DNA of 64,000 bases from Bacteroidia bacterium (GTDB lineage Bacteria; Bacteroidota; Bacteroidia; Flavobacteriales; Flavobacteriaceae), in the NCBI GenBank assembly GCA_030428705.1, contig JAUIDI010000001.1, forward strand, positions 372,001 to 436,000. Reading direction: 5' to 3'. Positions 1-64,000 of the stretch are shown here, one piece after another (positions within the stretch are counted from its first letter, which is position 1; each line of letters opens with the position of its first letter). Made by a program: the position numbers and the translations under genes. The notes under the pieces were generated by a model, which worked only from the letters and a program-made list of their open reading frames with translations, did not search any database and was not told where the DNA came from.

Positions 1-2316
1 CTAGTTTCCAAAATCCACTCAACTGCCCCTACGGTGTACGAGGCAAAGGAAATTCACCAAATTCTTGATGAAATCCCTATAGTGAACACTATACAATTAC
101 ATCACTGGCAGTGGATTTCCGATTATTATATGTGCACGATCGGTGAAGTGTTGCGAAGTGCGTTGCCAAGTGCCTTTCTTTTGGAAAGTGAGACGCTGAT
201 CTTAAAAAAACTAGATGCAGAGGTTGATGAGTCCGATTTAAGGGATGACGAGTTCTTGGTCTATGAGGCACTGCAACATCAATCATCGCTGAGAGTACAT
301 GAGGTAAGTGCAATAATCGAACGAAAGAACGTACTGCCCGTATTGAACAGATTGCTCGCCAAAAATGCCATTGTCCTAAAGGAAGAAATATACGAGCAAT
401 ATAGGCCCAAATTGGTACGCTATGTGAAAATGGGCCAAGAATTTCTTTCCGAAGAAAAGTTGGAGCCGCTTTTGCAAAGCCTGTCGAGAGCACCGAAACA
501 GAGCCAGGTCGTTCTTGCACTTTTTCAATTGCAGGCCACCAGTAAAAAGCCAATTTCCGTCGATGATCTTGAAAAGGCGAGCGGTGGCTCCAAAGCGGTG
601 ATCAAGTCATTGGTCGAGAAAGAAATATTGGAAGAATACTATTTACAAAAAGATCGGATCGCGTATGAGAGTGGAGACGAAAATACGGATTTGAAGCAGC
701 TTAATGACATTCAAAAAATTGCTTTAGAAAACATAGTCCAAAATTTTGAAAAACAAAAAGTTACGTTATTGCATGGAGTCACTTCCTCGGGTAAGACGGA
801 AGTCTATGTCGAACTGATCGAAAAATGTATCCGGACCGGAAAGCAAGCCTTATATCTGCTACCGGAAATAGCGCTCACCACCCAATTGATTTCAAGGTTA
901 AGGCAATATTTCGGAGAAAAGATATCCATATATCATTCAAAATATAGTATCAATGAACGGGTAGAGGTGTGGAACAACGTGCTCCATAAAAAGCCAAAGG
1001 CACAAATTGTAATCGGGGCGCGGTCTGCGCTCTTTTTGCCCTTCTCCGATTTGGGACTGATCATCGTAGATGAAGAACACGAAGGATCTTTCAAGCAGTT
1101 TGATCCAGCTCCGCGCTACCATGCTAGAGATGCCGCCATTGTGCTTTCAAGGTTGCATGCTTGCAATGTGCTTCTAGGATCGGCAACACCGAGCATCGAA
1201 ACTTTTCACAACGTTCGGACGGGTAAATACGGCTATGCACGCATCGATAGGAGATTCGGTAACGTTTTGATGCCCGAAATGGAATTAGTGGATTTAAAGG
1301 AGCAGGCTCGAAAGCGAAGGATGAAAGGCCATTTTTCGGAGCGGCTCTTGGAGGAAATCCATGAAAGTTTGGCCGAAGGTGAACAGATTATCCTCTTCCA
1401 AAATCGCAGGGGATATGCCCCTATTGTTGAATGCACTACTTGTGGATATGCACCACAGTGTCCGAATTGCGATGTCAGCCTGACCTATCACCAATACAGA
1501 AAACAGCTGCGTTGCCATTATTGCGGACATAATATGGCATTACAGGAGAGCTGTTTGGCCTGTGGAAGTGCAACGCTCGATACCAAAGGTTTCGGTACCG
1601 AACAGGTCGAGCAAGAGCTTCATGAACTGTTTCCCGAAGCAAAAATCGGCCGAATGGATTTGGACACGACAAGGGGTAAACATGCCTATGAAAAGATAAT
1701 AACCGCCTTTGAACAGCAAGAGTTCGATGTTTTGGTCGGTACACAAATGCTGACTAAGGGATTGGATTTCAGAAATGTAGGCCTCGTTGGTATCATGAAC
1801 GCGGATTCCCTTTTAAACTTTCCAGATTATCGTGCGCATGAACGCAGCTTTCAATTATTGACCCAAGTGGCCGGTAGGGCAGGACGCACAAAGAAACGAG
1901 GTAGGGTAATCATCCAATCGTATAATCCATATCACCAAATATTGAAACAGGTAACGACGGGAGATTATGCGGGTATGTACAAAGAGCAGATCTACGAACG
2001 GGAGCAATTTAAATATCCGCCGACCAATAGAATTATCAAAATAACCTTTAAGCACAAAGAATATAACAGATTGAACGAAGCGGCCGAATGGTTTGCCAAA
2101 TCATTGCGCAACACGCTTATGAGTACAATACTAGGTCCTGAATACCCACCGGTTGCCCGTATACGCAATCAATTCTTAAAAAATGTCATTGTAAAGATGT
2201 CGCTCGAAGAACCGATTTCAAAAACAAAAAACAGCATTAAGAGGGTCGAAAAATCATTCAATGCGATTTCACAGTACAGGAGCGTTCGGGTCATTTATAA
2301 CGTGGATCACATATAA
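1..2316 (+). CDS. priA: Primosomal protein N' (PriA helicase), 5' end outside window
   Basis: This is the replication-restart helicase PriA, a superfamily 2 DNA helicase that reloads the replisome at stalled forks. The reading frame is open from base 1 with no start codon, so the N-terminal few dozen residues lie upstream; the first in-frame GTG (34) is internal. Visible in order: the 3'-DNA-binding region, Walker A GVTSSGKTEVY near 776-808, the DEEH box near 1070-1081, a cysteine-rich zinc module at 1435-1570 (CTTCGYAPQCPNC, CHYCG, CLACG), and helicase motifs ending in TQVAGRAGRTKKRG near 1860-1900. About 771 codons are seen, against about 815 for the family. It converges on the LytTR regulator gene across a shared hairpin. 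Confidence 0.97.
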   Translation, partial: LVSKIHSTAPTVYEAKEIHQILDEIPIVNTIQLHHWQWISDYYMCTIGEVLRSALPSAFLLESETLILKKLDAEVDESDLRDDEFLVYEALQHQSSLRVHEVSAIIERKNVLPVLNRLLAKNAIVLKEEIYEQYRPKLVRYVKMGQEFLSEEKLEPLLQSLSRAPKQSQVVLALFQLQATSKKPISVDDLEKASGGSKAVIKSLVEKEILEEYYLQKDRIAYESGDENTDLKQLNDIQKIALENIVQNFEKQKVTLLHGVTSSGKTEVYVELIEKCIRTGKQALYLLPEIALTTQLISRLRQYFGEKISIYHSKYSINERVEVWNNVLHKKPKAQIVIGARSALFLPFSDLGLIIVDEEHEGSFKQFDPAPRYHARDAAIVLSRLHACNVLLGSATPSIETFHNVRTGKYGYARIDRRFGNVLMPEMELVDLKEQARKRRMKGHFSERLLEEIHESLAEGEQIILFQNRRGYAPIVECTTCGYAPQCPNCDVSLTYHQYRKQLRCHYCGHNMALQESCLACGSATLDTKGFGTEQVEQELHELFPEAKIGRMDLDTTRGKHAYEKIITAFEQQEFDVLVGTQMLTKGLDFRNVGLVGIMNADSLLNFPDYRAHERSFQLLTQVAGRAGRTKKRGRVIIQSYNPYHQILKQVTTGDYAGMYKEQIYEREQFKYPPTNRIIKITFKHKEYNRLNEAAEWFAKSLRNTLMSTILGPEYPPVARIRNQFLKNVIVKMSLEEPISKTKNSIKRVEKSFNAISQYRSVRVIYNVDHI

Positions 2317-2329
2317 AATAAACATAAAA

Positions 2330-2362
2330 AAATCGCCGCTTCCTTTTCGAAAACGGCGATTT
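2330..2362. terminator. Bidirectional hairpin terminator between priA and the LytTR gene
   Basis: A 9-bp perfect inverted repeat, AAATCGCCG (2330-2338) and CGGCGATTT (2354-2362), is flanked by A-runs on the left and T-rich sequence on the right. It lies between two convergent genes, so it can serve both. Confidence 0.8.
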
Positions 2363-2382
2363 AATATTTTCAAAGAACAGTG

Positions 2383-3075
2383 TTAAACGTTGCTCAACGC
2401 TTCGGCCAATTCTGTCTTTTTGTTTCTACTTAAAGGAATAGACCTTCCGCTTACTTCAACATTTTTACTGTTGAATTTTTCTACTTTTTCCAAATTGATG
2501 ATATACGATTTGTGGATACGCAGAAACTTCTCTTGCGGCAATTGCTTTTCAAACGATTTCATCGTCGATAAGATTACGATATTGGCTTCATCGGTCACCA
2601 ATTTGATATAATCGCCCAATGCTTCTATCCATTTGATATCGTTAAGGATAACTTTACGCTTTTTGAGGTTGCTCTTGACAAAGATATGCTCTTCGTCTTC
2701 ATTGACCTTGTGCATTTGCTCATACTTGGCTACCGCACGCTTAACGGAAGCATCAAAACGGGCCATGGTGATAGGCTTGTGAAGATAATCCGTTACATCG
2801 TAATCAAAAGCTTTAAGCGCATAATCGGGTTTACCGGTGATTAAGATAACCTGAGGGCTGTTTTCAAGGGATTCAAGTAGGTCGAACCCGTTGATAATCG
2901 GCATTTCAACATCTAAAAAGATAAGATCGATCTCATTGTTCTTAATGCCGTTCTTCGCTTCGATCGCATTGCTGTACTCGGCCACCATAGCTAGATTTGG
3001 GTGGTTGTTGACCAGTTTCGCGACCGCCATCCGCTGCATGGACGAATCGTCAACAATAATACTTCTTAATTTCAT
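2383..3075 (-). CDS. LytTR-family response regulator
   Basis: This is a two-domain transcription regulator of about 230 residues. The N-terminal receiver domain has the acidic pair DD at residues 9-10, the phosphoacceptor D55 in IFLDVEMP, and the conserved ITGKPDYALKAF/DYLHKP region. A LytTR DNA-binding domain occupies roughly residues 130-230 (FVKSNLKKRKV, IHKSYIINL). An upstream in-frame ATG at 3117 would add 14 residues, but the receiver fold begins at MKLRSIIVDD, so the start at 3075 is preferred. No histidine kinase is adjacent. In this class the partner is usually a LytS/YehU-type kinase, so it is an orphan regulator here. Its target is not visible. Confidence 0.9.
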   Translation of the reverse strand: MKLRSIIVDDSSMQRMAVAKLVNNHPNLAMVAEYSNAIEAKNGIKNNEIDLIFLDVEMPIINGFDLLESLENSPQVILITGKPDYALKAFDYDVTDYLHKPITMARFDASVKRAVAKYEQMHKVNEDEEHIFVKSNLKKRKVILNDIKWIEALGDYIKLVTDEANIVILSTMKSFEKQLPQEKFLRIHKSYIINLEKVEKFNSKNVEVSGRSIPLSRNKKTELAEALSNV

Positions 3076-3256
3076 AAAAGGGTTGATTTGTGGGGTTAAA
3101 TCATCGACAAAGTACATAAAAAACGCGCTGAACTACAACAAAAGTTGTAAACATTGCGCGGTTTCCTGTGTAAATGGCGGATGACCATAGGTTAAGATTT
3201 GGTTAAGTTCAATTTTTATGATTGTTCCTAGCTATAACGAAGAATTTTCCGTTTTC

Positions 3257-3287
3257 TTGTGAAGTGTCGTAAATATTCTTATTTTTG
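3257..3287 (+). promoter_or_regulatory. Bacteroidota-type promoter of the rpsF operon
   Basis: TTG at 3257-3259 and TATTTTTG at 3280-3287 fit the -33/-7 consensus of the Bacteroidota primary sigma factor (TTG, 19-21 bp, TAnnTTTG) with a 20-bp spacer. The rpsF start codon is 24 bp downstream of the -7 box. Confidence 0.65.
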
Positions 3288-3310
3288 CGCTCCAAAAAAT
3301 ATAAATATTT

Positions 3311-3652
3311 ATGAACCATTACGAAACTGTTTTCATTTTGAATCCCGTGCTTTCTGATGATCAGATAGCGGAAACAGTTAAGAAATTCGAAGATTTCTTA
3401 ATTAAGAATGGAGCCAAAATGGTCTCCAAAGAGAATTGGGGCCTAAAGAAATTGGCATATCCCATCCAACACAAAAAAAGTGGTTTTTACCACTTGTTCG
3501 AGTTTACTGCACCTGGTGAAGTGATTACTACCTATGAACAAGAGTTCAGAAGAGATGAGCGCGTAATGCGATTTTTGACCGTTAAGTTGGACAAACATGC
3601 CATCGAATGGGCAGAGAAACGAAGAACAAGGTTAAAAACAGCTAAAGCGTAA
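3311..3652 (+). CDS. rpsF: 30S ribosomal protein bS6
   Basis: Ribosomal protein bS6 binds 16S rRNA together with bS18 in the platform of the small subunit. The protein is 113 residues, begins [15 protein letters not shown], and shows the usual family features [11 protein letters not shown] and the [11 protein letters not shown] segment. It heads the conserved rpsF-rpsR-rplI operon, with 5 bp to rpsR. A promoter lies directly upstream. Confidence 0.97.
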
Positions 3653-3657
3653 GTACT

Positions 3658-3954
3658 ATGGCATCTATAGAACAACAGGCAAAAGGAAAAAAGGATGGGG
3701 ATATCAGATATCTAACTCCTTTGAACATCGAGACCAATACCAAGAAAAAGTATTGTCGTTTCAAAAAATCCGGCATCAAGTATATCGATTACAAAGACGC
3801 TGACTTTTTGATGAAATTGGTCAATGAACAAGGAAAATTATTGCCGAGAAGGCTTACTGGGACCTCATTGAAGTACCAGCGAAAAGTGGCCCAAGCGGTC
3901 AAAAGGGCACGTCATTTGGCCTTAATGCCTTACGTAGGCGATTTATTAAAATAA
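3658..3954 (+). CDS. rpsR: 30S ribosomal protein bS18
   Basis: Ribosomal protein bS18 is the assembly partner of bS6. The 98-residue protein carries the typical core [32 protein letters not shown] and the basic C-terminus [12 protein letters not shown]. The lysine-rich N-terminal extension of about 20 residues is common in Bacteroidota. It is the middle gene of the rpsF operon, 12 bp before rplI. Confidence 0.97.
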
Positions 3955-3966
3955 AAGAAGCGCACC

Positions 3967-4422
3967 ATGGAACTTATATTGAAAGAAGACGTTCAAAACC
4001 TAGGGTTTAAAGACGATTTGGTCAGCGTAAAAAATGGCTACGGCAGAAATTTTCTAATTCCGCAGGGATTGGCCACATTGGCCACTCCTTCGGCGAAAAA
4101 AGTCTTGGCCGAAAATCTAAAGCAACGTGCCCATAAAGAGAAGAAAATCGTTGACGCAGCCAATAAGACTGCCGAAGCGTTGAAAAGCCTTGAATTGAAG
4201 ATACCCGCAAAGACAGGAGCCGCCGGGGACAAATTATTCGGTTCGGTCACTACAATAGATTTAGCGGCCGCTTTGGAGAAAGTCGGTCATGAAATCGACA
4301 GGAAGTTTATCAATATCCAAGGGGGAGCGGTTAAAAGAACTGGCCCTTATAATGCGAAGATTCGTTTACATAGGGATGTTATCGTAGATTTTCCCTTTGA
4401 AGTTGTGGCCGAGGCCAAATAA
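3967..4422 (+). CDS. rplI: 50S ribosomal protein bL9
   Basis: Ribosomal protein bL9 is an elongated protein at the base of the L1 stalk that affects reading-frame fidelity. The 151-residue product begins MELILKEDVQNLGFKDD and has the signature GYGRNFLIPQGLA near residues 25-37, a connecting helix rich in lysine and alanine, and the C-terminal domain with KLFGSVT. It is the last gene of the operon and is followed by a strong hairpin. Confidence 0.97.
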   Translation: MELILKEDVQNLGFKDDLVSVKNGYGRNFLIPQGLATLATPSAKKVLAENLKQRAHKEKKIVDAANKTAEALKSLELKIPAKTGAAGDKLFGSVTTIDLAAALEKVGHEIDRKFINIQGGAVKRTGPYNAKIRLHRDVIVDFPFEVVAEAK

Positions 4423-4441
4423 ACGATTTTGAATACAAAAG

Positions 4442-4480
4442 ACCGCACATCTTCAATATTTGTAGATTGTGCGGTTTTTT
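4442..4480 (+). terminator. Terminator of the rpsF-rpsR-rplI operon
   Basis: ACCGCACATCT at 4442-4452 pairs with AGATTGTGCGGT at 4464-4475 with a single bulged base, and is followed at once by a run of T. It lies 20 bp past the rplI stop codon. Confidence 0.85.
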
Positions 4481-4597
4481 ATTGCTTTTATTTTGCAATA
4501 AATTATAGCAAGACAAATAGCCAAGATTAACCGTTCACTTAACATTGAGGTAACACTAATTAGATGTTTTTCAATATGTTAATAACTTTTTTTGGAA

Positions 4598-5074
4598 TTG
4601 AAATATAGAAGACTCACAAAGCAACAATTGGAGGAACTCCATCCCGAGTTCATAAACTTTTTGGCGACCCAGTCCATCACGGCCGACGAGTGGCAAAAGT
4701 TGAAAACCGAAAAGCCGCAGGTTGCCGAGGAAGAACTTGATGTCTTTAGCGAATTGATCTGGGAAGGTGTTTTGAAGAATGTTTCGTATTTGGAAAACAT
4801 TTCTGCATCGCATATGCATCTTTTTCATTGTGGTGACAAGGAAATAAAATTGATTTCTACCAAGATTTTGAATCCCGATATCGATTTGACTACCAAAGTC
4901 GGTTTTGAATGGTTCAAGAAAAACTGGCAATCGGACTTTGTGGAATATCTAACGGCTTCAAAAGCATATTCCGAGGATCACAACCTTGACAAATTTAAAT
5001 TGATAGAACAGGGAGCGGTCATTACCAAGGGCGACCTCTATCGATGGTTCGATGAAATCATAGACTCGGTCTAG
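4598..5074 (+). CDS. DUF6495-family protein
   Basis: A 158-160 residue acidic cytoplasmic protein without signal peptide or membrane segment. It matches my recollection of the flavobacterial DUF6495 family (KYRRLTKQQLEELHPEF, FLATQSITADEW). Function is unknown. The start must be TTG: an in-frame TAA lies at 4583-4585 and no ATG or GTG occurs before the conserved N-terminus. Two TTG codons are possible, at 4592 (MELKYRRL) and 4598 (MKYRRL). I prefer 4598, since relatives begin with MKY as I recall. It stands alone between the rplI terminator and the hisS promoter. Confidence 0.8.
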   Translation: MKYRRLTKQQLEELHPEFINFLATQSITADEWQKLKTEKPQVAEEELDVFSELIWEGVLKNVSYLENISASHMHLFHCGDKEIKLISTKILNPDIDLTTKVGFEWFKKNWQSDFVEYLTASKAYSEDHNLDKFKLIEQGAVITKGDLYRWFDEIIDSV

Positions 5075-5165
5075 CTTCCTAGATATGATAGTGCTTTATT
5101 CGTACGAAAAAAGAATACTGGCACCCCCAAATCGACATTATTCAATAAAATGAAGCTTCTTCTCC

Positions 5166-5197
5166 TTTGGAGCGGATTGAGGGGAGATATATATTTG
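5166..5197 (+). promoter_or_regulatory. Bacteroidota-type promoter of hisS
   Basis: TTTG at 5166-5169 and TATATTTG at 5190-5197, separated by 20 bp, match the TTTG/TAnnTTTG consensus. The hisS ATG at 5215 is 17 bp downstream. Confidence 0.65.
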
Positions 5198-5214
5198 TAC
5201 ATTGACTCAATACT

Positions 5215-6591
5215 ATGGCACAAAAACCAAGCATACCAAAAGGCACTAGGGATTTTTCCCCAAATGAAGTAGCAAAGCGGAATTATATTACAGGGATTAT
5301 CCAGAAGCACTTTCAGGTTTTTGGTTTTCAGCCGATTGAAACACCTTCTTTTGAGAATTCCGAAACCTTGCTCGGTAAATACGGGGACGAGGGCGACCGA
5401 CTGATTTTTAAGATTTTAAACTCAGGGGATTTTATCAGTAAGGTCGATGACTATACATACAGTTCAAAAGACAGTACTTCGTTAGGCCCCAAAATAACCG
5501 AGAAGGCGTTGCGCTATGATCTTACGGTCCCTTTTGCGCGTTATGTGGTGATGCACCGCAACGAAATCGATTTTCCGTTCAAACGCTATCAGATTCAACC
5601 GGTATGGCGTGCCGACCGTCCACAGAAAGGGCGTTTTCGCGAATTTTACCAATGCGATGCCGATGTAGTGGGTGCCAATTCCCTTTTACAGGAAGTGGAG
5701 TTCATTCAACTGTACGATGCAGTTTTTTCGGACCTGAAATTGCAGGGGGTTACCCTAAAATTGAACAATAGAAAGATACTTTCGGGCATAGCCGAAGTAA
5801 TTGGAGCCAAACATCTGTTGGTCGATTTTACGGTCGCTTTGGATAAATTGGATAAAATAGGAAAAGAAGGCGTTGAAAAAGAGATGCTAGATAAGGGCAT
5901 ATCCGAAGCGGCCATTGAAAAAGTCGCACCGCTTTTTTCACTTTCGGGAACTAATATTGAGCAATTGGATGCGCTTGGTCAGATGCTCAAAACTTCGGAA
6001 GAAGGAAGCACCGGTGTCGAGGAATTGAGATATATCGTACAAACCGTTGAGCAACTTGGGCTTGAAGCGGCTACACTGGAAATCGATGTTACCCTGGCCC
6101 GTGGGCTAAATTATTATACGGGAGCGATTTTCGAGGTTTCCGCACCTAAAAATATCAACATGGGTTCGATTGGAGGTGGAGGTCGTTACGATGACCTTAC
6201 CGGAATCTTCGGACTTAACGATGTCAGCGGGGTAGGCATATCTTTTGGTCTTGACCGAATTTATTTGGTGCTCGAGGAACTGGAACTTTTTCCGGAAACC
6301 ATCGAGCAATCCTTGGAAGTTCTCTGCCTCAATTTTGGCAAAAATGAAGCTTTGGCTTCCTTAAAATTGATATCAAAGCTGCGTAAGGCCGGTATTAAGG
6401 CGGATTTATATCCATCGGATGCTAAAATTCAAAAGCAATTCAAGTACGCCAACAACAGAAAAGTGCCCTATGTCATTTTGATCGGGGCCGAAGAATTGGC
6501 CAAAAACACCTTTGTGGTAAAGAATATGATGGATAGTGGCCAAAACAGTTTTGACCTCGATAGGCCCGAGGAGTTTTTTCAAGACCTATAA
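5215..6591 (+). CDS. hisS: Histidine--tRNA ligase
   Basis: Class II aminoacyl-tRNA synthetase that charges tRNA-His. The 458-residue protein starts MAQKPSIPKGTRDFSPNE, with motif 1 around residues 50-65. Motif 2 is RFREFYQCDADVVG, the histidine-specific loop is LARGLNYYTGAIFE, and motif 3 is GGGRYDDL followed by GVGISFGLDR. A C-terminal anticodon-binding domain follows (about 365-458, LRKAGIKADLYPSDAKIQKQ). Length is normal for the family. The last 6 bases overlap the convergent Nudix gene. Confidence 0.97.
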   Translation: MAQKPSIPKGTRDFSPNEVAKRNYITGIIQKHFQVFGFQPIETPSFENSETLLGKYGDEGDRLIFKILNSGDFISKVDDYTYSSKDSTSLGPKITEKALRYDLTVPFARYVVMHRNEIDFPFKRYQIQPVWRADRPQKGRFREFYQCDADVVGANSLLQEVEFIQLYDAVFSDLKLQGVTLKLNNRKILSGIAEVIGAKHLLVDFTVALDKLDKIGKEGVEKEMLDKGISEAAIEKVAPLFSLSGTNIEQLDALGQMLKTSEEGSTGVEELRYIVQTVEQLGLEAATLEIDVTLARGLNYYTGAIFEVSAPKNINMGSIGGGGRYDDLTGIFGLNDVSGVGISFGLDRIYLVLEELELFPETIEQSLEVLCLNFGKNEALASLKLISKLRKAGIKADLYPSDAKIQKQFKYANNRKVPYVILIGAEELAKNTFVVKNMMDSGQNSFDLDRPEEFFQDL

Positions 6592-7143
6592 CCGGGACTG
6601 TACTTCGCCAATGATTCTTTTATAATATTCCACGTCATGAGGCACGTATTCATGAAGTTTTGCCATACCCCAAGTCTCTTCTGAAAATTGTGTCAATGGA
6701 ATCAACTTTATGGCTTCCACTTCACTTACTTGTCTTATTAAACTTTCCAAAGGTACTTTCAGTTCACTCAAAAAGATATTATGGAACTCGCAATCAGTGA
6801 AATCTTCGGCGATTTTATGTATTTCTTTCACGGTACCGATGAACTCAAGATCGCTTTTTGAGATGGTAAGCCCTATTTCCTCCTGTATCTCTCTTATAGC
6901 GGAAAGCTCGATTTCTTCTCCTGCCCCGATATGTCCGGCCACTGAAACGTCCCAGAGTAGGGGGTGGGTATCCTTTGTTTTTGCCCGTTGCTGAATCAGT
7001 AGTTTACCATTTTTAGTATAAAACCAAATATGAACAGTGGGATGAAACAATCCCTGCCGATGCGCTTCCGATTTAAGGGTTGTCTTTCCCGTGAATTTTC
7101 CTTCCGAATCTAGAATGTCGACAAGTTCATCCATAGAATTCAT
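6586..7143 (-). CDS. Nudix hydrolase, isopentenyl-diphosphate-isomerase-like
   Basis: A 185-residue Nudix-fold protein. The Nudix box is complete: GHIGAGEEIELSAIREIQEE at about residues 70-89, fitting GX5EX7REUXEEXGU, with QRAKTKDTHPLLWDVS just before it. The N-terminus (DELVDILDSEGKFTG, AHRQGLFHPTVHIWF) is the arrangement of the YfcD/IDI-like group, whose substrates are mostly undefined nucleoside or isoprenoid diphosphates. A second ATG three codons in (MDELVDIL) may be the true start. The stop codon overlaps the end of hisS on the opposite strand. Confidence 0.88.
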   Translation of the reverse strand: MNSMDELVDILDSEGKFTGKTTLKSEAHRQGLFHPTVHIWFYTKNGKLLIQQRAKTKDTHPLLWDVSVAGHIGAGEEIELSAIREIQEEIGLTISKSDLEFIGTVKEIHKIAEDFTDCEFHNIFLSELKVPLESLIRQVSEVEAIKLIPLTQFSEETWGMAKLHEYVPHDVEYYKRIIGEVQSRL

Positions 7144-7176
7144 AAATCCTTCCCCTAGGGAATGGTCTAGTCGGGC

Positions 7177-8265
7177 TTAATCAAAATAACTGAACGTTTC
7201 GCCCGATTTAATATTCAACAAGGTCTCATACATCAAACGAATTACATTCTCGACGTCATCGCGATGTACCGTTTCTACGGTAGTGTGCATATATCGAAGC
7301 GGCAGCGAAATCAATGCCGATGCGACGCCACCATTACTGTAGGCAAAAGCATCGGTGTCAGTTCCTGTAGATCTTGAGGCCGCCATTCGCTGAAAAGGTA
7401 TTTTTTTTGCTTCGGCCGTTTCGATGATACGTTCGCGTAATTTGTTCTGTACCGCCGGCGCGTAAGAAATTACCGGTCCTGCGCCGATTTCGGTATGCCC
7501 CTGGGTCTTTTTCTCGATCATTGGGGTAGTGGTATCATGGCACACATCGGTGATAATCGCCACATCGGGCTTGATCGTATTGGTAATCATTTCAGCTCCC
7601 CGCAACCCGATTTCTTCTTGGACCGAATTGGTGATATAGAGTCCGAATGGAAGTTTTTTCTTGTTTTCGTGAAGTAGTCTTGCTACTTCGGCAATCATAA
7701 ACCCGCCTGCACGGTTGTCGATGGCCCGACAAACGAATTTATCCTTGTTCAATATCTTGAACTCATCGGGATATGTAATCACGCAACCTACATGAACGCC
7801 CAATTTTTCAACCTCTTCCTTATTCTTGGCACCTACATCGATCGTTATGTTATCCAGTTTCGGTGGCTCCTCTTTAGTCCTGCTTCGGGTATGGATCGCA
7901 GGCCACCCGAAAATACCCTCGACAATACCTTTTTTGGTATGGATATTCACCCATTTCGAAGGTGCTATTTGGTGGTCACTTCCCCCGTTACGGATTACGT
8001 AAATAAGTCCATTATCGGTAATATAGTTTACGTACCACGAAATCTCGTCGGAGTGCCCTTCAATGACGACCCTGTATTTCGCATCCGGATTGATAACGCC
8101 TACCGCCGTGCCATAAGTATCCGTGATAAAGGTATCCACATAGGGTTTTAGGTAGTCCATCCATAGTTTTTGTCCTTCCCATTCATAACCAGTAGGTGAT
8201 GCATTGTTCAGGTATTTTTCGAAGAAATCAAGTGATTTTTTGGTAAGTATTTTCTTATCGGCCAT
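7177..8265 (-). CDS. M42-family metallopeptidase (aminopeptidase)
   Basis: Cytoplasmic two-metal aminopeptidase of family M42 (glutamyl/TET aminopeptidase type), 362 residues. Visible metal ligands and catalytic residues: H and D in IEGHSDEISW, D in CRAIDNRAGGF, the glutamate pair in SVQEEIGLRGAE, D in IITDVCHD, and a late histidine in RYMHTTVETVHRDD. No signal peptide is present. The family degrades short peptides in the cytosol. A -7 box lies 20 bp upstream of the start. It is divergent from the DUF4294 gene. Confidence 0.93.
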   Translation of the reverse strand: MADKKILTKKSLDFFEKYLNNASPTGYEWEGQKLWMDYLKPYVDTFITDTYGTAVGVINPDAKYRVVIEGHSDEISWYVNYITDNGLIYVIRNGGSDHQIAPSKWVNIHTKKGIVEGIFGWPAIHTRSRTKEEPPKLDNITIDVGAKNKEEVEKLGVHVGCVITYPDEFKILNKDKFVCRAIDNRAGGFMIAEVARLLHENKKKLPFGLYITNSVQEEIGLRGAEMITNTIKPDVAIITDVCHDTTTPMIEKKTQGHTEIGAGPVISYAPAVQNKLRERIIETAEAKKIPFQRMAASRSTGTDTDAFAYSNGGVASALISLPLRYMHTTVETVHRDDVENVIRLMYETLLNIKSGETFSYFD

Positions 8266-8284
8266 TTTCGAGTTTATTTGTATG

Positions 8285-8292
8285 CAAACTTA
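8285..8292 (-). promoter_or_regulatory. -7 box upstream of the M42 peptidase gene
   Basis: On the minus strand the sequence reads TAAGTTTG, fitting TAnnTTTG, with its downstream end 20 bp before the ATG at 8265. No clear -33 element is seen. Confidence 0.45.
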
Positions 8293-8336
8293 GCAATATT
8301 CACTTTTAATTAATAATAACCGCAATTTATTATCGT

Positions 8337-8344
8337 TAATTTTG
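8337..8344 (+). promoter_or_regulatory. -7 box upstream of the DUF4294 gene
   Basis: TAATTTTG fits TAnnTTTG and ends 26 bp before the ATG at 8371. The region 8266-8370 therefore holds two divergent promoters. Confidence 0.45.
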
Positions 8345-8370
8345 GCAGGGCTTTTGTTCTCGTTTTGAAG

Positions 8371-9057
8371 ATGAAAAAACACCTTTTGATATTTTTTTTA
8401 GGTTTCACGGTTTTTCCGGGGATTGCCCAGATTCCCGAAGAACCTTTGGATTCCGTTCAAGAGAAAATGATCATCATGGAGGGTGATTCGATCTTCCGTA
8501 CTTCGATCGATCTTGACGAGGTTTATGTTTTCAACAAGCTTTCCTTTCCAAATTATGAGGAAAAGCTGCGTTACTATATATTGCGGAGAAAGACCATCAA
8601 GGTTTTTCCGTATGCCAAGTTGGCCGCCGAGCGATTGGTAGAACTCAATGATAGCCTTGCAAAGATCAAGAAGAAACGCAAGCGGAAAAAATATACCAAA
8701 AAAATACAGAAATACATTGAGGGGGAATTTTCGGAGGAATTGAAAAAATTGACACGTACCGAAGGTCAGATTTTGGTAAAGCTTGTACATCGGCAGACCG
8801 GAATCACGGCTTTCGATCTGGTAAAGGAATTGAGAAACGGATGGCGTGCATTTTGGTACAATACGACGGCCAAGCTATTCAACATAAGTCTGAAGGAAGA
8901 ATATCGCCCCGACCAAGTGGAAGAAGATTATCTTATCGAGGATATATTGCTCAGGGCCTTTGCTGCGGGCCGTCTTGAAAGACAAAATTCCGCCTTGGAA
9001 TACGATTATTTCGAATTGACGAACAAATGGAAAGGGAAATCCAAGACAAAAAAATAG
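8371..9057 (+). CDS. DUF4294 domain-containing exported protein
   Basis: A 228-residue protein with a cleavable signal peptide (MKKHLLIFFLGFTVFPGIAQ, likely cut after AQ). The body carries a DUF4294 core from memory (YYILRRKTIKVFPYAKLAAERL, followed by a lysine-rich stretch KKKRKRKKYTKKIQKYIE and a C-terminal AFDLVKELRNGWRAFWY region). The frame can be extended two codons to a TTG at 8365, but the ATG at 8371 gives a normal signal peptide. Function is unknown. Its pairing with a divergent M42 peptidase is, as I recall, common in flavobacteria. Confidence 0.85.
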   Translation: MKKHLLIFFLGFTVFPGIAQIPEEPLDSVQEKMIIMEGDSIFRTSIDLDEVYVFNKLSFPNYEEKLRYYILRRKTIKVFPYAKLAAERLVELNDSLAKIKKKRKRKKYTKKIQKYIEGEFSEELKKLTRTEGQILVKLVHRQTGITAFDLVKELRNGWRAFWYNTTAKLFNISLKEEYRPDQVEEDYLIEDILLRAFAAGRLERQNSALEYDYFELTNKWKGKSKTKK

Positions 9058-9066
9058 CCCCTAAGT

Positions 9067-9300
9067 TCATTTGCTTTTCTTTTTGTTGAACAGTGCATCA
9101 AGTATTAATTTGATACTGTAAAAACCGAGGGCAATAGCGGCAATGGCCAGTATTCCCCCTAAGATGGCCACCGGCCAGAACCATGGATGACCTTCATTTT
9201 TAAAGGCCTGGTACATTACCACTGGCGCAAGAAACATCAAGAAAACAGTATAGGCAACATGTTTGATTCCTTTTACGAGTAAGGTCTTGTCCGTATGCAT
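9067..9300 (-). CDS. DUF6095-family small membrane protein
   Basis: A 77-residue protein with two predicted membrane helices (HVAYTVFLMFLAPVVMYQAF, then WPVAILGGILAIAAIALGFY) and a lysine-rich C-terminus, NKKKSK, giving a cytoplasmic tail. The pattern fits the flavobacterial DUF6095 family. No function is known. It converges on the DUF4294 gene with 9 bp between stops. Confidence 0.78.
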   Translation of the reverse strand: MHTDKTLLVKGIKHVAYTVFLMFLAPVVMYQAFKNEGHPWFWPVAILGGILAIAAIALGFYSIKLILDALFNKKKSK

Positions 9301-9313
9301 ATTTTTTGTTTCT

Positions 9314-9321
9314 CAAATGTA
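9314..9321 (-). promoter_or_regulatory. -7 box upstream of the DUF6095 gene
   Basis: The minus strand reads TACATTTG (TAnnTTTG), ending 13 bp before the ATG at 9300. Only a weak TTT is found at the -33 position. Confidence 0.4.
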
Positions 9322-9365
9322 CCTATTATGGATTATATTTAAAGAGACCATAATCCGTTAATTTT

Positions 9366-10490
9366 ATGAGAATACTTCTTATACCCGATAAATTCAAGGG
9401 ATCTCTTACGGCCCAGGGTGTTATCGATGCTTTAAAACGAGGTATTAAAAAGGTACACCCCAAAGCGGACTTCGTTTCAGTTTTGGCTTCGGATGGAGGG
9501 GATGGTTTTCTTAAGGCAATTTCCCAAAATATTGCATGCAAAGAAATCCAATTAAACACCGTGGATCCGCTGGGAAGAAAAATAAAGTCAAACTACCTTT
9601 TGGACGAAGAAGGGGGTAGGGCCTTTATCGAATTGGCGAAAGCATCAGGACTTGAATTGTTATCCGAAAAAGAGCGAAGTGCCATGGATACCACAACCTA
9701 CGGCACCGGTCTTGAGATCAAGGATGCCATGGACAAAGGTATTACGGAAATTTATATCGGGTTGGGGGGGAGTGCTACCAACGATGCCGGGATGGGTATA
9801 GCAACTGCATTCGGCTACCGGTTTTTAGATAGTTACGGTAACGAGCTAAAGCCAATAGGCAAAAATCTTTCCAGAGTAGATTTTATTAAGAAAACTGATA
9901 CGAACTTACCAACGAATTTTTCCGTTTTTGCCGTGAACGATGTAGATAATCCGTTGTTTGGTAGAAATGGCGCGGCCCATACCTATGCGAAGCAAAAAGG
10001 GGTCAATGATGAGCAAATAGAAAAACTAGACGGTGGACTAAAACATTTTTCCAAAGTGGTCAAAAAAGGGCTAGGTGTTGATGCCGCTTTTGATTCTGGA
10101 GCTGGTGCCGCTGGGGGAACGGCCTATGGGTTAAAGGCCTTTTTGGCCGCGGAATTTATTTCGGGAATCGATTTCGTTATGAATGTGGCCGGAGTCACGA
10201 AATTGCTTGAAGAAAAAAAGTTCGATTATATCATTACCGGGGAAGGAAAATTCGATGATCAGACTTTGAACGGAAAATTGGTACAAGGGGTGGTAAAAAT
10301 GGGCTCCCATTATAATATTCCTGTCCTCGCCGTATGTGGACAACTTGATATCGATAAGGAAAATTTACATAGTATGGGCATTGAAGCGGCCCTGGAGGTG
10401 CGTGAGGCCAATAGATCACTTCAATATAACATGGAACATGCGGGCGAGTTGATCGAAAAAAGTATTTTCGATTATTTCACAAATTCCTAA
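9366..10490 (+). CDS. glxK: Glycerate kinase (GarK/GlxK family)
   Basis: ATP-dependent glycerate kinase that phosphorylates D-glycerate to a phosphoglycerate, feeding lower glycolysis. The 374-residue protein starts MRILLIPDKFKGSLTA. It contains SDGGDGF, the VDPLGR turn, GLGGSATNDAGMG (nucleotide/substrate loop at about residues 133-145), GAGAAGG and ITGEGKFDDQTLNGK (about 293-307). These are the family's landmarks. Gene symbol by family; GarK and GlxK are not separable here. It stands alone, convergent with the DUF4249 gene. Confidence 0.93.
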   Translation: MRILLIPDKFKGSLTAQGVIDALKRGIKKVHPKADFVSVLASDGGDGFLKAISQNIACKEIQLNTVDPLGRKIKSNYLLDEEGGRAFIELAKASGLELLSEKERSAMDTTTYGTGLEIKDAMDKGITEIYIGLGGSATNDAGMGIATAFGYRFLDSYGNELKPIGKNLSRVDFIKKTDTNLPTNFSVFAVNDVDNPLFGRNGAAHTYAKQKGVNDEQIEKLDGGLKHFSKVVKKGLGVDAAFDSGAGAAGGTAYGLKAFLAAEFISGIDFVMNVAGVTKLLEEKKFDYIITGEGKFDDQTLNGKLVQGVVKMGSHYNIPVLAVCGQLDIDKENLHSMGIEAALEVREANRSLQYNMEHAGELIEKSIFDYFTNS

Positions 10491-10513
10491 ACAGACTCCA
10501 GTACTAAAGAATC

Positions 10514-11329
10514 CTAGTTTTCCGCAACTTTAAGGGAAGCTGTAAATACTTGACTGACGGCAAAATATCCAAGGGCAAAGTTGTCAGGGTTCGAGATGTT
10601 TACGATGTTGCCTTTGACCGTTGCCGCGGGAGTCTGAAAGGGCCCTTGGTCACCACTACTTTGCATAATCACTTGATTCATGTAATTGTAGAATTGTTCG
10701 TCAACGCCCAAAATCGAAATGTCCAAAATGGTTTGAGGTGCAAGCTCGCTATCGTAGAAATAAGAAAATTGAAAAGGCTGCCCTGGATAAAATGTATCCT
10801 CGGAAACCAAATACTCGTTAAAGTCAAAATCGAAAAGGTAAAAATCGACACGGTCGGGCGCATCGGTAAAGGTTAGAATGACTTCGGTTTCCTCTCCTGA
10901 AAAAAGGGTGGCTGTGCCTTGCCGCAATTCATCAATAGGTACCGAGGGTACAAAGACCGCTTCGGCCTCGTAAAGTTCGCCCTGATAATCTATCGAAAGC
11001 CTTGACGTGCCCTCGACCAGTCTGTTGGTTGGAATGTCGGCGCGGTAAATACCCGATCCCGGTGTTTGTTCGGTCAAGTCCACTGTGGTGTTCGATTCTA
11101 AATTCGTAATTGAAATCGAATTTAGGGGGGCAGGTTTTATCTCATCAAAAAACGAACTGGTAACACTCGCCTTTATTTGAACCACTGTATTTGGTTGGGC
11201 GATATTGTCCATTCGCAAAACGGCATCGATAACAAGTCGAGGCGAATCCATAGGTACATCGACTTCGATAACGTCTTGACATCCGTAGAGTGTGAATAAA
11301 ATAACTATGGATAGGATTAATTTCTTCAT
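10514..11329 (-). CDS. DUF4249 lipoprotein, partner of the upstream TonB receptor
   Basis: A 271-residue exported lipoprotein: MKKLILSIVILFTLYGC is a signal peptide with the lipobox LYGC. The rest is a beta-rich domain (VIEVDVPMDSPRLVIDAVL, YEAEAVFVPSVPIDEL) that matches DUF4249. The gene follows the TonB-dependent receptor gene with only 3 bp between them, so the two are co-expressed. In Bacteroidota this family nearly always accompanies such receptors and is thought to be a surface accessory subunit, replacing SusD in role. The ligand is not known. Confidence 0.87.
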   Translation of the reverse strand: MKKLILSIVILFTLYGCQDVIEVDVPMDSPRLVIDAVLRMDNIAQPNTVVQIKASVTSSFFDEIKPAPLNSISITNLESNTTVDLTEQTPGSGIYRADIPTNRLVEGTSRLSIDYQGELYEAEAVFVPSVPIDELRQGTATLFSGEETEVILTFTDAPDRVDFYLFDFDFNEYLVSEDTFYPGQPFQFSYFYDSELAPQTILDISILGVDEQFYNYMNQVIMQSSGDQGPFQTPAATVKGNIVNISNPDNFALGYFAVSQVFTASLKVAEN

Positions 11330-11332
11330 AAC

Positions 11333-13708
11333 TCAGAACTTAAAATTATAGGTCACCGCCGGTACGATGCCGAAAATAGATGTACGAACCGCCTCGTTTA
11401 CACCGGTATCCTGATTGCGGCTGAAATTAATGGATGCCGCATTTCGTCTGTTGTAAACATTATAAACACTGAAAACCCACTCGGCCTGCCACTTTCTGTT
11501 TTTGTTTTTTCGGGGTTTCATTGTTGCGGAAATATCAAGACGGTGGTAGGCTGGCAAACGTTCGGCATTTCTAAGACCGTAATACGGAATGGTCATTCCT
11601 TGAAACTCGAATTGCCCGATCGGATAGTTGGTCGGCTGTCCGGTCTGAAATACGAAATTGGTGTTGAAATTCCATTTTTCGTTCAGGTCATAACTTCCAT
11701 AAAAGGAAACGTCATGGGTTTTATCATAGGGCGTATTGTACCAAGCTCCATTATTGATTCCGATTTCCTCAGGGGTTCTTCCAGGTGTTCTTTGTTCCGA
11801 TTTGGAAAGTGTGTACGCCAACCATCCCTGAAAATCACCTTCATTTTTTCGTAGAAGCAATTCGAGGCCATAGGCCCGCGCCTTACCGTTTAAGATTACC
11901 TGCTCTATCGCATCGTTGGCGATAAGATTGGCACCGTCGATATAATCGATTCGATTTTGCACGTCTTTGTAAAAGACTTCGGATTCCAAGGTATAATCCC
12001 CATTTTGAAGGTTTTTGAAGAAACCAAATGCATATTGATCTAACAATTGCGGTTTTGTGAAAGGGCCACTTGGTGTCCAAACATCCAATGGGGTAGGCGA
12101 ACTTGTATTCGACATCAAATGGAGGTATTGGGCAAGCCGCGTATAGCTTGCCTTTAAAGAAGTATTGTCATCAAATGTATATGCCATTGAAAACCTTGGT
12201 TCGAGATTGTTGAAAGTGGCTAAACTTCCTTTTCTGCCCGGGTCTATAGTCTCCAGAGGATCTTGTTCTTGATATATTTTGAGTTCACTGTTGTAAAATA
12301 CCGGATTGTCGTTCTCATAAACATTTAATTCATTTTGGCCCAACCTAATGAAGTTACTGAACCGAAGCCCGTAACCGACACTTAAGTTATCGGTAAGACT
12401 ATGTTCCACATCGATATAGGCTGCAAACTCGTTGGCATATTTTTGTACCAGCTGTTCTTCGATAATCCCTGAATTTGGGTTGCTGGGTTCAATTTTTCCA
12501 GGGTTGAACCGATAGTAGATATTGTTCAGGCCGTAATTGATCTGTAATTTGTCACTGACATAATTTTTTAGATCGTACTTTAGGTTGAAATTCTGAATTC
12601 CCGAATTCCAATTGAATCCGACGAAATCTAATTTTAGACCATAGTAATAATCGGAATATATCAAGGAAAGGTTGGAAAACAATTTATCGGAAAACAAATG
12701 GTTCCATCTGAAGTTTCCCAAGGCGTTTCCGTACGTGTTGACAAAACTCTCGCTGATTCCAAAAACATCCCTACCAAAATATCCCGATAAAAAAATACTG
12801 TTTCTGTCGTTGATGTTGTAATTGATCTTGGTATTCAGGTCATAGAAATAGGCCGTATTGTCTATATCGAACAATGGAAGGAAGAGATGCGCATACGAGC
12901 CCCTTCCACCAATTAAAAAGGCAGATTTATCCTTTATAATGGGGCCTTCGAGCAACAAGCGACTGGCCACCGCCCCGATGCCACCGTTCGCATGAAATGC
13001 TTTGCTATTGCCTTCTTTTTGAAATATGTCAAGTACCGAGGAGACCCGTCCGCCATACCGGGCGGGAATTCCGCCCTTATATAGTTTTATATCCTTTATC
13101 GCATCGGGATTGAATACCGAGAAGAATCCAAAAAGGTGCGATGAATTGAAAATGGTGGCTTCGTCAAGCAGGATCAAGTTTTGATCGACCGCACCTCCCC
13201 GTACATTGAAACCTGAAGCCCCTTCGCCTGCGTTCGTTACCCCGGGAAGCAAAATAATGGATTTGATTACATCGGCTTCCCCTAATATAACGGGAATCTT
13301 TTTTATTGTTGCCGCAGTCATAGTATTGACGCTCATTTGCGGTTTTCGAATATCCAGCTGTTCTATATTTTCGGTTACCACCACTTCTTCCAACTGCTCG
13401 GCTTCTTCAAATAACTGGAAATTCATCCTGCGGTCTTCGGTAAGGACAATATGCTCGACAATGTCCTGAAAACCCAAATAGCTGATTTGAACCTGATATT
13501 CGCCTTCCGGCAATGTTATGGAGTAAAAGCCGTATTCATTGGTCGTCACCCCGGTTCTAAGTTCGGGGATGGCAATCGTCACCCCGATCAAGGTTTCATT
13601 ACTCGTGGCTTCGGATACCGTACCACTAATAGTAAAGCGATCTTGTGCGAATGAAAAGCAAACGGAAAAAGAGAGAAGCAAGAAGGCAATGATCTTCGCT
13701 TTGGTCAT
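11333..13708 (-). CDS. TonB-dependent receptor with N-terminal carboxypeptidase-like regulatory domain
   Basis: Outer-membrane active transporter of about 791 residues. Signal peptide MTKAKIIAFLLLSFSVCFSFAQ; then a CarboxypepD_reg beta-sandwich (about 23-110, ISGTVSEATSNETLIGVTI), a plug domain (about 115-230, VPVILGEADVIKSI, GFNVRGGAVDQNLILLD) and a beta-barrel ending in aromatic F (GIVPAVTYNFKF). The start is ATG at 13708, because the only upstream in-frame start is a TTG at 13717. It is the first gene of a two-gene operon with the DUF4249 lipoprotein. The substrate cannot be told; no SusD, glycosidase or sulfatase is nearby, so a polysaccharide is not indicated. Confidence 0.93.
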   Translation of the reverse strand: MTKAKIIAFLLLSFSVCFSFAQDRFTISGTVSEATSNETLIGVTIAIPELRTGVTTNEYGFYSITLPEGEYQVQISYLGFQDIVEHIVLTEDRRMNFQLFEEAEQLEEVVVTENIEQLDIRKPQMSVNTMTAATIKKIPVILGEADVIKSIILLPGVTNAGEGASGFNVRGGAVDQNLILLDEATIFNSSHLFGFFSVFNPDAIKDIKLYKGGIPARYGGRVSSVLDIFQKEGNSKAFHANGGIGAVASRLLLEGPIIKDKSAFLIGGRGSYAHLFLPLFDIDNTAYFYDLNTKINYNINDRNSIFLSGYFGRDVFGISESFVNTYGNALGNFRWNHLFSDKLFSNLSLIYSDYYYGLKLDFVGFNWNSGIQNFNLKYDLKNYVSDKLQINYGLNNIYYRFNPGKIEPSNPNSGIIEEQLVQKYANEFAAYIDVEHSLTDNLSVGYGLRFSNFIRLGQNELNVYENDNPVFYNSELKIYQEQDPLETIDPGRKGSLATFNNLEPRFSMAYTFDDNTSLKASYTRLAQYLHLMSNTSSPTPLDVWTPSGPFTKPQLLDQYAFGFFKNLQNGDYTLESEVFYKDVQNRIDYIDGANLIANDAIEQVILNGKARAYGLELLLRKNEGDFQGWLAYTLSKSEQRTPGRTPEEIGINNGAWYNTPYDKTHDVSFYGSYDLNEKWNFNTNFVFQTGQPTNYPIGQFEFQGMTIPYYGLRNAERLPAYHRLDISATMKPRKNKNRKWQAEWVFSVYNVYNRRNAASINFSRNQDTGVNEAVRTSIFGIVPAVTYNFKF

Positions 13709-13792
13709 TGACGGCAATTTTTTATAAATGTATTGAGAAAAGTAAACGGGATAAAATAGTTAACATTTATTTAAACGGATTTAAAACAAAAA

Positions 13793-13814
13793 GGCCTTTG
13801 CAAGAGCAAAGGCC
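13793..13814 (-). terminator. Terminator of the isocitrate dehydrogenase gene
   Basis: GGCCTTTGC (13793-13801) and GCAAAGGCC (13806-13814) form a 9-bp perfect stem with a 4-base loop. On the minus strand the stem is followed by TTTTTGTTTT. It sits 22 bp past the stop codon at 13837. Confidence 0.85.
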
Positions 13815-13836
13815 AATAACTTACTTTTCGCCAAGG

Positions 13837-16685
<2,849 letters not shown>

Positions 16686-16720
16686 AAAGCCCTCGGTCAA
16701 TTTATGCGACCGAGGGCTTT
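16686..16720 (-). terminator. Terminator of rplS
   Basis: AAAGCCCTCGGTC (16686-16698) pairs perfectly with GACCGAGGGCTTT (16708-16720) around a 9-base loop. On the minus strand it follows the rplS stop codon by 21 bp. Confidence 0.85.
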
Positions 16721-16741
16721 GTAAGTATATATTTTGATTGC

Positions 16742-17092
16742 TTAAGACCGAACTTCCTTGATACGTGCCTTTTTGCCGGTCAATCCTCTAAAATAGAAGA
16801 TTCTAGCCCTACGCACCTTACCTTTTTTGTTGATCTCGATTTTTTGAAGGGCGGGCATGTTGATTGGAAAAATACGCTCTACACCAACAGTGCCTGACAT
16901 TTTTCGAATTGTGAAGGTCTCGGTGGCTCCTGTTCCTCGACGTTGAATAACTACCCCTTTAAAGAACTGGGTACGTGTTTTTTCACCTTCCTTGATTTCG
17001 TAGTAAACGGTAATGGTATCGCCCGAAGAGAATTCGGGAAAATCTTTTTTTGGAACAAATTCGTTTTCAACGAAATTAATAAGTGATTCCAT
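16742..17092 (-). CDS. rplS: 50S ribosomal protein bL19
   Basis: Ribosomal protein bL19 sits at the subunit interface. The 116-residue product has FPEFSSGDTITVYYEIKEG, the family signature FKGVVIQRRGTGATETFTIRK and the basic C-terminus GKVRRARIFYFRGLTGKKAR. It has its own promoter and terminator and is not fused to trmD transcription, although the two remain neighbours as in many bacteria. Confidence 0.97.
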   Translation of the reverse strand: MESLINFVENEFVPKKDFPEFSSGDTITVYYEIKEGEKTRTQFFKGVVIQRRGTGATETFTIRKMSGTVGVERIFPINMPALQKIEINKKGKVRRARIFYFRGLTGKKARIKEVRS

Positions 17093-17160
17093 GACTTTGT
17101 TTTAATGTTGCGTATAGACCAACGTTCACGATTTTCGTCAGAGGTTGATTTAACAGTTTG

Positions 17161-17190
17161 CAAAAATAGTCCATAAATTTGAACCCGCAA
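17161..17190 (-). promoter_or_regulatory. Bacteroidota-type promoter of rplS
   Basis: On the minus strand TTG (17190-17188) and TATTTTTG (17168-17161) are separated by 19 bp, matching the -33/-7 consensus. The start codon is 68 bp downstream of the -7 box, leaving a leader of about 60 bases. Confidence 0.65.
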
Positions 17191-17234
17191 GACTTTTGAC
17201 TTGATTTTTATTCGAAATGAAGCATTGGGATTAT

Positions 17235-17909
17235 TTATTCCAAAAGATCGGGGCGGAGCTTTTCGGTTCGTTCAAGTGCCTGATCTTCCCGCCATTTTTC
17301 AATTTTCGGAAAATTACCGCTTAGGAGTACCTCGGGAACCTTCATTCCCTTGTATTCGGCAGGGCGCGTATATACGGGAGGAGCCAATAGATTATCTTGA
17401 AAAGTATCGGTCAAGGCCGAGGTCTCGTTGTTCAGTACACCCGGAATCAAACGTATTGTAGCATCACAAAGAATTGCGGCCGCAAGTTCCCCTCCGGATA
17501 AAACGTAATCACCGACCGAGATTTCACGTGTTATAAATGTATCCCTAACGCGCTGATCGACCCCTTTATAATGACCGCACAGGATGATGATGTTTTTTGA
17601 TAGTGAAATGCCATTGGCCATTTTTTGATCAAGTGTTTCCCCATCAGGGGTCATATAAATGATTTCATCGTATTTACGTTCTTTAGTTAGGGCACTAATA
17701 CATTTGTCTATCGGCTCGATCATCAGAACCATTCCCGCACCGCCACCGAATTGATAGTCATCCACTTGGTTGTAACTATTGTCGGTATAATCACGAAGAT
17801 TGTGAAAATGGACTTCGACCAACCCTTTCTCTATTGCCCTTTTCAATATGGAAGCCTCAAACGGACTTTTTAAAAGTTCCGGTAATACGGTAATGATATC
17901 GATTCGCAT
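17235..17909 (-). CDS. trmD: tRNA (guanine(37)-N1)-methyltransferase
   Basis: SAM-dependent enzyme that makes m1G37 in tRNAs reading CNN/GGG codons and so prevents +1 frameshifts. The 224-residue protein begins [20 protein letters not shown]. The trefoil-knot SAM site is visible as [14 protein letters not shown] and [14 protein letters not shown], and [14 protein letters not shown] marks the conserved substrate loop. Its start is 9 bp after the stop of the GNAT gene, so the two are cotranscribed. Confidence 0.97.
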
Positions 17910-17918
17910 TGTAGGTAT

Positions 17919-18371
17919 CTAACTTGATGGTTCGGAAGTCCAAAAGTAGTGAAAACAATGGGTATCCTTTTTCCATCCCAAACGTTCGTAAAGACGTTGG
18001 GCAGGATTATCGATTGCGGTTTCAAGTGCCAGACCCTTATAACCTTTTGTTTGGCAAAATTCTTTTGCCCTTTCGAGAAGTGCCTCTCCAATTCCCTTTT
18101 TCCGATAATCTACATCCACATATAAGTCGTTCAAAATATAGACATGCTGTAATGTGACCGATGAAAATGTGGTATAAAGCTGCGTGAAGCCGGCAGGACG
18201 GTTATTGAAATATGCCAAAAAAATACAGGATTCGTTTTTTTGCATACGTTCGAGCAAGAATTTCCTTGCCAATGGAACATCGGATTTTTGTTTGTAAAAA
18301 ATTCGATACCCATCAAACAAGGGAACGAGGTCATCTAGATTATCGGCTCTAGCCTGGATTATCGTAGTCAT
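17919..18371 (-). CDS. GNAT-family N-acetyltransferase
   Basis: A 150-residue single-domain GNAT enzyme that transfers an acetyl group from acetyl-CoA to an amine. Motif A is visible as LYVDVDYRKKGIGEALLERA (about residues 82-101), with the acetyl-CoA loop RKKGIG. Motif B follows in NPAQRLYERLGWKKD near residue 130. The substrate cannot be inferred; the organisation resembles small polyamine/amino-acid acetyltransferases. It lies directly upstream of trmD. Confidence 0.88.
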   Translation of the reverse strand: MTTIIQARADNLDDLVPLFDGYRIFYKQKSDVPLARKFLLERMQKNESCIFLAYFNNRPAGFTQLYTTFSSVTLQHVYILNDLYVDVDYRKKGIGEALLERAKEFCQTKGYKGLALETAIDNPAQRLYERLGWKKDTHCFHYFWTSEPSS

Positions 18372-18381
18372 ATCAAAAAAT

Positions 18382-18409
18382 AAAAAAAGCTCCTGTAGGA
18401 GCTTTTTTT
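18382..18409. terminator. Hairpin terminator overlapping the stop of the coiled-coil membrane protein gene
   Basis: AAAAAAAGCTCCT (18382-18394) and AGGAGCTTTTTTT (18397-18409) form an A/T-flanked stem. It is symmetric and touches the TAA of the gene ending at 18408. Confidence 0.8.
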
Positions 18410-19028
18410 ATTTTGCCTTTTTGTACTTGTTTATCTCATCTTGAAGCTGCCGACTGATTTTTTGCTCCCTCTCCAGCGCCCTACGTCTATGATCCTCATA
18501 TTCCGTCTCAAGTTCGGCGAGATTCGATTTTGCCTCTTGGGTCAATACATTGCTTCGCCTGAACTTGAACATGAAGAACAAGGTAAGGGCCAGAAGCCCT
18601 GCTATGATGGACCATAAGATGGTATTGTAGGTAATCTTTGACACCAGCATACCTAGAAACGACATGCTATCTTTTTCCTCGGTAACCGAAGTAAGATTAT
18701 TGGTGGTCTCCGCCAATTTTTTATTCAGGCCGGTGATGGTCGTCTCATGACCGGCAATCGTCGCGTTTAATTCATCTATTTTTTTATTGAACACGTTCAG
18801 GGTGTCGATTACATTGGATTTTAATTTATCCAATGAAATTGTTCTGACGACCTCATATCTTTTCCCTTCGGCCCTGTAGTTTCCCGATTTCTTATAAATA
18901 TATTCAAATTGACTATCTATGGTTCCACCATCGAGCGACAAAGCTTCCTGAGTATCTTCTTCCTGTGCAAATTGTAGGTTACAAGCCAATAGGGATAATG
19001 CTATGCATAGTATTCTTAAAATTTTCAT
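18408..19028 (-). CDS. Exported coiled-coil membrane protein (not a methyltransferase)
   Basis: A 206-residue protein: signal peptide MKILRILCIALSLLACNLQFAQ, an extracytoplasmic domain, a coiled-coil (about 80-120, LNATIAGHETTITGLNKKLA), one membrane helix (about 136-156, ILWSIIAGLLALTLFFMF) and a cytoplasmic charged coiled-coil tail. I recall relatives in flavobacteria labelled tRNA (guanine-N1)-methyltransferase. Nothing in this sequence supports that: there is no SAM knot and the real trmD is the neighbouring gene. The label probably spread by proximity. Function unknown; a membrane-anchored structural or signalling role is possible. Confidence 0.82.
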   Translation of the reverse strand: MKILRILCIALSLLACNLQFAQEEDTQEALSLDGGTIDSQFEYIYKKSGNYRAEGKRYEVVRTISLDKLKSNVIDTLNVFNKKIDELNATIAGHETTITGLNKKLAETTNNLTSVTEEKDSMSFLGMLVSKITYNTILWSIIAGLLALTLFFMFKFRRSNVLTQEAKSNLAELETEYEDHRRRALEREQKISRQLQDEINKYKKAK

Positions 19029-19167
19029 CTATGTAAGTCTTATCGTTAAAAAATGATTTAGAGAGAACTAAAGTAATCCAATATTATCAATTAAGAAAAA
19101 AAATCGATAAATAGGGGGCTTTTGAGCAAAAAACAATTCGAATTAACTCCTTGATGTCAATCAAAGT

Positions 19168-20616
19168 TTAGTAGTACGTAAATCTTCTGACTTTGGCAAT
19201 ATATTTTGCCAATCGTATCACTTGGTGCGAATATCCATATTCATTATCGTACCAGATATATAGGATAAGATTTTTGCCATTGCTTGAAACAATGGTCGCC
19301 TTGCTATCATATATGGAAGGAGCGGAGGTGCCTACGATATCCGATGATACCATTTCTTTGCTCAGCGAGTATTTGATCTGTTCGACCAAATCGCCCTCAA
19401 GAGCGTATTTTTTCAGCATGGTGTTCACGCCTTCCAAAGAAGTCTTGTTTTTGATCTCAAGATTCAAAATGGCCAATGACCCATTTGGCACAGGAACCCT
19501 TATGGCATTTGATGTGAGCTTACCTTTTAAGGATGGTAATGCCTTACTTACCGCTTCACCGGCCCCGGTTTCGGTGATGACCATATTGAGTGCCGCTGCA
19601 CGGCCCCGGCGGTATTTTCCGTGCATATTATCGACCAAATTCTGGTCATTGGTATAGGCGTGAATGGTCTCGATGTGTCCCTTCTTTATGCCAAGCGAAT
19701 CTTCCACGACTTTTAAGATAGGTGTAATCGCATTGGTCGTGCATGAGGCCGCCGAAAATATCTTGGTATAGTCAGGGTCATACTCCATGTGATTTACACC
19801 ATGGACAATGTTAGGAACCTCTTTTCCAGGAGCGGTAAGCAGTACTTGACCGGCACCTTTGGCCTTTAAGTGACGACTAAGTTGTTCCTTGGTTCTAAAA
19901 GCACCCGTGTTATCGATTATCAATGCATCCGATATTCCGTATTTTGTATAATCGATTTCCTCGGGCCTATCGGCATTGATAATATGAACGGTCGTACCAT
20001 TTATGAGCAATGCGTTCTTTTTCAAATCGGTATCGACCGTGCCCATAAACTGTCCATGGACAGAGTCAATACGCAAAAGATTCGCACGTTTTTCCAATAT
20101 TTCGGCATCTTTGGCCCCTCGGGTGACTATTGCCCTAAGTCTCAATTGATTACCCTTTCCGGTCTTGGCCATAAGTTCACGTGCCAAGAGCCTGCCAATT
20201 CGCCCGAAGCCGTATAAAACCACATCTTTCGGTTTTATTTCTTGTGCCTCGTTGGCCCCTTGGAGTTTATTTATGACGAAGGCTTTGACATCGTTAAAAT
20301 TATTGTCGTCTGAATGGTATTCGTAGGTCAATTTGCCAATGTCAAGCTTGGAGGGAGGCAATTTTATATCACTGATTGCCCTAAGCAATTCCACCGAATC
20401 GAAGATGGAAATAGGTTTTTGAACAAACTCACCGGCATATTCGTGCAGGTTGATGATATCACTGACATTTTTATCGATCACCTGGTTCTTGAATAGCACT
20501 ACTTCTATCGATTTATCATACCAAAGATCACTTATAATCTTTATGAATTCGGTCGTCGCCTTTCTTCTATCCGCTTGAAAAGCAAGTTCTTTTTCGTAGG
20601 ATTTAGTTGTTGCCAT
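19168..20616 (-). CDS. gap: Glyceraldehyde-3-phosphate dehydrogenase, long form
   Basis: Glycolytic/gluconeogenic GAPDH of 482 residues. An N-terminal extension of about 125 residues precedes the Rossmann start VVLYGFGRIGRLLAREL. The catalytic cysteine is in SAASCTTNAITP, and the HAYTNDQNLVDNMHGKYRRGRAAALNM and NEYGYSHQVIR segments complete the catalytic domain. Classical GAPDH is about 335 residues. The long form is known in Bacteroidota and some proteobacteria and is often suggested to act in the gluconeogenic direction, which cannot be judged here. It has its own promoter. Confidence 0.94.
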   Translation of the reverse strand: MATTKSYEKELAFQADRRKATTEFIKIISDLWYDKSIEVVLFKNQVIDKNVSDIINLHEYAGEFVQKPISIFDSVELLRAISDIKLPPSKLDIGKLTYEYHSDDNNFNDVKAFVINKLQGANEAQEIKPKDVVLYGFGRIGRLLARELMAKTGKGNQLRLRAIVTRGAKDAEILEKRANLLRIDSVHGQFMGTVDTDLKKNALLINGTTVHIINADRPEEIDYTKYGISDALIIDNTGAFRTKEQLSRHLKAKGAGQVLLTAPGKEVPNIVHGVNHMEYDPDYTKIFSAASCTTNAITPILKVVEDSLGIKKGHIETIHAYTNDQNLVDNMHGKYRRGRAAALNMVITETGAGEAVSKALPSLKGKLTSNAIRVPVPNGSLAILNLEIKNKTSLEGVNTMLKKYALEGDLVEQIKYSLSKEMVSSDIVGTSAPSIYDSKATIVSSNGKNLILYIWYDNEYGYSHQVIRLAKYIAKVRRFTYY

Positions 20617-20646
20617 TTAAGTTACGATATGAGCTTTTTGATGCTA

Positions 20647-20678
20647 CAAAAGTATATATTTCAAACGTTTTCGTGCAA
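20647..20678 (-). promoter_or_regulatory. Bacteroidota-type promoter of gap
   Basis: On the minus strand TTG (20678-20676) and TACTTTTG (20654-20647) are separated by 21 bp, matching the -33/-7 consensus. The start codon is 30 bp downstream. Confidence 0.6.
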
Positions 20679-20691
20679 TTATTTTCAACAT

Positions 20692-20719
20692 AAAAGCCCC
20701 GAAAATCTTCGGGGCTTTT
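20692..20719 (-). terminator. Terminator of the HtrA protease gene
   Basis: AAAAGCCCCGA (20692-20702) pairs with TCGGGGCTTTT (20709-20719) around a 6-base loop. On the minus strand it follows the stop at 20739 by about 20 bp. Confidence 0.85.
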
Positions 20720-20738
20720 ATGTCTGACAGTGTTAATT

Positions 20739-22139
20739 TTATTGAAAGATAAGCCTTTCACGCTCACCTTTATCATTGACCATGGTTATAACGGTTTTAC
20801 CGTATCGTGATATGGCGCCGAACGCATCTCTGGCATCCTGTATATTGACAATTTCAGTACCGTCAACGGAAAGTATTACTTTTCCCGCTAGGTCATGATT
20901 GCGATAAGTTTCTGGAACGCCAACGATTTTTACGCCTTTTTTGGTCTTGAATTTTTGCTGGTCTTTTTTGGTCAGATTTTTTACCTCGACGCCGAATGGG
21001 TCGGGTAAGGTCAGGCTCTGACGTTCCTTTAAAGTTACGGGAAGTACCAGACTTTCACCATCACGGTCGAGGGTAACTTCTACTTGATCTCCCGGTCTTT
21101 TGGTAGCGAGGTATCCGGTAAGATCCGGAAATTTTCGGACTTGAATGTGATCCACTTTTTTGATGATATCCCCGACTTCCACTCCAGCATCATATGCCCC
21201 CGATTCCTCTTCTATCCAATCGATATAGACGCCTTCGATTTCGTTGATTCCCCTTTCAATGGCATCCCTAGTGTTCAGAAGTGCCGGTCGAATCCCCAAC
21301 ATGCCTTTTTGTACATTACCATATTCCATTATATCATCGACGACCTTTTTTGCAATATTGCTTGGTACCGCGAACGAGTACCCTACGTAAGAACCGGTCT
21401 GAGAGGTAATCGCGGTATTGATCCCTACCAAATCCCCATTGGTATTGACCAGAGCACCACCACTATTTCCGGGGTTGACTGCCGCATCCGTTTGTATAAA
21501 AGACTGGTTTCTTCTTGGGTCAAGATTCCTGGCCTTGGCACTGACGATACCCGCTGTAACGGTCGAAGTAAGATTAAAGGGGTTTCCTACGGCCAACACC
21601 CATTCTCCAATCTTTGTATTGTCGGAATCCCCAAACGCCAAATAAGGAAGCCTGTCTTCAGCATCGATCTTCAATAAGGCAATATCGGAATTTGGGTCGG
21701 CCCCTATAAATTCGGCCTCATAGGTTTTATTGTTGTTCAAGGTAACTTGCAATTGATCGGCATTTGCCACCACGTGATTATTGGTAACGATATAGCCATC
21801 GGAAGTAATGATCACTCCAGAACCGGTTCCTACTTGGGGTCGGGCAGTTTGACCAGATCCAAAAAAGAACTCAAAAGGACTACTGGATCCTCTGCTTACC
21901 GTAACGTTCTTAACGTGAACTACCGCGTTCACGGTATTTTCGGCTGCAGCAGTGAAGTCGACCTCATTGATACCCGCGCCTTTTGCCGAGGTGGGTGTCA
22001 TACTTGTTGTAAAGGTCGATGCACCGCTATTGTCGGAGACAATGGCATAATTGGTGTTTTCAAAGAAAAGTTTATAAGCCCCAAGGGTTATCGCTCCCGC
22101 AAGTATGGCGATCAGTAGTGAACTTCCTATCTTTCTCAT
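20739..22139 (-). CDS. degP: Periplasmic serine protease HtrA/DegQ family
   Basis: Envelope quality-control protease/chaperone of 466 residues. N-terminal signal or membrane anchor (SSLLIAILAGAITLGAYKLFF), then a trypsin-like domain with triad residues H in VTNNHVVANA, D in DPNSDIALLKI and S in NPGNSGGALV. A first PDZ domain (about 275-370, GMLGIRPALL) and a shorter second PDZ-like region (about 400-466, KVILSVDGTEIVNIQDARDAF) follow. Length and domain order are those of DegP/DegQ. Symbol is by family only. No promoter box was recognised upstream. It is divergent from dapF. Confidence 0.93.
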   Translation of the reverse strand: MRKIGSSLLIAILAGAITLGAYKLFFENTNYAIVSDNSGASTFTTSMTPTSAKGAGINEVDFTAAAENTVNAVVHVKNVTVSRGSSSPFEFFFGSGQTARPQVGTGSGVIITSDGYIVTNNHVVANADQLQVTLNNNKTYEAEFIGADPNSDIALLKIDAEDRLPYLAFGDSDNTKIGEWVLAVGNPFNLTSTVTAGIVSAKARNLDPRRNQSFIQTDAAVNPGNSGGALVNTNGDLVGINTAITSQTGSYVGYSFAVPSNIAKKVVDDIMEYGNVQKGMLGIRPALLNTRDAIERGINEIEGVYIDWIEEESGAYDAGVEVGDIIKKVDHIQVRKFPDLTGYLATKRPGDQVEVTLDRDGESLVLPVTLKERQSLTLPDPFGVEVKNLTKKDQQKFKTKKGVKIVGVPETYRNHDLAGKVILSVDGTEIVNIQDARDAFGAISRYGKTVITMVNDKGERERLIFQ

Positions 22140-22253
22140 AATTTATATGTGTTTTGTTTTTGAATTTTCACTATGTAAAATTAACAGTTTTAGCGCCTCC
22201 GGAATTTTAGTTTAACGACTTTTTAACTGCTAAAAAATCCTTAAATAAAGTCC

Positions 22254-22261
22254 TATCTTTG
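22254..22261 (+). promoter_or_regulatory. -7 box of the dapF operon
   Basis: TATCTTTG fits TAnnTTTG and ends 17 bp before the ATG at 22279. It includes the first base of the GTG at 22261, which rules that codon out as a start. No -33 match is seen. Confidence 0.5.
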
Positions 22262-22278
22262 TGGTTCGATTTTTGAAA

Positions 22279-23055
22279 ATGAAACTCTCTTTTTATAAAT
22301 ATCAAGGTACCGGGAACGACTTTATAATGATCGATGACCGTTCTTGTCTTTTTCCCAAAAATAATACCAATTTGGTTTCTTTTTTGTGCGACAGAAAATT
22401 TGGCATCGGCGCCGACGGACTTATTCTGTTGCAAAATGACGAAATGTCAGACTTTAAAATGGTTTATTTCAATGCAGATGGAAAGGAAGGAACCTTATGT
22501 GGCAATGGGGGAAGATGCGCGGTGGCCTTTGCGAAGTATTTAGGGATTATCGACACCCAAACTACTTTCAACGCCGTAGACGGGCTACACCAAGCCATTA
22601 TTGGTGATACTACCGTTAGTCTTCAAATGCAGGATGTCGAAGAAATCAAGACGAAGCCCAATTACTATTTCTTGGACACTGGCTCACCACATCATGTGCA
22701 AATGGTTGAAAGCTTGGAAGGATTGAAAGTGTTCGAAGAAGGAAAGAAACTACGTTATGGGCTTTATGGTGAAAAGGGAAGCAATATAAATTTTGTCAGC
22801 CAAGAAAATGATGGCGCCTTCTCCATAAGAACCTATGAGCGGGGGGTTGAAGATGAAACCTTGTCCTGTGGTACCGGAGTGACCGCTGTAGCCCTGGCAA
22901 TGCACCAGGCAAAAAAGACGACAACGAACTCGATACGGGTCAACACCCTTGGCGGAGAACTGAAGGTAACCTTTGAAATAGATGGCCCGACCTATCGAAA
23001 CATTAATTTGATAGGGCCGGCCGAACAGGTTTTTAAAGGAGAGATCGAATGTTGA
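22279..23055 (+). CDS. dapF: Diaminopimelate epimerase
   Basis: Converts LL- to meso-diaminopimelate for lysine and peptidoglycan synthesis. The 258-residue protein begins MKLSFYKYQGTGNDFIMID. The two catalytic cysteines lie in CGNGGRCAV (about residue 75) and SCGTGVTA (about residue 205). Two-fold symmetric domain organisation and length are typical. A longer reading from GTG at 22261 is excluded by the promoter box. The last 7 bases overlap the next gene, indicating translational coupling. Confidence 0.96.
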   Translation: MKLSFYKYQGTGNDFIMIDDRSCLFPKNNTNLVSFLCDRKFGIGADGLILLQNDEMSDFKMVYFNADGKEGTLCGNGGRCAVAFAKYLGIIDTQTTFNAVDGLHQAIIGDTTVSLQMQDVEEIKTKPNYYFLDTGSPHHVQMVESLEGLKVFEEGKKLRYGLYGEKGSNINFVSQENDGAFSIRTYERGVEDETLSCGTGVTAVALAMHQAKKTTTNSIRVNTLGGELKVTFEIDGPTYRNINLIGPAEQVFKGEIEC

Positions 23056-23573
23056 AGTTAACGGGCGATACGATTTATTTGAGGGCATTGGAACCCGAAG
23101 ATCTAGAGTTTTTGTATCAGTTGGAGAACAATACCGATATTTGGGAAATAAGCAATACCGTAACACCCTATTCCAAACAGGTTCTTAAGTTGTACCTTGA
23201 GAATGCCCACCGTGATATTTATGATGTAAAACAATTAAGGCTTTGTATCTGCAACAAACAGAATAAGGCAATTGGTCTTATCGATCTTTTTGATTTCGAC
23301 CCCAAGAATCATCGGGCCGGATTGGGTATTGTCGTGCTCGATGAAAAAGAACGTAATAAAGGAGTAGGGGCCCAGGCCATTGGTATAGTAATAGAATATG
23401 CTTTTTCAACGTTAGGTTTAAGACAGCTGTTCGCCAATGTCATCGAAGACAATGAGGCAAGTATCCGTTTGTTCAAAAAGTTGGGCTTTCGAAAGGTCGG
23501 TGTTAAAAAAGATTGGATTTTTAGCGACAAGGGTTATAAAAACGAAATATTGTTTCAAAAAATACATACGTAA
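23049..23573 (+). CDS. GNAT-family N-acetyltransferase (RimJ/RimL-like)
   Basis: A 174-residue acetyltransferase of the RimJ/RimL/SpeG type: MLKLTGDTIYLRALEPEDLEFLY at the N-terminus, the acetyl-CoA loop DEKERNKGVGAQAIGIVIEYAF at about residues 98-119, and NVIEDNEASIRLFKKLGFRKVG near 135-156. The substrate may be a protein N-terminus, a polyamine or a small molecule. It is sandwiched by overlaps (ATG inside dapF; its TAA shares a base with the mltG ATG), so all three genes are translated together. Confidence 0.9.
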   Translation: MLKLTGDTIYLRALEPEDLEFLYQLENNTDIWEISNTVTPYSKQVLKLYLENAHRDIYDVKQLRLCICNKQNKAIGLIDLFDFDPKNHRAGLGIVVLDEKERNKGVGAQAIGIVIEYAFSTLGLRQLFANVIEDNEASIRLFKKLGFRKVGVKKDWIFSDKGYKNEILFQKIHT

Positions 23574-24616
23574 TGTATATCAAGAAAATACTGTTGATAA
23601 TCGTGTTGTTAGGGGTCGTTGTTGGCGGGTATTTTGCCTACACGATATACGATGCTATATTTTCGCCGAATACGAAATTCAATAATGAAGAGGCATTTAT
23701 ATATGTACCGTCGAACGCAAGTTTCGATGAGGTAAAAAAATCACTTGAACCGTTGGTACATAATATTGCTTCCTTTGAGCAGGTGGCCGAAAAAAAAGGA
23801 TATTCCACAAATATTAAAGGAGGAAAGTATGCCATCAAAAAGGGAATGAGCAACAATGATATGATCAATACGCTCCGTTCGAACAATATCCCGGTAAAAG
23901 TAGCTTTCAACAATCAGGAAACCCTTGCCGACCTTGCCGGTCGTGTCGCAGGTCAAATCGAGGCGGATAGTATAAGTCTATTGACCGCCTTTGAGGATAA
24001 GGTGTTTGCAGAATCCAATGGATTTAACGATGCCAATAAATTGGGAATGTACCTACCCAATAGCTACGAATTTTTTTGGAATACTTCTGCAGAACAATTC
24101 AGGGACCGGATGTTGAAGGAATATAAACGTTTTTGGAACGAAGATCGTCTCAAAAACGCCAAAGAGGTTGGTCTTTTGCCTCAAGAAGTAACTACGCTGG
24201 CATCGATCGTTCATAAAGAAACGGCCAAAGTGGAGGAACGGCCTCGCGTCGCAGGCCTTTACCTCAATAGATTGAAAAGCGGAATGCTTTTGCAGGCCGA
24301 CCCGACTGTCATATACGCTTTGAAGAAGCATACGGGCAATTTTGACACAATTTTCAAAAGAGTACTGTATAAAGATCTTGAACTGGATTCGCCTTATAAC
24401 ACCTATAAATATGCGGGCCTTCCTCCAGGCCCCGTTATGATGCCCGATATATCGGCTATAGACGCGGTGCTCAAACCCGAAAAACATGAATACTACTATA
24501 TGGTCGCCAATGTCGAGAACTTTGGCTACCACAAATTTGCCAAGTCCTTGGAGCAGCACAACCGCAATAAAGTGCAATATGTCCGATGGATAAATTCCCA
24601 AAATATAAATAGATAG
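23573..24616 (+). CDS. mltG: Endolytic murein transglycosylase MltG
   Basis: Inner-membrane lytic transglycosylase that cuts nascent glycan strands and helps set chain length. The 347-residue protein has an N-terminal membrane helix (KILLIIVLLGVVVGGYFAYTIY), a LysM-like region (about 45-120) and the YceG catalytic domain. That domain has the catalytic glutamate in ASIVHKETA, then LLQADPTVIYALKK, SPYNTYKYAGLPPGPV and AVLKPEKHEYYYMVA. Its partner dapF makes the peptide precursor of the same polymer. No terminator is obvious downstream. Confidence 0.95.
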   Translation: MYIKKILLIIVLLGVVVGGYFAYTIYDAIFSPNTKFNNEEAFIYVPSNASFDEVKKSLEPLVHNIASFEQVAEKKGYSTNIKGGKYAIKKGMSNNDMINTLRSNNIPVKVAFNNQETLADLAGRVAGQIEADSISLLTAFEDKVFAESNGFNDANKLGMYLPNSYEFFWNTSAEQFRDRMLKEYKRFWNEDRLKNAKEVGLLPQEVTTLASIVHKETAKVEERPRVAGLYLNRLKSGMLLQADPTVIYALKKHTGNFDTIFKRVLYKDLELDSPYNTYKYAGLPPGPVMMPDISAIDAVLKPEKHEYYYMVANVENFGYHKFAKSLEQHNRNKVQYVRWINSQNINR

Positions 24617-24700
24617 GCCGCTTATCCCGATTTTAAGACTTGTTAACTAATATTTGGTTTTTTTAACAAAACGATCAAATCCGAAGGCTTGAATCGAACG

Positions 24701-24708
24701 TATCTTTG
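24701..24708 (+). promoter_or_regulatory. -7 box upstream of the transglycosylase-like gene
   Basis: TATCTTTG fits TAnnTTTG. It overlaps the TTG at 24706, so that codon is not the start; the ATG at 24766 is 57 bp downstream. Confidence 0.45.
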
Positions 24709-24765
24709 TTGAGTGAAAATTTAAGCAGGTCTTTTTTGACCCTAAGTCTTAATAAAAACAGAGAT

Positions 24766-25392
24766 ATGAGAAGATGTATCATTTTTTTCAGTTCTCTTAT
24801 CATGCTCCTTATCTTAATGAGTTTTAGGTACGAAACGAAAGTCAAAGTACCCGAGAACCTTAAGGTAACTGAACCTACTGAAGTCTTGCACCCCAAAAAC
24901 AAGACTTATGTTGCTACGACGATGATCGCACCTCCCTTTTTGGGAAGTTCGTATATCGGTTTTAAGGAAGCCTTGGCTTTTAAAGAGTCACAGGGTGATT
25001 ATTTTTCCGTCAATACTTTAGGGTATTTGGGGAAATATCAATTCGGAATCGGCACCCTTCAACTAATGGGGGTCTATAATTCGACCCATTTCTTGAACAA
25101 TCCTGAATTACAGGAAAAAGTATTCCACACGAATATTGCCCGTAACAAATGGATTTTACGAAGGGATATCGATCGCTTCGTGGGCAAGCATATTCGGGGC
25201 GTCGAGATTACCGAATCGGGAATGTTGGCTGCGGCACACTTGGCAGGTGCGGGTAACGTCAAAAAGTACCTGAGATCTTACGGACAGATTGACGTAATGG
25301 ACGAGTATGGCAGCACGATAGCCAAATACCTCAAGAAGTTTTCCGGCTATGATATATCGCATGTTCCGCCGAAGCGCAACCCCAAGGTTTGA
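24766..25392 (+). CDS. Lytic-transglycosylase/lysozyme-like exported protein
   Basis: A 208-residue protein with one N-terminal hydrophobic segment (MRRCIIFFSSLIMLLILMSF), either signal peptide or anchor. The body resembles the SLT/lysozyme-like fold found in short Bacteroidota proteins: FKEALAFKESQGDYFSVN with a candidate catalytic glutamate in KESQG, then LGYLGKYQFGIGTL, and AAAHLAGAGNVKKYLRSYG. This would act on peptidoglycan in the periplasm, in line with mltG upstream. The family assignment is from pattern only. It converges on the methyltransferase gene and shares a terminator. Confidence 0.75.
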   Translation: MRRCIIFFSSLIMLLILMSFRYETKVKVPENLKVTEPTEVLHPKNKTYVATTMIAPPFLGSSYIGFKEALAFKESQGDYFSVNTLGYLGKYQFGIGTLQLMGVYNSTHFLNNPELQEKVFHTNIARNKWILRRDIDRFVGKHIRGVEITESGMLAAAHLAGAGNVKKYLRSYGQIDVMDEYGSTIAKYLKKFSGYDISHVPPKRNPKV

Positions 25393-25419
25393 CAATACTA
25401 TGTATATATGAAAATGGAT

Positions 25420-25450
25420 AAGCCCTGACCGTACGTACCCGTCAGGGTTT
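25420..25450. terminator. Bidirectional terminator between convergent genes
   Basis: AAGCCCTGAC (25420-25429) pairs with GTCAGGGTTT (25441-25450), with one G-T pair, and is followed by ATTTTTT. It separates the transglycosylase-like gene from the methyltransferase gene. Confidence 0.85.
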
Positions 25451-25455
25451 ATTTT

Positions 25456-26178
25456 TTACCCTTGTAATAAAAAAATCGTTGGCCTTTTGTGTAGATCTGG
25501 AACATTTTTTTTCCACTCTGAAACGGCCATAGTTTTTATATACTCGGAGGCAAGAGTAATATCGGCTGCTATACATAATAGGGTATCGGGCATTAAGGTC
25601 TTGAGCAATTCTACCAATAACTTGTCGTTTCTGTAGGGAGTTTCCATGAACAACTGGGTCCGATGTTCGTTTTTCGATACCTTCTCCATTAGTTTTATTG
25701 CCTTTTTGCGCTCATTACTGTCTATAGGAAGATAGCCGTTGAAGGTAAAGCTCTGACCGTTGAGACCACTCGCCATCAAAGCTAGAAAAATTGATGAAGG
25801 TCCGACCAGTGGTATAACCTGAATGCCATTATAGTGGGCCAATTTCACAACTTCCCCTCCTGGGTCGGCAATTCCGGGACAGCCGGCTTCCGATAAGATT
25901 CCTATGTTATGACCTTGGGCGCAGGGTTCTAAAAAAGTAGGAAGACTTTCCGGCTCGGTATACTTGTTCAAGACCTCTATAAAAAGTGCGGGCTGTGATT
26001 TTCTCGGACTTATTTTCTTGATAAACCTTCGTGCGGTTTTTTCGTTTTCGACAATATAATGATCGGTACTTTCGATGACCCGCTTAATGGAGATAGGCAG
26101 TACTTCAAGCGGCTCATTTTCCCCCAATGTCGTGGGGATGAGGTATAGCTTTCCGTGAGCTTCCGTTTTCTTGTCCAT
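25456..26178 (-). CDS. RsmI-like SAM-dependent methyltransferase (short form)
   Basis: A 240-residue protein of the tetrapyrrole-methyltransferase superfamily, nearest to RsmI, which 2'-O-methylates C1402 of 16S rRNA. Visible: GKLYLIPTTLGE (in place of GTLYVVATPIGN), SEAGCPGIADPGGEVVKLAH (the GTPGISDPG region), VGPSSIFLALMASGL, and LFMETPYRNDKLL. It is shorter than RsmI (about 285) and lacks the C-terminal extension, so it could modify another target. The start at 26178 overlaps the phosphatase stop; the longer reading would run 48 bases into that gene. Third gene of the dnaA operon. Confidence 0.85.
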   Translation of the reverse strand: MDKKTEAHGKLYLIPTTLGENEPLEVLPISIKRVIESTDHYIVENEKTARRFIKKISPRKSQPALFIEVLNKYTEPESLPTFLEPCAQGHNIGILSEAGCPGIADPGGEVVKLAHYNGIQVIPLVGPSSIFLALMASGLNGQSFTFNGYLPIDSNERKKAIKLMEKVSKNEHRTQLFMETPYRNDKLLVELLKTLMPDTLLCIAADITLASEYIKTMAVSEWKKNVPDLHKRPTIFLLQG

Positions 26179-26180
26179 TG

Positions 26181-26648
26181 TCACGCTTGGTTTTTGGTTT
26201 TCAGGTCTTCGGCGATCGCCTCGCATGCCAGGTCCAACATTTGGTAGACCTCTTCGAAACCATTTTCGCCACCGTAATATGGATCGGGAACCTCGTTCAC
26301 ATCGATTGCAATTTCATCGAGAATAAGCTTTACTTTCTTTTCTTTTTCCTCGGTATCGGCCAAGGTCAGTACACGGGAATAATTGCTCTTATCCATGGTA
26401 TAAATAAAATCGAACCTATCGAAATCAACAGTTGTGAATTGTCTGCATCGTTGATGTCGGATATCGATTCCGTGTTTAAGGCCAACGTCAATACTTCGTT
26501 CATCGGGCCGATTGCCTATGTGCCAACCGCCCGTACCCGCCGAATCGACGATTACTTTTTTCGGATCGACCTTACTTTGCAAAATGCCTTCTGCCAATGG
26601 CGACCTGCAAATATTTCCAAGGCATACCATCAAGATTTTAACCGGCAT
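26181..26648 (-). CDS. Low-molecular-weight protein-tyrosine phosphatase
   Basis: A 155-residue cytoplasmic phosphatase. The CX5R active-site loop is at the N-terminus (VCLGNICRSPLAEG), and the general-acid loop is VPDPYYGGENGFEEVYQML near residue 120. Such enzymes remove phosphate from tyrosine (often on BY-kinases) or from arginine. No kinase partner is nearby. It begins 6 bp after dnaA and its stop lies next to the methyltransferase ATG, so it is expressed with the replication initiator. Confidence 0.94.
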   Translation of the reverse strand: MPVKILMVCLGNICRSPLAEGILQSKVDPKKVIVDSAGTGGWHIGNRPDERSIDVGLKHGIDIRHQRCRQFTTVDFDRFDFIYTMDKSNYSRVLTLADTEEKEKKVKLILDEIAIDVNEVPDPYYGGENGFEEVYQMLDLACEAIAEDLKTKNQA

Positions 26649-26654
26649 TTGAAT

Positions 26655-28079
26655 TTAAGAGAATTTTTTGGTCAGGTCGTCGATATACTTACGAAATTGT
26701 TTGTCGGTTTCAGCAAGATTGTCGACCGTTTTACACGCATGGAGTACTGTGGCATGATCTCTTTTTCCGATTTGGGAACCGATGCTTGCCAAGGAAGCCT
26801 TTGTAAACTTTTTGGCAAAGAACATCGCCAATTGACGGGCCTGAACAATATGTCTCTTGCGTGTTTTTGATTGCAGGGTGGCTACATCCATCTCGAAATA
26901 GTCGGAGACCACTTTTTGAATATAGTCTATGGAAACCTCGCGTTTGGTATTCTTGACGAACTTTTCAACGACATGCTGTGCGAGTTCCAACGTGACCTCT
27001 TTTTTATTGAAAGAAGATTGGGCGATGAGCGAGATGATCGCTCCTTCCAACTCGCGAATATTAGTTTTTATATGCTTGGCCACATATTCGACGATTTCAT
27101 TCGGCATTTCGACACCGTCTCGGTACAATTTGTTTTTCAGGATAGAAATGCGCGTTTCATAATCAGGGTTCTGCAATTCTGCCGAGAGACCCCATTTAAA
27201 ACGGGATAACAACCTTTGTTCGATATCTTGCATATCGACGGGTGCTTTGTCCGATGTCAACACGACCTGCTTACCGTTTTGGTGCAAATGGTTGAATATG
27301 TGGAAGAAAACATCTTGGGTACCCGATTTGCCAGATAAAAACTGTACATCATCAATGATTAGAACATCGATCAACTGATAAAAATGAATGAAATCGTTTC
27401 GGGTATTCTTTTTTACGGATTCAATATATTGTTGCGTGAATTTTTCGGCCGAAATGTACAACACGGTACGTTCAGGGTACTTATCCTTTATCTCGACCCC
27501 AATAGCATGGGCCAAATGGGTCTTACCGAGCCCGACGCCGCCAAAGACCAAAAGCGGATTGAAGGAAGTGCCACCAGGTTTGTTGGCTACTGCCATACCT
27601 GCGGATCGGGCCAAACGATTCGAATCTCCTTCTAAAAAGTTATCGAAATTGTAACTGGGGTTTAATTGCGATTCGATCTTGATATTTCGAATACCTGGAA
27701 TCACAAATGGATTGCGAAGCTCAGGGTTCTTCGATTTTATAGGCACGTCCATCTCTTGGGGAGCTACACCACTTCTGTTCGAGCTGGGTATTTTTTCAGT
27801 GAAAGGTTCACGATTGCCATAGGTGTTCTCCATTCTGATGACATATACCAGTTTGGCCGATTCACCTAACTCGCGGGTAAGTGCCACCTTAAGGATTTTA
27901 ACGTAGTGCTCTTCGAGCCACTCGTAGAAAAATTTGCTAGGTACCTGAATGCTCAAGGCATTGTCCGCAAGTTTGACGGGCTTAATAGGCTCGAACCACG
28001 TTTTGAATGCCTGCGGTTGGATGTTATCTTGGATAAAAGCCAAACAATTGCTCCATACGGAATTAGCAGTCACACTCAT
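26655..28079 (-). CDS. dnaA: Chromosomal replication initiator DnaA
   Basis: AAA+ ATPase that opens the replication origin. The 474-residue protein has domain I (MSVTANSVWSNCLAFIQDNI), a linker at about 90-140, Walker A GGVGLGKTHL, Walker B VLIIDDVQFLSG, the sensor region SRFKWGLSAELQNPDYETR and the domain IV DNA-binding signature GKRDHATVLHACKTV. It is the first gene of an operon with the phosphatase and methyltransferase genes. No perfect TTATNCACA box is visible in the 207 bp upstream, so I do not call an origin. No dnaN or recF neighbours it, unlike in many phyla. Confidence 0.97.
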   Translation of the reverse strand: MSVTANSVWSNCLAFIQDNIQPQAFKTWFEPIKPVKLADNALSIQVPSKFFYEWLEEHYVKILKVALTRELGESAKLVYVIRMENTYGNREPFTEKIPSSNRSGVAPQEMDVPIKSKNPELRNPFVIPGIRNIKIESQLNPSYNFDNFLEGDSNRLARSAGMAVANKPGGTSFNPLLVFGGVGLGKTHLAHAIGVEIKDKYPERTVLYISAEKFTQQYIESVKKNTRNDFIHFYQLIDVLIIDDVQFLSGKSGTQDVFFHIFNHLHQNGKQVVLTSDKAPVDMQDIEQRLLSRFKWGLSAELQNPDYETRISILKNKLYRDGVEMPNEIVEYVAKHIKTNIRELEGAIISLIAQSSFNKKEVTLELAQHVVEKFVKNTKREVSIDYIQKVVSDYFEMDVATLQSKTRKRHIVQARQLAMFFAKKFTKASLASIGSQIGKRDHATVLHACKTVDNLAETDKQFRKYIDDLTKKFS

Positions 28080-28286
28080 TTAAAATAGTCTCTTATTTTG
28101 TTGGTTAGTGGTTTTGTCAGTTGGGCGAAATCGGGCCGGAGCTTCCCTCATTTCTTGGTTGAGCAAATATGTGAACAAAAAAGCTAAAAAAAAAATCAAA
28201 TACTATTGAATTTGCTCTTTTTTTTTTGCATGTTCCACCACTTCAAATCGAAATCTTTTAAATATATCGTTTTTACCTGAAACTTC

Positions 28287-28685
28287 ATGGATTTTAACAG
28301 AATATCTTTTCGGGTCCGTTACGCCGAAACGGATCAAATGGGCGTCGTATATCACGGAAACTATGCGCAATACTTGGAGATGGGAAGAATAGAGTGGTTG
28401 AGGCGCCTTGGAATTTCCTATAAAAAAATGGAAGAAAACGGCATTATGCTCCCAGTGGTTTCACTAAGCCTAAATTATAAAAAATCGGCCACCTACGATG
28501 ACCTGATAACCGTCGAGACGCACCTGAAAAAAAAGCCGCTTGTAAAAATCGAGTTTGACTACATAATCTATAACGAATCGAATGAAATTCTTGCTGAAGC
28601 AAATACTGTTTTGGCCTTTATCGATATGAAAAAAAACAAACCTGTTCGATGTCCCGACTATATTCTTGAAAAGCTCGAAGCCTAG
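28287..28685 (+). CDS. Acyl-CoA thioesterase (4-hydroxybenzoyl-CoA thioesterase / YbgC type)
   Basis: A 132-residue hot-dog fold thioesterase that hydrolyses acyl-CoA. FRVRYAETDQMGVVYHGNYAQYLEMGRIEWLR (about residues 7-38) is the family signature; the catalytic aspartate is in AETDQMG. The rest (LPVVSLSLNYKKSATYDDLITVETHL) is the central helix and sheet. The true substrate, short-chain acyl-CoA or a phospholipid-linked role as in Tol-Pal YbgC, cannot be told. Its last four bases overlap the convergent yigZ gene. Confidence 0.92.
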   Translation: MDFNRISFRVRYAETDQMGVVYHGNYAQYLEMGRIEWLRRLGISYKKMEENGIMLPVVSLSLNYKKSATYDDLITVETHLKKKPLVKIEFDYIIYNESNEILAEANTVLAFIDMKKNKPVRCPDYILEKLEA

Positions 28686-29296
28686 TTTAGTTTGGTGATC
28701 TTCACTTTGTGTAAGGGTGAAAATGAATCCAGCATTTTAGATTCGTTCTTTGTATCGACCGAGAGGACAATGCTGCAATCGACTCCCATTTCCTGTGATG
28801 ATATTTCAAGCCGCAACCTCTTTATAGTGGCCATTACCGCATTCATTTCGGCATATTCGAAATCGAGCCTATACTGCAAACGCAGGGTTCTTTTAACGAT
28901 TTTTGAAGCTTCCAATGCCATTTTCGCCGCTTCGCGATATGCACTGATCAATCCGCCGACACCCAATTTGGTGCCGCCGAATATTCGGGCCACGGCTACA
29001 AGAACGTTCGTTACCTCGAAAGACTGGATCTGGCCGTAGATCGGCATTCCGGCCGAATTGTTCGGTTCGCCATCGTCATTGGCGCGATAGCGAATTTCCC
29101 CAACACCGATCTGCCAGGCATAGCAAACGTGATTGGCCGTATGGTGTTTCTTTTTTAACGCTTCCAAAATGGGTTTTACTTCATCTTCCGACAGTACTGG
29201 AAAGGCGTAGCCATAGAACTTGCTTTTCTTTTCCTTGAAGAGAATTTCCAGGGAAGGTTTTAGAAGGGTTTTATATGTATCCGGTGTTTCTGCCAT
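28682..29296 (-). CDS. yigZ: YigZ / IMPACT-family protein
   Basis: A 204-residue member of the conserved IMPACT/UPF0029 family. The N-terminal domain carries KKSKFYGYAFPV, ANHVCYAW, RANDDGEPNNSAGMPI and RIFGGTKLGVGGLISAY; the C-terminal part (about 135-204) is the small DUF1949-type ferredoxin-like domain. Eukaryotic relatives bind the Gcn2 regulator; the bacterial role is unsettled. It is the last gene of the ribD-HAD-EamA-yigZ run. Its ATG directly follows the EamA stop. Confidence 0.93.
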   Translation of the reverse strand: MAETPDTYKTLLKPSLEILFKEKKSKFYGYAFPVLSEDEVKPILEALKKKHHTANHVCYAWQIGVGEIRYRANDDGEPNNSAGMPIYGQIQSFEVTNVLVAVARIFGGTKLGVGGLISAYREAAKMALEASKIVKRTLRLQYRLDFEYAEMNAVMATIKRLRLEISSQEMGVDCSIVLSVDTKNESKMLDSFSPLHKVKITKLN

Positions 29297-30160
29297 TCAA
29301 GTCAATGCTACCAGTAAAATGCTTGTAACGGCCAAGGCAATGCCGCCCCAGTTTTTCAAACTTACTTTTTCCTTGAACAGCAAGATTCCCAATAAGGTAG
29401 AGAACATCACAATAGCGACATTGTTTACGGTGAAGATCGAAGCACTGTTCAACGTACCATTCTGCAAGGCGCGCATCAAGAAAAAAACGGAGAAATAATT
29501 GGGCACGCCCAACGCAATTCCCCCCAAAATATTCCGGAAATTGAGTTTCAAGGGTTTTCTAAAGGATTTTATAAGGATGAAAAACAATCCTGTGATTGCA
29601 GCGGCCCCGAAAACTGTCGCCGAGAATAAGGGAAATTCGGCTTCTTTGATATGGATTTCCTGCATATACTTGATCGCTGTATCGATTATGCCCGATCCCA
29701 AAAAAACGAGCAATGGCAATAGCAAGGATGATTTTCGAACATTGACGGATTTCCCCTTGTAAGAAGCAAAATAGACCGCGACCAATGCCAAGGCGATGCC
29801 CAATATTTTTAGGATCCCCAACTGTTCGTGATATACCGCGACACCAAAAATGACCGGAATGACCAATGACATCTTCGTTGCCACCGATGCAACGGATACG
29901 CCCAACTTTTGCGAGGTAGCAGCCATCAGGTTAAAAACGGTGATGAACAAAACACCCAGGGCAAAGGTGCCCCAGAACCAATTTTTCCCCGGAATTTCAG
30001 AAACCGGAATATTGCCCTGATAAAAGAGAAAGCCACAACAAGAAGCTACTACGTAATTCGTTATAATCGCATAAAGCGTTTCTACTTTATAGACCGAAAA
30101 AAGTTTGAAAATGACAAAGATCAAACTGGAGCAGAGTATGCTCAGACCGAGATCAAACAT
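29297..30160 (-). CDS. EamA/DMT-family membrane transporter
   Basis: A 287-residue drug/metabolite-superfamily protein with about ten hydrophobic segments arranged as two EamA repeats. The second repeat begins near LLPLLVFLGSGIIDTAIKYM and ends in a basic, glycine-rich helix pair (LLGILLFKEKVSLKNWGGIAL). The GVAVYHEQLGILKILGIALALVAV segment closes the first repeat. Substrates of this family are amino acids, nucleosides or cofactors. Its position after ribD invites, but does not prove, a vitamin-related role. It overlaps the HAD gene by 8 bases. Confidence 0.88.
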   Translation of the reverse strand: MFDLGLSILCSSLIFVIFKLFSVYKVETLYAIITNYVVASCCGFLFYQGNIPVSEIPGKNWFWGTFALGVLFITVFNLMAATSQKLGVSVASVATKMSLVIPVIFGVAVYHEQLGILKILGIALALVAVYFASYKGKSVNVRKSSLLLPLLVFLGSGIIDTAIKYMQEIHIKEAEFPLFSATVFGAAAITGLFFILIKSFRKPLKLNFRNILGGIALGVPNYFSVFFLMRALQNGTLNSASIFTVNNVAIVMFSTLLGILLFKEKVSLKNWGGIALAVTSILLVALT

Positions 30161-30767
30161 ATAGCAATCTTGATTTTAGGTCGATAATGTCTTCTTGGCC
30201 TACTTGTAAGTTCCAACAATGGATTCCCAGCTTTTCGGCGGCATCGGTATTTTCTTTAGTGTCATCGATGAAAAAAGTTTCTTCGGCCTTCAATCCGTTT
30301 TCATTAAGCACGAATTCAAAGATGTCAGCATTGGGTTTTCGTAGACCGATTTCTTGCGATAAATAGAACTTTTCAAAGCAGTTCTTGAAGCGGTCGAATC
30401 TCTCGGACCCCCATTTTTTTGCCAAATACGGAATGTGTAGCGCATTCGTATTGCTGAGCAGGAACAACCGGTATCTGTTCTCTTCGGCAAGGTCGGTAAT
30501 GAAATTCATTCGATAATCGGGGAAATCCAATAACATACCGTTCCATATATTTTCGATTTCCTGCGGCGATGCTTTGGGATAGACCACCTGAATTGCCGAA
30601 ATAAATGCATCGGGCGAAATTGCCCCGACCTCAAAATCATCAAGGATTTTCTGTATTTCAGTGGTCAAGTACAACGTGCCCCCGAACTTTTCAGCTTCAC
30701 GGAAAATAATCTGCTTGTCAAGATTGATAAAAATGTCGCCAAAGTCAAAGATGATGTTATTGATCAT
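30153..30767 (-). CDS. HAD-family phosphatase
   Basis: A 204-residue haloacid-dehalogenase-type hydrolase of the YihX-like subgroup. Motif I is IIFDFGDIFINLD at the N-terminus with the nucleophile aspartate. Motif II is the LLSNTNALHI serine/threonine strand, motif III lies around GLRKPNADIFEFV, and motif IV is the FIDDTKENTDAAEKLG acid pair. It overlaps ribD by 11 bases. In riboflavin synthesis a HAD phosphatase must dephosphorylate the RibD product; position makes this gene a candidate, but the subgroup includes many sugar-phosphate phosphatases. Confidence 0.9.
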   Translation of the reverse strand: MINNIIFDFGDIFINLDKQIIFREAEKFGGTLYLTTEIQKILDDFEVGAISPDAFISAIQVVYPKASPQEIENIWNGMLLDFPDYRMNFITDLAEENRYRLFLLSNTNALHIPYLAKKWGSERFDRFKNCFEKFYLSQEIGLRKPNADIFEFVLNENGLKAEETFFIDDTKENTDAAEKLGIHCWNLQVGQEDIIDLKSRLLYV

Positions 30768-31809
30768 TTCGGTAGATGGTTAGGGTGTCGTTCAATATTT
30801 TTTGTTCGTAAACAAGTCTTCCGGAAAAATTCGGTGCTTTCAGTCCTTTTTTAAAGTTTGTTGTACCCCTAAAAATATGGGCTTCGTCCCAAATGTTTGC
30901 ATCGATGAAAGCTTGCAGTGTTTTTGCGCCCCCTTCAACAATCAGGCTGATAATGTTTTTTTTGAAAAGCACCTCATTGATTTGGGGCACAATATCTTTC
31001 TCAAAATCGATTTCGAGATGCTCGATGTTTTGTGAATTCCCCATATCTTTTTTGGCGGTCAATACCAATGTGGGGATACTTCCATCAAGTATATGGGCTT
31101 CCTTCGGTATTTTTGCTTCCTTGTCAAGAACGACACGTATTGGTGATTTCCCTTCCCAGTCGCGAACATTTAACTTCGGATTGTCTTCTATGACGGTATT
31201 CGTTCCCACCAAAATGGCCTGCTCTTCGCTTCGCCATTTATGCACCAAGTGCCTTGATTTCGAGTTAGTTATCCAATAGGGTTCGGGATTATCTTCCCTC
31301 AAACTTTTATCGGGGGCGATAAATCCATCGGAAGATTCGGCCCATTTCAAAATAATGAAGGGTCGCTTCTTTTCGTGAAAAGTCAAGAACCGTTCGTGGT
31401 GCTTGCGGCATTCATCCACCAAAACCCCGACCTGCACCTCACAACCGGCATCCTTCAATCTTTGAATGCCTTTACCGGCCACTTTTTCGTGCGGGTCCTT
31501 GATCCCGATAACCACTCTGGGAATATGGTGTTCGATGATCAAATCGGCACAGGGCGGCGTCTTCCCAAAATGGGAGCAAGGTTCCAAACTTACATACAAG
31601 GTCGCTTCCGAAAGTAATGACTTATCCGATACGGAATTAATGGCATTGACCTCGGCATGCAGCCCGCCATAGGCACTGGTAAAGCCCTCACCGATAATAC
31701 GCTCGTTATGAACGATTACGGCGCCGACCGTTGGGTTCGGCCAAGTCGTACCGATACCGTTTTTGCCCAATTGAATGCAACGCCGCATATATTTTGTATG
31801 TATATTCAC
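30757..31809 (-). CDS. ribD: Riboflavin biosynthesis bifunctional deaminase/reductase RibD
   Basis: Performs the deamination and side-chain reduction steps of riboflavin synthesis. The N-terminal cytidine-deaminase-like domain has LHAEVNAIN and SLEPCSHFGKTPPCADLI with the zinc ligands H, C, C; the C-terminal DHFR-like reductase covers about 145-350 (PFIILKWAESSDGFIAP, LVGTNTVIEDNPKLNVR, LIVEGGAKTLQAFID). The family N-terminus NIHTKYMRRCIQL points to the GTG at 31809. However, that codon lies only 4 bp past a -7 box, so translation may be leaderless or may begin at the ATG at 31788. No FMN riboswitch is visible. Confidence 0.93.
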   Translation of the reverse strand: MNIHTKYMRRCIQLGKNGIGTTWPNPTVGAVIVHNERIIGEGFTSAYGGLHAEVNAINSVSDKSLLSEATLYVSLEPCSHFGKTPPCADLIIEHHIPRVVIGIKDPHEKVAGKGIQRLKDAGCEVQVGVLVDECRKHHERFLTFHEKKRPFIILKWAESSDGFIAPDKSLREDNPEPYWITNSKSRHLVHKWRSEEQAILVGTNTVIEDNPKLNVRDWEGKSPIRVVLDKEAKIPKEAHILDGSIPTLVLTAKKDMGNSQNIEHLEIDFEKDIVPQINEVLFKKNIISLIVEGGAKTLQAFIDANIWDEAHIFRGTTNFKKGLKAPNFSGRLVYEQKILNDTLTIYRNDQ

Positions 31810-31813
31810 CTCG

Positions 31814-31821
31814 CAAAAATA
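31814..31821 (-). promoter_or_regulatory. -7 box of the ribD operon
   Basis: The minus strand reads TATTTTTG (TAnnTTTG). Transcription would begin close to the GTG at 31809. Confidence 0.45.
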
Positions 31822-31856
31822 GGACTTTAAACCGCACGATATTATAATACCCAAAG

Positions 31857-32720
31857 ATGCTGTTAAGGGAGATAAAAAACATTTTCCATCGCGAATTGGA
31901 TACGATTTACCCGCAAGGGGAAGTCGATAGTTTTTTCTATCTCTTGATCGAGCATTACCTGAAGTTGGAGCGTTTTGTTTTGGCGTTGCGCCCTGACCTG
32001 ATTATTTCGAAAGAAGAGGAACAACCGTTGTTCGAAGCACTTGCCCAATTAAAATTACATCGCCCGGTCCAATATATAATCGGGAAAACCACCTTTATGG
32101 ATTTGGAATTGCAGGTAGATGAAAACGTACTCATCCCTAGGCCCGAAACCGAAGACCTTTTAAGATGGATTATTGAGGACTGTCAGGTCGAGCGCAGCCG
32201 AGACCTAAGAATTTTAGACATCGGAACAGGTAGCGGATGTATTGCCATTGCCCTGGCAAAAAACCTTCCTGGAGCAAAAGTTCTAGCCTTGGATGTCTCG
32301 GAAAAGGCCTTGGAGCTTGCAAAAAAGAATGCGGAAGGCAACGAGATTGAAATCGAATTTATCAAAGCGGATATTTTGAACTTCAATTTTGAACTAGGTC
32401 TTGAACTTGACATTATCGTGTCTAACCCTCCTTATGTCAGAGAGTTGGAGAAAAAAGAAATGTTACAAAACGTATTGGGTCATGAGCCTGAACTTGCACT
32501 GTTCGTTTCCGATGAAGATCCGTTGCGGTTTTATAAAGAAATTGCCGAATTTGCCATTGCGAACCTGTCCGAAAATGGAAGACTATATTTAGAAATCAAT
32601 CAATATTTGGCAGAAGAATCGCGAGCGCTTTTAGAAGCAAAAAATTTTCAGGATATTGAACTGCGAAAAGACCTTTTTGGAAATTATAGAATGTTGAGAG
32701 GGAGTATTCCCCCCCCTTGA
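31857..32720 (+). CDS. prmC: Peptide chain release factor N5-glutamine methyltransferase
   Basis: Methylates the GGQ glutamine of release factors RF1 and RF2. The 287-residue protein has an N-terminal helical domain (about 1-75), the SAM loop ILDIGTGSGCIAIALAK and the glutamine-binding NPPYVRELEK motif. Two oddities: residues QVERSRD, just before the SAM loop, are encoded by a dispersed-repeat-like sequence at 32183-32207. The last residues GSIPPP after FGNYRMLRG run into another repeat at 32701-32720. Both additions are in linker or terminal positions and leave the fold intact. It is divergent from ribD. Confidence 0.94.
   Translation: MLLREIKNIFHRELDTIYPQGEVDSFFYLLIEHYLKLERFVLALRPDLIISKEEEQPLFEALAQLKLHRPVQYIIGKTTFMDLELQVDENVLIPRPETEDLLRWIIEDCQVERSRDLRILDIGTGSGCIAIALAKNLPGAKVLALDVSEKALELAKKNAEGNEIEIEFIKADILNFNFELGLELDIIVSNPPYVRELEKKEMLQNVLGHEPELALFVSDEDPLRFYKEIAEFAIANLSENGRLYLEINQYLAEESRALLEAKNFQDIELRKDLFGNYRMLRGSIPPP
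32183..32207. repeat. Dispersed-repeat-like insertion inside prmC
   Basis: The core GGTCGAGCGCAGCCGAGACC is a near-palindrome and resembles the short dispersed GTCGAGCGCAGTCGAGA elements I recall from flavobacterial intergenic regions. A relative is seen at 41074-41096. Here it is read in frame as QVERSRD without disturbing prmC. Confidence 0.55.
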
Positions 32721-32766
32721 ACGAGGGTTAAGAAGAGTGCAGGGTTCTCTTCTAACATGAATGACA
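32704..32766. repeat. Degenerate C-rich dispersed repeat between prmC and the LOG gene
   Basis: TATTCCCCCCCCTTGAACGAGGGTTAAG resembles the clearer copy at 33367-33397, and the interval ends in GAATGACAAACATG, like the end of the repeat before ligA. The prmC stop codon lies inside it. Confidence 0.5.
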
Positions 32767-32769
32767 AAC

Positions 32770-33360
32770 ATGAAAAAGTTATCTAACATCGTAGTATTTT
32801 GCGGCAGTAGCGAAGGCAACGACCCTGCCATTCTACAAGGGGCGTCCGACTTGGGCAAGGTACTTGCCGAAAGAAATATTGTTCTGGTCTATGGGGCGGC
32901 CAAGATCGGGGTTATGGGCAAGGTTGCCCAGACCGTTCTCGATGCGGGAGGCAAAGTAATCGGGGTCATCCCCGATTTTTTAATGTTGCGCGAAGTCTAT
33001 CATGACGGACTCACCGAATTGATTATCACCAAGAATATGCACGAACGAAAGCTAAAGATGCATGAATTGTCAGATGGTATAATCACGCTGCCCGGCGGTT
33101 ACGGTACGTTGGAAGAATTTTTTGAAATGATTACCTGGGCACAGCTCGGGCTACATCAAAAACCGATCGGTATTTTGAACACAAACGGTTTCTACGATGA
33201 CCTATTAAAAATGTTGCAAAAAATGGTTGCCCAAGGTTTTTTGAAGAAGGAAAATTACGATATGATCTTGGTCGATGAGGATGTTGAGGGATTATTGCAA
33301 AAAATGGAAGATTACGAACCGCTTCCCTTACCCAAATGGATTAGAAAAGAGCAGGTCTGA
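32770..33360 (+). CDS. LOG-family protein (TIGR00730, cytokinin riboside 5'-monophosphate phosphoribohydrolase-like)
   Basis: A Rossmann-like nucleotide 5'-monophosphate N-glycosidase family protein of 196-199 residues. It shows VVFCGSSEGNDP, the phosphate loop LVYGAAKIGVMGKVA, RKLKMHELSDG and the diagnostic LPGGYGTLEEFFEMITW (about 117-133). In bacteria such enzymes act on AMP or modified adenosine monophosphates, though the physiological role is often unclear. An ATG three codons earlier (32761) lies within the GAATGACA end of a repeat, so the ATG at 32770 (MKKLSNIVVFCG) is preferred. Confidence 0.9.
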   Translation: MKKLSNIVVFCGSSEGNDPAILQGASDLGKVLAERNIVLVYGAAKIGVMGKVAQTVLDAGGKVIGVIPDFLMLREVYHDGLTELIITKNMHERKLKMHELSDGIITLPGGYGTLEEFFEMITWAQLGLHQKPIGILNTNGFYDDLLKMLQKMVAQGFLKKENYDMILVDEDVEGLLQKMEDYEPLPLPKWIRKEQV

Positions 33361-33366
33361 AGCAAA

Positions 33367-33397
33367 TATTCCCCCTTTGAAGGGGGTAAGGGGGATG
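33367..33397. repeat. C/G-rich dispersed repeat
   Basis: ATATTCCCCCTTTGAAGGGG followed by GTAAGGGGGATG: a stem CCCCCTTTGAAGGGGG with a trailing G-run. I recall this sequence type as a common dispersed element in Bacteroidota intergenic DNA. A degenerate copy is at 32704-32733. Confidence 0.55.
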
Positions 33398-33407
33398 TTT
33401 CGATTGA

Positions 33408-35462
<2,055 letters not shown>

Positions 35463-35467
35463 TTTTA

Positions 35468-35541
35468 GTTGACAGTTGACAGTTTGGGACTATCGATCAA
35501 CCAATAATGAACAACTGGCAAAGAACAACCATCAACAAATT
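35468..35541. repeat. Low-complexity GTTGACA-type spacer between ligA and the M23 gene
   Basis: AGTTGACAGTTGACAGTTTG contains two tandem GTTGACA units, followed by AACAACTGGCAAAGAACAACC. It looks like non-coding spacer, so the in-frame ATG at 35476 that starts inside it is not taken as a start. Confidence 0.4.
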
Positions 35542-36120
35542 ATGATTACCAACACCACCAATAGATTTTGGTTTGCGCTTTTGTCGGTCTTCGCGTTTAT
35601 AATTCGAGATCGCCGTATGCGCAAATGGTTTTGGGTTCCCTTCGTAATCATTGCCATTGGATTTTTACTGCCACAAGACATGGTAATCCCGGTAAAGGGT
35701 GCCACGACCGAAAGTTGGGCCGATGATTCGTTTTGGGCCTACCCATGGGGAAGCTCGATAACCCATAAGGGCATCGATATTTTTGCGGAACGGGGTACCG
35801 ATGTCATAGCTTCGACCTATGGTATCGTCGTTTATACCCATGAAGGTGGAAAGGGTGGGAAGTCCGTAATGGTACTCGGTCCCAAATGGCGATTCCATTA
35901 TTACGCCCATTTGGATGAAATTAAAACCTTTCCTCTCAAACCTTTAAAAAGAGGCTCTGTTTTGGGCACGGTGGGCGATACCGGCAATGCCAAAGGCAAA
36001 TCGCCCCATTTACATTATGCCATTACGACACCTTTTCCCTATTTTCATCTAAAGGATACGGTGGCCGTTCAGGGCTGGAAAAAGATGTTCCATTTAGATC
36101 CCGATGTTTGGTTACGATAA
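35542..36120 (+). CDS. M23-family metallopeptidase (membrane-anchored LytM domain)
   Basis: A 192-residue putative peptidoglycan hydrolase. One membrane segment (WFWVPFVIIAIGFLLP, about 33-48) is followed by an M23 domain. The zinc ligands are visible as HKGIDIF (HxxxD) and HLHYAIT (HxH), with VASTYGIVVYTHEGGKGGKSVMV and GDTGNAKGKSPHLH in between. Length is short, so it has no coiled coil or LysM domain. Start at 35542 is chosen over 35476 because the upstream part is repeat-derived. It follows ligA by 79 bp; cotranscription is possible. Confidence 0.87.
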   Translation: MITNTTNRFWFALLSVFAFIIRDRRMRKWFWVPFVIIAIGFLLPQDMVIPVKGATTESWADDSFWAYPWGSSITHKGIDIFAERGTDVIASTYGIVVYTHEGGKGGKSVMVLGPKWRFHYYAHLDEIKTFPLKPLKRGSVLGTVGDTGNAKGKSPHLHYAITTPFPYFHLKDTVAVQGWKKMFHLDPDVWLR

Positions 36121-36222
36121 AAATGATTTTGAAATAGAGCTGTTCCGCAAAAGATTCTCCTTAATGAACTTGTCTTTGATCTCTATATAGAAAGTTCCTT
36201 GGACGATTCGCATAGAGAAATG

Positions 36223-37344
36223 CTATCGCGTTCTACTTCGACTATTTTTGAAAAGCGTACGTTCGATGGTGAACAACTCCATTTTTTGTTCTTTCCCTTT
36301 CAATCCTGTTGTTCCCAATGGTACAACGTTGAACCGATTATTAAGTGATAGCACTTTTACCAAATCTTCCGAAACCAATATTTCGGCATTAAGTTGATTA
36401 CAGAGTCCCTGAATACGGGCGGTGGTGTTCAACACATCCCCGGTAAAAATAATTTCTTTTTTGAGCGCACCTATTTCACCCGTCGTTACCTCGCCTAAAT
36501 GCAGTCCTGCTTTAAAGGTCGGTACTACACCGAAATTCGATAGATACCGATCTGCATTTTTTTTGAGGTCTTTTTTCATAGCAAAAAAGCAGTTGATACA
36601 ATTGTTGTTTTTGATTCCATCTTTAGATTTCCAAGAAATTACAATTTCATCCCCGATATATTGATATACTTCCCCTGAATGACGAATTATGGAATCTGAG
36701 AAGTCGGAATAGTACTTCCGTAACAATTCAAAATATTTGACATGGCCCAAACGCTCAGCAATAGTGGTGGAATGTTTCATATCGCAAAACAGGAATATCC
36801 GTTCTTCTTCGGTCGGCTTATGGTATTTTCCGGTAAAGAAATTCATCATTACCCCGTGCCCTAGATTATCGCTGATACCTGCATAGAAAAAGCATAGAAA
36901 AAGGCTGAAGGACATCGACACCAGTGTACTAAGGAAATCGAGGGTCAATAGATAATCGGAAAACTTTTGCCAAACACTTTTGTCGAAAGGGGATACGTTC
37001 AATTCAAGACCTGCCGCTATCGGATAGGTAATACCGATTATTATAAACATGAAAACAGTATAAAAACCTGTTTTATAAAGAATTTTTTTCGAAAGGCTCT
37101 TTTGGCCAAAAAGATTTTCCAACCAAAGCACTTCAATGCTACCGACCAATAGGCCGACGAAAAATACCGCGATACTCGCGAAGACAAAGACCTCGGTCGT
37201 CAACGTGATTACGCCAGAAGTAATGACGCTTTGGTTTTCAATGGCGGCCTCTTGAACAAATAAAACGAACCAACCTACAAGAAGCCAGATTACGCCAAAG
37301 GGAATTATTCGGGCTATGTTTCTTTTTGTTTTCGGGGATAGCAT
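36223..37344 (-). CDS. Membrane class III adenylate/guanylate cyclase
   Basis: A 373-residue protein with about four membrane helices (residues 15-165: IPFGVIWLLVGWFVLFVQ, VFVFASIAVFFVGLLVG, TVFMFIIIGITYPIAAG, TLVSMSFSLFLCFFYAG) and a C-terminal cyclase domain (about 178-345). Metal-binding aspartates are seen in IFLFCDMKHST and YIGDEIVISW, and FKAGLHLGEVTTGEIG and FTGDVLNTTARIQ complete the catalytic fold. It would make cAMP or cGMP at the inner membrane; the purine cannot be told from sequence. No cyclic-nucleotide receptor lies in this window. It is next to the DUF6090 gene on the same strand. Confidence 0.88.
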   Translation of the reverse strand: MLSPKTKRNIARIIPFGVIWLLVGWFVLFVQEAAIENQSVITSGVITLTTEVFVFASIAVFFVGLLVGSIEVLWLENLFGQKSLSKKILYKTGFYTVFMFIIIGITYPIAAGLELNVSPFDKSVWQKFSDYLLTLDFLSTLVSMSFSLFLCFFYAGISDNLGHGVMMNFFTGKYHKPTEEERIFLFCDMKHSTTIAERLGHVKYFELLRKYYSDFSDSIIRHSGEVYQYIGDEIVISWKSKDGIKNNNCINCFFAMKKDLKKNADRYLSNFGVVPTFKAGLHLGEVTTGEIGALKKEIIFTGDVLNTTARIQGLCNQLNAEILVSEDLVKVLSLNNRFNVVPLGTTGLKGKEQKMELFTIERTLFKNSRSRTR

Positions 37345-37375
37345 TTAGGATCAATTTATATCGAAATCGCTTTGG

Positions 37376-38143
37376 TTATTTTTTTATTTCCATTTCGATC
37401 AATTCCAAAATCGCATTTAAATTGTCCATCAATGGATTGTAATGCGCTGTTTCGGTGGAGTAGCTTGTTAGATAAAACATGAATATGTTATTTTCAAACG
37501 CCACTGAACGTAATAACTTCAAATTGCTTATTGGATCTTCCCTTTTCGGAAAACTGATTTGCCGGTCCGGGTTTGCGTACTCAAAGACAGTACGTAGGCT
37601 ATTTTCGTCGCTCCTGAACATGTCGAGAACTTTTTCCCTTTGATTGTCAAGGTCTTCTTCCTGTCTTGAGATGTCGTCCAATGTAGAAACCCAATTGGTC
37701 AATTGTATTCTTAATTCTGTGTTTGAAAGGTCTTTTAGACTTCCAGAGTTTATCATTTCGGTCAAAAGGGAGTTGTTGGGATTAAACGCAATATCATAGG
37801 AGAAAGATTCGAACAGCAAATTCGAAAATAGTTCCTCGGTTGGTAATCGATCGTGATTCGCCGTGTATTCCAATATTTGTTTTGCCCCCAGGTAGTTTTG
37901 TTTATTTACCTCGATCAATTTGGCCAATTTTAGCTTGCTGATCTCAAATTCGTTTTTTAATCCCTTTAAATAAATTTGCTCCTTTTTTTCCAAAGTCTTA
38001 TTCTGCTGGCTATTGTTGATGGCAAGTGCTATTAGGATTCCAATAACGACCAGAACAATTTCTCCCAGGGCATATACAAAATATTGACCCAGCTTGTTTT
38101 CGGTAAGTAGTTTTTGACGAATTTTCCTAAAGAATTTTATCAT
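37376..38143 (-). CDS. DUF6090-family membrane protein
   Basis: A 255-residue protein with the DUF6090 N-terminus as I recall it (MIKFFRKIRQKLLTENK, then FVYALGEIVLVVIGILIALAIN as its only membrane helix). A mostly alpha-helical extracytoplasmic domain follows (EQIYLKGLKNEFEISKLKLAKLIEVN and onward). Such proteins are common and often multicopy in Flavobacteriaceae with no known function. It lies 31 bp upstream of the cyclase gene and probably shares its transcript. Confidence 0.85.
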   Translation of the reverse strand: MIKFFRKIRQKLLTENKLGQYFVYALGEIVLVVIGILIALAINNSQQNKTLEKKEQIYLKGLKNEFEISKLKLAKLIEVNKQNYLGAKQILEYTANHDRLPTEELFSNLLFESFSYDIAFNPNNSLLTEMINSGSLKDLSNTELRIQLTNWVSTLDDISRQEEDLDNQREKVLDMFRSDENSLRTVFEYANPDRQISFPKREDPISNLKLLRSVAFENNIFMFYLTSYSTETAHYNPLMDNLNAILELIEMEIKK

Positions 38144-38312
38144 AGGTTATTTTTAACGAGGGCTAAAGTAAGGATAGGAATAGATATTCTACGGGTACAA
38201 TAAAACTAAGCAATTATATGTATTCGGCCTGTGAGTGGATAAAACCTTATAATACAACTTTAAATATGGCTAAATTCCCATTTGACGCTACAATTACAAA
38301 ACTAATTTCCCC

Positions 38313-38320
38313 TATTTTTG
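38313..38320 (+). promoter_or_regulatory. -7 box of the ethanolamine-type operon
   Basis: TATTTTTG fits TAnnTTTG, 49 bp before the permease ATG at 38370. A TTTG at 38281-38284 is too far (28 bp) to be a good -33 partner, so a regulator may be needed. Confidence 0.45.
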
Positions 38321-38369
38321 AAAGAAGAAACCCATCTAAATTAACTCGACCGACCAAAAACCAAAGTCC

Positions 38370-39683
38370 ATGAGCGAAATCGGATTAAAAAAAGCCCTGA
38401 GTCCGTTAATGTTATGGGGCCTCGGTGTGGGTTATGTGATTTCGGGCATGTATTTTGGATGGAACCTGGGCTTGGCCGAAGGTGGTACCTATGGTCTGGC
38501 CATCGCGACCGTCTTTATCATTATCATGTATGTCACTTTTACCTTTAGCTATACCGAGATGGCTTGTGCCATTCCAAAAGCTGGAGGTGCCTTTGAATAC
38601 GCCAATCGGGGGCTGGGCAAGCATTTGGGCTTTGTCGCGGGAATCGCCCAGAACATCGAATTCATTTTTGCCCCGCCGGCCATAGCGGCGGCAATCGGGG
38701 CGTATTTGAATCTCGTATACCCGGCAATCGATCTAATGGTTTTTGCCATCGGTGCGTATTTGATTTTTACCGTAATCAACATTCTAGGGGTCAAACTGGC
38801 TGCCTCCTTTGAATTGGTCGTTACCGTTTTGGCGGTTATCGAACTCTTGATTTTTGCCGGGGTGACTTTGCCCGAATTTGAATTGGCCAACTTAAAGATG
38901 AACCCTTTACCGAATGGTTTTCAGGGGGTATTCGCGGCGATTCCCTTTGCAATTTGGTTCTTTTTGGCCATCGAAGGGGTGGCAAATGTGGCCGAGGAAG
39001 CCATTAATCCACAACGAAGTATTTTGATCGGTTTCGGATCGGCCATTTTGACCTTGGTCGTTTTATGTATTTTGACGTTTACATCGGCTGTAGGGGTTGC
39101 AGGCTGGGAAGCAGTGGTTTACCCCGAAGGCAGTGATGTGGCTTCCGACTCGCCATTGCCGTTGGCACTATCGCAAGTGGTCGATAGCGGACATTTTTTA
39201 TATAAACTGTTGGTCGGTATCGGATTATTAGGTTTAATCGCGTCTTTTCATGGAATTATCCTTGCCGGTGGTCGGGCCACTTTCGAGTTCGGCCGAAGGG
39301 GTTATGCCCCCAATTATTTGGGTAAGGTACAGCCGAGGTTTAGAACACCTACGAACGCATTGATCTTCAATACCTTGATCGGTATCGTGGCCTTGTTCAC
39401 AGGAGCGACAGGAGAAATCATAACCATTGCATGTTTCGGGGCATTGGCCTTGTACATCGTTTCGATGTTTTCTTTCTTCGCCCTTCGAAAAAAAGAACCT
39501 GCGATGGAGCGACCTTTTAAAGTGCCGATGTTTCCTGTTTTTCCGATGACGGCTTTGATCATCGCTTCTATCGCCTTAATCGCGATGGCGTATTACAATC
39601 CGATGTTGGCCGCCATATTCTTTGGTATTGTGGCGATTTCCTATTTGTATTTCCTCCTCTTTCTAAATAAAAAAATGCAGTAA
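38370..39683 (+). CDS. Ethanolamine permease-type APC transporter
   Basis: A 437-residue amino acid/polyamine/organocation superfamily transporter with about 12 membrane helices. The sequence is the ethanolamine permease pattern (SPLMLWGLGVGYVISGMYFG, NLGLAEGGTYGLAIATVF, IPKAGGAFEYANRGLGKHLG, FAPPAIAAAIGAYLN). It would import ethanolamine, or a close relative such as propanolamine, from the medium or phospholipid turnover. It is the first gene of a six-gene same-strand run, 8 bp before the ligase gene. The gene context supports the substrate call. Confidence 0.9.
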   Translation: MSEIGLKKALSPLMLWGLGVGYVISGMYFGWNLGLAEGGTYGLAIATVFIIIMYVTFTFSYTEMACAIPKAGGAFEYANRGLGKHLGFVAGIAQNIEFIFAPPAIAAAIGAYLNLVYPAIDLMVFAIGAYLIFTVINILGVKLAASFELVVTVLAVIELLIFAGVTLPEFELANLKMNPLPNGFQGVFAAIPFAIWFFLAIEGVANVAEEAINPQRSILIGFGSAILTLVVLCILTFTSAVGVAGWEAVVYPEGSDVASDSPLPLALSQVVDSGHFLYKLLVGIGLLGLIASFHGIILAGGRATFEFGRRGYAPNYLGKVQPRFRTPTNALIFNTLIGIVALFTGATGEIITIACFGALALYIVSMFSFFALRKKEPAMERPFKVPMFPVFPMTALIIASIALIAMAYYNPMLAAIFFGIVAISYLYFLLFLNKKMQ

Positions 39684-39691
39684 CTTTCGGT

Positions 39692-41050
39692 ATGGATAAG
39701 AACGAGATTATCAAAAAAGTAAAGGAAAGCAAACATTCCAAGGTAAAGGTCGCTATTGTCGATATCGATGGCGTGTTGCGCGGTAAGTTCATGCATCGCG
39801 ACAAATTGCTCTCGGCTTTGGAAAACGGATTCGGATTTTGCTCCGTGGTCTTTGGTTGGGACATGGGCGATGTTTCCTATACGAACGATGTAAAGGTTAC
39901 GGGTTGGCACACGGGCTATGATGATTTTGAGGCGCGAATCGATATAAATACGTTTCGAACCGTTCCATGGGAAGATGACGTTCCTTTTTTTCTGGTGGAT
40001 TTTGAAAAGGATAATGCCGAAGATTTGGCCGTATGCCCGCGAAGTTTACTTAAAAAAGTTATTGCCGAAGCTGAGGAAATGGGATTTGCCCCTATGTTCT
40101 CACAAGAATTCGAATGGTTCAATTACCGCGAGACTTCCGATTCCCTAAAGGAAAAGAACTATCAAGACCCGCAACCTTTGACACCCGGAATGTTCGGTTA
40201 CTCGATTTTGAGGATGTCGGAGAACTCCGAATATTTCAATGACCTCTTCAGTTTATTGGAAGCTTTTGACGTACCCTTGGAGGGCCTGCATACCGAAACG
40301 GGGCCGGGGGTTACCGAAGCCGCCATTCAATACAGCGATATTTTGGAAGCCGCTGACCGTGCCGTTCTCTTTAAAACGGCTGTTAAGGAAATCGCCTATC
40401 GCCATGGTATCATCGCTAGTTTTATGGCAAAACAGACGAGTGCGCTTCCGGGTTGTGGGGGACACATCCATCAAAGTCTTTGGGATCCAAAAAAGAAGGA
40501 CAACCTTTTTTATGATGAAAAGTCCGAGGACCGTATGAGCGGCACTATGAAGCACTTTTTGGCCGGGCAATTGAAATGTCTGCCCGAGATATTGCCGATG
40601 TTCGCACCGACCGTAAATAGCTTTAAAAGATTGGTTGTAGGGGCTTGGGCACCGATAAACCAGACTTGGGGCCATGATAACAGAACGTGTTCGCTACGTG
40701 TGTTGGCATCCGGTAAAAAATCGACCCGGATCGAACATCGCGTTGTAGGTTCCGATGTGAATCCGTATTTGGCGATGGCGGCTTGCTTGGCAAGCGGACT
40801 TTATGGAATCAAGAATAAATTGAAGCTGGATATTGCCGAGACCAAGGCCAATGGTTATGAAGTCAAAAAGGGAATATTGCCTTCGAATCTGTGGGAAGCT
40901 TCCCAAAAAATGAAAAATTCCAAAAACGCTAAGCAACTTTTTGGTGACGAGTTTGTCGATCATTTTACAAAAACACGCGAGTGGGAGTGGAAACAATTTT
41001 CAACAGAAGTAACCGATTGGGAAACCAAACGCTATTTTGAAATCATTTAA
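39692..41050 (+). CDS. Glutamine-synthetase-like gamma-glutamyl ligase (putative gamma-glutamylethanolamide synthetase)
   Basis: A 452-residue GS-superfamily ligase. Metal-site glutamates are in MFSQEFEWF and HTETGPGVTEAAIQ. The ATP loop is GCGGHIHQSLWD (canonical GSGMHCHQS), the substrate arginine region is NSFKRLVVGAWAP, and TRIEHRVVGSDVNPYLAMA closes the site. The C-terminus (TDWETKRYFEII) is that of PuuA/FluG-type ligases rather than housekeeping GS. Family logic: it joins glutamate to an amine, here most likely ethanolamine, at ATP cost. It is 8 bp after the permease. Real glutamine synthetase cannot be ruled out by sequence alone, but the motif changes argue against it. Confidence 0.85.
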   Translation: MDKNEIIKKVKESKHSKVKVAIVDIDGVLRGKFMHRDKLLSALENGFGFCSVVFGWDMGDVSYTNDVKVTGWHTGYDDFEARIDINTFRTVPWEDDVPFFLVDFEKDNAEDLAVCPRSLLKKVIAEAEEMGFAPMFSQEFEWFNYRETSDSLKEKNYQDPQPLTPGMFGYSILRMSENSEYFNDLFSLLEAFDVPLEGLHTETGPGVTEAAIQYSDILEAADRAVLFKTAVKEIAYRHGIIASFMAKQTSALPGCGGHIHQSLWDPKKKDNLFYDEKSEDRMSGTMKHFLAGQLKCLPEILPMFAPTVNSFKRLVVGAWAPINQTWGHDNRTCSLRVLASGKKSTRIEHRVVGSDVNPYLAMAACLASGLYGIKNKLKLDIAETKANGYEVKKGILPSNLWEASQKMKNSKNAKQLFGDEFVDHFTKTREWEWKQFSTEVTDWETKRYFEII

Positions 41051-41073
41051 GAAAATTCTCCTTTGGTTGGAAT

Positions 41074-41096
41074 GTCACGCTGAGCTTGTCGAAGCG
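41074..41096. repeat. Short dispersed repeat inside the ethanolamine-type operon
   Basis: GTCACGCTGAGCTTGTCGAA followed by GCG includes the small hairpin GCTT-GTCG-AAGC. I recall this as a dispersed flavobacterial element. It lies in the only long gap (91 bp) of the cluster, between ligase and alcohol dehydrogenase genes. Confidence 0.55.
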
Positions 41097-41141
41097 CTAT
41101 CCAAATGGTATTATTAAATCTGATTAGACGATAAATATTAA

Positions 41142-42290
41142 ATGGACGTATCTAAAATTCATGGATTCAATTTCCCTTGCCCAATCCGGTTCGGGGCAGG
41201 GGCAAGCAAAGAACTGGCCGATTATTTGAAGGATAACAAGCTGTCGAGACCACTTTTGGTTACGGACGGAACGGTGGCCGAATTACCCTTTTTTAAGGAA
41301 ATAAAGAACGATTTACAACAAAAAGGATTCAGCGTTGAGGTCTTTGACAAAATGCACAAAAACCCCATAAAGTCTGATGCTTTACAGGGTGGGGACGCCT
41401 TTCATGAAACGGGTCGCGATTGTATCGTGGGTATCGGTGGCGGGGTGGCCCTCGACGTGGCACGCGCCATTGTTCTTCGCGTCAATCACAAAAGAGATCT
41501 GTTCGATTATGACGATTTGATCGGGGGCGATAAATATGTCACCGAAGACGTTCCTCATTTTGTAACGATTCCTACGACAGCGGGTACGGGAAGCGAGGTC
41601 GGACGAAGTGCCATAATTTCGGAAGATGAATCAAAAAAGAAACGTATACTTTTCAGTCCGAAATTGATGGCGAGAATGGTCTTCGCCGATCCCTTGTTGA
41701 CCATGGAATTGCCTCCGTTTATTACCGCGGCTACCGGAATGGATGCATTGACACACAATATGGAAGCCTATTTGGCCAAGAATTTTCATCCTATGTGCGA
41801 TGGAATCGCTTTGGAGGGAATCGCATTGATTGCTGATTCTCTGGAGACCGCGACGCATCGCCCCGATGTGGAGTCACGTGCTAAAATGTTGTTGGCTTCG
41901 CTGATGGGTGCCGTTGCCTTTCAAAAAGGATTGGGCGTGGTACACAGTTTGGCGCATCCGTTATCGAGTTTGTTGGATACCCACCACGGATTGGCCAATG
42001 CGGTCAACCTGCCCTATGGAATGCAATTCAATTACGAAGGCTTTGAAACTCGTTTCGATAAAATGGCCGATGCCTTTGGGCTATTAAAAAAGAACGGCAA
42101 TAGGGTAGTGGACCATCTTTTCGAAATGAACGACAAACTTGGGCTGCCGACCAAACTTTCCGCAATCGGTGTGGAAGCCGGACATATTGAAGAGCTTTCC
42201 GAACTTGCCGAAGCCGATTTTTGCCATCCCAATAATCCGAAACCGGTTACTAGAGCGGACTTTAAAAACCTTTATGAAAAAGCCCTATGA
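41142..42290 (+). CDS. Iron-containing alcohol dehydrogenase
   Basis: A 382-residue group III (Fe-ADH) dehydrogenase. It has the NAD-binding GIGGGVALDVARAI and PTTAGTGSEVGRSA segments. Metal ligands D and H lie in TGMDALTHNMEAYLA and two further histidines in VHSLAHPLSSLLDTHHGLAN. It oxidises a primary alcohol to the aldehyde or the reverse. In this cluster the expected substrate is gamma-glutamylethanolamide or free ethanolamine-derived alcohol. The ATG at 41142 begins MDVSKIHGFNFPCPIRFGAG. The hydrolase gene overlaps its stop by 4 bases. Confidence 0.93.
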   Translation: MDVSKIHGFNFPCPIRFGAGASKELADYLKDNKLSRPLLVTDGTVAELPFFKEIKNDLQQKGFSVEVFDKMHKNPIKSDALQGGDAFHETGRDCIVGIGGGVALDVARAIVLRVNHKRDLFDYDDLIGGDKYVTEDVPHFVTIPTTAGTGSEVGRSAIISEDESKKKRILFSPKLMARMVFADPLLTMELPPFITAATGMDALTHNMEAYLAKNFHPMCDGIALEGIALIADSLETATHRPDVESRAKMLLASLMGAVAFQKGLGVVHSLAHPLSSLLDTHHGLANAVNLPYGMQFNYEGFETRFDKMADAFGLLKKNGNRVVDHLFEMNDKLGLPTKLSAIGVEAGHIEELSELAEADFCHPNNPKPVTRADFKNLYEKAL

Positions 42291-43024
42291 TCAAGATCGG
42301 AATTTCCGCTTGCTTTTTATATCCCGATAAAGAGCGGATCGTCTTTGGCCCTAAATCGTTGACCTACATCGAGAATGATATGGCGAATTACTTGACAAAA
42401 AAAGGAGTGTTGCCCATTTTGATTCCCGATGTAAAAGACGAATTACTGGTCGATATCCTCTCCGAAATGGATGGGTTCGTTTTTCAGGGTGGGGTCGATC
42501 TAGCCCCCGAAACTTATGGAGAGCAACCCATCGGAAGATGGAAAGGCGATGCGTACCGAGATCGGTACGAAATGAAAATTTTGGATTTCGCCATTAAAAA
42601 CTCAAAACCGGTACTGGGCATTTGTCGCGGATTGCAATTGATGAACGTTTATTTTGGCGGCACGTTATATCAAGATACGGCAACACAAAATCCGAGTGCG
42701 GATGAACATCGTTCGGCGGAGTTGTACGATACCATCAAGCACCCCATAACGTTTGTCAAAGGCACTTTTTTGGCGCATTTGTATTCGGAAGATAAAAACC
42801 CTAACGTGAATACCGTCCATCATCAAGCGGTCAAAGATCTAGGCATAGATTTAGAAGTCTACGCAAAGGCACCCGACGGAATCATAGAAGCTTTCGGGTA
42901 CTCAAAGGAGCCTGATGGCAAGGTGATGGGCGTACAATGGCATCCCGAATTTTCCCATACCTTGGGCAATGAGGTTATTGATGCCGATAGACTTTATGAA
43001 GCTTTTTTAGAACATGTGAAATAA
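42287..43024 (+). CDS. Gamma-glutamyl hydrolase of the PuuD type (class I glutamine amidotransferase fold)
   Basis: A 245-residue protein with the GATase1 fold. The nucleophile cysteine is in GICRGLQLMNVYFGG, the catalytic histidine in VQWHPEF, and FVFQGGVDLAPETYG precedes them, as in PuuD, which cleaves gamma-glutamyl-GABA. In this cluster it would split gamma-glutamylglycine into glutamate and glycine, regenerating the glutamate used by the ligase. It overlaps the dehydrogenase stop (ATGA) and is followed 5 bp later by the aldehyde dehydrogenase. Confidence 0.92.
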   Translation: MIKIGISACFLYPDKERIVFGPKSLTYIENDMANYLTKKGVLPILIPDVKDELLVDILSEMDGFVFQGGVDLAPETYGEQPIGRWKGDAYRDRYEMKILDFAIKNSKPVLGICRGLQLMNVYFGGTLYQDTATQNPSADEHRSAELYDTIKHPITFVKGTFLAHLYSEDKNPNVNTVHHQAVKDLGIDLEVYAKAPDGIIEAFGYSKEPDGKVMGVQWHPEFSHTLGNEVIDADRLYEAFLEHVK

Positions 43025-43029
43025 ATAAA

Positions 43030-44394
43030 ATGCAAATAGTAAATCCGGCTACCGAGGAAGTCATAGCAGAATTAAAGGAAACATCAAAGGATGAATGGTC
43101 CAAAGTTATGGAATCGTTGCGTAAAGGCCAACGCCCATGGGGCCTTAAACCTGTACAAGAGCGTCTCGGATGCATCGTTCGGTTTGGGGAACTGATTCAA
43201 GAAAATATAGACGAATTGGCCGAAATTATGACTTCTGAGACGGGCAAACCGTTACAGCAATCGCTTAATGAGATTAAAGGTGCTCAAAATCGGATCGAAC
43301 ATTTACGACAAAATGCCGAAAAATGGTTGACCTCCGAAACCTTGGTCGATTCGGGAAGTACCCATGAAAAAATTGTTTACGAACCCCTTGGGGTAATCGC
43401 CAATATTTCGGCCTGGAACTTTCCGTACAATGTTGGATACAATGTTTTTCTGTATGCTTTGGTAGCCGGAAATGCAGTTGTATACAAACCTTCGGAATTT
43501 GCTTCCTTGACGGGAAAGCAGTTTGAAAAATATTTGTGGCAAGCGGGAATTCCTGAAAACGTATTTCAATGTGTTGTCGGCGATGGAAGTTTGGGCCAAC
43601 AAATTCTTGAAGCCGATCTGGACGGTTACTTCTTTACGGGATCCCATGCCACAGGTTTGCATATTGCCAAGGCGGTGGCACACAAATTGGTTCCGGTTCA
43701 ACTGGAATTGGGCGGTAAAGACCCGCTTTACGTTATGGATGATGTAGCCGACATAAAACAAGCGGCTATTAACGCTGCGGAAGGAGCATTTTACAATAAT
43801 GGACAAAGTTGTTGTGCCGTAGAACGCATTTATGTTTCGGATAAAATTTATAAGGAATTCGTCGATGCTTTTGTCAAGGAAGTAAAATCGTATAAAATCG
43901 GGGATCCAATGGATTTGGAAACTTTTGTAGGACCGTTGACCCGAAAACAACAACTACAGGTTTTAAGAGAACAGGTCACCGATGCAAAAGCCAAGGGAGC
44001 AACTTTATTATTGGGAGGACATGAAAAGGAAGGTAAAGGATATTATTTTGAACCTACGGTATTGTCCGATTGCACGCATGAAATGGAGGTTATGAAAGCG
44101 GAATCTTTCGGACCGATTATTGGTATTCAAAAAGTGACTTCGGATTCGGAGGCCTTGCAATTGATGGCCGATACGGATTACGGATTGACAGCCGCCGTAT
44201 TCTCAAATAACGAACAACGGGCGTTACAGTTGTTAAATGAATTGAATGTCGGTACGGCATACTGGAATTGTTGTGACCGTGTAAGCCCAAATGTTCCGTG
44301 GTCGGGCAGAAAAAATTCCGGATTGGGATCGACACTTTCGGCCCAGGGCATTCGCGCCTTTGTACAGCCAAAATCGTATCATTTAAGACCTTGA
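43030..44394 (+). CDS. NAD(P)-dependent aldehyde dehydrogenase
   Basis: A 454-residue aldehyde dehydrogenase superfamily member, slightly shorter than the usual 480-500. The catalytic glutamate is in QLELGGKDPLY and the nucleophile in NNGQSCCAVERIYV. SAWNFPYNVGYNVFLYALVAGNAVVYKPSE is the cofactor loop and GPIIGIQKV the late motif. It would oxidise the aldehyde made by the Fe-ADH to the acid. Start ATG 43030 gives MQIVNPATEEVIAEL. It is tightly spaced (5 bp) after the hydrolase and 3 bp before the small protein gene. Confidence 0.93.
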   Translation: MQIVNPATEEVIAELKETSKDEWSKVMESLRKGQRPWGLKPVQERLGCIVRFGELIQENIDELAEIMTSETGKPLQQSLNEIKGAQNRIEHLRQNAEKWLTSETLVDSGSTHEKIVYEPLGVIANISAWNFPYNVGYNVFLYALVAGNAVVYKPSEFASLTGKQFEKYLWQAGIPENVFQCVVGDGSLGQQILEADLDGYFFTGSHATGLHIAKAVAHKLVPVQLELGGKDPLYVMDDVADIKQAAINAAEGAFYNNGQSCCAVERIYVSDKIYKEFVDAFVKEVKSYKIGDPMDLETFVGPLTRKQQLQVLREQVTDAKAKGATLLLGGHEKEGKGYYFEPTVLSDCTHEMEVMKAESFGPIIGIQKVTSDSEALQLMADTDYGLTAAVFSNNEQRALQLLNELNVGTAYWNCCDRVSPNVPWSGRKNSGLGSTLSAQGIRAFVQPKSYHLRP

Positions 44395-44397
44395 TTT

Positions 44398-44700
44398 ATG
44401 GAGCTTCCCAAGAATTATTCCGAATTTCAAGAATCGCTATCCGAGCAAAAACCTTACAATAGCTGGCCCGAAGGCTTAAAAGCTCTGTGGTACGATGCAA
44501 AAGGTGATTGGGAAGCCTCACATGACATTGTCCAAGAAATGCATGGTAATCTAGGTAGTTGGATCCATGCCTATCTGCACCGAAAGGAAGGCGATGAATT
44601 CAATGCAGGGTATTGGTATAAAATGGCTCGAAAGCCTTTTCCTGAAAAAAATTTAGAGGTAGAACATAAAGAAATTGTATTAGCAATTTTGGGCAAGTGA
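44398..44700 (+). CDS. Conserved small protein of the ethanolamine-type cluster
   Basis: A 100-residue cytoplasmic protein, no signal peptide. The conserved core is GLKALWYDAKGDWEASHDIV followed by GSWIHAYLHRKEGDEFNAGYWY, a helical repeat-like pattern. I recall relatives in other phyla as hypothetical proteins. It is 3 bp after the aldehyde dehydrogenase, so it belongs to the operon. A truncated copy lies at 45518-45691 and shares 43 identical bases (44557-44599 with 45548-45590). The C-terminal 20 residues differ from that copy. Confidence 0.75.
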   Translation: MELPKNYSEFQESLSEQKPYNSWPEGLKALWYDAKGDWEASHDIVQEMHGNLGSWIHAYLHRKEGDEFNAGYWYKMARKPFPEKNLEVEHKEIVLAILGK

Positions 44701-44704
44701 AATT

Positions 44705-45355
44705 TTAATTGCTCAATGATTTTCTTCCATTCAAAATGTTTTTTAATTCGATAATTTCGGTTTTGTTGGGAAATTCATCCGCAAGTTTCTCCAGCGTATA
44801 ACTGGCCGCTTCACAATTTTTGCCTTCGTACGAACACGAATAAATATATGCAAGAGATAATCTGTAGTTGACGTCAAATTCTTTTGGAAAAAGTTTAAGT
44901 GCCTCCGAATATTGAAATATTGCATTGTGCCAATGCTTATCTCTAATATATCTGTCACCATCATTAATGAAGTATAAATAATCCGATTCCTTTTTCTCCA
45001 GGCTGTTATTAAACATATCGGATTTTGAATAAGAAGGATACGGGTAAATAGAACCTTGACTTAATAAATCATACCCAAATTTGACAATAAAACTGATTAT
45101 TACTAATGCCACGAAGAATGCCAGTATAAAATTTCTTTGGTCTTTTTTTCTATTTTCCAATACAGTCCTGCGCACTTCTCTTAGTTGATGAGGTGTAGCT
45201 TTTTTTAACTCTACCTTTCCAGCTGAAGCTTTATAATACTCTTTTTTGGTATTTAGGTAAGTAGATTCCTTTTTAAACATACTTTTTCTTCGTAACATTT
45301 GTGAGTTGTTTCGAAGACTAATAATCATGCCCGCTATGCTGCCTCCCCCAGCCAT
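44705..45355 (-). CDS. TPR-containing membrane protein with MAGGGSI N-terminus
   Basis: A 216-residue protein: a basic N-terminus (MAGGGSIAGMIISLRNNSQM, MFKKESTYLNTKKEYYKA), one membrane helix (about 76-98, FILAFFVALVIISFIVKFGY) and a tetratricopeptide-type region (about 130-190, NDGDRYIRDKHWHNAIFQYSEALKLFP). I recall similar flavobacterial proteins as hypothetical and sometimes multicopy. It lies between a gene and its truncated duplicate and is on the other strand, so it looks like an arrival after the duplication. Function unknown. Confidence 0.7.
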   Translation of the reverse strand: MAGGGSIAGMIISLRNNSQMLRRKSMFKKESTYLNTKKEYYKASAGKVELKKATPHQLREVRRTVLENRKKDQRNFILAFFVALVIISFIVKFGYDLLSQGSIYPYPSYSKSDMFNNSLEKKESDYLYFINDGDRYIRDKHWHNAIFQYSEALKLFPKEFDVNYRLSLAYIYSCSYEGKNCEAASYTLEKLADEFPNKTEIIELKNILNGRKSLSN

Positions 45356-45468
45356 AATTCTTTTTTATATAAGTCCTTGAGAGTTTGATTTTGTTACAGA
45401 AAAGCGACAGAAGTCATCAAATATTAAATAAATCGAATTTTCTAGTAATCCCTATCTATATCAATGGC

Positions 45469-45519
45469 TTATATAAAGGTCTGCTTATTTTTAGAAACCG
45501 TATTTTGATATTTATAAAT
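45469..45519 (-). pseudogene. Remnant of the 3' end of a NIPSNAP gene copy
   Basis: Read on the minus strand this stretch translates as IYKYQNTVSKNKQTFI and a stop. The intact NIPSNAP gene at 45685-46464 ends MPKYQNTVSRNEQTFLYP. Eleven of 14 aligned residues from KYQ onward are identical and the other three are conservative. The stop comes at TAA 45471-45469. The upstream part of this copy is missing and is replaced by the truncated small-protein copy. Confidence 0.8.
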
Positions 45520-45691
45520 TGCCCAAGAAATGCATAGTACTCTCGGCAGTTGGATCCATGCCTATCTGCACCGAAAGGAAGGCGATGAATGGAACGCCGG
45601 CTATTGGTATCGCAGGGCCGGAAAGCCTTTTCCGAAAACTACTTTGGAACAAGAGCTTAAAGAACTGGTCGAATTTGTTCTATATCAATAA
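45518..45691 (+). pseudogene. 5'-truncated duplicate of the cluster's small protein gene
   Basis: In frame the segment reads IAQEMHSTLGSWIHAYLHRK through EGDEWNAGYWYRRAGKPFP to ELVEFVLYQ and a TAA at 45689-45691. It matches residues from about 46 onward of the protein at 44398-44700. An in-frame TAA at 45515-45517 stops upstream extension, so only a 53-codon frame from ATG 45530 remains. Its end overlaps the NIPSNAP gene end by 7 bases. It is either a relic or a very small C-terminal-only protein. Confidence 0.8.
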
Positions 45692-46464
45692 TCGGAATAC
45701 TCAGTAGGATAAAGAAAGGTCTGTTCGTTTCGCGAAACGGTATTCTGGTATTTGGGCATTACCTTCAATTTGCCCCATTCCGGTGAGTCCACGAAATTTT
45801 TCCAATTGGCATCTCGTATTTCTTGGTTTTCGTGGGTCGTCATATACATCAAATTGGGCATACGGGATCCTGCCAGTACCTCCGCATAAAAAACGGCATT
45901 AAACCCCAGTCTTTCAAAAAGGGTCACTTCTCCACCGGCATTGAACATATCCACTTTTTTGCGATAGAGGTCCTCGGTGCCCCCTTCATAACTTCTTAGT
46001 TCATAAATGCGGTCTTTTCGAGGTCCGTCTAGTTTTGAAGGTTCCATAATCGGCATTTCTACAAACGCCCTCATCAATATGGATTGAATTCGATTGTAGG
46101 GTGCTTTGTCGTGAGCTGCCTTTAGATATGGTTCGCCGTCACTTTGAAATTTTGCATCGTCCATGATGGCATCTTCATAGAGACCGAATTGAACCAATGA
46201 GTTGAAGGGAATCAGAACATAGGTTTTCTTTGGAGTAATCGAATCGGTAGGCCTGGGTTTAAAAATACCGATTGGACCTATATCCAACTTCTTAAGTGCG
46301 GGCATAAAGGCATTCTTCAAAAAAACATCGGTTCTTTCCATTTGTTCATCGGTATCGAATGAATACACTTTGAGCTGATAGTACTGTCGATTTGCATTCC
46401 GGTTCTGTGCAAAGCTAAAAAAACAGGTTACTGTGATAATTGCTAGTAGTACTTTGGTTTTCAT
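45685..46464 (-). CDS. Exported NIPSNAP-family protein
   Basis: A 259-residue protein with a signal peptide (MKTKVLLAIITVTCFFSFAQ) and two tandem ferredoxin-like NIPSNAP domains: residues about 25-130 (YQLKVYSFDTDEQMERTDVFL) and about 145-255 (DRIYELRSYEGGTEDLYRKK, VFYAEVLAGSRMPNLMYMTT). Exported forms occur widely in Bacteroidota with unknown function; relatives are often near sugar- or heme-related genes, which is not the case here. Downstream DNA holds a remnant of a second copy of its 3' end. Confidence 0.87.
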   Translation of the reverse strand: MKTKVLLAIITVTCFFSFAQNRNANRQYYQLKVYSFDTDEQMERTDVFLKNAFMPALKKLDIGPIGIFKPRPTDSITPKKTYVLIPFNSLVQFGLYEDAIMDDAKFQSDGEPYLKAAHDKAPYNRIQSILMRAFVEMPIMEPSKLDGPRKDRIYELRSYEGGTEDLYRKKVDMFNAGGEVTLFERLGFNAVFYAEVLAGSRMPNLMYMTTHENQEIRDANWKNFVDSPEWGKLKVMPKYQNTVSRNEQTFLYPTEYSDY

Positions 46465-46477
46465 AATGAGGGTTTGT

Positions 46478-47389
46478 TTAAACTATTATTCGGGTTCCGT
46501 TAGCGGATATGTTCTTTGCAGAGTCGAAATAAAAATCGACACGGCCTAAATTAATTCCAAAACAGCCAACTTGGTTGACGAGTACTTCTTTGCCGACCTG
46601 ATTTTTTATCAAGGTCGGTCTTTCCAAAAAAGTATGGGTATGGCCACCGATGATCAAGTCGGTATATTCGGTCTTGGCCGCCAATTTTAGGTCACTGGGC
46701 TTATCTTCGTTCTGATATTCGTAACCGATATGAGACAGACAGATTATAAGGTCACATTTTTCTTCGGTTTTAAGTATGCGCTCCATATCTTGAGCTACGG
46801 GGTAAGGATGTACGTATTTGGTTTCTTTGAACAATGACTCCGAAACCAACCCCTTTAATTGAATGCCAAGCCCATAAACACCCACTTTAATGCCATCCAC
46901 GAAATAGGTTTCCCATGGTTTTACATGTCCTTCCATTAATGTATTCGTGAAATCGTAGTTGGCCGCAAGTAATTTGAATTTGGCATGTGGTAATTGGGCC
47001 GCTAATCCTTCTACTCCGTTGTCGAAATCATGGTTTCCGATGGTGGCCGCATCGTATTTCAATTTACTCATTAACTTGAATTCGAGCTCGCCGCCATAAA
47101 AATTAAAGTAAGGTGTGCCTTGAAAAATATCCCCGGCATCGAAAAGCAAGGTATTCGGATTTTCCTGACGTATACTTTCTACAAGACTGGCCCTACGTGC
47201 CAAGCCACCGAGGTTCGCGAATTGGGAGTGGTCCTTGGGAAAGGGGTCGATATGACTGTGCACGTCGTTCGTGTGCAGAATCGTGATTTTTTTGACTGTC
47301 TCCCGATGGCAGGAAGTAACGGACAACCCTCCCAGGCCGATAAATAGGGAGGCTGTCGAGGTACGATCCAAAAAAGTCCTTCTATCCAT
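46478..47389 (-). CDS. 5'-nucleotidase-type metallophosphatase (N-terminal domain protein)
   Basis: A 303-residue calcineurin-like phosphoesterase, the catalytic half of the UshA/5'-nucleotidase family. Export signal MDRRTFLDRTSTASLFIGL with a lipobox-like SVTSC, then the metal motifs LHTNDVHSHIDPF, LFDAGDIFQGTPYF, IGNHDFDNG, LSHIGYEY and IIGGHTHTFLE. A full UshA also has a C-terminal substrate domain; here it is a separate gene directly upstream, with no gap between them. The two together should act on extracytoplasmic nucleotides or sugar nucleotides. Confidence 0.92.
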   Translation of the reverse strand: MDRRTFLDRTSTASLFIGLGGLSVTSCHRETVKKITILHTNDVHSHIDPFPKDHSQFANLGGLARRASLVESIRQENPNTLLFDAGDIFQGTPYFNFYGGELEFKLMSKLKYDAATIGNHDFDNGVEGLAAQLPHAKFKLLAANYDFTNTLMEGHVKPWETYFVDGIKVGVYGLGIQLKGLVSESLFKETKYVHPYPVAQDMERILKTEEKCDLIICLSHIGYEYQNEDKPSDLKLAAKTEYTDLIIGGHTHTFLERPTLIKNQVGKEVLVNQVGCFGINLGRVDFYFDSAKNISANGTRIIV

Positions 47390-48145
47390 TTATATTGCGA
47401 GTTTATAGAAACGGTCGTCAATCTTGGGTGCAATCGTGTCAACCTTTTTAAAATGATCGATCATGGCATTTCGTATCAAGTAATCGGTATCGGTGATGCC
47501 GACAGTTTCTTTAAAAAAACCCATGTTATCGCCTCCCGTAACAAGATAGTTGGAAGTCGCTACATGATAGGTGCGTTCTTTATCCAAAGGTTTGCCCTGT
47601 ATTTTGAACGATTTTAAAGAACCGTCTTTATTCAATACGATCTGCATACCTGAAATCGGATGCGCCCTTTTTGAGTTCATTAGATATTCCACGAGTTTTT
47701 TGACCGATTTCCCGGTCAGGTCCACAACCACAATCGTATTTTCAAAAGGCATTACCTCAAAAGCCGTTCTGGCCGATACCTTTCCTTTCGAAATGATCGA
47801 TCGAATACCGCCATGGTTCAATAGCACAAAATCCAATTCATTGCCGGTTCTTGCCTTGTAAATGGGGGCGGCAGCTTCAAAGACAATATCCGCCATTAAA
47901 TTGCCGGCCGTTGTGTTGTACTCACCGTCATCCTTGGTAATCATACTTGGTGCATACGCAAGGGCACTATCCAAGACTTCATTGATACGATTATGGTAGG
48001 GCAGTATAAATCCTTCAATAGAATCGTTGGTGGCCAAGGTACTGTCGATTCTCAATTGATGGGCTTCGATTTCCGTCAAGGCGCCTGGACTTTGTTTGCA
48101 GGAACAAAATCCAATAAATGTTATAATTATAACAAAATGTTTCAT
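47390..48145 (-). CDS. 5'-nucleotidase C-terminal domain lipoprotein
   Basis: A 251-residue lipoprotein (MKHFVIIITFIGFCSC signal, lipobox FCSC) that consists only of the 5'-nucleotidase substrate-binding domain. Visible are TTAGNLMADIV, LNHGGIRSIISKGKVSARTAFEVMPFENTI and the aromatic-binding segment VATSNYLVTGGDNMGFF. It is the first gene of a two-gene unit, ending exactly where the catalytic-domain gene begins. An in-frame ATG four codons upstream (48157) gives a poorer signal peptide. Together the pair is a split UshA-like enzyme. Confidence 0.9.
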   Translation of the reverse strand: MKHFVIIITFIGFCSCKQSPGALTEIEAHQLRIDSTLATNDSIEGFILPYHNRINEVLDSALAYAPSMITKDDGEYNTTAGNLMADIVFEAAAPIYKARTGNELDFVLLNHGGIRSIISKGKVSARTAFEVMPFENTIVVVDLTGKSVKKLVEYLMNSKRAHPISGMQIVLNKDGSLKSFKIQGKPLDKERTYHVATSNYLVTGGDNMGFFKETVGITDTDYLIRNAMIDHFKKVDTIAPKIDDRFYKLAI

Positions 48146-48199
48146 TTTTAAAATCAATCTACTTTTTATCTTAGCCGCAGATTGCAGAGGGATATTCTT

Positions 48200-48207
48200 T
48201 ACATTTG
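48200..48207 (+). promoter_or_regulatory. -7 box of the DUF6913-dapA unit
   Basis: TACATTTG fits TAnnTTTG, 27 bp before the ATG at 48235. The closest TTG (48182-48184) is only 15 bp away, so the -33 element is unclear. Confidence 0.45.
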
Positions 48208-48234
48208 TAAGGCATCTTATAAATGTAAAAATAC

Positions 48235-48771
48235 ATGTTTAAGGGAATTAAAGATAAGTTAAAGTATAAATCTGGACTTAAATTCTTAAAACAGGAACTT
48301 AGCAAACCGATGAGGGTAGCCGATCGCAGTCATGGAATAAAATCCGTCGGTTGTATTGTCGACATGGACGAGTTCGAAGATACCGATCTTTTTTATCAGT
48401 TTCAAGAGGAATATGCGCTAAGGCCCAACGCCGTTAAAATTATTGGTTACAAAAACTATTACGATAAAAATTCACCGTATTCGACCCCGGTTTTTTCGGA
48501 TAAGGACCTCGGGTGGAACGGTGCCATTGAGAACAGTTACGCACTTGAGTTTTTAAGCAGGGAATACGATTTGTTAGTAAATTATTATACTCAGGAAAAT
48601 TTGTTGATCCAATTGATGAGCATACAGACAAAAGCACGGTTTAGGGTAGGTTTTAAAGATGTGGATCAACACTATAATGATTTGATTCTAAACGTTCCCC
48701 TCAATGATTTTAAAACCTTCAAGGCCGAATTGAAAAAGTATTTATTTGTACTTGACGAAATAAAGAGTTAA
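48235..48771 (+). CDS. DUF6913-family protein
   Basis: A 178-residue cytoplasmic protein with no signal peptide, matching the flavobacterial DUF6913 family from memory. Its N-terminus [20 protein letters not shown] is basic, followed by [20 protein letters not shown] and a central [22 protein letters not shown]. Its function is unknown. It sits 4 bp upstream of dapA and shares its transcript, an arrangement I recall as frequent in Flavobacteriaceae. Confidence 0.85.
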
Positions 48772-48775
48772 AGGT

Positions 48776-49666
48776 ATGGAACAGTTTCTGGGTACCGGTG
48801 TGGCATTGATTACCCCGTTCAACGAAGATTTTTCTATTGATACGGATGCGCTCACCCGCATAGTGGAATATTGTATCGATGGTGGCGTCGATTATTTGGT
48901 TGTTTTGGGCACGACGGGCGAATCGGTTACATTGAATAAAATGGAAAAACAATTGGTAATCGATACCATTATCGCAGCCAATGCCGGTCGTTTACCCTTG
49001 GTTTTAGGAGTCGGAGGAAACAATACGATGGCCATTGTGAACGAGTTGCAGACATTGGATCTAAGTGCATTCGATGCCATATTGTCGGTTAGTCCTTATT
49101 ACAACAAACCAACGCAAGAGGGAATCTACCAACATTTCAGGGCTATTTCCGCTGCTTCGCCAATACCGATAATCTTATATAATGTTCCCGGCCGAACAGG
49201 CAGCAATATGTCACCGGAGACCACATTGCGCTTGGCAAACGATTTTGCCAATATTGTGGCCGTTAAGGAGGCTTCCGGCGATATGGATCAAATTACCGAA
49301 ATAATAAAAAGGAAACCGGACGATTTCCATGTAATTTCAGGAGATGACTCCACCGCGCTGCCTACTGTCTTAAATGGGGGGTCGGGTGTAATTTCCGTTT
49401 TGGGACAAGGATTGCCGGTAGAACTAGGTACTATGATACGTTTAGGTCTTGAGGGTGATGTCGACACCGCCCAAAAATTACAGTCCGATATAAAGGAAGG
49501 CATGAGTTTGATTTTTGAGGAAGGAAATCCTGCCGGAATTAAGGCAATTTTCGAATTGCTCGGCCTTTCAAGGGCCACGGTTCGACTTCCGTTGGTAGAA
49601 GCCACCCCACATTTGAAACAAAAAATAGAATCGTTCGTAAGACCTTTCATCAAAGTGCACTCTTAG
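48776..49666 (+). CDS. dapA: 4-hydroxy-tetrahydrodipicolinate synthase
   Basis: First committed step of diaminopimelate/lysine synthesis, condensing pyruvate with aspartate semialdehyde. The 296-residue TIM-barrel protein has [10 protein letters not shown] (about 45-54), [14 protein letters not shown], the active-site segment [11 protein letters not shown] with the conserved tyrosine, and the Schiff-base lysine in [12 protein letters not shown] (about 163). Sequence starts [15 protein letters not shown]. No lysine riboswitch is visible. It is 4 bp after the DUF6913 gene. Confidence 0.97.
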
Positions 49667-49772
49667 AAAGCATGTTGTTTAACGTTAAATCTTAGCCAAA
49701 AGCATTGTTCCGTCCTCATCAAGCCCTTATTTTAGCAGATTGATTTTGTTTTTTTAATCGACTGATTATCCG

Positions 49773-49780
49773 TAATTTTG
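49773..49780 (+). promoter_or_regulatory. -7 box of the bamD operon
   Basis: TAATTTTG fits TAnnTTTG. Transcription would begin near the ATG at 49785, which makes the ATG at 49797 the likelier start. Confidence 0.45.
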
Positions 49781-49796
49781 CAAAATGTTTTTTAAA

Positions 49797-50615
49797 ATGA
49801 GGCCATTCTTTCTTTTTTTATCCCTAGTGCTGGTTCTGAGCTCATGCAGCGAATATCAGAAAGTGCTCAAAAATGAGGATGTGAAAGCAAAATATGAACT
49901 TGCCCAAAGTTTATATGAAGAAGAAGACTTTAAACGCTCCAATCGTTTGTTCGAACAGATCGCCCCAAAATACATCGGCAAGCCGCAAGGCGAGCGAGTG
50001 ATGTTTTTTTTGGCCGACACCTATTATCAAAGAAGGGATTATAATATGGCCGGATATCAGTTTGAGCGGTTTATCAAGTCGTACCCTAAAAGTGAGAAAG
50101 TGCTCGAAGCCGCCTTCTATGGTGCTTCAAGTTATTATGAACTTTCGCCCGAATACTCTTTGGATCAAACCGATACCGATAAGGCGCTGACCAAGCTTCA
50201 GACCTTTATCAATACCTATCCCGATTCCGAGTTTTTCGAAGAAGCAAATTTAATGGCCAAGGAACTGACCATTAAAAAAGAGAAAAAGGCATTTGAAATC
50301 GCAAGGCAGTTCAATAAAATAGGGGAATTCGATTATTCTTTCTTAACCCCTGCGATGACGGCATTCGACAATTTTATCTCCGATAATCCAGGGTCCATTT
50401 ATCAAGAGGCGGCACTTTTTTATAAACTGGAAGCAGCTTCTAGGTTTGCCATTAATAGTTTTGACCGTTTGAAACCGGAAAGGTTGGAGAATGCCAAGGC
50501 CGCTTATTCAAAGCTAAAAAAACAATTTCCTGAAACCGCCTATGGTAAACAGGCCGATAAATGGCTTGAAAGAATAGAGCGTGAATCGCAAGGTTATACC
50601 GAAGTATCAAAATAA
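49797..50615 (+). CDS. bamD: Outer-membrane assembly lipoprotein BamD
   Basis: Essential lipoprotein of the BAM complex that folds beta-barrels into the outer membrane. Signal peptide MRPFFLFLSLVLVLSSCSEY with lipobox LSSC, then five TPR-like helix pairs (ELAQSLYEEEDFKRSNRLFE, GERVMFFLADTYYQRRDYNMAGYQFERF, QTDTDKALTKLQTFINTYPDSEF and on). An ATG four codons earlier (49785) sits at the predicted transcription start. It opens the conserved bamD-rpoZ-coaBC-porD-recN gene order. Confidence 0.93.
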   Translation: MRPFFLFLSLVLVLSSCSEYQKVLKNEDVKAKYELAQSLYEEEDFKRSNRLFEQIAPKYIGKPQGERVMFFLADTYYQRRDYNMAGYQFERFIKSYPKSEKVLEAAFYGASSYYELSPEYSLDQTDTDKALTKLQTFINTYPDSEFFEEANLMAKELTIKKEKKAFEIARQFNKIGEFDYSFLTPAMTAFDNFISDNPGSIYQEAALFYKLEAASRFAINSFDRLKPERLENAKAAYSKLKKQFPETAYGKQADKWLERIERESQGYTEVSK

Positions 50616-50631
50616 AAACAATCCTACAATA

Positions 50632-50958
50632 ATGAACGATTTAAAAAATTCAAAAGCCCCGGTTTCTACAGTGACCGTAAATAGAAACGAATTCGATCAA
50701 AAGACCGATAATATTTACGAGGCGATTTCAATTGCCGCCAAAAGAGCGGTGCAGATAAACTCGGAGATCAAAAAAGAACTTTTGGAAAAACTTGAGGAGT
50801 TCGCAACATACAGCGATAGCCTTGAGGAAGTGTTCGAGAACAAGGAGCAGATCGAAGTCTCCAAGTTTTATGAAAAATTGCCAAAACCACATGCAATGGC
50901 AGTTGAAGAGTGGTTGAACGATAAAATCTATCACAGAAATACCGAGAAAGACGCATAG
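50632..50958 (+). CDS. rpoZ: RNA polymerase omega subunit
   Basis: Small RNA-polymerase assembly subunit of the flavobacterial type, 108 residues. It shows VTVNRNEFDQKTDNIYEAISIAAKRAVQINSEIK and the acidic C-terminal EVFENKEQIEVSKFYEKLPKP. The earlier in-frame extension to 50581 would overlap bamD and has no homology I recognise. Start MNDLKNSKAP at 50632. It lies 16 bp after bamD and 5 bp before coaBC. Confidence 0.93.
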   Translation: MNDLKNSKAPVSTVTVNRNEFDQKTDNIYEAISIAAKRAVQINSEIKKELLEKLEEFATYSDSLEEVFENKEQIEVSKFYEKLPKPHAMAVEEWLNDKIYHRNTEKDA

Positions 50959-50963
50959 AACAT

Positions 50964-52169
50964 ATGTTGGGCGGAAAGAACATCCTTTTAGGAATTACCG
51001 GGGGGATCGCCGCTTATAAGACAACGTTTCTCGTTCGTTTACTGATAAAAGCTGGTGCGAATGTCAAGGTGGTCTTGACAGAAAGTGCCAGCTCTTTTGT
51101 TTCCCCGTTGACCCTGGCCACATTATCCAAAAAACCTGTGCTTACCTCTTTTGTTAAGGAGGAAGATAACAGCACGGATTGGAACAATCATGTGGAACTC
51201 GGTCTTTGGGCCGACATAATGTTAATAGCTCCTGCCACGGCGAATACGCTTTCGAAAATGGGCAATGGTACCTGCGATAATCTCTTGCTGGCCGTATATC
51301 TCTCTGCGAAATGCCCCGTATTTTTTGCTCCCGCGATGGATCTGGATATGTACAAACATCCATCGACAAAGGCTTCCTTCGAAAAACTACGGTCGTTTGG
51401 CAATATTATGATTCCGGCCACTTCAGGTGAATTGGCCAGTGGGCTGCATGGCGAAGGTAGAATGGCGGAACCCGAGGATATCGTAAAATTTGTACAGGAT
51501 TATCTTTCCAAAGGGCTTCCTTTAAGCGGAAAGCAAGTAATGATTACCGCCGGGCCGACCTATGAGGCTATTGACCCGGTCCGTTTTATAGGTAACCACT
51601 CATCCGGCAAAATGGGGTATGAACTGGCCAAAGCTTCTGCAGACCTTGGTGCCAAGGTCGTATTGATTTCCGGACCTTCGAGTTTATCCATCAAACATGA
51701 AGCCGTCACTTTGGTCAAAGTAACATCTGGGGAAGAAATGTTCCGGGCGGCGCACGATCAGTTTAAGAATTCCGATATAGTAATATGTGCAGCGGCCGTA
51801 GCCGATTACCGTCCAAAAGAAGTGGCAGATCAGAAAATCAAGAAAAAAGAAGATCAATTTTCCATTCAACTGGTCAAAAATAAGGACATTTTATCATCTC
51901 TTGGAGCGATAAAGGAAAAGCAATATTTGGTGGGGTTCGCCTTGGAGACCGAAAACGAAATTGAAAATGCCAAGGGCAAATTAAAAAGAAAGAATCTCGA
52001 CGCCATTGTACTGAACTCTATGAACGACTCGGGTGCGGGTTTTGGCGGTGACACCAATAAAATCACTTTTATAGATAAGAATTTACGGATAAAACCGTTT
52101 GATTTAAAAACCAAGGATGCCGTTGCCTTGGACATTTTGAATGAAATTATCGAAAGAATCAATGCGTAG
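50964..52169 (+). CDS. coaBC: Bifunctional phosphopantothenoylcysteine decarboxylase / phosphopantothenate-cysteine ligase
   Basis: Coenzyme A synthesis. The 401-residue protein has the FMN-dependent CoaC half (about 1-185: KNILLGITGGIAAYK, the LIAPATANTLSKMGNGTCDNL core and FAPAMDLDMYKH) with the catalytic histidine in WNNHVELG. The CTP-dependent CoaB half (about 188-401) shows MITAGPTYEAIDPVRFIGNHSSGKMG and NKDILSSLGAIK. Length is normal. coaE, the last CoA step, is encoded 5.6 kb downstream. Confidence 0.96.
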   Translation: MLGGKNILLGITGGIAAYKTTFLVRLLIKAGANVKVVLTESASSFVSPLTLATLSKKPVLTSFVKEEDNSTDWNNHVELGLWADIMLIAPATANTLSKMGNGTCDNLLLAVYLSAKCPVFFAPAMDLDMYKHPSTKASFEKLRSFGNIMIPATSGELASGLHGEGRMAEPEDIVKFVQDYLSKGLPLSGKQVMITAGPTYEAIDPVRFIGNHSSGKMGYELAKASADLGAKVVLISGPSSLSIKHEAVTLVKVTSGEEMFRAAHDQFKNSDIVICAAAVADYRPKEVADQKIKKKEDQFSIQLVKNKDILSSLGAIKEKQYLVGFALETENEIENAKGKLKRKNLDAIVLNSMNDSGAGFGGDTNKITFIDKNLRIKPFDLKTKDAVALDILNEIIERINA

Positions 52170-53055
52170 CTTGTTTTCAGCTCTTTTTTGTTTTCTGTGC
52201 GTACTTGGGCTTGGCGCGCAAGAACTTAATTGTGTGGTTACCGTTAATTCGGACCAAGTCTCACAGACCAACCAACAGATTTTCAAAACCCTTGAACGTT
52301 CGCTGAACGATCTTGTCAATAAGAATAAATGGACAAATCGGGTCTACAAGGAAAATGAACGGGTTAACGCACAAATGTTCATTACGATTACCGAGTACGA
52401 ATCGAATCGGTTTAGGGGCACGTTGCAGATACAGTCTTCGCGGCCCGTTTATAATACTTCCTATGAATCGCCTGTTTTCAACTACAAGGACAACAAACTG
52501 AGCTTTGAATACATCGAGTTTCAGCCTTTGGTCTTCAACGAAAATGTTTACGAGTCGAACCTGGTGAGTGTGATAGCCTATTATGTTTATGTGATTTTGG
52601 GCTTGGATGCCGATACTTTTGCTTTAGAAGGAGGAACCGAGTACTTTAGAACTGCACAGAAAATCGTGACCCAGGCACAGGGAAACAATGCCGTTGGATG
52701 GAGCCATACCGCCGACAATGACCGCAGTCGATTCGATTTGATTGACAATCTGATGTCGAATACCTATCGTGAATATCGGGTCGCAATGTACAATTACCAT
52801 AGAAAGGGACTGGATATCTTGGGAGACAACAACAGTACTGGCAAACAGGTCGTCGCAGGTACGATGCGGCTTTTTGAAACGATGATCAAAAGAAGGCCCA
52901 ACGCATTTTTGATTTCCACGTTCTTTGATGCCAAATCGGATGAAATCCGTAATATTTTTTCCGATGGGCCGAAGGTAGATATCGTACAGCTTAAGGAAAC
53001 TTTGAACAACATCGCCCCCCTGTATTCCACTACTTGGAACGAAATAAAATATTGA
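52162..53055 (+). CDS. porD: DUF4835-family exported protein (PorD-type)
   Basis: A 297-residue protein with a signal peptide (MRSLFSALFCFLCVLGLGAQ) and a beta-rich body (LNCVVTVNSDQV, YESPVFNYKDNKLSFEYIEFQ, TFALEGGTEYFRTAQKIV). It matches DUF4835, which I recall as labelled type IX secretion protein PorD; that label is from memory. The start overlaps coaBC by 8 bases; the ATG at 52141 would push the overlap to 29 and spoil the signal peptide. Next to recN in conserved order. Confidence 0.82.
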   Translation: MRSLFSALFCFLCVLGLGAQELNCVVTVNSDQVSQTNQQIFKTLERSLNDLVNKNKWTNRVYKENERVNAQMFITITEYESNRFRGTLQIQSSRPVYNTSYESPVFNYKDNKLSFEYIEFQPLVFNENVYESNLVSVIAYYVYVILGLDADTFALEGGTEYFRTAQKIVTQAQGNNAVGWSHTADNDRSRFDLIDNLMSNTYREYRVAMYNYHRKGLDILGDNNSTGKQVVAGTMRLFETMIKRRPNAFLISTFFDAKSDEIRNIFSDGPKVDIVQLKETLNNIAPLYSTTWNEIKY

Positions 53056-53102
53056 CCCGATTTTACATTACTTCATTATCTTTACGGCACTAATTTTTGT
53101 TC

Positions 53103-54755
53103 GTGCTCGCAAACCTTTCCATTACCAATTATGCCCTGATCGACCACCTGAATGTACGGTTCGATAAAGGTTTTACGGTAATTACTGGAGAGACGGGTGC
53201 GGGAAAATCCATTCTCTTGGGAGGGCTGTCCTTAGTACTTGGCAAGCGGGCCGATCTTTCCGTTTTGCGTGATACTTCTCAAAAGTGTATTGTCGAGGCT
53301 GAGTTTGATATTCATAATTATGTCTTAAAGCCTTTTTTTGAGGAAAATGACCTGGATTATGATGGCCGAACGATTATTCGACGTGAGATTCTCGGTAGCG
53401 GAAAATCAAGGGCCTTTATCAACGATACACCTGTTACCTTGGATATACTCTCGAAACTGGGCGATCGGTTGATCGATGTGCACTCACAACATCAGACCCT
53501 TCAATTGGTCGAAAACGATTTTCAGTTGAGGTTGATCGATGCCTTGGCAGATAATAAAGACCTTTTGAAGGATTATGCCCTTTCGTTGCAGGCTTATAAT
53601 GAAACATCAAGAAAACTGGATCAACTGATTGAATATCAATCGAATGCCATAAAAGAATTGGACTACAATAGTTTTCTTTTGGATGAACTGGAAAATGCTC
53701 CTCTTAAAGTTGGAATTCTTAAAGAATTGGAAGAGCAATATGAGCAATTGAGCAATGTCGAGACCATCATGGAACAACTTTCAAAAGGTTATCGGCTATT
53801 GAACGATGAACAGATTGGGGTATTAAATTCGCTATCTGAACTGAAACAGGTTTCCGCTAAACTTTCGGGTTTTGGCTCGCGATACGCAGAACTTGACGAG
53901 AGAATCCAATCCATTTTCATAGAAGTGGACGATTTGGCCGAAGGATTTTCATCCCTTGAGGATGATATAGAGGCCAACCCCGTCTTAATGGAAGCAGTAA
54001 ATTCGAAATTACAATTGCTCCATGATTTGCTCAAAAAGCATGGGGTAGCCGATATTGAAAGCCTTTTGACGATCAAGGAGGGACTACAGGAAAAAGTTGG
54101 CGCCACTGTCGATCTTGAATCAAGAATAGAGGCGGTGCAAGACGAGTTGAAATCTTATGGGGAAAAGCTGGAAGCAATATCCATCGAATTGAGAAAGAAA
54201 AGAAACCGGATGATTCCCGAACTTAAGAAACAGCTTGAAGTCGTTCTGGGCGAATTGGGTATGCCCAATGCGCAGTTTAAGATCGAGATCAGTCCTTCCG
54301 AGCATTTTAAGACCAATGGAAAAGATGATTTATCCTTCTTGTTTTCCGCCAACAAGGGCACTGCTTTTGGGGAATTGAAAAAAGTAGCATCGGGGGGTGA
54401 GCTTTCGCGTATTATGCTCGTTATCAAATCGATTCTTTCCAAATATGAAAACTTGCCCACTATGATGTTCGACGAGATCGATACGGGTGTTTCCGGTGAG
54501 ATTTCCAATCGTATGGGCGAGATTATGGCCGAAATGAGTAAGACCATGCAGGTGTTCAGCATTACGCACTTACCACAAGTGGCTTCGAAGGGCCATTATC
54601 ACTTTAAGGTTTATAAAGACGACAATTTCGACAAGACCAACACTAAAATGAAGCAATTGAACGATGACGAAAGGGTGGTGGAGCTGGCCGAAATGTTGGG
54701 AGGAAAAAATCTTTCCGATTCGGCGCTGGCCCACGCAAGGCAGCTATTGAACTGA
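53103..54755 (+). CDS. recN: DNA repair protein RecN
   Basis: SMC-like ATPase for double-strand-break repair. The 550-residue protein has Walker A ITGETGAGKSILLGGLSLV at the N-terminus, a long coiled-coil middle (about 150-360), the ABC signature VASGGELSRIMLVIK and Walker B MMFDEIDTGVSGEISNRMG. The frame opens with TTG at 53097, but the family N-terminus LANLSITNYALI begins at the GTG at 53103, which I take as the start. No ATG precedes it. It closes the bamD gene run. Confidence 0.95.
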   Translation: MLANLSITNYALIDHLNVRFDKGFTVITGETGAGKSILLGGLSLVLGKRADLSVLRDTSQKCIVEAEFDIHNYVLKPFFEENDLDYDGRTIIRREILGSGKSRAFINDTPVTLDILSKLGDRLIDVHSQHQTLQLVENDFQLRLIDALADNKDLLKDYALSLQAYNETSRKLDQLIEYQSNAIKELDYNSFLLDELENAPLKVGILKELEEQYEQLSNVETIMEQLSKGYRLLNDEQIGVLNSLSELKQVSAKLSGFGSRYAELDERIQSIFIEVDDLAEGFSSLEDDIEANPVLMEAVNSKLQLLHDLLKKHGVADIESLLTIKEGLQEKVGATVDLESRIEAVQDELKSYGEKLEAISIELRKKRNRMIPELKKQLEVVLGELGMPNAQFKIEISPSEHFKTNGKDDLSFLFSANKGTAFGELKKVASGGELSRIMLVIKSILSKYENLPTMMFDEIDTGVSGEISNRMGEIMAEMSKTMQVFSITHLPQVASKGHYHFKVYKDDNFDKTNTKMKQLNDDERVVELAEMLGGKNLSDSALAHARQLLN

Positions 54756-54875
54756 TTGTGGCTGACAATTCCCAAATTTCATGTGCTATTTTATCCGTTA
54801 TCATGTTGAAATCGGGAGATTGATATTCGGGATTTTTCAAATATCGCAATGACGGGAACACCTAATTAATTTTAA

Positions 54876-54883
54876 TATCTTTG
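54876..54883 (+). promoter_or_regulatory. -7 box of fabI
   Basis: TATCTTTG fits TAnnTTTG, 30 bp before the ATG at 54914. The spacer further upstream (54756-54870) contains no gene. Confidence 0.45.
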
Positions 54884-54913
54884 ATGCCATCTAAACTATA
54901 ACGGACCTATAAC

Positions 54914-55726
54914 ATGGCATACGACTTACTTAAAGGAAAAAGAGGAATTATTTTTGGAGCCTTGGACTCGAACTCCATTGCATGGAAAACTGCCGAACGT
55001 GTTCACGAAGAAGGAGGTAAGTTCGTGTTGACGAACGCCCCGATCGCCATGCGCATGGGGCAGATCAAGGAATTGGCCGAAAAGACCGGTTCCGAAATAA
55101 TTCCTGCCGATGCTACAAGTGAGGAGGATTTGGGCAATCTGGTAAGCGAATCCGTTAAAATCTTGGGCGGAAAACTTGATTTTGTGCTGCATTCCATAGG
55201 TATGTCGGTCAATGTTAGAAAAGGTAGGGCCTATACAGATCAGAACTATGATTTTTCGCATAAGGGATGGGATATCTCGGCACTTTCGTTTCATCGTGTC
55301 ATGCAGACGCTGTTCAAGGCCGATGCCATGAACGAGTGGGGCAGTATCGTGGCCTTGACGTATATGGCGGCACAACGTACTTTTCCCGATTACAATGATA
55401 TGGCCGACAACAAGGCCTATTTGGAGTCCGTGGCCCGTAGTTTTGGCTATTTTTTCGGTAAGGAGAAAAAGGTCAGGGTCAATACCATATCACAGTCGCC
55501 AACGCCGACCACTGCCGGTCAGGGTGTCAAAGGGTTTGATGGTTTCATTAGCTATGCGGACAAAATGTCTCCTTTGGGCAACGCTACGGCATTGGAATGT
55601 GCCGATTACACGGTTACCTTGTTTTCCGATTTAACCAAAAAAGTGACCATGCAGAATTTATTTCATGATGGCGGTTTTTCCAATACTGGGGTTAGTAAGG
55701 AGGTCATGGATCATTTTGTGGAGTAA
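54914..55726 (+). CDS. fabI: Enoyl-[acyl-carrier-protein] reductase FabI
   Basis: NADH-dependent last step of each fatty-acid elongation cycle. The 270-residue short-chain dehydrogenase fold protein begins MAYDLLKGKRGIIFGALDSN, binding NAD around residues 13-22. The FabI catalytic pair YX6K is visible as YNDMADNK near residue 160, in DYNDMADNKAYLESVARSFG. The SQSPTPTTAGQGVKGFDGF loop is the flipping substrate loop. Single gene with its own promoter and a downstream hairpin. Confidence 0.95.
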   Translation: MAYDLLKGKRGIIFGALDSNSIAWKTAERVHEEGGKFVLTNAPIAMRMGQIKELAEKTGSEIIPADATSEEDLGNLVSESVKILGGKLDFVLHSIGMSVNVRKGRAYTDQNYDFSHKGWDISALSFHRVMQTLFKADAMNEWGSIVALTYMAAQRTFPDYNDMADNKAYLESVARSFGYFFGKEKKVRVNTISQSPTPTTAGQGVKGFDGFISYADKMSPLGNATALECADYTVTLFSDLTKKVTMQNLFHDGGFSNTGVSKEVMDHFVE

Positions 55727-55730
55727 TTTT

Positions 55731-55757
55731 AACCCGGTCTTCCGTGGAATACGGGTT
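55731..55757 (+). terminator. Terminator after fabI
   Basis: AACCCG (55731-55736) and CGGGTT (55752-55757) pair, followed by TTTGTTTTTT. The stem is short (6 bp) with a 15-base loop. Confidence 0.55.
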
Positions 55758-55812
55758 TTTGTTTTTTCGGAGATGAAATAGTACCCACCCCAACGTATTA
55801 CCTACTAGTTTT

Positions 55813-56841
55813 ATGGAACTATCCTTTTCTTTTATCATTCCTGTTTACAATCGACCAGAGGAAACCCGGGAGTTATTGGATAGTCTTACCGACCAAACCT
55901 ATGAAAAACCTTTTGAGGTCGTAATTATTGAGGATGGATCTACTGTTGATTCGCATGAGGTAGTCAAGTCGTTCGGTGATAGGCTGAATATTTCCTATTA
56001 CCAAAAACCGAATTCAGGTCCGGGAGATTCTAGAAACTACGGAATGCAGCGTGCAAAAGGTAATTATTTTATCGTGCTCGATTCTGACTGTATTTTGCCG
56101 CCCCAATATTTATTGGAAGCTGAGAAAGCACTCCTAAAAGAGTATGTTCATTGCTATGGCGGGCCGGATGCAGCGCATGGATCCTTTACAACTGTTCAAA
56201 AGGCCATCAACTATGCGATGACGTCGGTTTTGACGACCGGAGGTATTCGCGGCAATAAAAATTCGGTTGGTAAATTTCAACCTAGAAGCTTCAACATGGG
56301 CGTATCAAAAACAGCCTTTGAACATGTCGGTGGTTACGGCAGCATTCATCCCGGTGAAGATCCGGACCTGACCATACGTATTTGGAACAATGGTTATGAA
56401 ACCAAATTGATACCAGAAGCTTTTGTTTATCATAAACGTCGTATCGATTGGAACAAATTCTATATTCAGGTCAATAAATTTGGGATGGTGCGACCAATTT
56501 TGAACAAATGGCATCCGGGTACCGCCAAAATCACCTATTGGTTTCCAACCTTGTTCACCGCTGGGCTGCTGTTGGCGATCTTTTTGATTTTCTTTCATAT
56601 TTATTGGCCGATCTATATTTATCTTGCTTTCTATTTGCTGATTTTTTTAGATTCCCTATGGAAGAACAAAAACCTTTCTGTAGCGTTATTATCGATCATT
56701 GCGGTCAGCATACAGTTTTTCGGTTACGGTTACGGCTTTATTAAGTCAACTATAAGGCTTAACTTTAGTAGGCGAACTCCCAAAGAACTGTTTCCCAAAC
56801 TGTTCTTCGAAACACCGACAAAATTTGATACGGAAAGTTGA
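55813..56841 (+). CDS. Family 2 glycosyltransferase with membrane C-terminus
   Basis: A 342-residue processive-type GT2 enzyme that transfers a sugar from a nucleotide donor. The GT-A domain (about 1-235) has SFIIPVYNRPEETRELLDSL, IIEDGSTVDSHEVV and the donor-site aspartate in LDSDCILPP. HPGEDPDLTIRIWNNGYETK and PEAFVYHKRRIDW carry the acceptor-side motifs. Hydrophobic helices cover about 245-315 (YWFPTLFTAGLLLAIFLIFF). Donor and acceptor are unknown. Its end overlaps the YbbR-like gene by 17 bases. Confidence 0.9.
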   Translation: MELSFSFIIPVYNRPEETRELLDSLTDQTYEKPFEVVIIEDGSTVDSHEVVKSFGDRLNISYYQKPNSGPGDSRNYGMQRAKGNYFIVLDSDCILPPQYLLEAEKALLKEYVHCYGGPDAAHGSFTTVQKAINYAMTSVLTTGGIRGNKNSVGKFQPRSFNMGVSKTAFEHVGGYGSIHPGEDPDLTIRIWNNGYETKLIPEAFVYHKRRIDWNKFYIQVNKFGMVRPILNKWHPGTAKITYWFPTLFTAGLLLAIFLIFFHIYWPIYIYLAFYLLIFLDSLWKNKNLSVALLSIIAVSIQFFGYGYGFIKSTIRLNFSRRTPKELFPKLFFETPTKFDTES

Positions 56842-57784
56842 AAAGGTATTGAAGAGGCGAAGGGTCAAATTATTTTTGATATTCTTCTTATGTTCAAGTC
56901 TTGCCTGGTTTATCAGCCAACTTTCAGAAATGTATACCAGTTCGGCGGTTTTCGAGTTGAATTTTGTAAATACGCCAAAAGATTTTTTATTGGTCGATGC
57001 CACAAAGAACGAGATCGATGTTAAATTAAGGGCCAGCGGTTTCCAGTTGTTCGGGTTCAATATCAAGAACAAAAAAGTCGATATCGATATTTCAAATTTA
57101 TTGCAGTCCGATGACAGGCCTTTTATTCCTGCAGATGTTTACCGTAGGCAAATTGAAAAACAGCTGCCCAATTCAATGACCTTATTGGAAATGGATGATA
57201 GCGCGATTTATTTTGACTTTAAAGAATTAAAAACCAAAGAACTGCCCGTAAAACCAAGAATAAGACTGAATTTGGCACAAAATTACCTATTGGACGGTGA
57301 AATGCAGGTAGAACCCGATACTATTACCATCAGGGGGCCCGTAAATGAGGTCGACACCATTGAAGTAGTTCAGACCAATATCTTGGATTTGAGCAATTTG
57401 ACGGCCGATTTTTCCAGAGAGGCGACCATAAAAAGACCGCCCAAATTAGTCAATACGACCTTCTCAAGGACAAGGGTCCTAATCAAGGGAAAGGTGGCCC
57501 GTTTTTCCGAAAAGGTCATAAAAGTACCGGTCAAGGTAATCAATCTGCCCGATAGGACCGAGATTCGTACGTTTCCCGATCAGGTTTCGATTTTGGTCAA
57601 GGGTAAAATCGAAGTGTTGAAAAGTATTGAAGCTTCCGATTTTCAGATTATCGGTGATTTTGGGGAGGCTGGCAGCGGTACAACGAATATATTGCCCATT
57701 ACCATAGCTAAAAAACCGAAGGAATTATACAGTGCAAGTTTGAGCGAAACAGAAGTTGAATTCATACTAAATCGCATACCATGA
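56825..57784 (+). CDS. YbbR-like domain membrane protein
   Basis: A 319-residue protein: a basic N-terminus, a single membrane helix (VKLFLIFFLCSSLAWFISQL, about 14-33), then an extracytoplasmic region with YbbR-like repeats (IRGPVNEVDTIEVVQTNI and similar). YbbR proteins of other phyla (CdaR) regulate c-di-AMP synthesis; no diadenylate cyclase gene is in the window. The start is a TTG at 56825, as no ATG precedes the conserved N-terminus; a second TTG at 56849 is also possible. Its stop overlaps the coaE ATG. Confidence 0.82.
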   Translation: MIRKVEKVLKRRRVKLFLIFFLCSSLAWFISQLSEMYTSSAVFELNFVNTPKDFLLVDATKNEIDVKLRASGFQLFGFNIKNKKVDIDISNLLQSDDRPFIPADVYRRQIEKQLPNSMTLLEMDDSAIYFDFKELKTKELPVKPRIRLNLAQNYLLDGEMQVEPDTITIRGPVNEVDTIEVVQTNILDLSNLTADFSREATIKRPPKLVNTTFSRTRVLIKGKVARFSEKVIKVPVKVINLPDRTEIRTFPDQVSILVKGKIEVLKSIEASDFQIIGDFGEAGSGTTNILPITIAKKPKELYSASLSETEVEFILNRIP

Positions 57785-58362
57785 TAGTCGGATTGACCGG
57801 AGGTATAGGTAGTGGTAAATCGACAGTAGCAAAGCAGTTCGAGACATTGGGCATTCCCGTTTACGAGTCTGACGGTCAGGCAAAAACCCTCATGCAATCC
57901 TCTAAAAAAATAAGGAAAGCTATTATCGAAATCATCGGCAAAAAAGCTTATGTAGATAAAAAACTGAATACGGCCTACATAGCACAAAAGGTGTTCAATA
58001 ATACTGAATTGCTCGCAGAACTTAATGCAATAGTGCATCCAGCGGTGCGGAAACATTTTCTGAAATGGAGCAAGAAGCAGCATTCCCCCTATGTGATTCA
58101 AGAGAACGCGATTATCTTTGAGACCGGTTCCCAAGATTTTTATGACAAGATAGTTTTGGTTACCGCACCGGTCGACCTTCGGATTAGGAGAGTGTTAAAA
58201 CGGGATAATACTTCTAAGGAAGACCTTCTCGCACGAATGAACAACCAGTTAGGCGATTCTGAAAAAATTCCGTTGGCCGATTATGTAATCGAGAATATCG
58301 ATCTTGGAAAAACTAAGGAGAAAATAGAAGAAATACACAGGCTTCTGCTTGAATATAGCTAG
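57781..58362 (+). CDS. coaE: Dephospho-CoA kinase
   Basis: Last step of coenzyme A synthesis. The 193-residue P-loop kinase begins MIVGLTGGIGSGKSTVAKQFE with the Walker A loop at residues 6-15, followed by the IPVYESDGQAK acid and the VIQENAIIFETG segment; RVLKRDNTSKEDLLARMNNQ is the lid. It overlaps the YbbR-like gene by 4 bases, a pairing seen in several Bacteroidota as I recall. Confidence 0.94.
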   Translation: MIVGLTGGIGSGKSTVAKQFETLGIPVYESDGQAKTLMQSSKKIRKAIIEIIGKKAYVDKKLNTAYIAQKVFNNTELLAELNAIVHPAVRKHFLKWSKKQHSPYVIQENAIIFETGSQDFYDKIVLVTAPVDLRIRRVLKRDNTSKEDLLARMNNQLGDSEKIPLADYVIENIDLGKTKEKIEEIHRLLLEYS

Positions 58363-58444
58363 GCTTTTGAGATTTTAACATTTTTGTTAAGGTTAGGTTA
58401 AACGTGCGATTTGCTATATGTTAAATCTTTAATTTTACTTGAAG

Positions 58445-60025
58445 ATGAATAAGAGGTTGTTTATTCTGTTGGTAATCTTGATGAGCCTCTCACTTATCGG
58501 AATTATTTTCGTACAAGGATTCTGGATCAAGCAATCCGTCGAGGATAAAGAAGAGAGTTTTTCCAGGACGGTGTCCGAAGTTCTTATAACCGTTACCGAT
58601 AAGATTGCCAAAAGGGAAACAAGGGATTATGTTGATAGGTATCTCAGCGTAAAAGATAGTATCGGAGAGCCTACATCTGGCCGAATAGGTACTTTTATGT
58701 ATGTCGAGCAGGATCTCAATTCAAATGAGATCGAGCTCTACCAGCATGGTATTTTAGAAGAAGATTATAATATAACCTCAACGTTCTTTGATAACGGTAG
58801 TGGCTTCGATACCACTACGATTAAAAATTATTCCAGCAAGCGTAGCAAGGTTACGCTTAAGGAAGATTATGGTTTGGATGGCCGTTCGTACAAGTTGACC
58901 CCGATTCAGAAAATTGAAAAAATTGGTGGATGGTCGAAACTGGAACAGGCCCAGTTCGAAGATGTTTTTAGCGAGTATGCGAAAAAGGTTCCCATCCACA
59001 AAAGGGTTTCCAATCAAGAAATAGATCTTTTATTGTCCAGTGAGCTTGAAAACAGAAGTTTACGGCTTGATTATGAATACGGGGTCTATAGCAATGGCCT
59101 GCCCACTAAGGTGAAATCACCAAAGTTCAAGCCGACGATATCGACCATATACAAGGCACCTTTGTTCAGGGACAGCGAAGGGGCGTCAAATTTTGATTTG
59201 CTCATTTCGTTTCCGAAAAAGAAAAAATTCTTGTTGAAATCAATCTTACGAATGGCCTTGTTGTCGCTGTTGTTCACCTTGGTCATTGTAGTTGCCTATT
59301 CGGGTGCCATCTATCAGCTCATCCGGCAGAAACAGATTTCAGAGATAAAGTCCGATTTCATCAACAACATGACCCATGAGTTCAAAACCCCTATTGCAAC
59401 CATTAATCTGGCGGTTGAAGCGATTCGCAATCCTAAGATAATCGAGGATAAGGATAAAGTGACGCGTTATCTGCAAATGATTCGAGATGAAAATAAACGG
59501 ATGCATGCCCAGGTCGAAAATGTTTTAAGGATATCAAAGTTGGAGAAGAACCAGCTTGATATAAGTAAGGATAGGGTCGACGTGCACGACATAATCCACG
59601 ATGCGATAACCCATGTAGAGCTCATTGTAGCGGATAGGGGCGGGTACATAGAAACACATCTCGATGCGGAAAGAACGGAGGTTCTGGCCAATGATATGCA
59701 TTTCACCAACGTATTGGTCAACATACTCGACAATGCGATAAAATATTCTGAGGAGGCACCTAAAATAGATGTCTATACCGAGGTAATAAAAAACAACATC
59801 ATTATTAAAATTAGGGACCAAGGTGCCGGGATGAGCAAGGCGGTCTTAAAAAAGGTATTTGAAAAGTTCTATCGAGAACATACTGGAAACATACACAACG
59901 TTAAAGGCCATGGTCTGGGTCTGGCTTACGTAAAGAAAATAATTGAAGATCATCAAGGGGAAGTTTATGCTGAAAGTGAAAAAGGAAAAGGAAGTACTTT
60001 TTTCATCAAACTGCCTTTAATTTAA
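58445..60025 (+). CDS. Sensor histidine kinase
   Basis: A 526-residue membrane kinase. Two membrane helices (about 6-25 LFILLVILMSLSLIGIIFVQ and about 278-297 ALLSLLFTLVIVVAYSGAIY) bracket an extracytoplasmic sensor domain of about 250 residues with no known fold. The kinase core has the H-box DFINNMTHEFKTPIATINLA, N-box NVLVNILDNAIKYSEE, G1 IKIRDQGAGMS and G2 GHGLGLAYVKKII. The first ATG is at 58445, since the upstream TTG at 58439 gives only two added residues. The cognate regulator follows 5 bp later; the pair resembles RprX/RprY of Bacteroides. Confidence 0.94.
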   Translation: MNKRLFILLVILMSLSLIGIIFVQGFWIKQSVEDKEESFSRTVSEVLITVTDKIAKRETRDYVDRYLSVKDSIGEPTSGRIGTFMYVEQDLNSNEIELYQHGILEEDYNITSTFFDNGSGFDTTTIKNYSSKRSKVTLKEDYGLDGRSYKLTPIQKIEKIGGWSKLEQAQFEDVFSEYAKKVPIHKRVSNQEIDLLLSSELENRSLRLDYEYGVYSNGLPTKVKSPKFKPTISTIYKAPLFRDSEGASNFDLLISFPKKKKFLLKSILRMALLSLLFTLVIVVAYSGAIYQLIRQKQISEIKSDFINNMTHEFKTPIATINLAVEAIRNPKIIEDKDKVTRYLQMIRDENKRMHAQVENVLRISKLEKNQLDISKDRVDVHDIIHDAITHVELIVADRGGYIETHLDAERTEVLANDMHFTNVLVNILDNAIKYSEEAPKIDVYTEVIKNNIIIKIRDQGAGMSKAVLKKVFEKFYREHTGNIHNVKGHGLGLAYVKKIIEDHQGEVYAESEKGKGSTFFIKLPLI

Positions 60026-60030
60026 AACTT

Positions 60031-60744
60031 ATGGAAACAACAAATAAAAAGATTCTTTTAGTCGAAGACGATCCCAATTTTGGCATTGTGCTTAAAGACT
60101 ATCTGTCAATGAACGACTTTGATGTAACATTGGCCAAAAACGGTATGGAAGGCTTCGAAAAATTCAAAAAAGATAATTACGATGTCTGTATATTGGACGT
60201 TATGATGCCCTATAAGGACGGGTTTACCTTGGCCAAGGAAATTCGTGAAAAAAATGAAAATGTACCCATTGTCTTTTTGACCGCCAAGACTATGAAAGAG
60301 GATGTCTTAAAAGGATATAAGGCCGGCGCCGATGATTACTTGAACAAACCTTTTGATTCTGAAGTGCTTTTGATGAAACTTAAAGCAATAATTCAAAGAA
60401 AAGCATCCAATACATTGGCAGACAGTAAGAAGTTTGAATTCAAAATTGGAAATTTTCATTTAAATTCCAAGCTACGTTTTTTAAAATATAAAGACAATGA
60501 GGCGATTAAACTTTCACCAAAGGAAAACGAATTGTTGCGCCTTTTAGCACTTCATGAAAACGATTTGATGCCCAGGGAATTGGCGTTGACCAAAATTTGG
60601 AGAGATGATAACTACTTCACTTCTCGAAGTATGGACGTTTATATTGCCAAATTGCGAAAGTATCTGAAGGTCGATGACGATGTGGAAATTTTGAACATTC
60701 ATGGCGAAGGATTTAGGTTGGTGGTAAAGAGTGGAGAAGAATAA
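60031..60744 (+). CDS. OmpR-family response regulator
   Basis: A 237-residue regulator: receiver domain (about 1-125) with the phosphoacceptor in CILDVMMPYKDGFTLAKEI, the switch threonine in FLTAKTMKEDV and the lysine in YLNKPFDSEVL. A winged-helix DNA-binding domain (about 130-235: LSPKENELLRLLALHENDLMPR, YFTSRSMDVYIAKLRKYL) follows. It is the partner of the kinase ending 5 bp upstream. In Bacteroides the RprY-type system has been linked to stress responses and a tie to acetylation, but no target can be read here. Confidence 0.95.
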   Translation: METTNKKILLVEDDPNFGIVLKDYLSMNDFDVTLAKNGMEGFEKFKKDNYDVCILDVMMPYKDGFTLAKEIREKNENVPIVFLTAKTMKEDVLKGYKAGADDYLNKPFDSEVLLMKLKAIIQRKASNTLADSKKFEFKIGNFHLNSKLRFLKYKDNEAIKLSPKENELLRLLALHENDLMPRELALTKIWRDDNYFTSRSMDVYIAKLRKYLKVDDDVEILNIHGEGFRLVVKSGEE

Positions 60745-60797
60745 CAGGCGATAATATAAGAAAAGATCATAGGAGGCATTCTTTCATTAGGGTGCCT

Positions 60798-61301
60798 TTA
60801 TTTTTTGCCCAAGATTTTTAGAATCGATGCAACGATAGTGTCCGGCGGATCGATAACCGAAACGGTTATGGCATCAACTGGAGGTTCTAAGGCTTCAAAC
60901 TGTGATTTTAGCAATCCGGCTGGCATAAAGTGATCGCTCCTCTTTTGCATTCGATGATGTATTTCATCATAGGTTCCCTCAAGGTATATGTAGGTAACCA
61001 GCTCAAATATCGATTCTTCCAATAGTTTTCGATATCTTCTTTTTAAAGCAGAACAACCGATGACGGCACCATTGGCCAAGTTTTCTTTGGCAAGTTGGTT
61101 AAGGGTCTGTAACCATTCTGTGCGATCCTCATCGGTCAGTGGTTTCCCTTTCGACATTTTGAGCACATTAGCACGTGAATGGTAATCGTCACCATCAAAA
61201 AAGGGAATACTTAGTTCTTGGGCCAACAATTGGCCGATGGTCGACTTGCCACATCCTGAAACACCCATTATCACAAGGATTGTTGTGTTCTTTTCGTTCA
61301 T
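60798..61301 (-). CDS. gntK: Gluconate kinase
   Basis: ATP-dependent gluconokinase of 167 residues that makes 6-phosphogluconate. P-loop VIMGVSGCGKSTIGQLLAQE, the substrate-side PFFDGDDYHSRANVLKMSKG, CSALKRRYRKLL and LKSQFEALEPP. Length and motifs are normal. The start is coupled to the end of miaA (ATGA overlap). No gluconate transporter or dehydrogenase is next to it, so it may act with enzymes encoded elsewhere. Confidence 0.93.
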   Translation of the reverse strand: MNEKNTTILVIMGVSGCGKSTIGQLLAQELSIPFFDGDDYHSRANVLKMSKGKPLTDEDRTEWLQTLNQLAKENLANGAVIGCSALKRRYRKLLEESIFELVTYIYLEGTYDEIHHRMQKRSDHFMPAGLLKSQFEALEPPVDAITVSVIDPPDTIVASILKILGKK

Positions 61302-62212
61302 GCCGATTCAAGCTTTTTTTCAACTACCGAAACGATATCTGAAATATCATCTTGGTACTCTATCCATAAGGTATTTTCGCCTTTTCTGAACCATGTCAAT
61401 TGCCGTTTTGCAAATCTGCGCGTGTTCTTTTTGATTTCGGAAATGGCGAATTCGAGTGTCCATTCCCCATCAAAATATTTGAACAATTCGGTATACCCGA
61501 CGGTTTGCAAAGCATTTAATGAGCGTTGTTCGTACAGCCTTTCGGCTTCCGCGACTAATCCCTGAGCGATCATCGAATCGACCCTTTGGTTTATCCGTTC
61601 ATAGATTATGGGTCTATCGGCCGATAGACCGATGGTTGTTGTTTCAAAAGAGCGCTGAGTCCTTTTTTGGTTCAAAAAAGAAGAGTAGGGGGTGTCAGTA
61701 CTCAGACATATTTCCAGAGCTCTTATCAACCGGTGCGGATTGGCCTTATCCACTTTTGAATAATAGGTTGGGTCCAAATCTTGCAACTGTTTTTGGAGTG
61801 GTTCGATACCTTTTTCATTATAAATATCATTAAGTCCTTCGCGTATTTTTGGGCTTACCTTGGGAAAATTGTCCAGTCCTTTTACGATTGCGTCAATGTA
61901 CAGACCACTTCCGCCCACCATCACCACTATATCTTTAACGCGAAAAAGGTTGTCCAGTTTGGCCAAAGCTTCCCGTTCAAAGTCGCCGACCGAGTACGGT
62001 TCTAAGATGCTTTTGTGCTGAATGAAATGATGTGGTACGATCGCTAATTCATTCTTTGACGGAACCGCGGTACCAATTTTCATTTCTTTATAAAATTGGC
62101 GTGAATCGGCGGAAATAATCTCTGTTTCAAAATATTTTGCCAGTGCAATAGCAAGGGTCGTCTTGCCTATCGCGGTGGGCCCAACGATGGTAACGAGCAG
62201 TTTCTTACTCAC
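61298..62212 (-). CDS. miaA: tRNA dimethylallyltransferase
   Basis: Adds dimethylallyl to A37 of tRNAs reading UNN codons. The 304-residue protein has the P-loop VGPTAIGKTTLAIALAK, the SADSRQFYKEMKIGTAVPS region, VVMVGGSGLYIDAIVKGLD and the C-terminal YTELFKYFDGEWTLEFAI, KNTRRFAKRQLTWFRKG. It is the third gene of a tight operon: its start overlaps the channel gene by 4 bases and its end overlaps gntK by 4. Confidence 0.96.
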   Translation of the reverse strand: MSKKLLVTIVGPTAIGKTTLAIALAKYFETEIISADSRQFYKEMKIGTAVPSKNELAIVPHHFIQHKSILEPYSVGDFEREALAKLDNLFRVKDIVVMVGGSGLYIDAIVKGLDNFPKVSPKIREGLNDIYNEKGIEPLQKQLQDLDPTYYSKVDKANPHRLIRALEICLSTDTPYSSFLNQKRTQRSFETTTIGLSADRPIIYERINQRVDSMIAQGLVAEAERLYEQRSLNALQTVGYTELFKYFDGEWTLEFAISEIKKNTRRFAKRQLTWFRKGENTLWIEYQDDISDIVSVVEKKLESA

Positions 62213-63048
62213 GCTTCACCGATTAAATCATACCCACATTTTCTACAAAAATCGGCATCAGAACGATAAATTTCGGCACCACAATTTGGGCAAGACCTTC
62301 CTTCGTCCAAATCCTTGACCTTATTTTTTGCCGAGGCATATTCGGCGGAGACGATACCCGTTGGCACAGCGATTATTCCATATCCGATAATCATAATCAA
62401 AGTAGCGAGGAACTGTCCTAAGGCCGTTTCGGGAGAAATATCCCCATAACCTACCGTTGTCAGTGTAACAATGGTCCAATAGACGCTATGGGGTATGCTG
62501 TTAAAACCATGTTGCGGCCCTTCGATTAGGTACATAAGTGTTCCAAGCAGTACGGAAATAACAAGCACAAAAAACACAAAAACAAAAATTTTGGTCCGGC
62601 TCGCTTTTAAGGCCCTGACCAAATTGTTCGATTCCCCGACAAATCGAACCAATTTCAGAATCCTAAAAACACGCAATAATCGCAAGGCCCTGAAAGCCGT
62701 TAGGTATTGAGAACCCACTAATAAATAGGATAGATATTTTGGTACAGTCGACAAAAAATCGACTATACCGAAAAAGCTAAAAATGTACTTCGAGGGCCGT
62801 TTTATACAAATAATCCTGAGGACATACTCAATGGAAAAAAGAATGGTCACCACCCATTCGGAGATGTTTAGGAATTTATGATACTTAGTGTCAAATCGAG
62901 GTACACTTTCAAGCATTACGACGATAATGCTGTAAAGTATGAGGACCAGCAGAAGAATATCGAACAGTTTTCCTGCAGGAGTATGCGTACCATATATGAT
63001 TTCATGGAGTTTTCTTTTCCAACCAATATCAGATTTTTCGTCCTTCAA
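62209..63048 (-). CDS. Voltage-gated potassium-channel-like ion transporter with zinc ribbon
   Basis: A 279-residue six-helix channel of the Kv/ion_trans class: S1-S3 from LFDILLLVLILYSIIVVML, a voltage-sensor-like S4 with spaced arginines (ALRLLRVFRILKLVRFVG) and the selectivity filter TLTTVGYGDIS between S5 and S6. The C-terminus (about 250-279) adds a zinc ribbon with four cysteines, CPNCGAEIYRSDADFCRKCG. Likely a homotetramer in the inner membrane. The ribbon is an unusual addition. It lies between the nuclease and miaA genes. Confidence 0.9.
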   Translation of the reverse strand: MKDEKSDIGWKRKLHEIIYGTHTPAGKLFDILLLVLILYSIIVVMLESVPRFDTKYHKFLNISEWVVTILFSIEYVLRIICIKRPSKYIFSFFGIVDFLSTVPKYLSYLLVGSQYLTAFRALRLLRVFRILKLVRFVGESNNLVRALKASRTKIFVFVFFVLVISVLLGTLMYLIEGPQHGFNSIPHSVYWTIVTLTTVGYGDISPETALGQFLATLIMIIGYGIIAVPTGIVSAEYASAKNKVKDLDEGRSCPNCGAEIYRSDADFCRKCGYDLIGEA

Positions 63049-63049
63049 A

Positions 63050-64000
63050 CTATACTTCTAATTCGATTTTCTTGATAATCTTTCTTTTTCTTAGGTACGA
63101 GTCGATAATATGAGCGGTATTTTTGTCACCCTCCATCGGCGTAATCAGCGATTCTAATATATGAATATTATTGATTTGATGGTTAAGGTCGTAGTACCCC
63201 AATCCTTTGAATATGCCATTTTTGATTAGAATTGCACTATGTTCACCGATTTCGCGTCCCTTGTCAATGAGAACATAACTTTTTCCGCTCAAGCTATATT
63301 TTTTAAGCGCGGATTCGACCCGGGCATTATAATGCTCGACAGGTTCTTTGGCCAAACACGCTCCGTTACATTTTTCGGTATTATGCCCTGGGCCATTTAC
63401 ATCTGCCTTTGAAAGACCATTTAGTTCTGGGCATAATATAAATTCTTCAGTTAGCCTATCAAGGAAGTTTTCGGCACTATGAATACCATTGAAAGTTGTA
63501 ACGCCTTTTTTTTCCGTTGTTGCCTTATCGATTTGCAAACAAACGTAGCCTTGATCATTTTCTTCGGCCAATATGATGTGGCTGTAAAGCTGTTGTTTTG
63601 ACCGTGTATTAAATTTAGGTAAGTTGCGCCGCAACTCTTCTTGTTCCTTAAGAACCGCCACCAGTTCACTTCCGGTTTTTTCGAAAGTTACCTTTTTTGT
63701 TTCCTTTTGTAATCTGCGCGCACGGTTTCCATCTTGGGTGAAATGTTGATTGACTCTTTTTTTTATGTTATTGCTTTTGGCAAGGTAGATTATTTCCCCG
63801 TCCTTATTATGCATGTAATAAATACCGGTTTCAGAGGGCATTTGTTCTACGATATCAAGTTGTCTTTCGGAAAGTTCACCGTGGGCCTCTTTTCGTATAA
63901 CGGTCTTGATTATAGACTTGTCACTGTCTTTGGTCAATAAAAGCTTGAACAATTTTAGCGTTGCCAACGCATCTCCGTTGGCCCTGTGCCTATCACTGAC
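63050..64000 (-). CDS. DnaQ-type exonuclease / GIY-YIG nuclease, 5' end outside window
   Basis: C-terminal part of a fused nuclease; the frame is open through base 64000, so the N-terminal exonuclease continues beyond the window. At the edge the reading is SDRHRANGDALATLKLF, which carries the ExoIII motif HxxxxD of DnaQ-like 3'-5' exonucleases. A GIY-YIG domain follows (SETGIYYMHNKDGEIIYLAK, with YLAKS where YVGKS is usual), then a C-terminal domain with the cysteines of KCNGACLAKEP as in UvrC/Cho-like proteins. This architecture is annotated DNA polymerase III epsilon in many Bacteroidota. It is the first known gene of the dnaQ-channel-miaA-gntK operon. Confidence 0.9.
   Translation of the reverse strand, partial: VSDRHRANGDALATLKLFKLLLTKDSDKSIIKTVIRKEAHGELSERQLDIVEQMPSETGIYYMHNKDGEIIYLAKSNNIKKRVNQHFTQDGNRARRLQKETKKVTFEKTGSELVAVLKEQEELRRNLPKFNTRSKQQLYSHIILAEENDQGYVCLQIDKATTEKKGVTTFNGIHSAENFLDRLTEEFILCPELNGLSKADVNGPGHNTEKCNGACLAKEPVEHYNARVESALKKYSLSGKSYVLIDKGREIGEHSAILIKNGIFKGLGYYDLNHQINNIHILESLITPMEGDKNTAHIIDSYLRKRKIIKKIELEV

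Follow-up and report, generated by a model that had tools for sequence, protein, structure and literature searches.

A predicted gamma-glutamylation operon for ethanolamine in a member of the Flavobacteriaceae

Ethanolamine is the headgroup of a major membrane lipid. How might a bacterium that carries an ethanolamine permease gene use this compound when no gene for the EutB lyase is recognised in its genome? The question is raised by a locus in the window, by which we mean the whole stretch of 64,000 nucleotides analysed here (Bacteroidia bacterium, Flavobacteriaceae; assembly GCA_030428705.1, contig JAUIDI010000001.1, positions 372,001 to 436,000). Profile searches of the assembly gave zero matches to EutB (PF06751) and zero to the BMC shell protein (PF00936), which bore out for the whole assembly what the initial annotation had read from the window on EutB and shell proteins. 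Six tandem open reading frames were located on the + strand at 38370-44700 of the window, with gaps of 8 bp, 91 bp, a 4-bp overlap, 5 bp and 3 bp; the same values had been given in the initial annotation and were returned by the ORF listing. The features are as follows.

38370..39683, + strand: eat, APC-type ethanolamine permease, 437 aa (TIGR00908); first in the conserved order
39692..41050, + strand: glutamine synthetase (GS)-like amine-glutamate ligase, predicted gamma-glutamylethanolamide synthetase, 452 aa (PF00120, site residues, own clade)
41142..42290, + strand: Fe-containing alcohol dehydrogenase (Fe-ADH), predicted gamma-glutamylethanolamide dehydrogenase, 382 aa (PF00465/PF25137)
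42287..43024, + strand: Peptidase C26 / class I GATase hydrolase, predicted gamma-glutamylglycine hydrolase, 245 aa (PF07722, 185 bits)
43030..44394, + strand: aldehyde dehydrogenase (ALDH), predicted gamma-glutamyl-aminoacetaldehyde dehydrogenase, 454 aa (PF00171, 437 bits)
44398..44700, + strand: 100-aa helical protein without Pfam or NCBIfam family; adjacent only, judged outside the pathway
45518..45682, + strand: codons 44-98 of a second, remnant copy of the 100-aa gene (39/55 residues identical to the full copy)

No EpuRI- or RpiR-type regulator was recognised beside the operon from open reading frames and family matches. A scan for Bacteroidota-type promoters upstream of eat gave no perfect site, the best having two mismatches. 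A 16-base repeat in the gap between the ligase and Fe-ADH genes has three copies genome-wide, all forward. When the three repeat loci were aligned over their first 200 bases, which need not contain the motif, no shared element of greater length emerged.

The permease scored 453.2 bits against the TIGR00908 ethanolamine permease equivalog (curated cut-off 381.75), so that its assignment as an ethanolamine importer, proposed earlier, is supported by profile. The hydrolase and the ALDH retain their catalytic residues. D201, H205, H268 and H282 of the Fe-ADH were near-invariant among relatives. In the hydrolase, described earlier as PuuD-like with catalytic C and H, the PF07722 match was accompanied by C113 (56/56 aligned matches), H219 and E221 (both 55/55). 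In the ALDH, C261 and E226 were found in 65/65 and N130 in 66/66 aligned matches. The hydrolase and ALDH frames were fused in four relative loci (L059, L060, L080 and L150; Pfam analysis was done on L060), and this predicted fusion is a new point here.

The ligase matched Gln-synt_C (PF00120) with 334 bits. Its scores stayed under the cut-offs of the GlnA equivalog (240 bits, cut-off 429) and of gamma-glutamylputrescine synthetase (PuuA, NF045547; 227 bits, cut-off 650). The GS metal ligands and active-site residues R321, R339, R344, R355 and R359 are kept. All three ammonium-site positions are replaced (D50 by T64, Y179 by F168, E327 by W319), in agreement with the GS-like ligase named in the initial annotation; such replacement has been reported for GlnA4 and PauA7. 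The residues fit ligation of an amine rather than of ammonia. Two observations count against the pathway reading: the glutamate-site residue N264 of GS is P253 in the ligase, and 27 of the 36 cluster-group relatives retain D at the D50 position. This group (eat-ADH-hydrolase-ALDH) includes L034, L059 and L060, with no eat in the stretch, and the contig-cut L040. By score, tree and residues the ligase lies far from E. coli GlnA and did not group with this housekeeping enzyme.

The ligases linked to eat formed a clade of their own, with support of 93 in tree 1, 99/96 in tree 2 and 85/83 in tree 3, which had fewer rows. The window ligase was placed outside the Eto-operon clade (Paracoccus L192, PDB 5dm3), from which a 100/100 branch separated it in tree 3, and outside the clade of IpuC (gamma-glutamylisopropylamide synthetase), being 37-38% identical to two annotated ipuC products. 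As judged from sequence, the clade is thus distinct from both, and this is a new point here; we know of no characterised member. Ligase rows longer than 480 aa were trimmed to the last 470 residues in tree 1 and in the trees reusing its rows. Trees 2 and 3 did not include E. coli GlnA, Shinella L191 or L106, and tree 3 also lacked PuuA. Tree 1 counted L076 and L071 in a group of ligases linked to a 347-aa protein and a HAD phosphatase, although the 347-aa gene was seen beside neither (L071 is contig-cut); in tree 2, L076 was relabelled unknown and L071 omitted.

That group comprises the nearest relatives of the ligase in the phylum sample. All 33 non-cluster ligase matches of the phylum sample adjoin the 347-aa and HAD genes instead of the cluster, so the ligase family alone is not diagnostic of ethanolamine. 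A permease over the cut-off was absent from 28 of the 33 genomes with these closest relatives outside the operon. The active-site letters that were checked are much alike in the two groups. A profile search of the PDB with the 347-aa family gave nothing credible. Its predicted model had matches to kinase-like folds, which are only a lead because confidence in the model is low (pLDDT 54).

The order eat / GS-like ligase / Fe-ADH / C26 hydrolase / ALDH was observed in 28 of 58 related loci, or 29 of 58 if L025, with a split ADH frame, is counted. It was also found in 5 of 7 other ligase matches of the window's family and in 7 of 40 other matches of the phylum sample. Thus synteny across relatives, on which the initial annotation had made its proposal depend, is present, and its recurrence across many genera is beyond chance. 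The 58 loci are those retrieved with six peptide patterns and do not make up a complete set. Because several records are present in duplicate (among them L026/L100, L029/L102, L032/L103 and L033/L104), counts of the 58-locus, family and phylum samples should not be summed. In 10 of the 58 loci eat lies beside the ligase gene and the ADH, hydrolase and ALDH genes do not follow directly: one is the split-frame L025, L054 and L066 carry the three genes further off, and the stretches examined for L037, L046-L049, L056 and L069, some of them ended by the contig, did not show these genes. In L034 and L060 all four enzyme genes are present, and eat was not seen in the stretch examined.

The genomic company of the permease gives the substrate assignment its context. 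Permease carriers made up 20 of 395 sampled phylum genomes: 8 had the five-gene cluster, 8 had EutB (adjoining the permease in 7), 2 had an operon of GS, short-chain dehydrogenase (SDR), ALDH and amidotransferase, and 2 (L236 and L237) had neither, with no recognised partner enzyme set. Cluster and EutB occurred together in 0 of these 20 carriers (chance of zero overlap 0.004, uncorrected for kinship). EutB was likewise found in 0 of 13 cluster-bearing genomes and in 0 of 2 genomes with a 48%-identical ligase. EutB together with EutC beside the permease was confirmed by profile in the one locus checked. The permeases of L234 and L235 are 69 and 72% identical to that of the window and adjoin GS-SDR-ALDH-GATase operons of the published type, whose GS fell within the Eto clade (support 100/100). 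The EutB-linked permeases are just 44-50% identical to the window permease, which makes the argument from alternation looser on that part.

Taken together, we put at roughly 0.83 the probability that the five genes form an operon for ethanolamine catabolism, supplying nitrogen and carbon, without a microcompartment or a B12-dependent lyase. Ligase, ADH, ALDH and hydrolase, the enzyme set named in the initial annotation, were by family all found in this one operon. The individual reactions, the order in which they occur and the amine substrate itself are all inferred, ethanolamine being assigned from context. Eat would bring ethanolamine into the cell. The GS-like ligase would use ATP to join it to the gamma-carboxyl of glutamate, giving gamma-glutamylethanolamide, whose alcohol the Fe-ADH would oxidise to gamma-glutamyl-aminoacetaldehyde. 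The ALDH would convert the aldehyde to gamma-glutamylglycine, and the C26 hydrolase would split this into glycine and glutamate, so that glutamate would be recycled. The operon apparently takes the place of the usual vitamin B12 route.

Although the ligase carries the PF00120 domain, the chance that it is an ordinary ammonia-dependent glutamine synthetase lying by accident near dehydrogenase genes is practically negligible, given its score under the GlnA cut-off, the replaced ammonium site, the conserved five-gene order and two other PF00120 matches elsewhere in the genome (frames of 729 and 344 aa). It is highly improbable that the ligase has some other role, common to its 347-aa/HAD-linked relatives, and that the operon does not serve ethanolamine catabolism. 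The different conserved operon of those relatives, their mostly permease-free genomes and the similar active sites would agree with such a role. However, the eat-linked ligases form their own clade with a conserved set for two oxidations and a hydrolysis, and the more distant ligases of Legionella lytica and Photobacterium likewise have ALDH, Fe-ADH and a GATase-like gene. The same chemistry might also act mainly on another short amino alcohol (1-amino-2-propanol, alaninol or 3-aminopropanol) or on several. The TIGR00908 cut-off belongs to an annotation model and not to an assay, and other amines are the annotated substrates of related GS-like ligases (ipuC). We nonetheless consider this unlikely, since the permease family alternates between this operon, EutB/EutC, which by family is an ethanolamine lyase, and an operon with an Eto-clade GS.

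The 100-aa protein had been included as a sixth member of the pathway, and it could be imagined as a scaffold for the enzymes. Its gene starts 3 bp behind the ALDH gene and was found in 4 of 6 genera with an orthologous ligase versus 15 of 143 without (149 genera; Fisher p 0.0025, uncorrected for kinship). Those 15 genera (in one the match is partial, and another has a 48% ligase) argue against a pathway function, as does its position, at the cut-off used, beside just 3 of 28 full clusters (L024, L026 and L072). The gene occupies a backbone site, beside a ligA-like gene, a nucleotidase-like pair, or both, in 10 of 13 stretches from other genomes. On this synteny, and despite the genome-level association, the sixth gene was dropped from the pathway; it is more likely a chromosomal neighbour, and a working role in the pathway is very unlikely. 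The protein matched no Pfam or NCBIfam family. Its predicted model has six helices (pLDDT 94.7), with no Foldseek match at E <= 0.001, and the best PDB sequence match had only E 0.048. The remnant copy matches the 3' portion of the L024 gene at 157 of 167 bases.

The pathway chemistry is already published for Streptomyces, Chromohalobacter and Phaeobacter. The paper on the Streptomyces coelicolor GlnA4 pathway (PMC6529630) describes a GS-like ligase, an aldehyde dehydrogenase and a hydrolase without eut genes, and an ethanolamine transporter gene in some strains, comparable to eat. Its figure legend calls the hydrolase a glutamine amidotransferase, and its text assigns it to the formylglutamate amidohydrolase family. 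D50 and E327 are replaced in GlnA4 as well, E327 by F and not by W, and the pathway differs in its short-chain dehydrogenase and EpuRI regulator. The parallel drawn earlier with this pathway therefore holds for the chemistry. The window ligase lies outside the Eto/5dm3 and IpuC clades, and the first oxidising enzyme would be an Fe-ADH instead of the SDR of Streptomyces. The Eto operon of Phaeobacter sp. MED193 (PMC10132767) has the same four enzyme functions but a TRAP importer and an RpiR regulator; it is described there as close to the operons of Chromohalobacter salexigens and Agrobacterium (citing Vetting et al. 2015). Paracoccus denitrificans L192, ordered like the Eto operon, has an Fe-ADH (38% identical to that of the window), whereas its ligase is of the other clade (34% identical) and a PF05013 N-formylglutamate-amidohydrolase-type gene replaces C26. 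In plasmid operons of Legionella lytica and Photobacterium (L086 and L097), ligases 46-48% identical and within the wider clade of the window ligase precede ALDH, Fe-ADH and a GATase-like gene. Their order is gs-aldh-adh-amidotransferase, eat was not seen in the stretch, and the L097 amidotransferase matches PF00117, not C26. The E. coli Puu putrescine pathway (puuA/D/C) shares by annotation the logic of ligase, oxidation, ALDH and gamma-glutamyl hydrolase, but PuuB is a gamma-glutamylputrescine oxidase, the stretch has no alcohol dehydrogenase and the ligase is 29% identical. The EutBC route uses the same permease family in other Bacteroidota, and differs in its lyase chemistry, B12-dependent according to the literature.

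The route had been called little described in Bacteroidota, and no such paper was among the matches listed in our literature searches; ethanolamine use by Flavobacterium is mentioned in the literature, including PMC6529630. An ocean survey of ethanolamine use tracked the TRAP importer EtoX, and about 94% of its matches were Alphaproteobacteria (PMC10132767). A Bacteroidota route that relied on a different importer would be missed by this marker.

The separate ligase clade makes the pathway look assembled more than once. It is somewhat more probable than the contrary that ethanolamine gamma-glutamylation arose independently at least twice, and that Bacteroidota recruited a ligase clade of the GS/kinase-like/HAD operon, together with an Fe-ADH and a C26 hydrolase, behind a permease family otherwise serving EutBC or an Eto/GlnA4-type operon. 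Three interchangeable modules would then fill one metabolic slot. Their alternation behind one permease family would serve as a natural experiment on the circumstances in which a lyase-based pathway gives way to another, and substrate prediction for GS-like enzymes can be tested on the uncharacterised ligase clade.

The cluster occupies 38370-44700 of the window and consists of six tandem ORFs on the + strand, separated by 8, 91, -4, 5 and 3 bp. They are, in order:

ORF 1, ethanolamine permease (eat)
ORF 2, GS-like ligase (gs)
ORF 3, Fe-ADH (adh)
ORF 4, Peptidase C26 hydrolase (hyd)
ORF 5, aldehyde dehydrogenase (aldh)
ORF 6, 100-aa protein without a family

The permease passed the cut-off of the NCBIfam equivalog TIGR00908 (ethanolamine permease) with 453 bits against 382. 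The ligase contained the GS catalytic domain, scored 240 against a cut-off of 429 for GlnA and lay far below that for gamma-glutamylputrescine synthetase (227 of 650). Two further PF00120 matches in the assembly, frames of 729 and 344 aa, are taken by us as the housekeeping GSIII and GSII. No match to EutB or BMC was found in this assembly (4.16 Mb, 99.99% complete). The closest relative found was L024, a stretch from a Flavobacteriaceae bacterium, with a ligase identity of 93%. The gs-adh gap contains GCTGAGCTTGTCGAAG (41079-41094), which was absent from 100 shuffles of the window and has three copies in the genome, each on the forward strand of its contig.

In an alignment with E. coli GlnA, the window ligase retained metal ligands E139, E141, E202, E209, H258 and E348, along with the arginines at R321, R339, R344, R355 and R359. 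Substitutions relative to GlnA were D50 to T64, Y179 to F168, E327 to W319 and N264 to P253, the last affecting a glutamate-site residue. Cluster-group ligases carried W in the E327 column and F in the Y179 column in 36/36 rows; since D was retained at D50 in 27 of the 36, the D50 change alone is not diagnostic. The replacement of both D50 and E327 is shared with GlnA4 (F331) and PauA7 (W296), for which the loss is described in PMC6529630. In the hydrolase, C113 was present in 56/56 and H219 and E221 in 55/55 aligned matches, and in the ALDH, C261 and E226 in 65/65 and N130 in 66/66. The ADH residues D201, H205, H268 and H282, presumably the metal site, were near-invariant among relatives.

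Six ligase peptide patterns, scanned against one genome per species (84,980 species), yielded 58 loci. A scripted count placed eat-gs-adh-hyd-aldh in order on one strand in 28 of them, with carriers including Maribacter, Kriegella, Sinomicrobium, Membranihabitans, Flavihumibacter, Parapedobacter, Pedobacter and one Bacteriovoracaceae MAG. Of the other loci, 6 had the last four genes without eat, 2 were cut short, 10 had eat beside gs only and 12 had neither. Four of the 6 (L059, L075, L077, L080) were at or near contig starts, and no eat was seen within the stretch examined in L034 and L060. Missing genes, all or some, were located farther off in L054 and L066 of the 10 and in L036 of the 12. 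In L025, also one of the 10, the cluster is complete except that its ADH frame is split (L025:9446-10589, Maribacter halichondriae), by either a real change or a sequencing error. The stretches L037, L046-L049 and L054 showed eat-gs pairs without adh-hyd-aldh directly downstream; upstream of eat were a conserved protein of ~160 aa and, on the minus strand, an aldehyde dehydrogenase with 27-31% identity to the window ALDH.

Within the window's family (149 genomes, one per genus; E <= 1e-100), the ligase was found in 8 genomes. Six were orthologues (68-100% identity), and the five genes were present with all 6/6 (window counted). The two ligases at 48%, in L105 and L106, lacked the five-gene order. 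L106 has genes for a 347-aa protein and a HAD protein. L105 has eat-gs-aldh-adh plus a GATase, and its permease (356 bits) is under the TIGR00908 cut-off; this alternative arrangement (L105:6110-12436) includes a GS of the proteobacterial-like branch. In the phylum sample, the ligase was present in 41/395 genomes and the five-gene order in 8 (window counted).

The same 395 genomes were searched for permease and EutB. A permease above the cut-off was found in 20 and EutB in 12. The 20 permeases were accompanied by the cluster in 8 genomes (G000, G179, G237, G270, G293, G305, G442, G532), by EutB in 8 (G245, G356, G391, G395, G505, G512, G528, G535), by both in none and by neither in 4; the chance of zero overlap was 0.004, a value that ignores shared ancestry. 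A separate check found EutB in 0/13 cluster genomes and 0/2 genomes with the 48% ligase. EutB and the permease shared a strand and were no more than about 700 bp apart in 7/8 genomes, and lay on separate contigs in G512; one profile-checked locus read permease, then EutB and EutC. The EutB-linked permeases were 44-50% identical to that of the window and thus represent a more distant subfamily. G210 and G301 (stretches L234 and L235) carried GS-SDR-ALDH-GATase-eat (families checked in L234). Their permeases showed 69 and 72% identity to that of the window, and their GS was placed with the Eto operon ligases (support 100/100). No recognised partner of the TIGR00908 permease was found in G332 and G357 (stretches L236 and L237), where it had neither EutB nor a recognised GS module alongside. 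Four of the 12 EutB genomes (G218, G208, G276, G333) were without a permease above the cut-off, so EutB does not need one. Taken with the families, the conserved order and the permease cut-off, this substitution of partners bears out the initial annotation in reading the five genes as a probable ethanolamine gamma-glutamylation pathway.

Four loci carry the hydrolase and ALDH in one open frame of 691-699 aa (C26 + ALDH, Pfam-checked in L060):

L060:10597-12678
L059:3389-5464
L080:1433-3511
L150

Such a fusion fits the ALDH product being the hydrolase's substrate. Cluster hydrolases of Chitinophagaceae and Sphingobacteriaceae were 30-39% identical to the window's, and the C26 family was confirmed in all three tested (L050, L044, L060). 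In a Paracoccus stretch, by contrast, a PF05013 enzyme replaces the C26 hydrolase.

The 100-aa gene had been counted as a sixth pathway member. It occurs in 19/149 family genomes (one match partial) and is enriched with the orthologous ligase (4/6 vs 15/143 genomes, p 0.0025, uncorrected), as a pathway gene might be. However, among 13 stretches from other genomes, 8 had it downstream of a ligA-like gene and 8 had it upstream of the gene pair seen at window 46478-48157; 6 showed both neighbours and 3 (L108, L111, L119) neither. One or both thus stood alongside in 10/13, and membership of the pathway is probably wrong. The labels ligA-like, and nucleotidase-like for the gene pair, were read from the sequences. 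The surroundings in the window are:

33459-35462, ligA-like gene, upstream of the cluster
44705-45355, minus strand, ORF with no Pfam family, after the 100-aa gene with its alternative 3' half
45518-45682, remnant duplicating the second half of the 100-aa gene
46478-48157, gene pair, downstream of the cluster

With the ligA-like gene upstream and the gene pair downstream, the cluster seems to be set into this block. The remnant was identical to the L024 gene at 157/167 bases, and the full window gene agreed with L024 at 113 of 130 bases at its start and at 121 of the 170 that follow. As the remnant is closer to L024 than the 3' part of the full gene, the gene probably received an inserted segment comprising an alternative 3' half and the 44705-45355 ORF. 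The insertion looks to have occurred at about codon 43 with the gene end restored, the remnant being the displaced original 3' half. The 100-aa protein was predicted to form six confident helices, and its model gave no significant fold match.

Ligase trees of 87, 55 and 27 sequences gave the same clades. The window ligase fell in a Bacteroidota-dominated clade adjoining a mostly proteobacterial group (Legionella lytica, Photobacterium, Burkholderia, Rhizobium, Rhodobacteraceae, Paracoccus versutus, plus L105). The Legionella and Photobacterium genes neighbour ALDH, Fe-ADH and a GATase-like gene; other members of the group have different neighbours, e.g. GMC oxidoreductase or aminotransferase. 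The eat-linked ligases formed a clade with support 99/96 in the 55-ligase tree (27 rows, one of unknown context), 93 in the 87-ligase tree and 85/83 in the 27-ligase tree. The Eto clade comprised Paracoccus denitrificans (L192), Aminobacter (L193), PDB 5dm3 and 11zs, and Thermomicrobium, the last accompanied by an annotated ethanolamine permease; we take 5dm3 to be the C. salexigens enzyme beside an ethanolamine-binding protein. Both the Eto and IpuC clades were separate from that of the window ligase. The parallel drawn initially with known ethanolamine ligases therefore holds in kind and, as far as tested, fails in descent. Independent recruitment of the ligase for ethanolamine gamma-glutamylation is inferred rather than proven, as the trees were rooted on single long-branch rows (GlnA, PuuA) or at the midpoint.

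All 33/33 phylum-sample genomes with the ligase outside the cluster had a 347-aa protein and a HAD hydrolase downstream on the same strand. This GS-347aa-HAD operon, with a ligase of the same protein family as the window ligase, is found at:

L062:5272-8779
L167
33 phylum-sample loci

Ligases adjoining the 347-aa and HAD genes were scattered around the eat-linked clade in the 87- and 55-ligase trees and weakly formed one group in the 27-ligase tree (75/49). The HAD protein tested was of the HAD-IIA kind. The 347-aa family had no Pfam match (two members) or NCBIfam match (one tested). Its low-confidence model (pLDDT 54) gave Foldseek matches to amicoumacin kinase (best E 5e-5), homoserine kinase (1e-3) and aminopropanol kinase (4e-3), weakly suggesting an APH-kinase-like fold. 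A TIGR00908 permease above the cut-off was present in 5/33 of these genomes, all five with EutB; EutB was found in 0/8 others tested. G333, also one of the 33, had EutB and no permease above the cut-off.

Krysenko et al. 2019 (PMC6529630) demonstrated that GlnA4 acts on ethanolamine and put forward the subsequent steps as a proposal, an account given again in a 2022 review (PMC9397018); both mention ethanolamine use by Flavobacterium in passing. For Phaeobacter sp. MED193, PMC10132767 reports that five operon proteins were more abundant on phosphorylethanolamine and that EtoX binds ethanolamine with a Kd of about 8 uM; for C. salexigens and Agrobacterium it refers to Vetting et al. No Bacteroidota operon of this kind was found among the matches listed in the open-licence PMC literature, which is weak evidence of absence. 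Judged from sequence, the predicted gamma-glutamylation operon is a variant of known ethanolamine chemistry that would differ, as far as tested, in the descent of its ligase.
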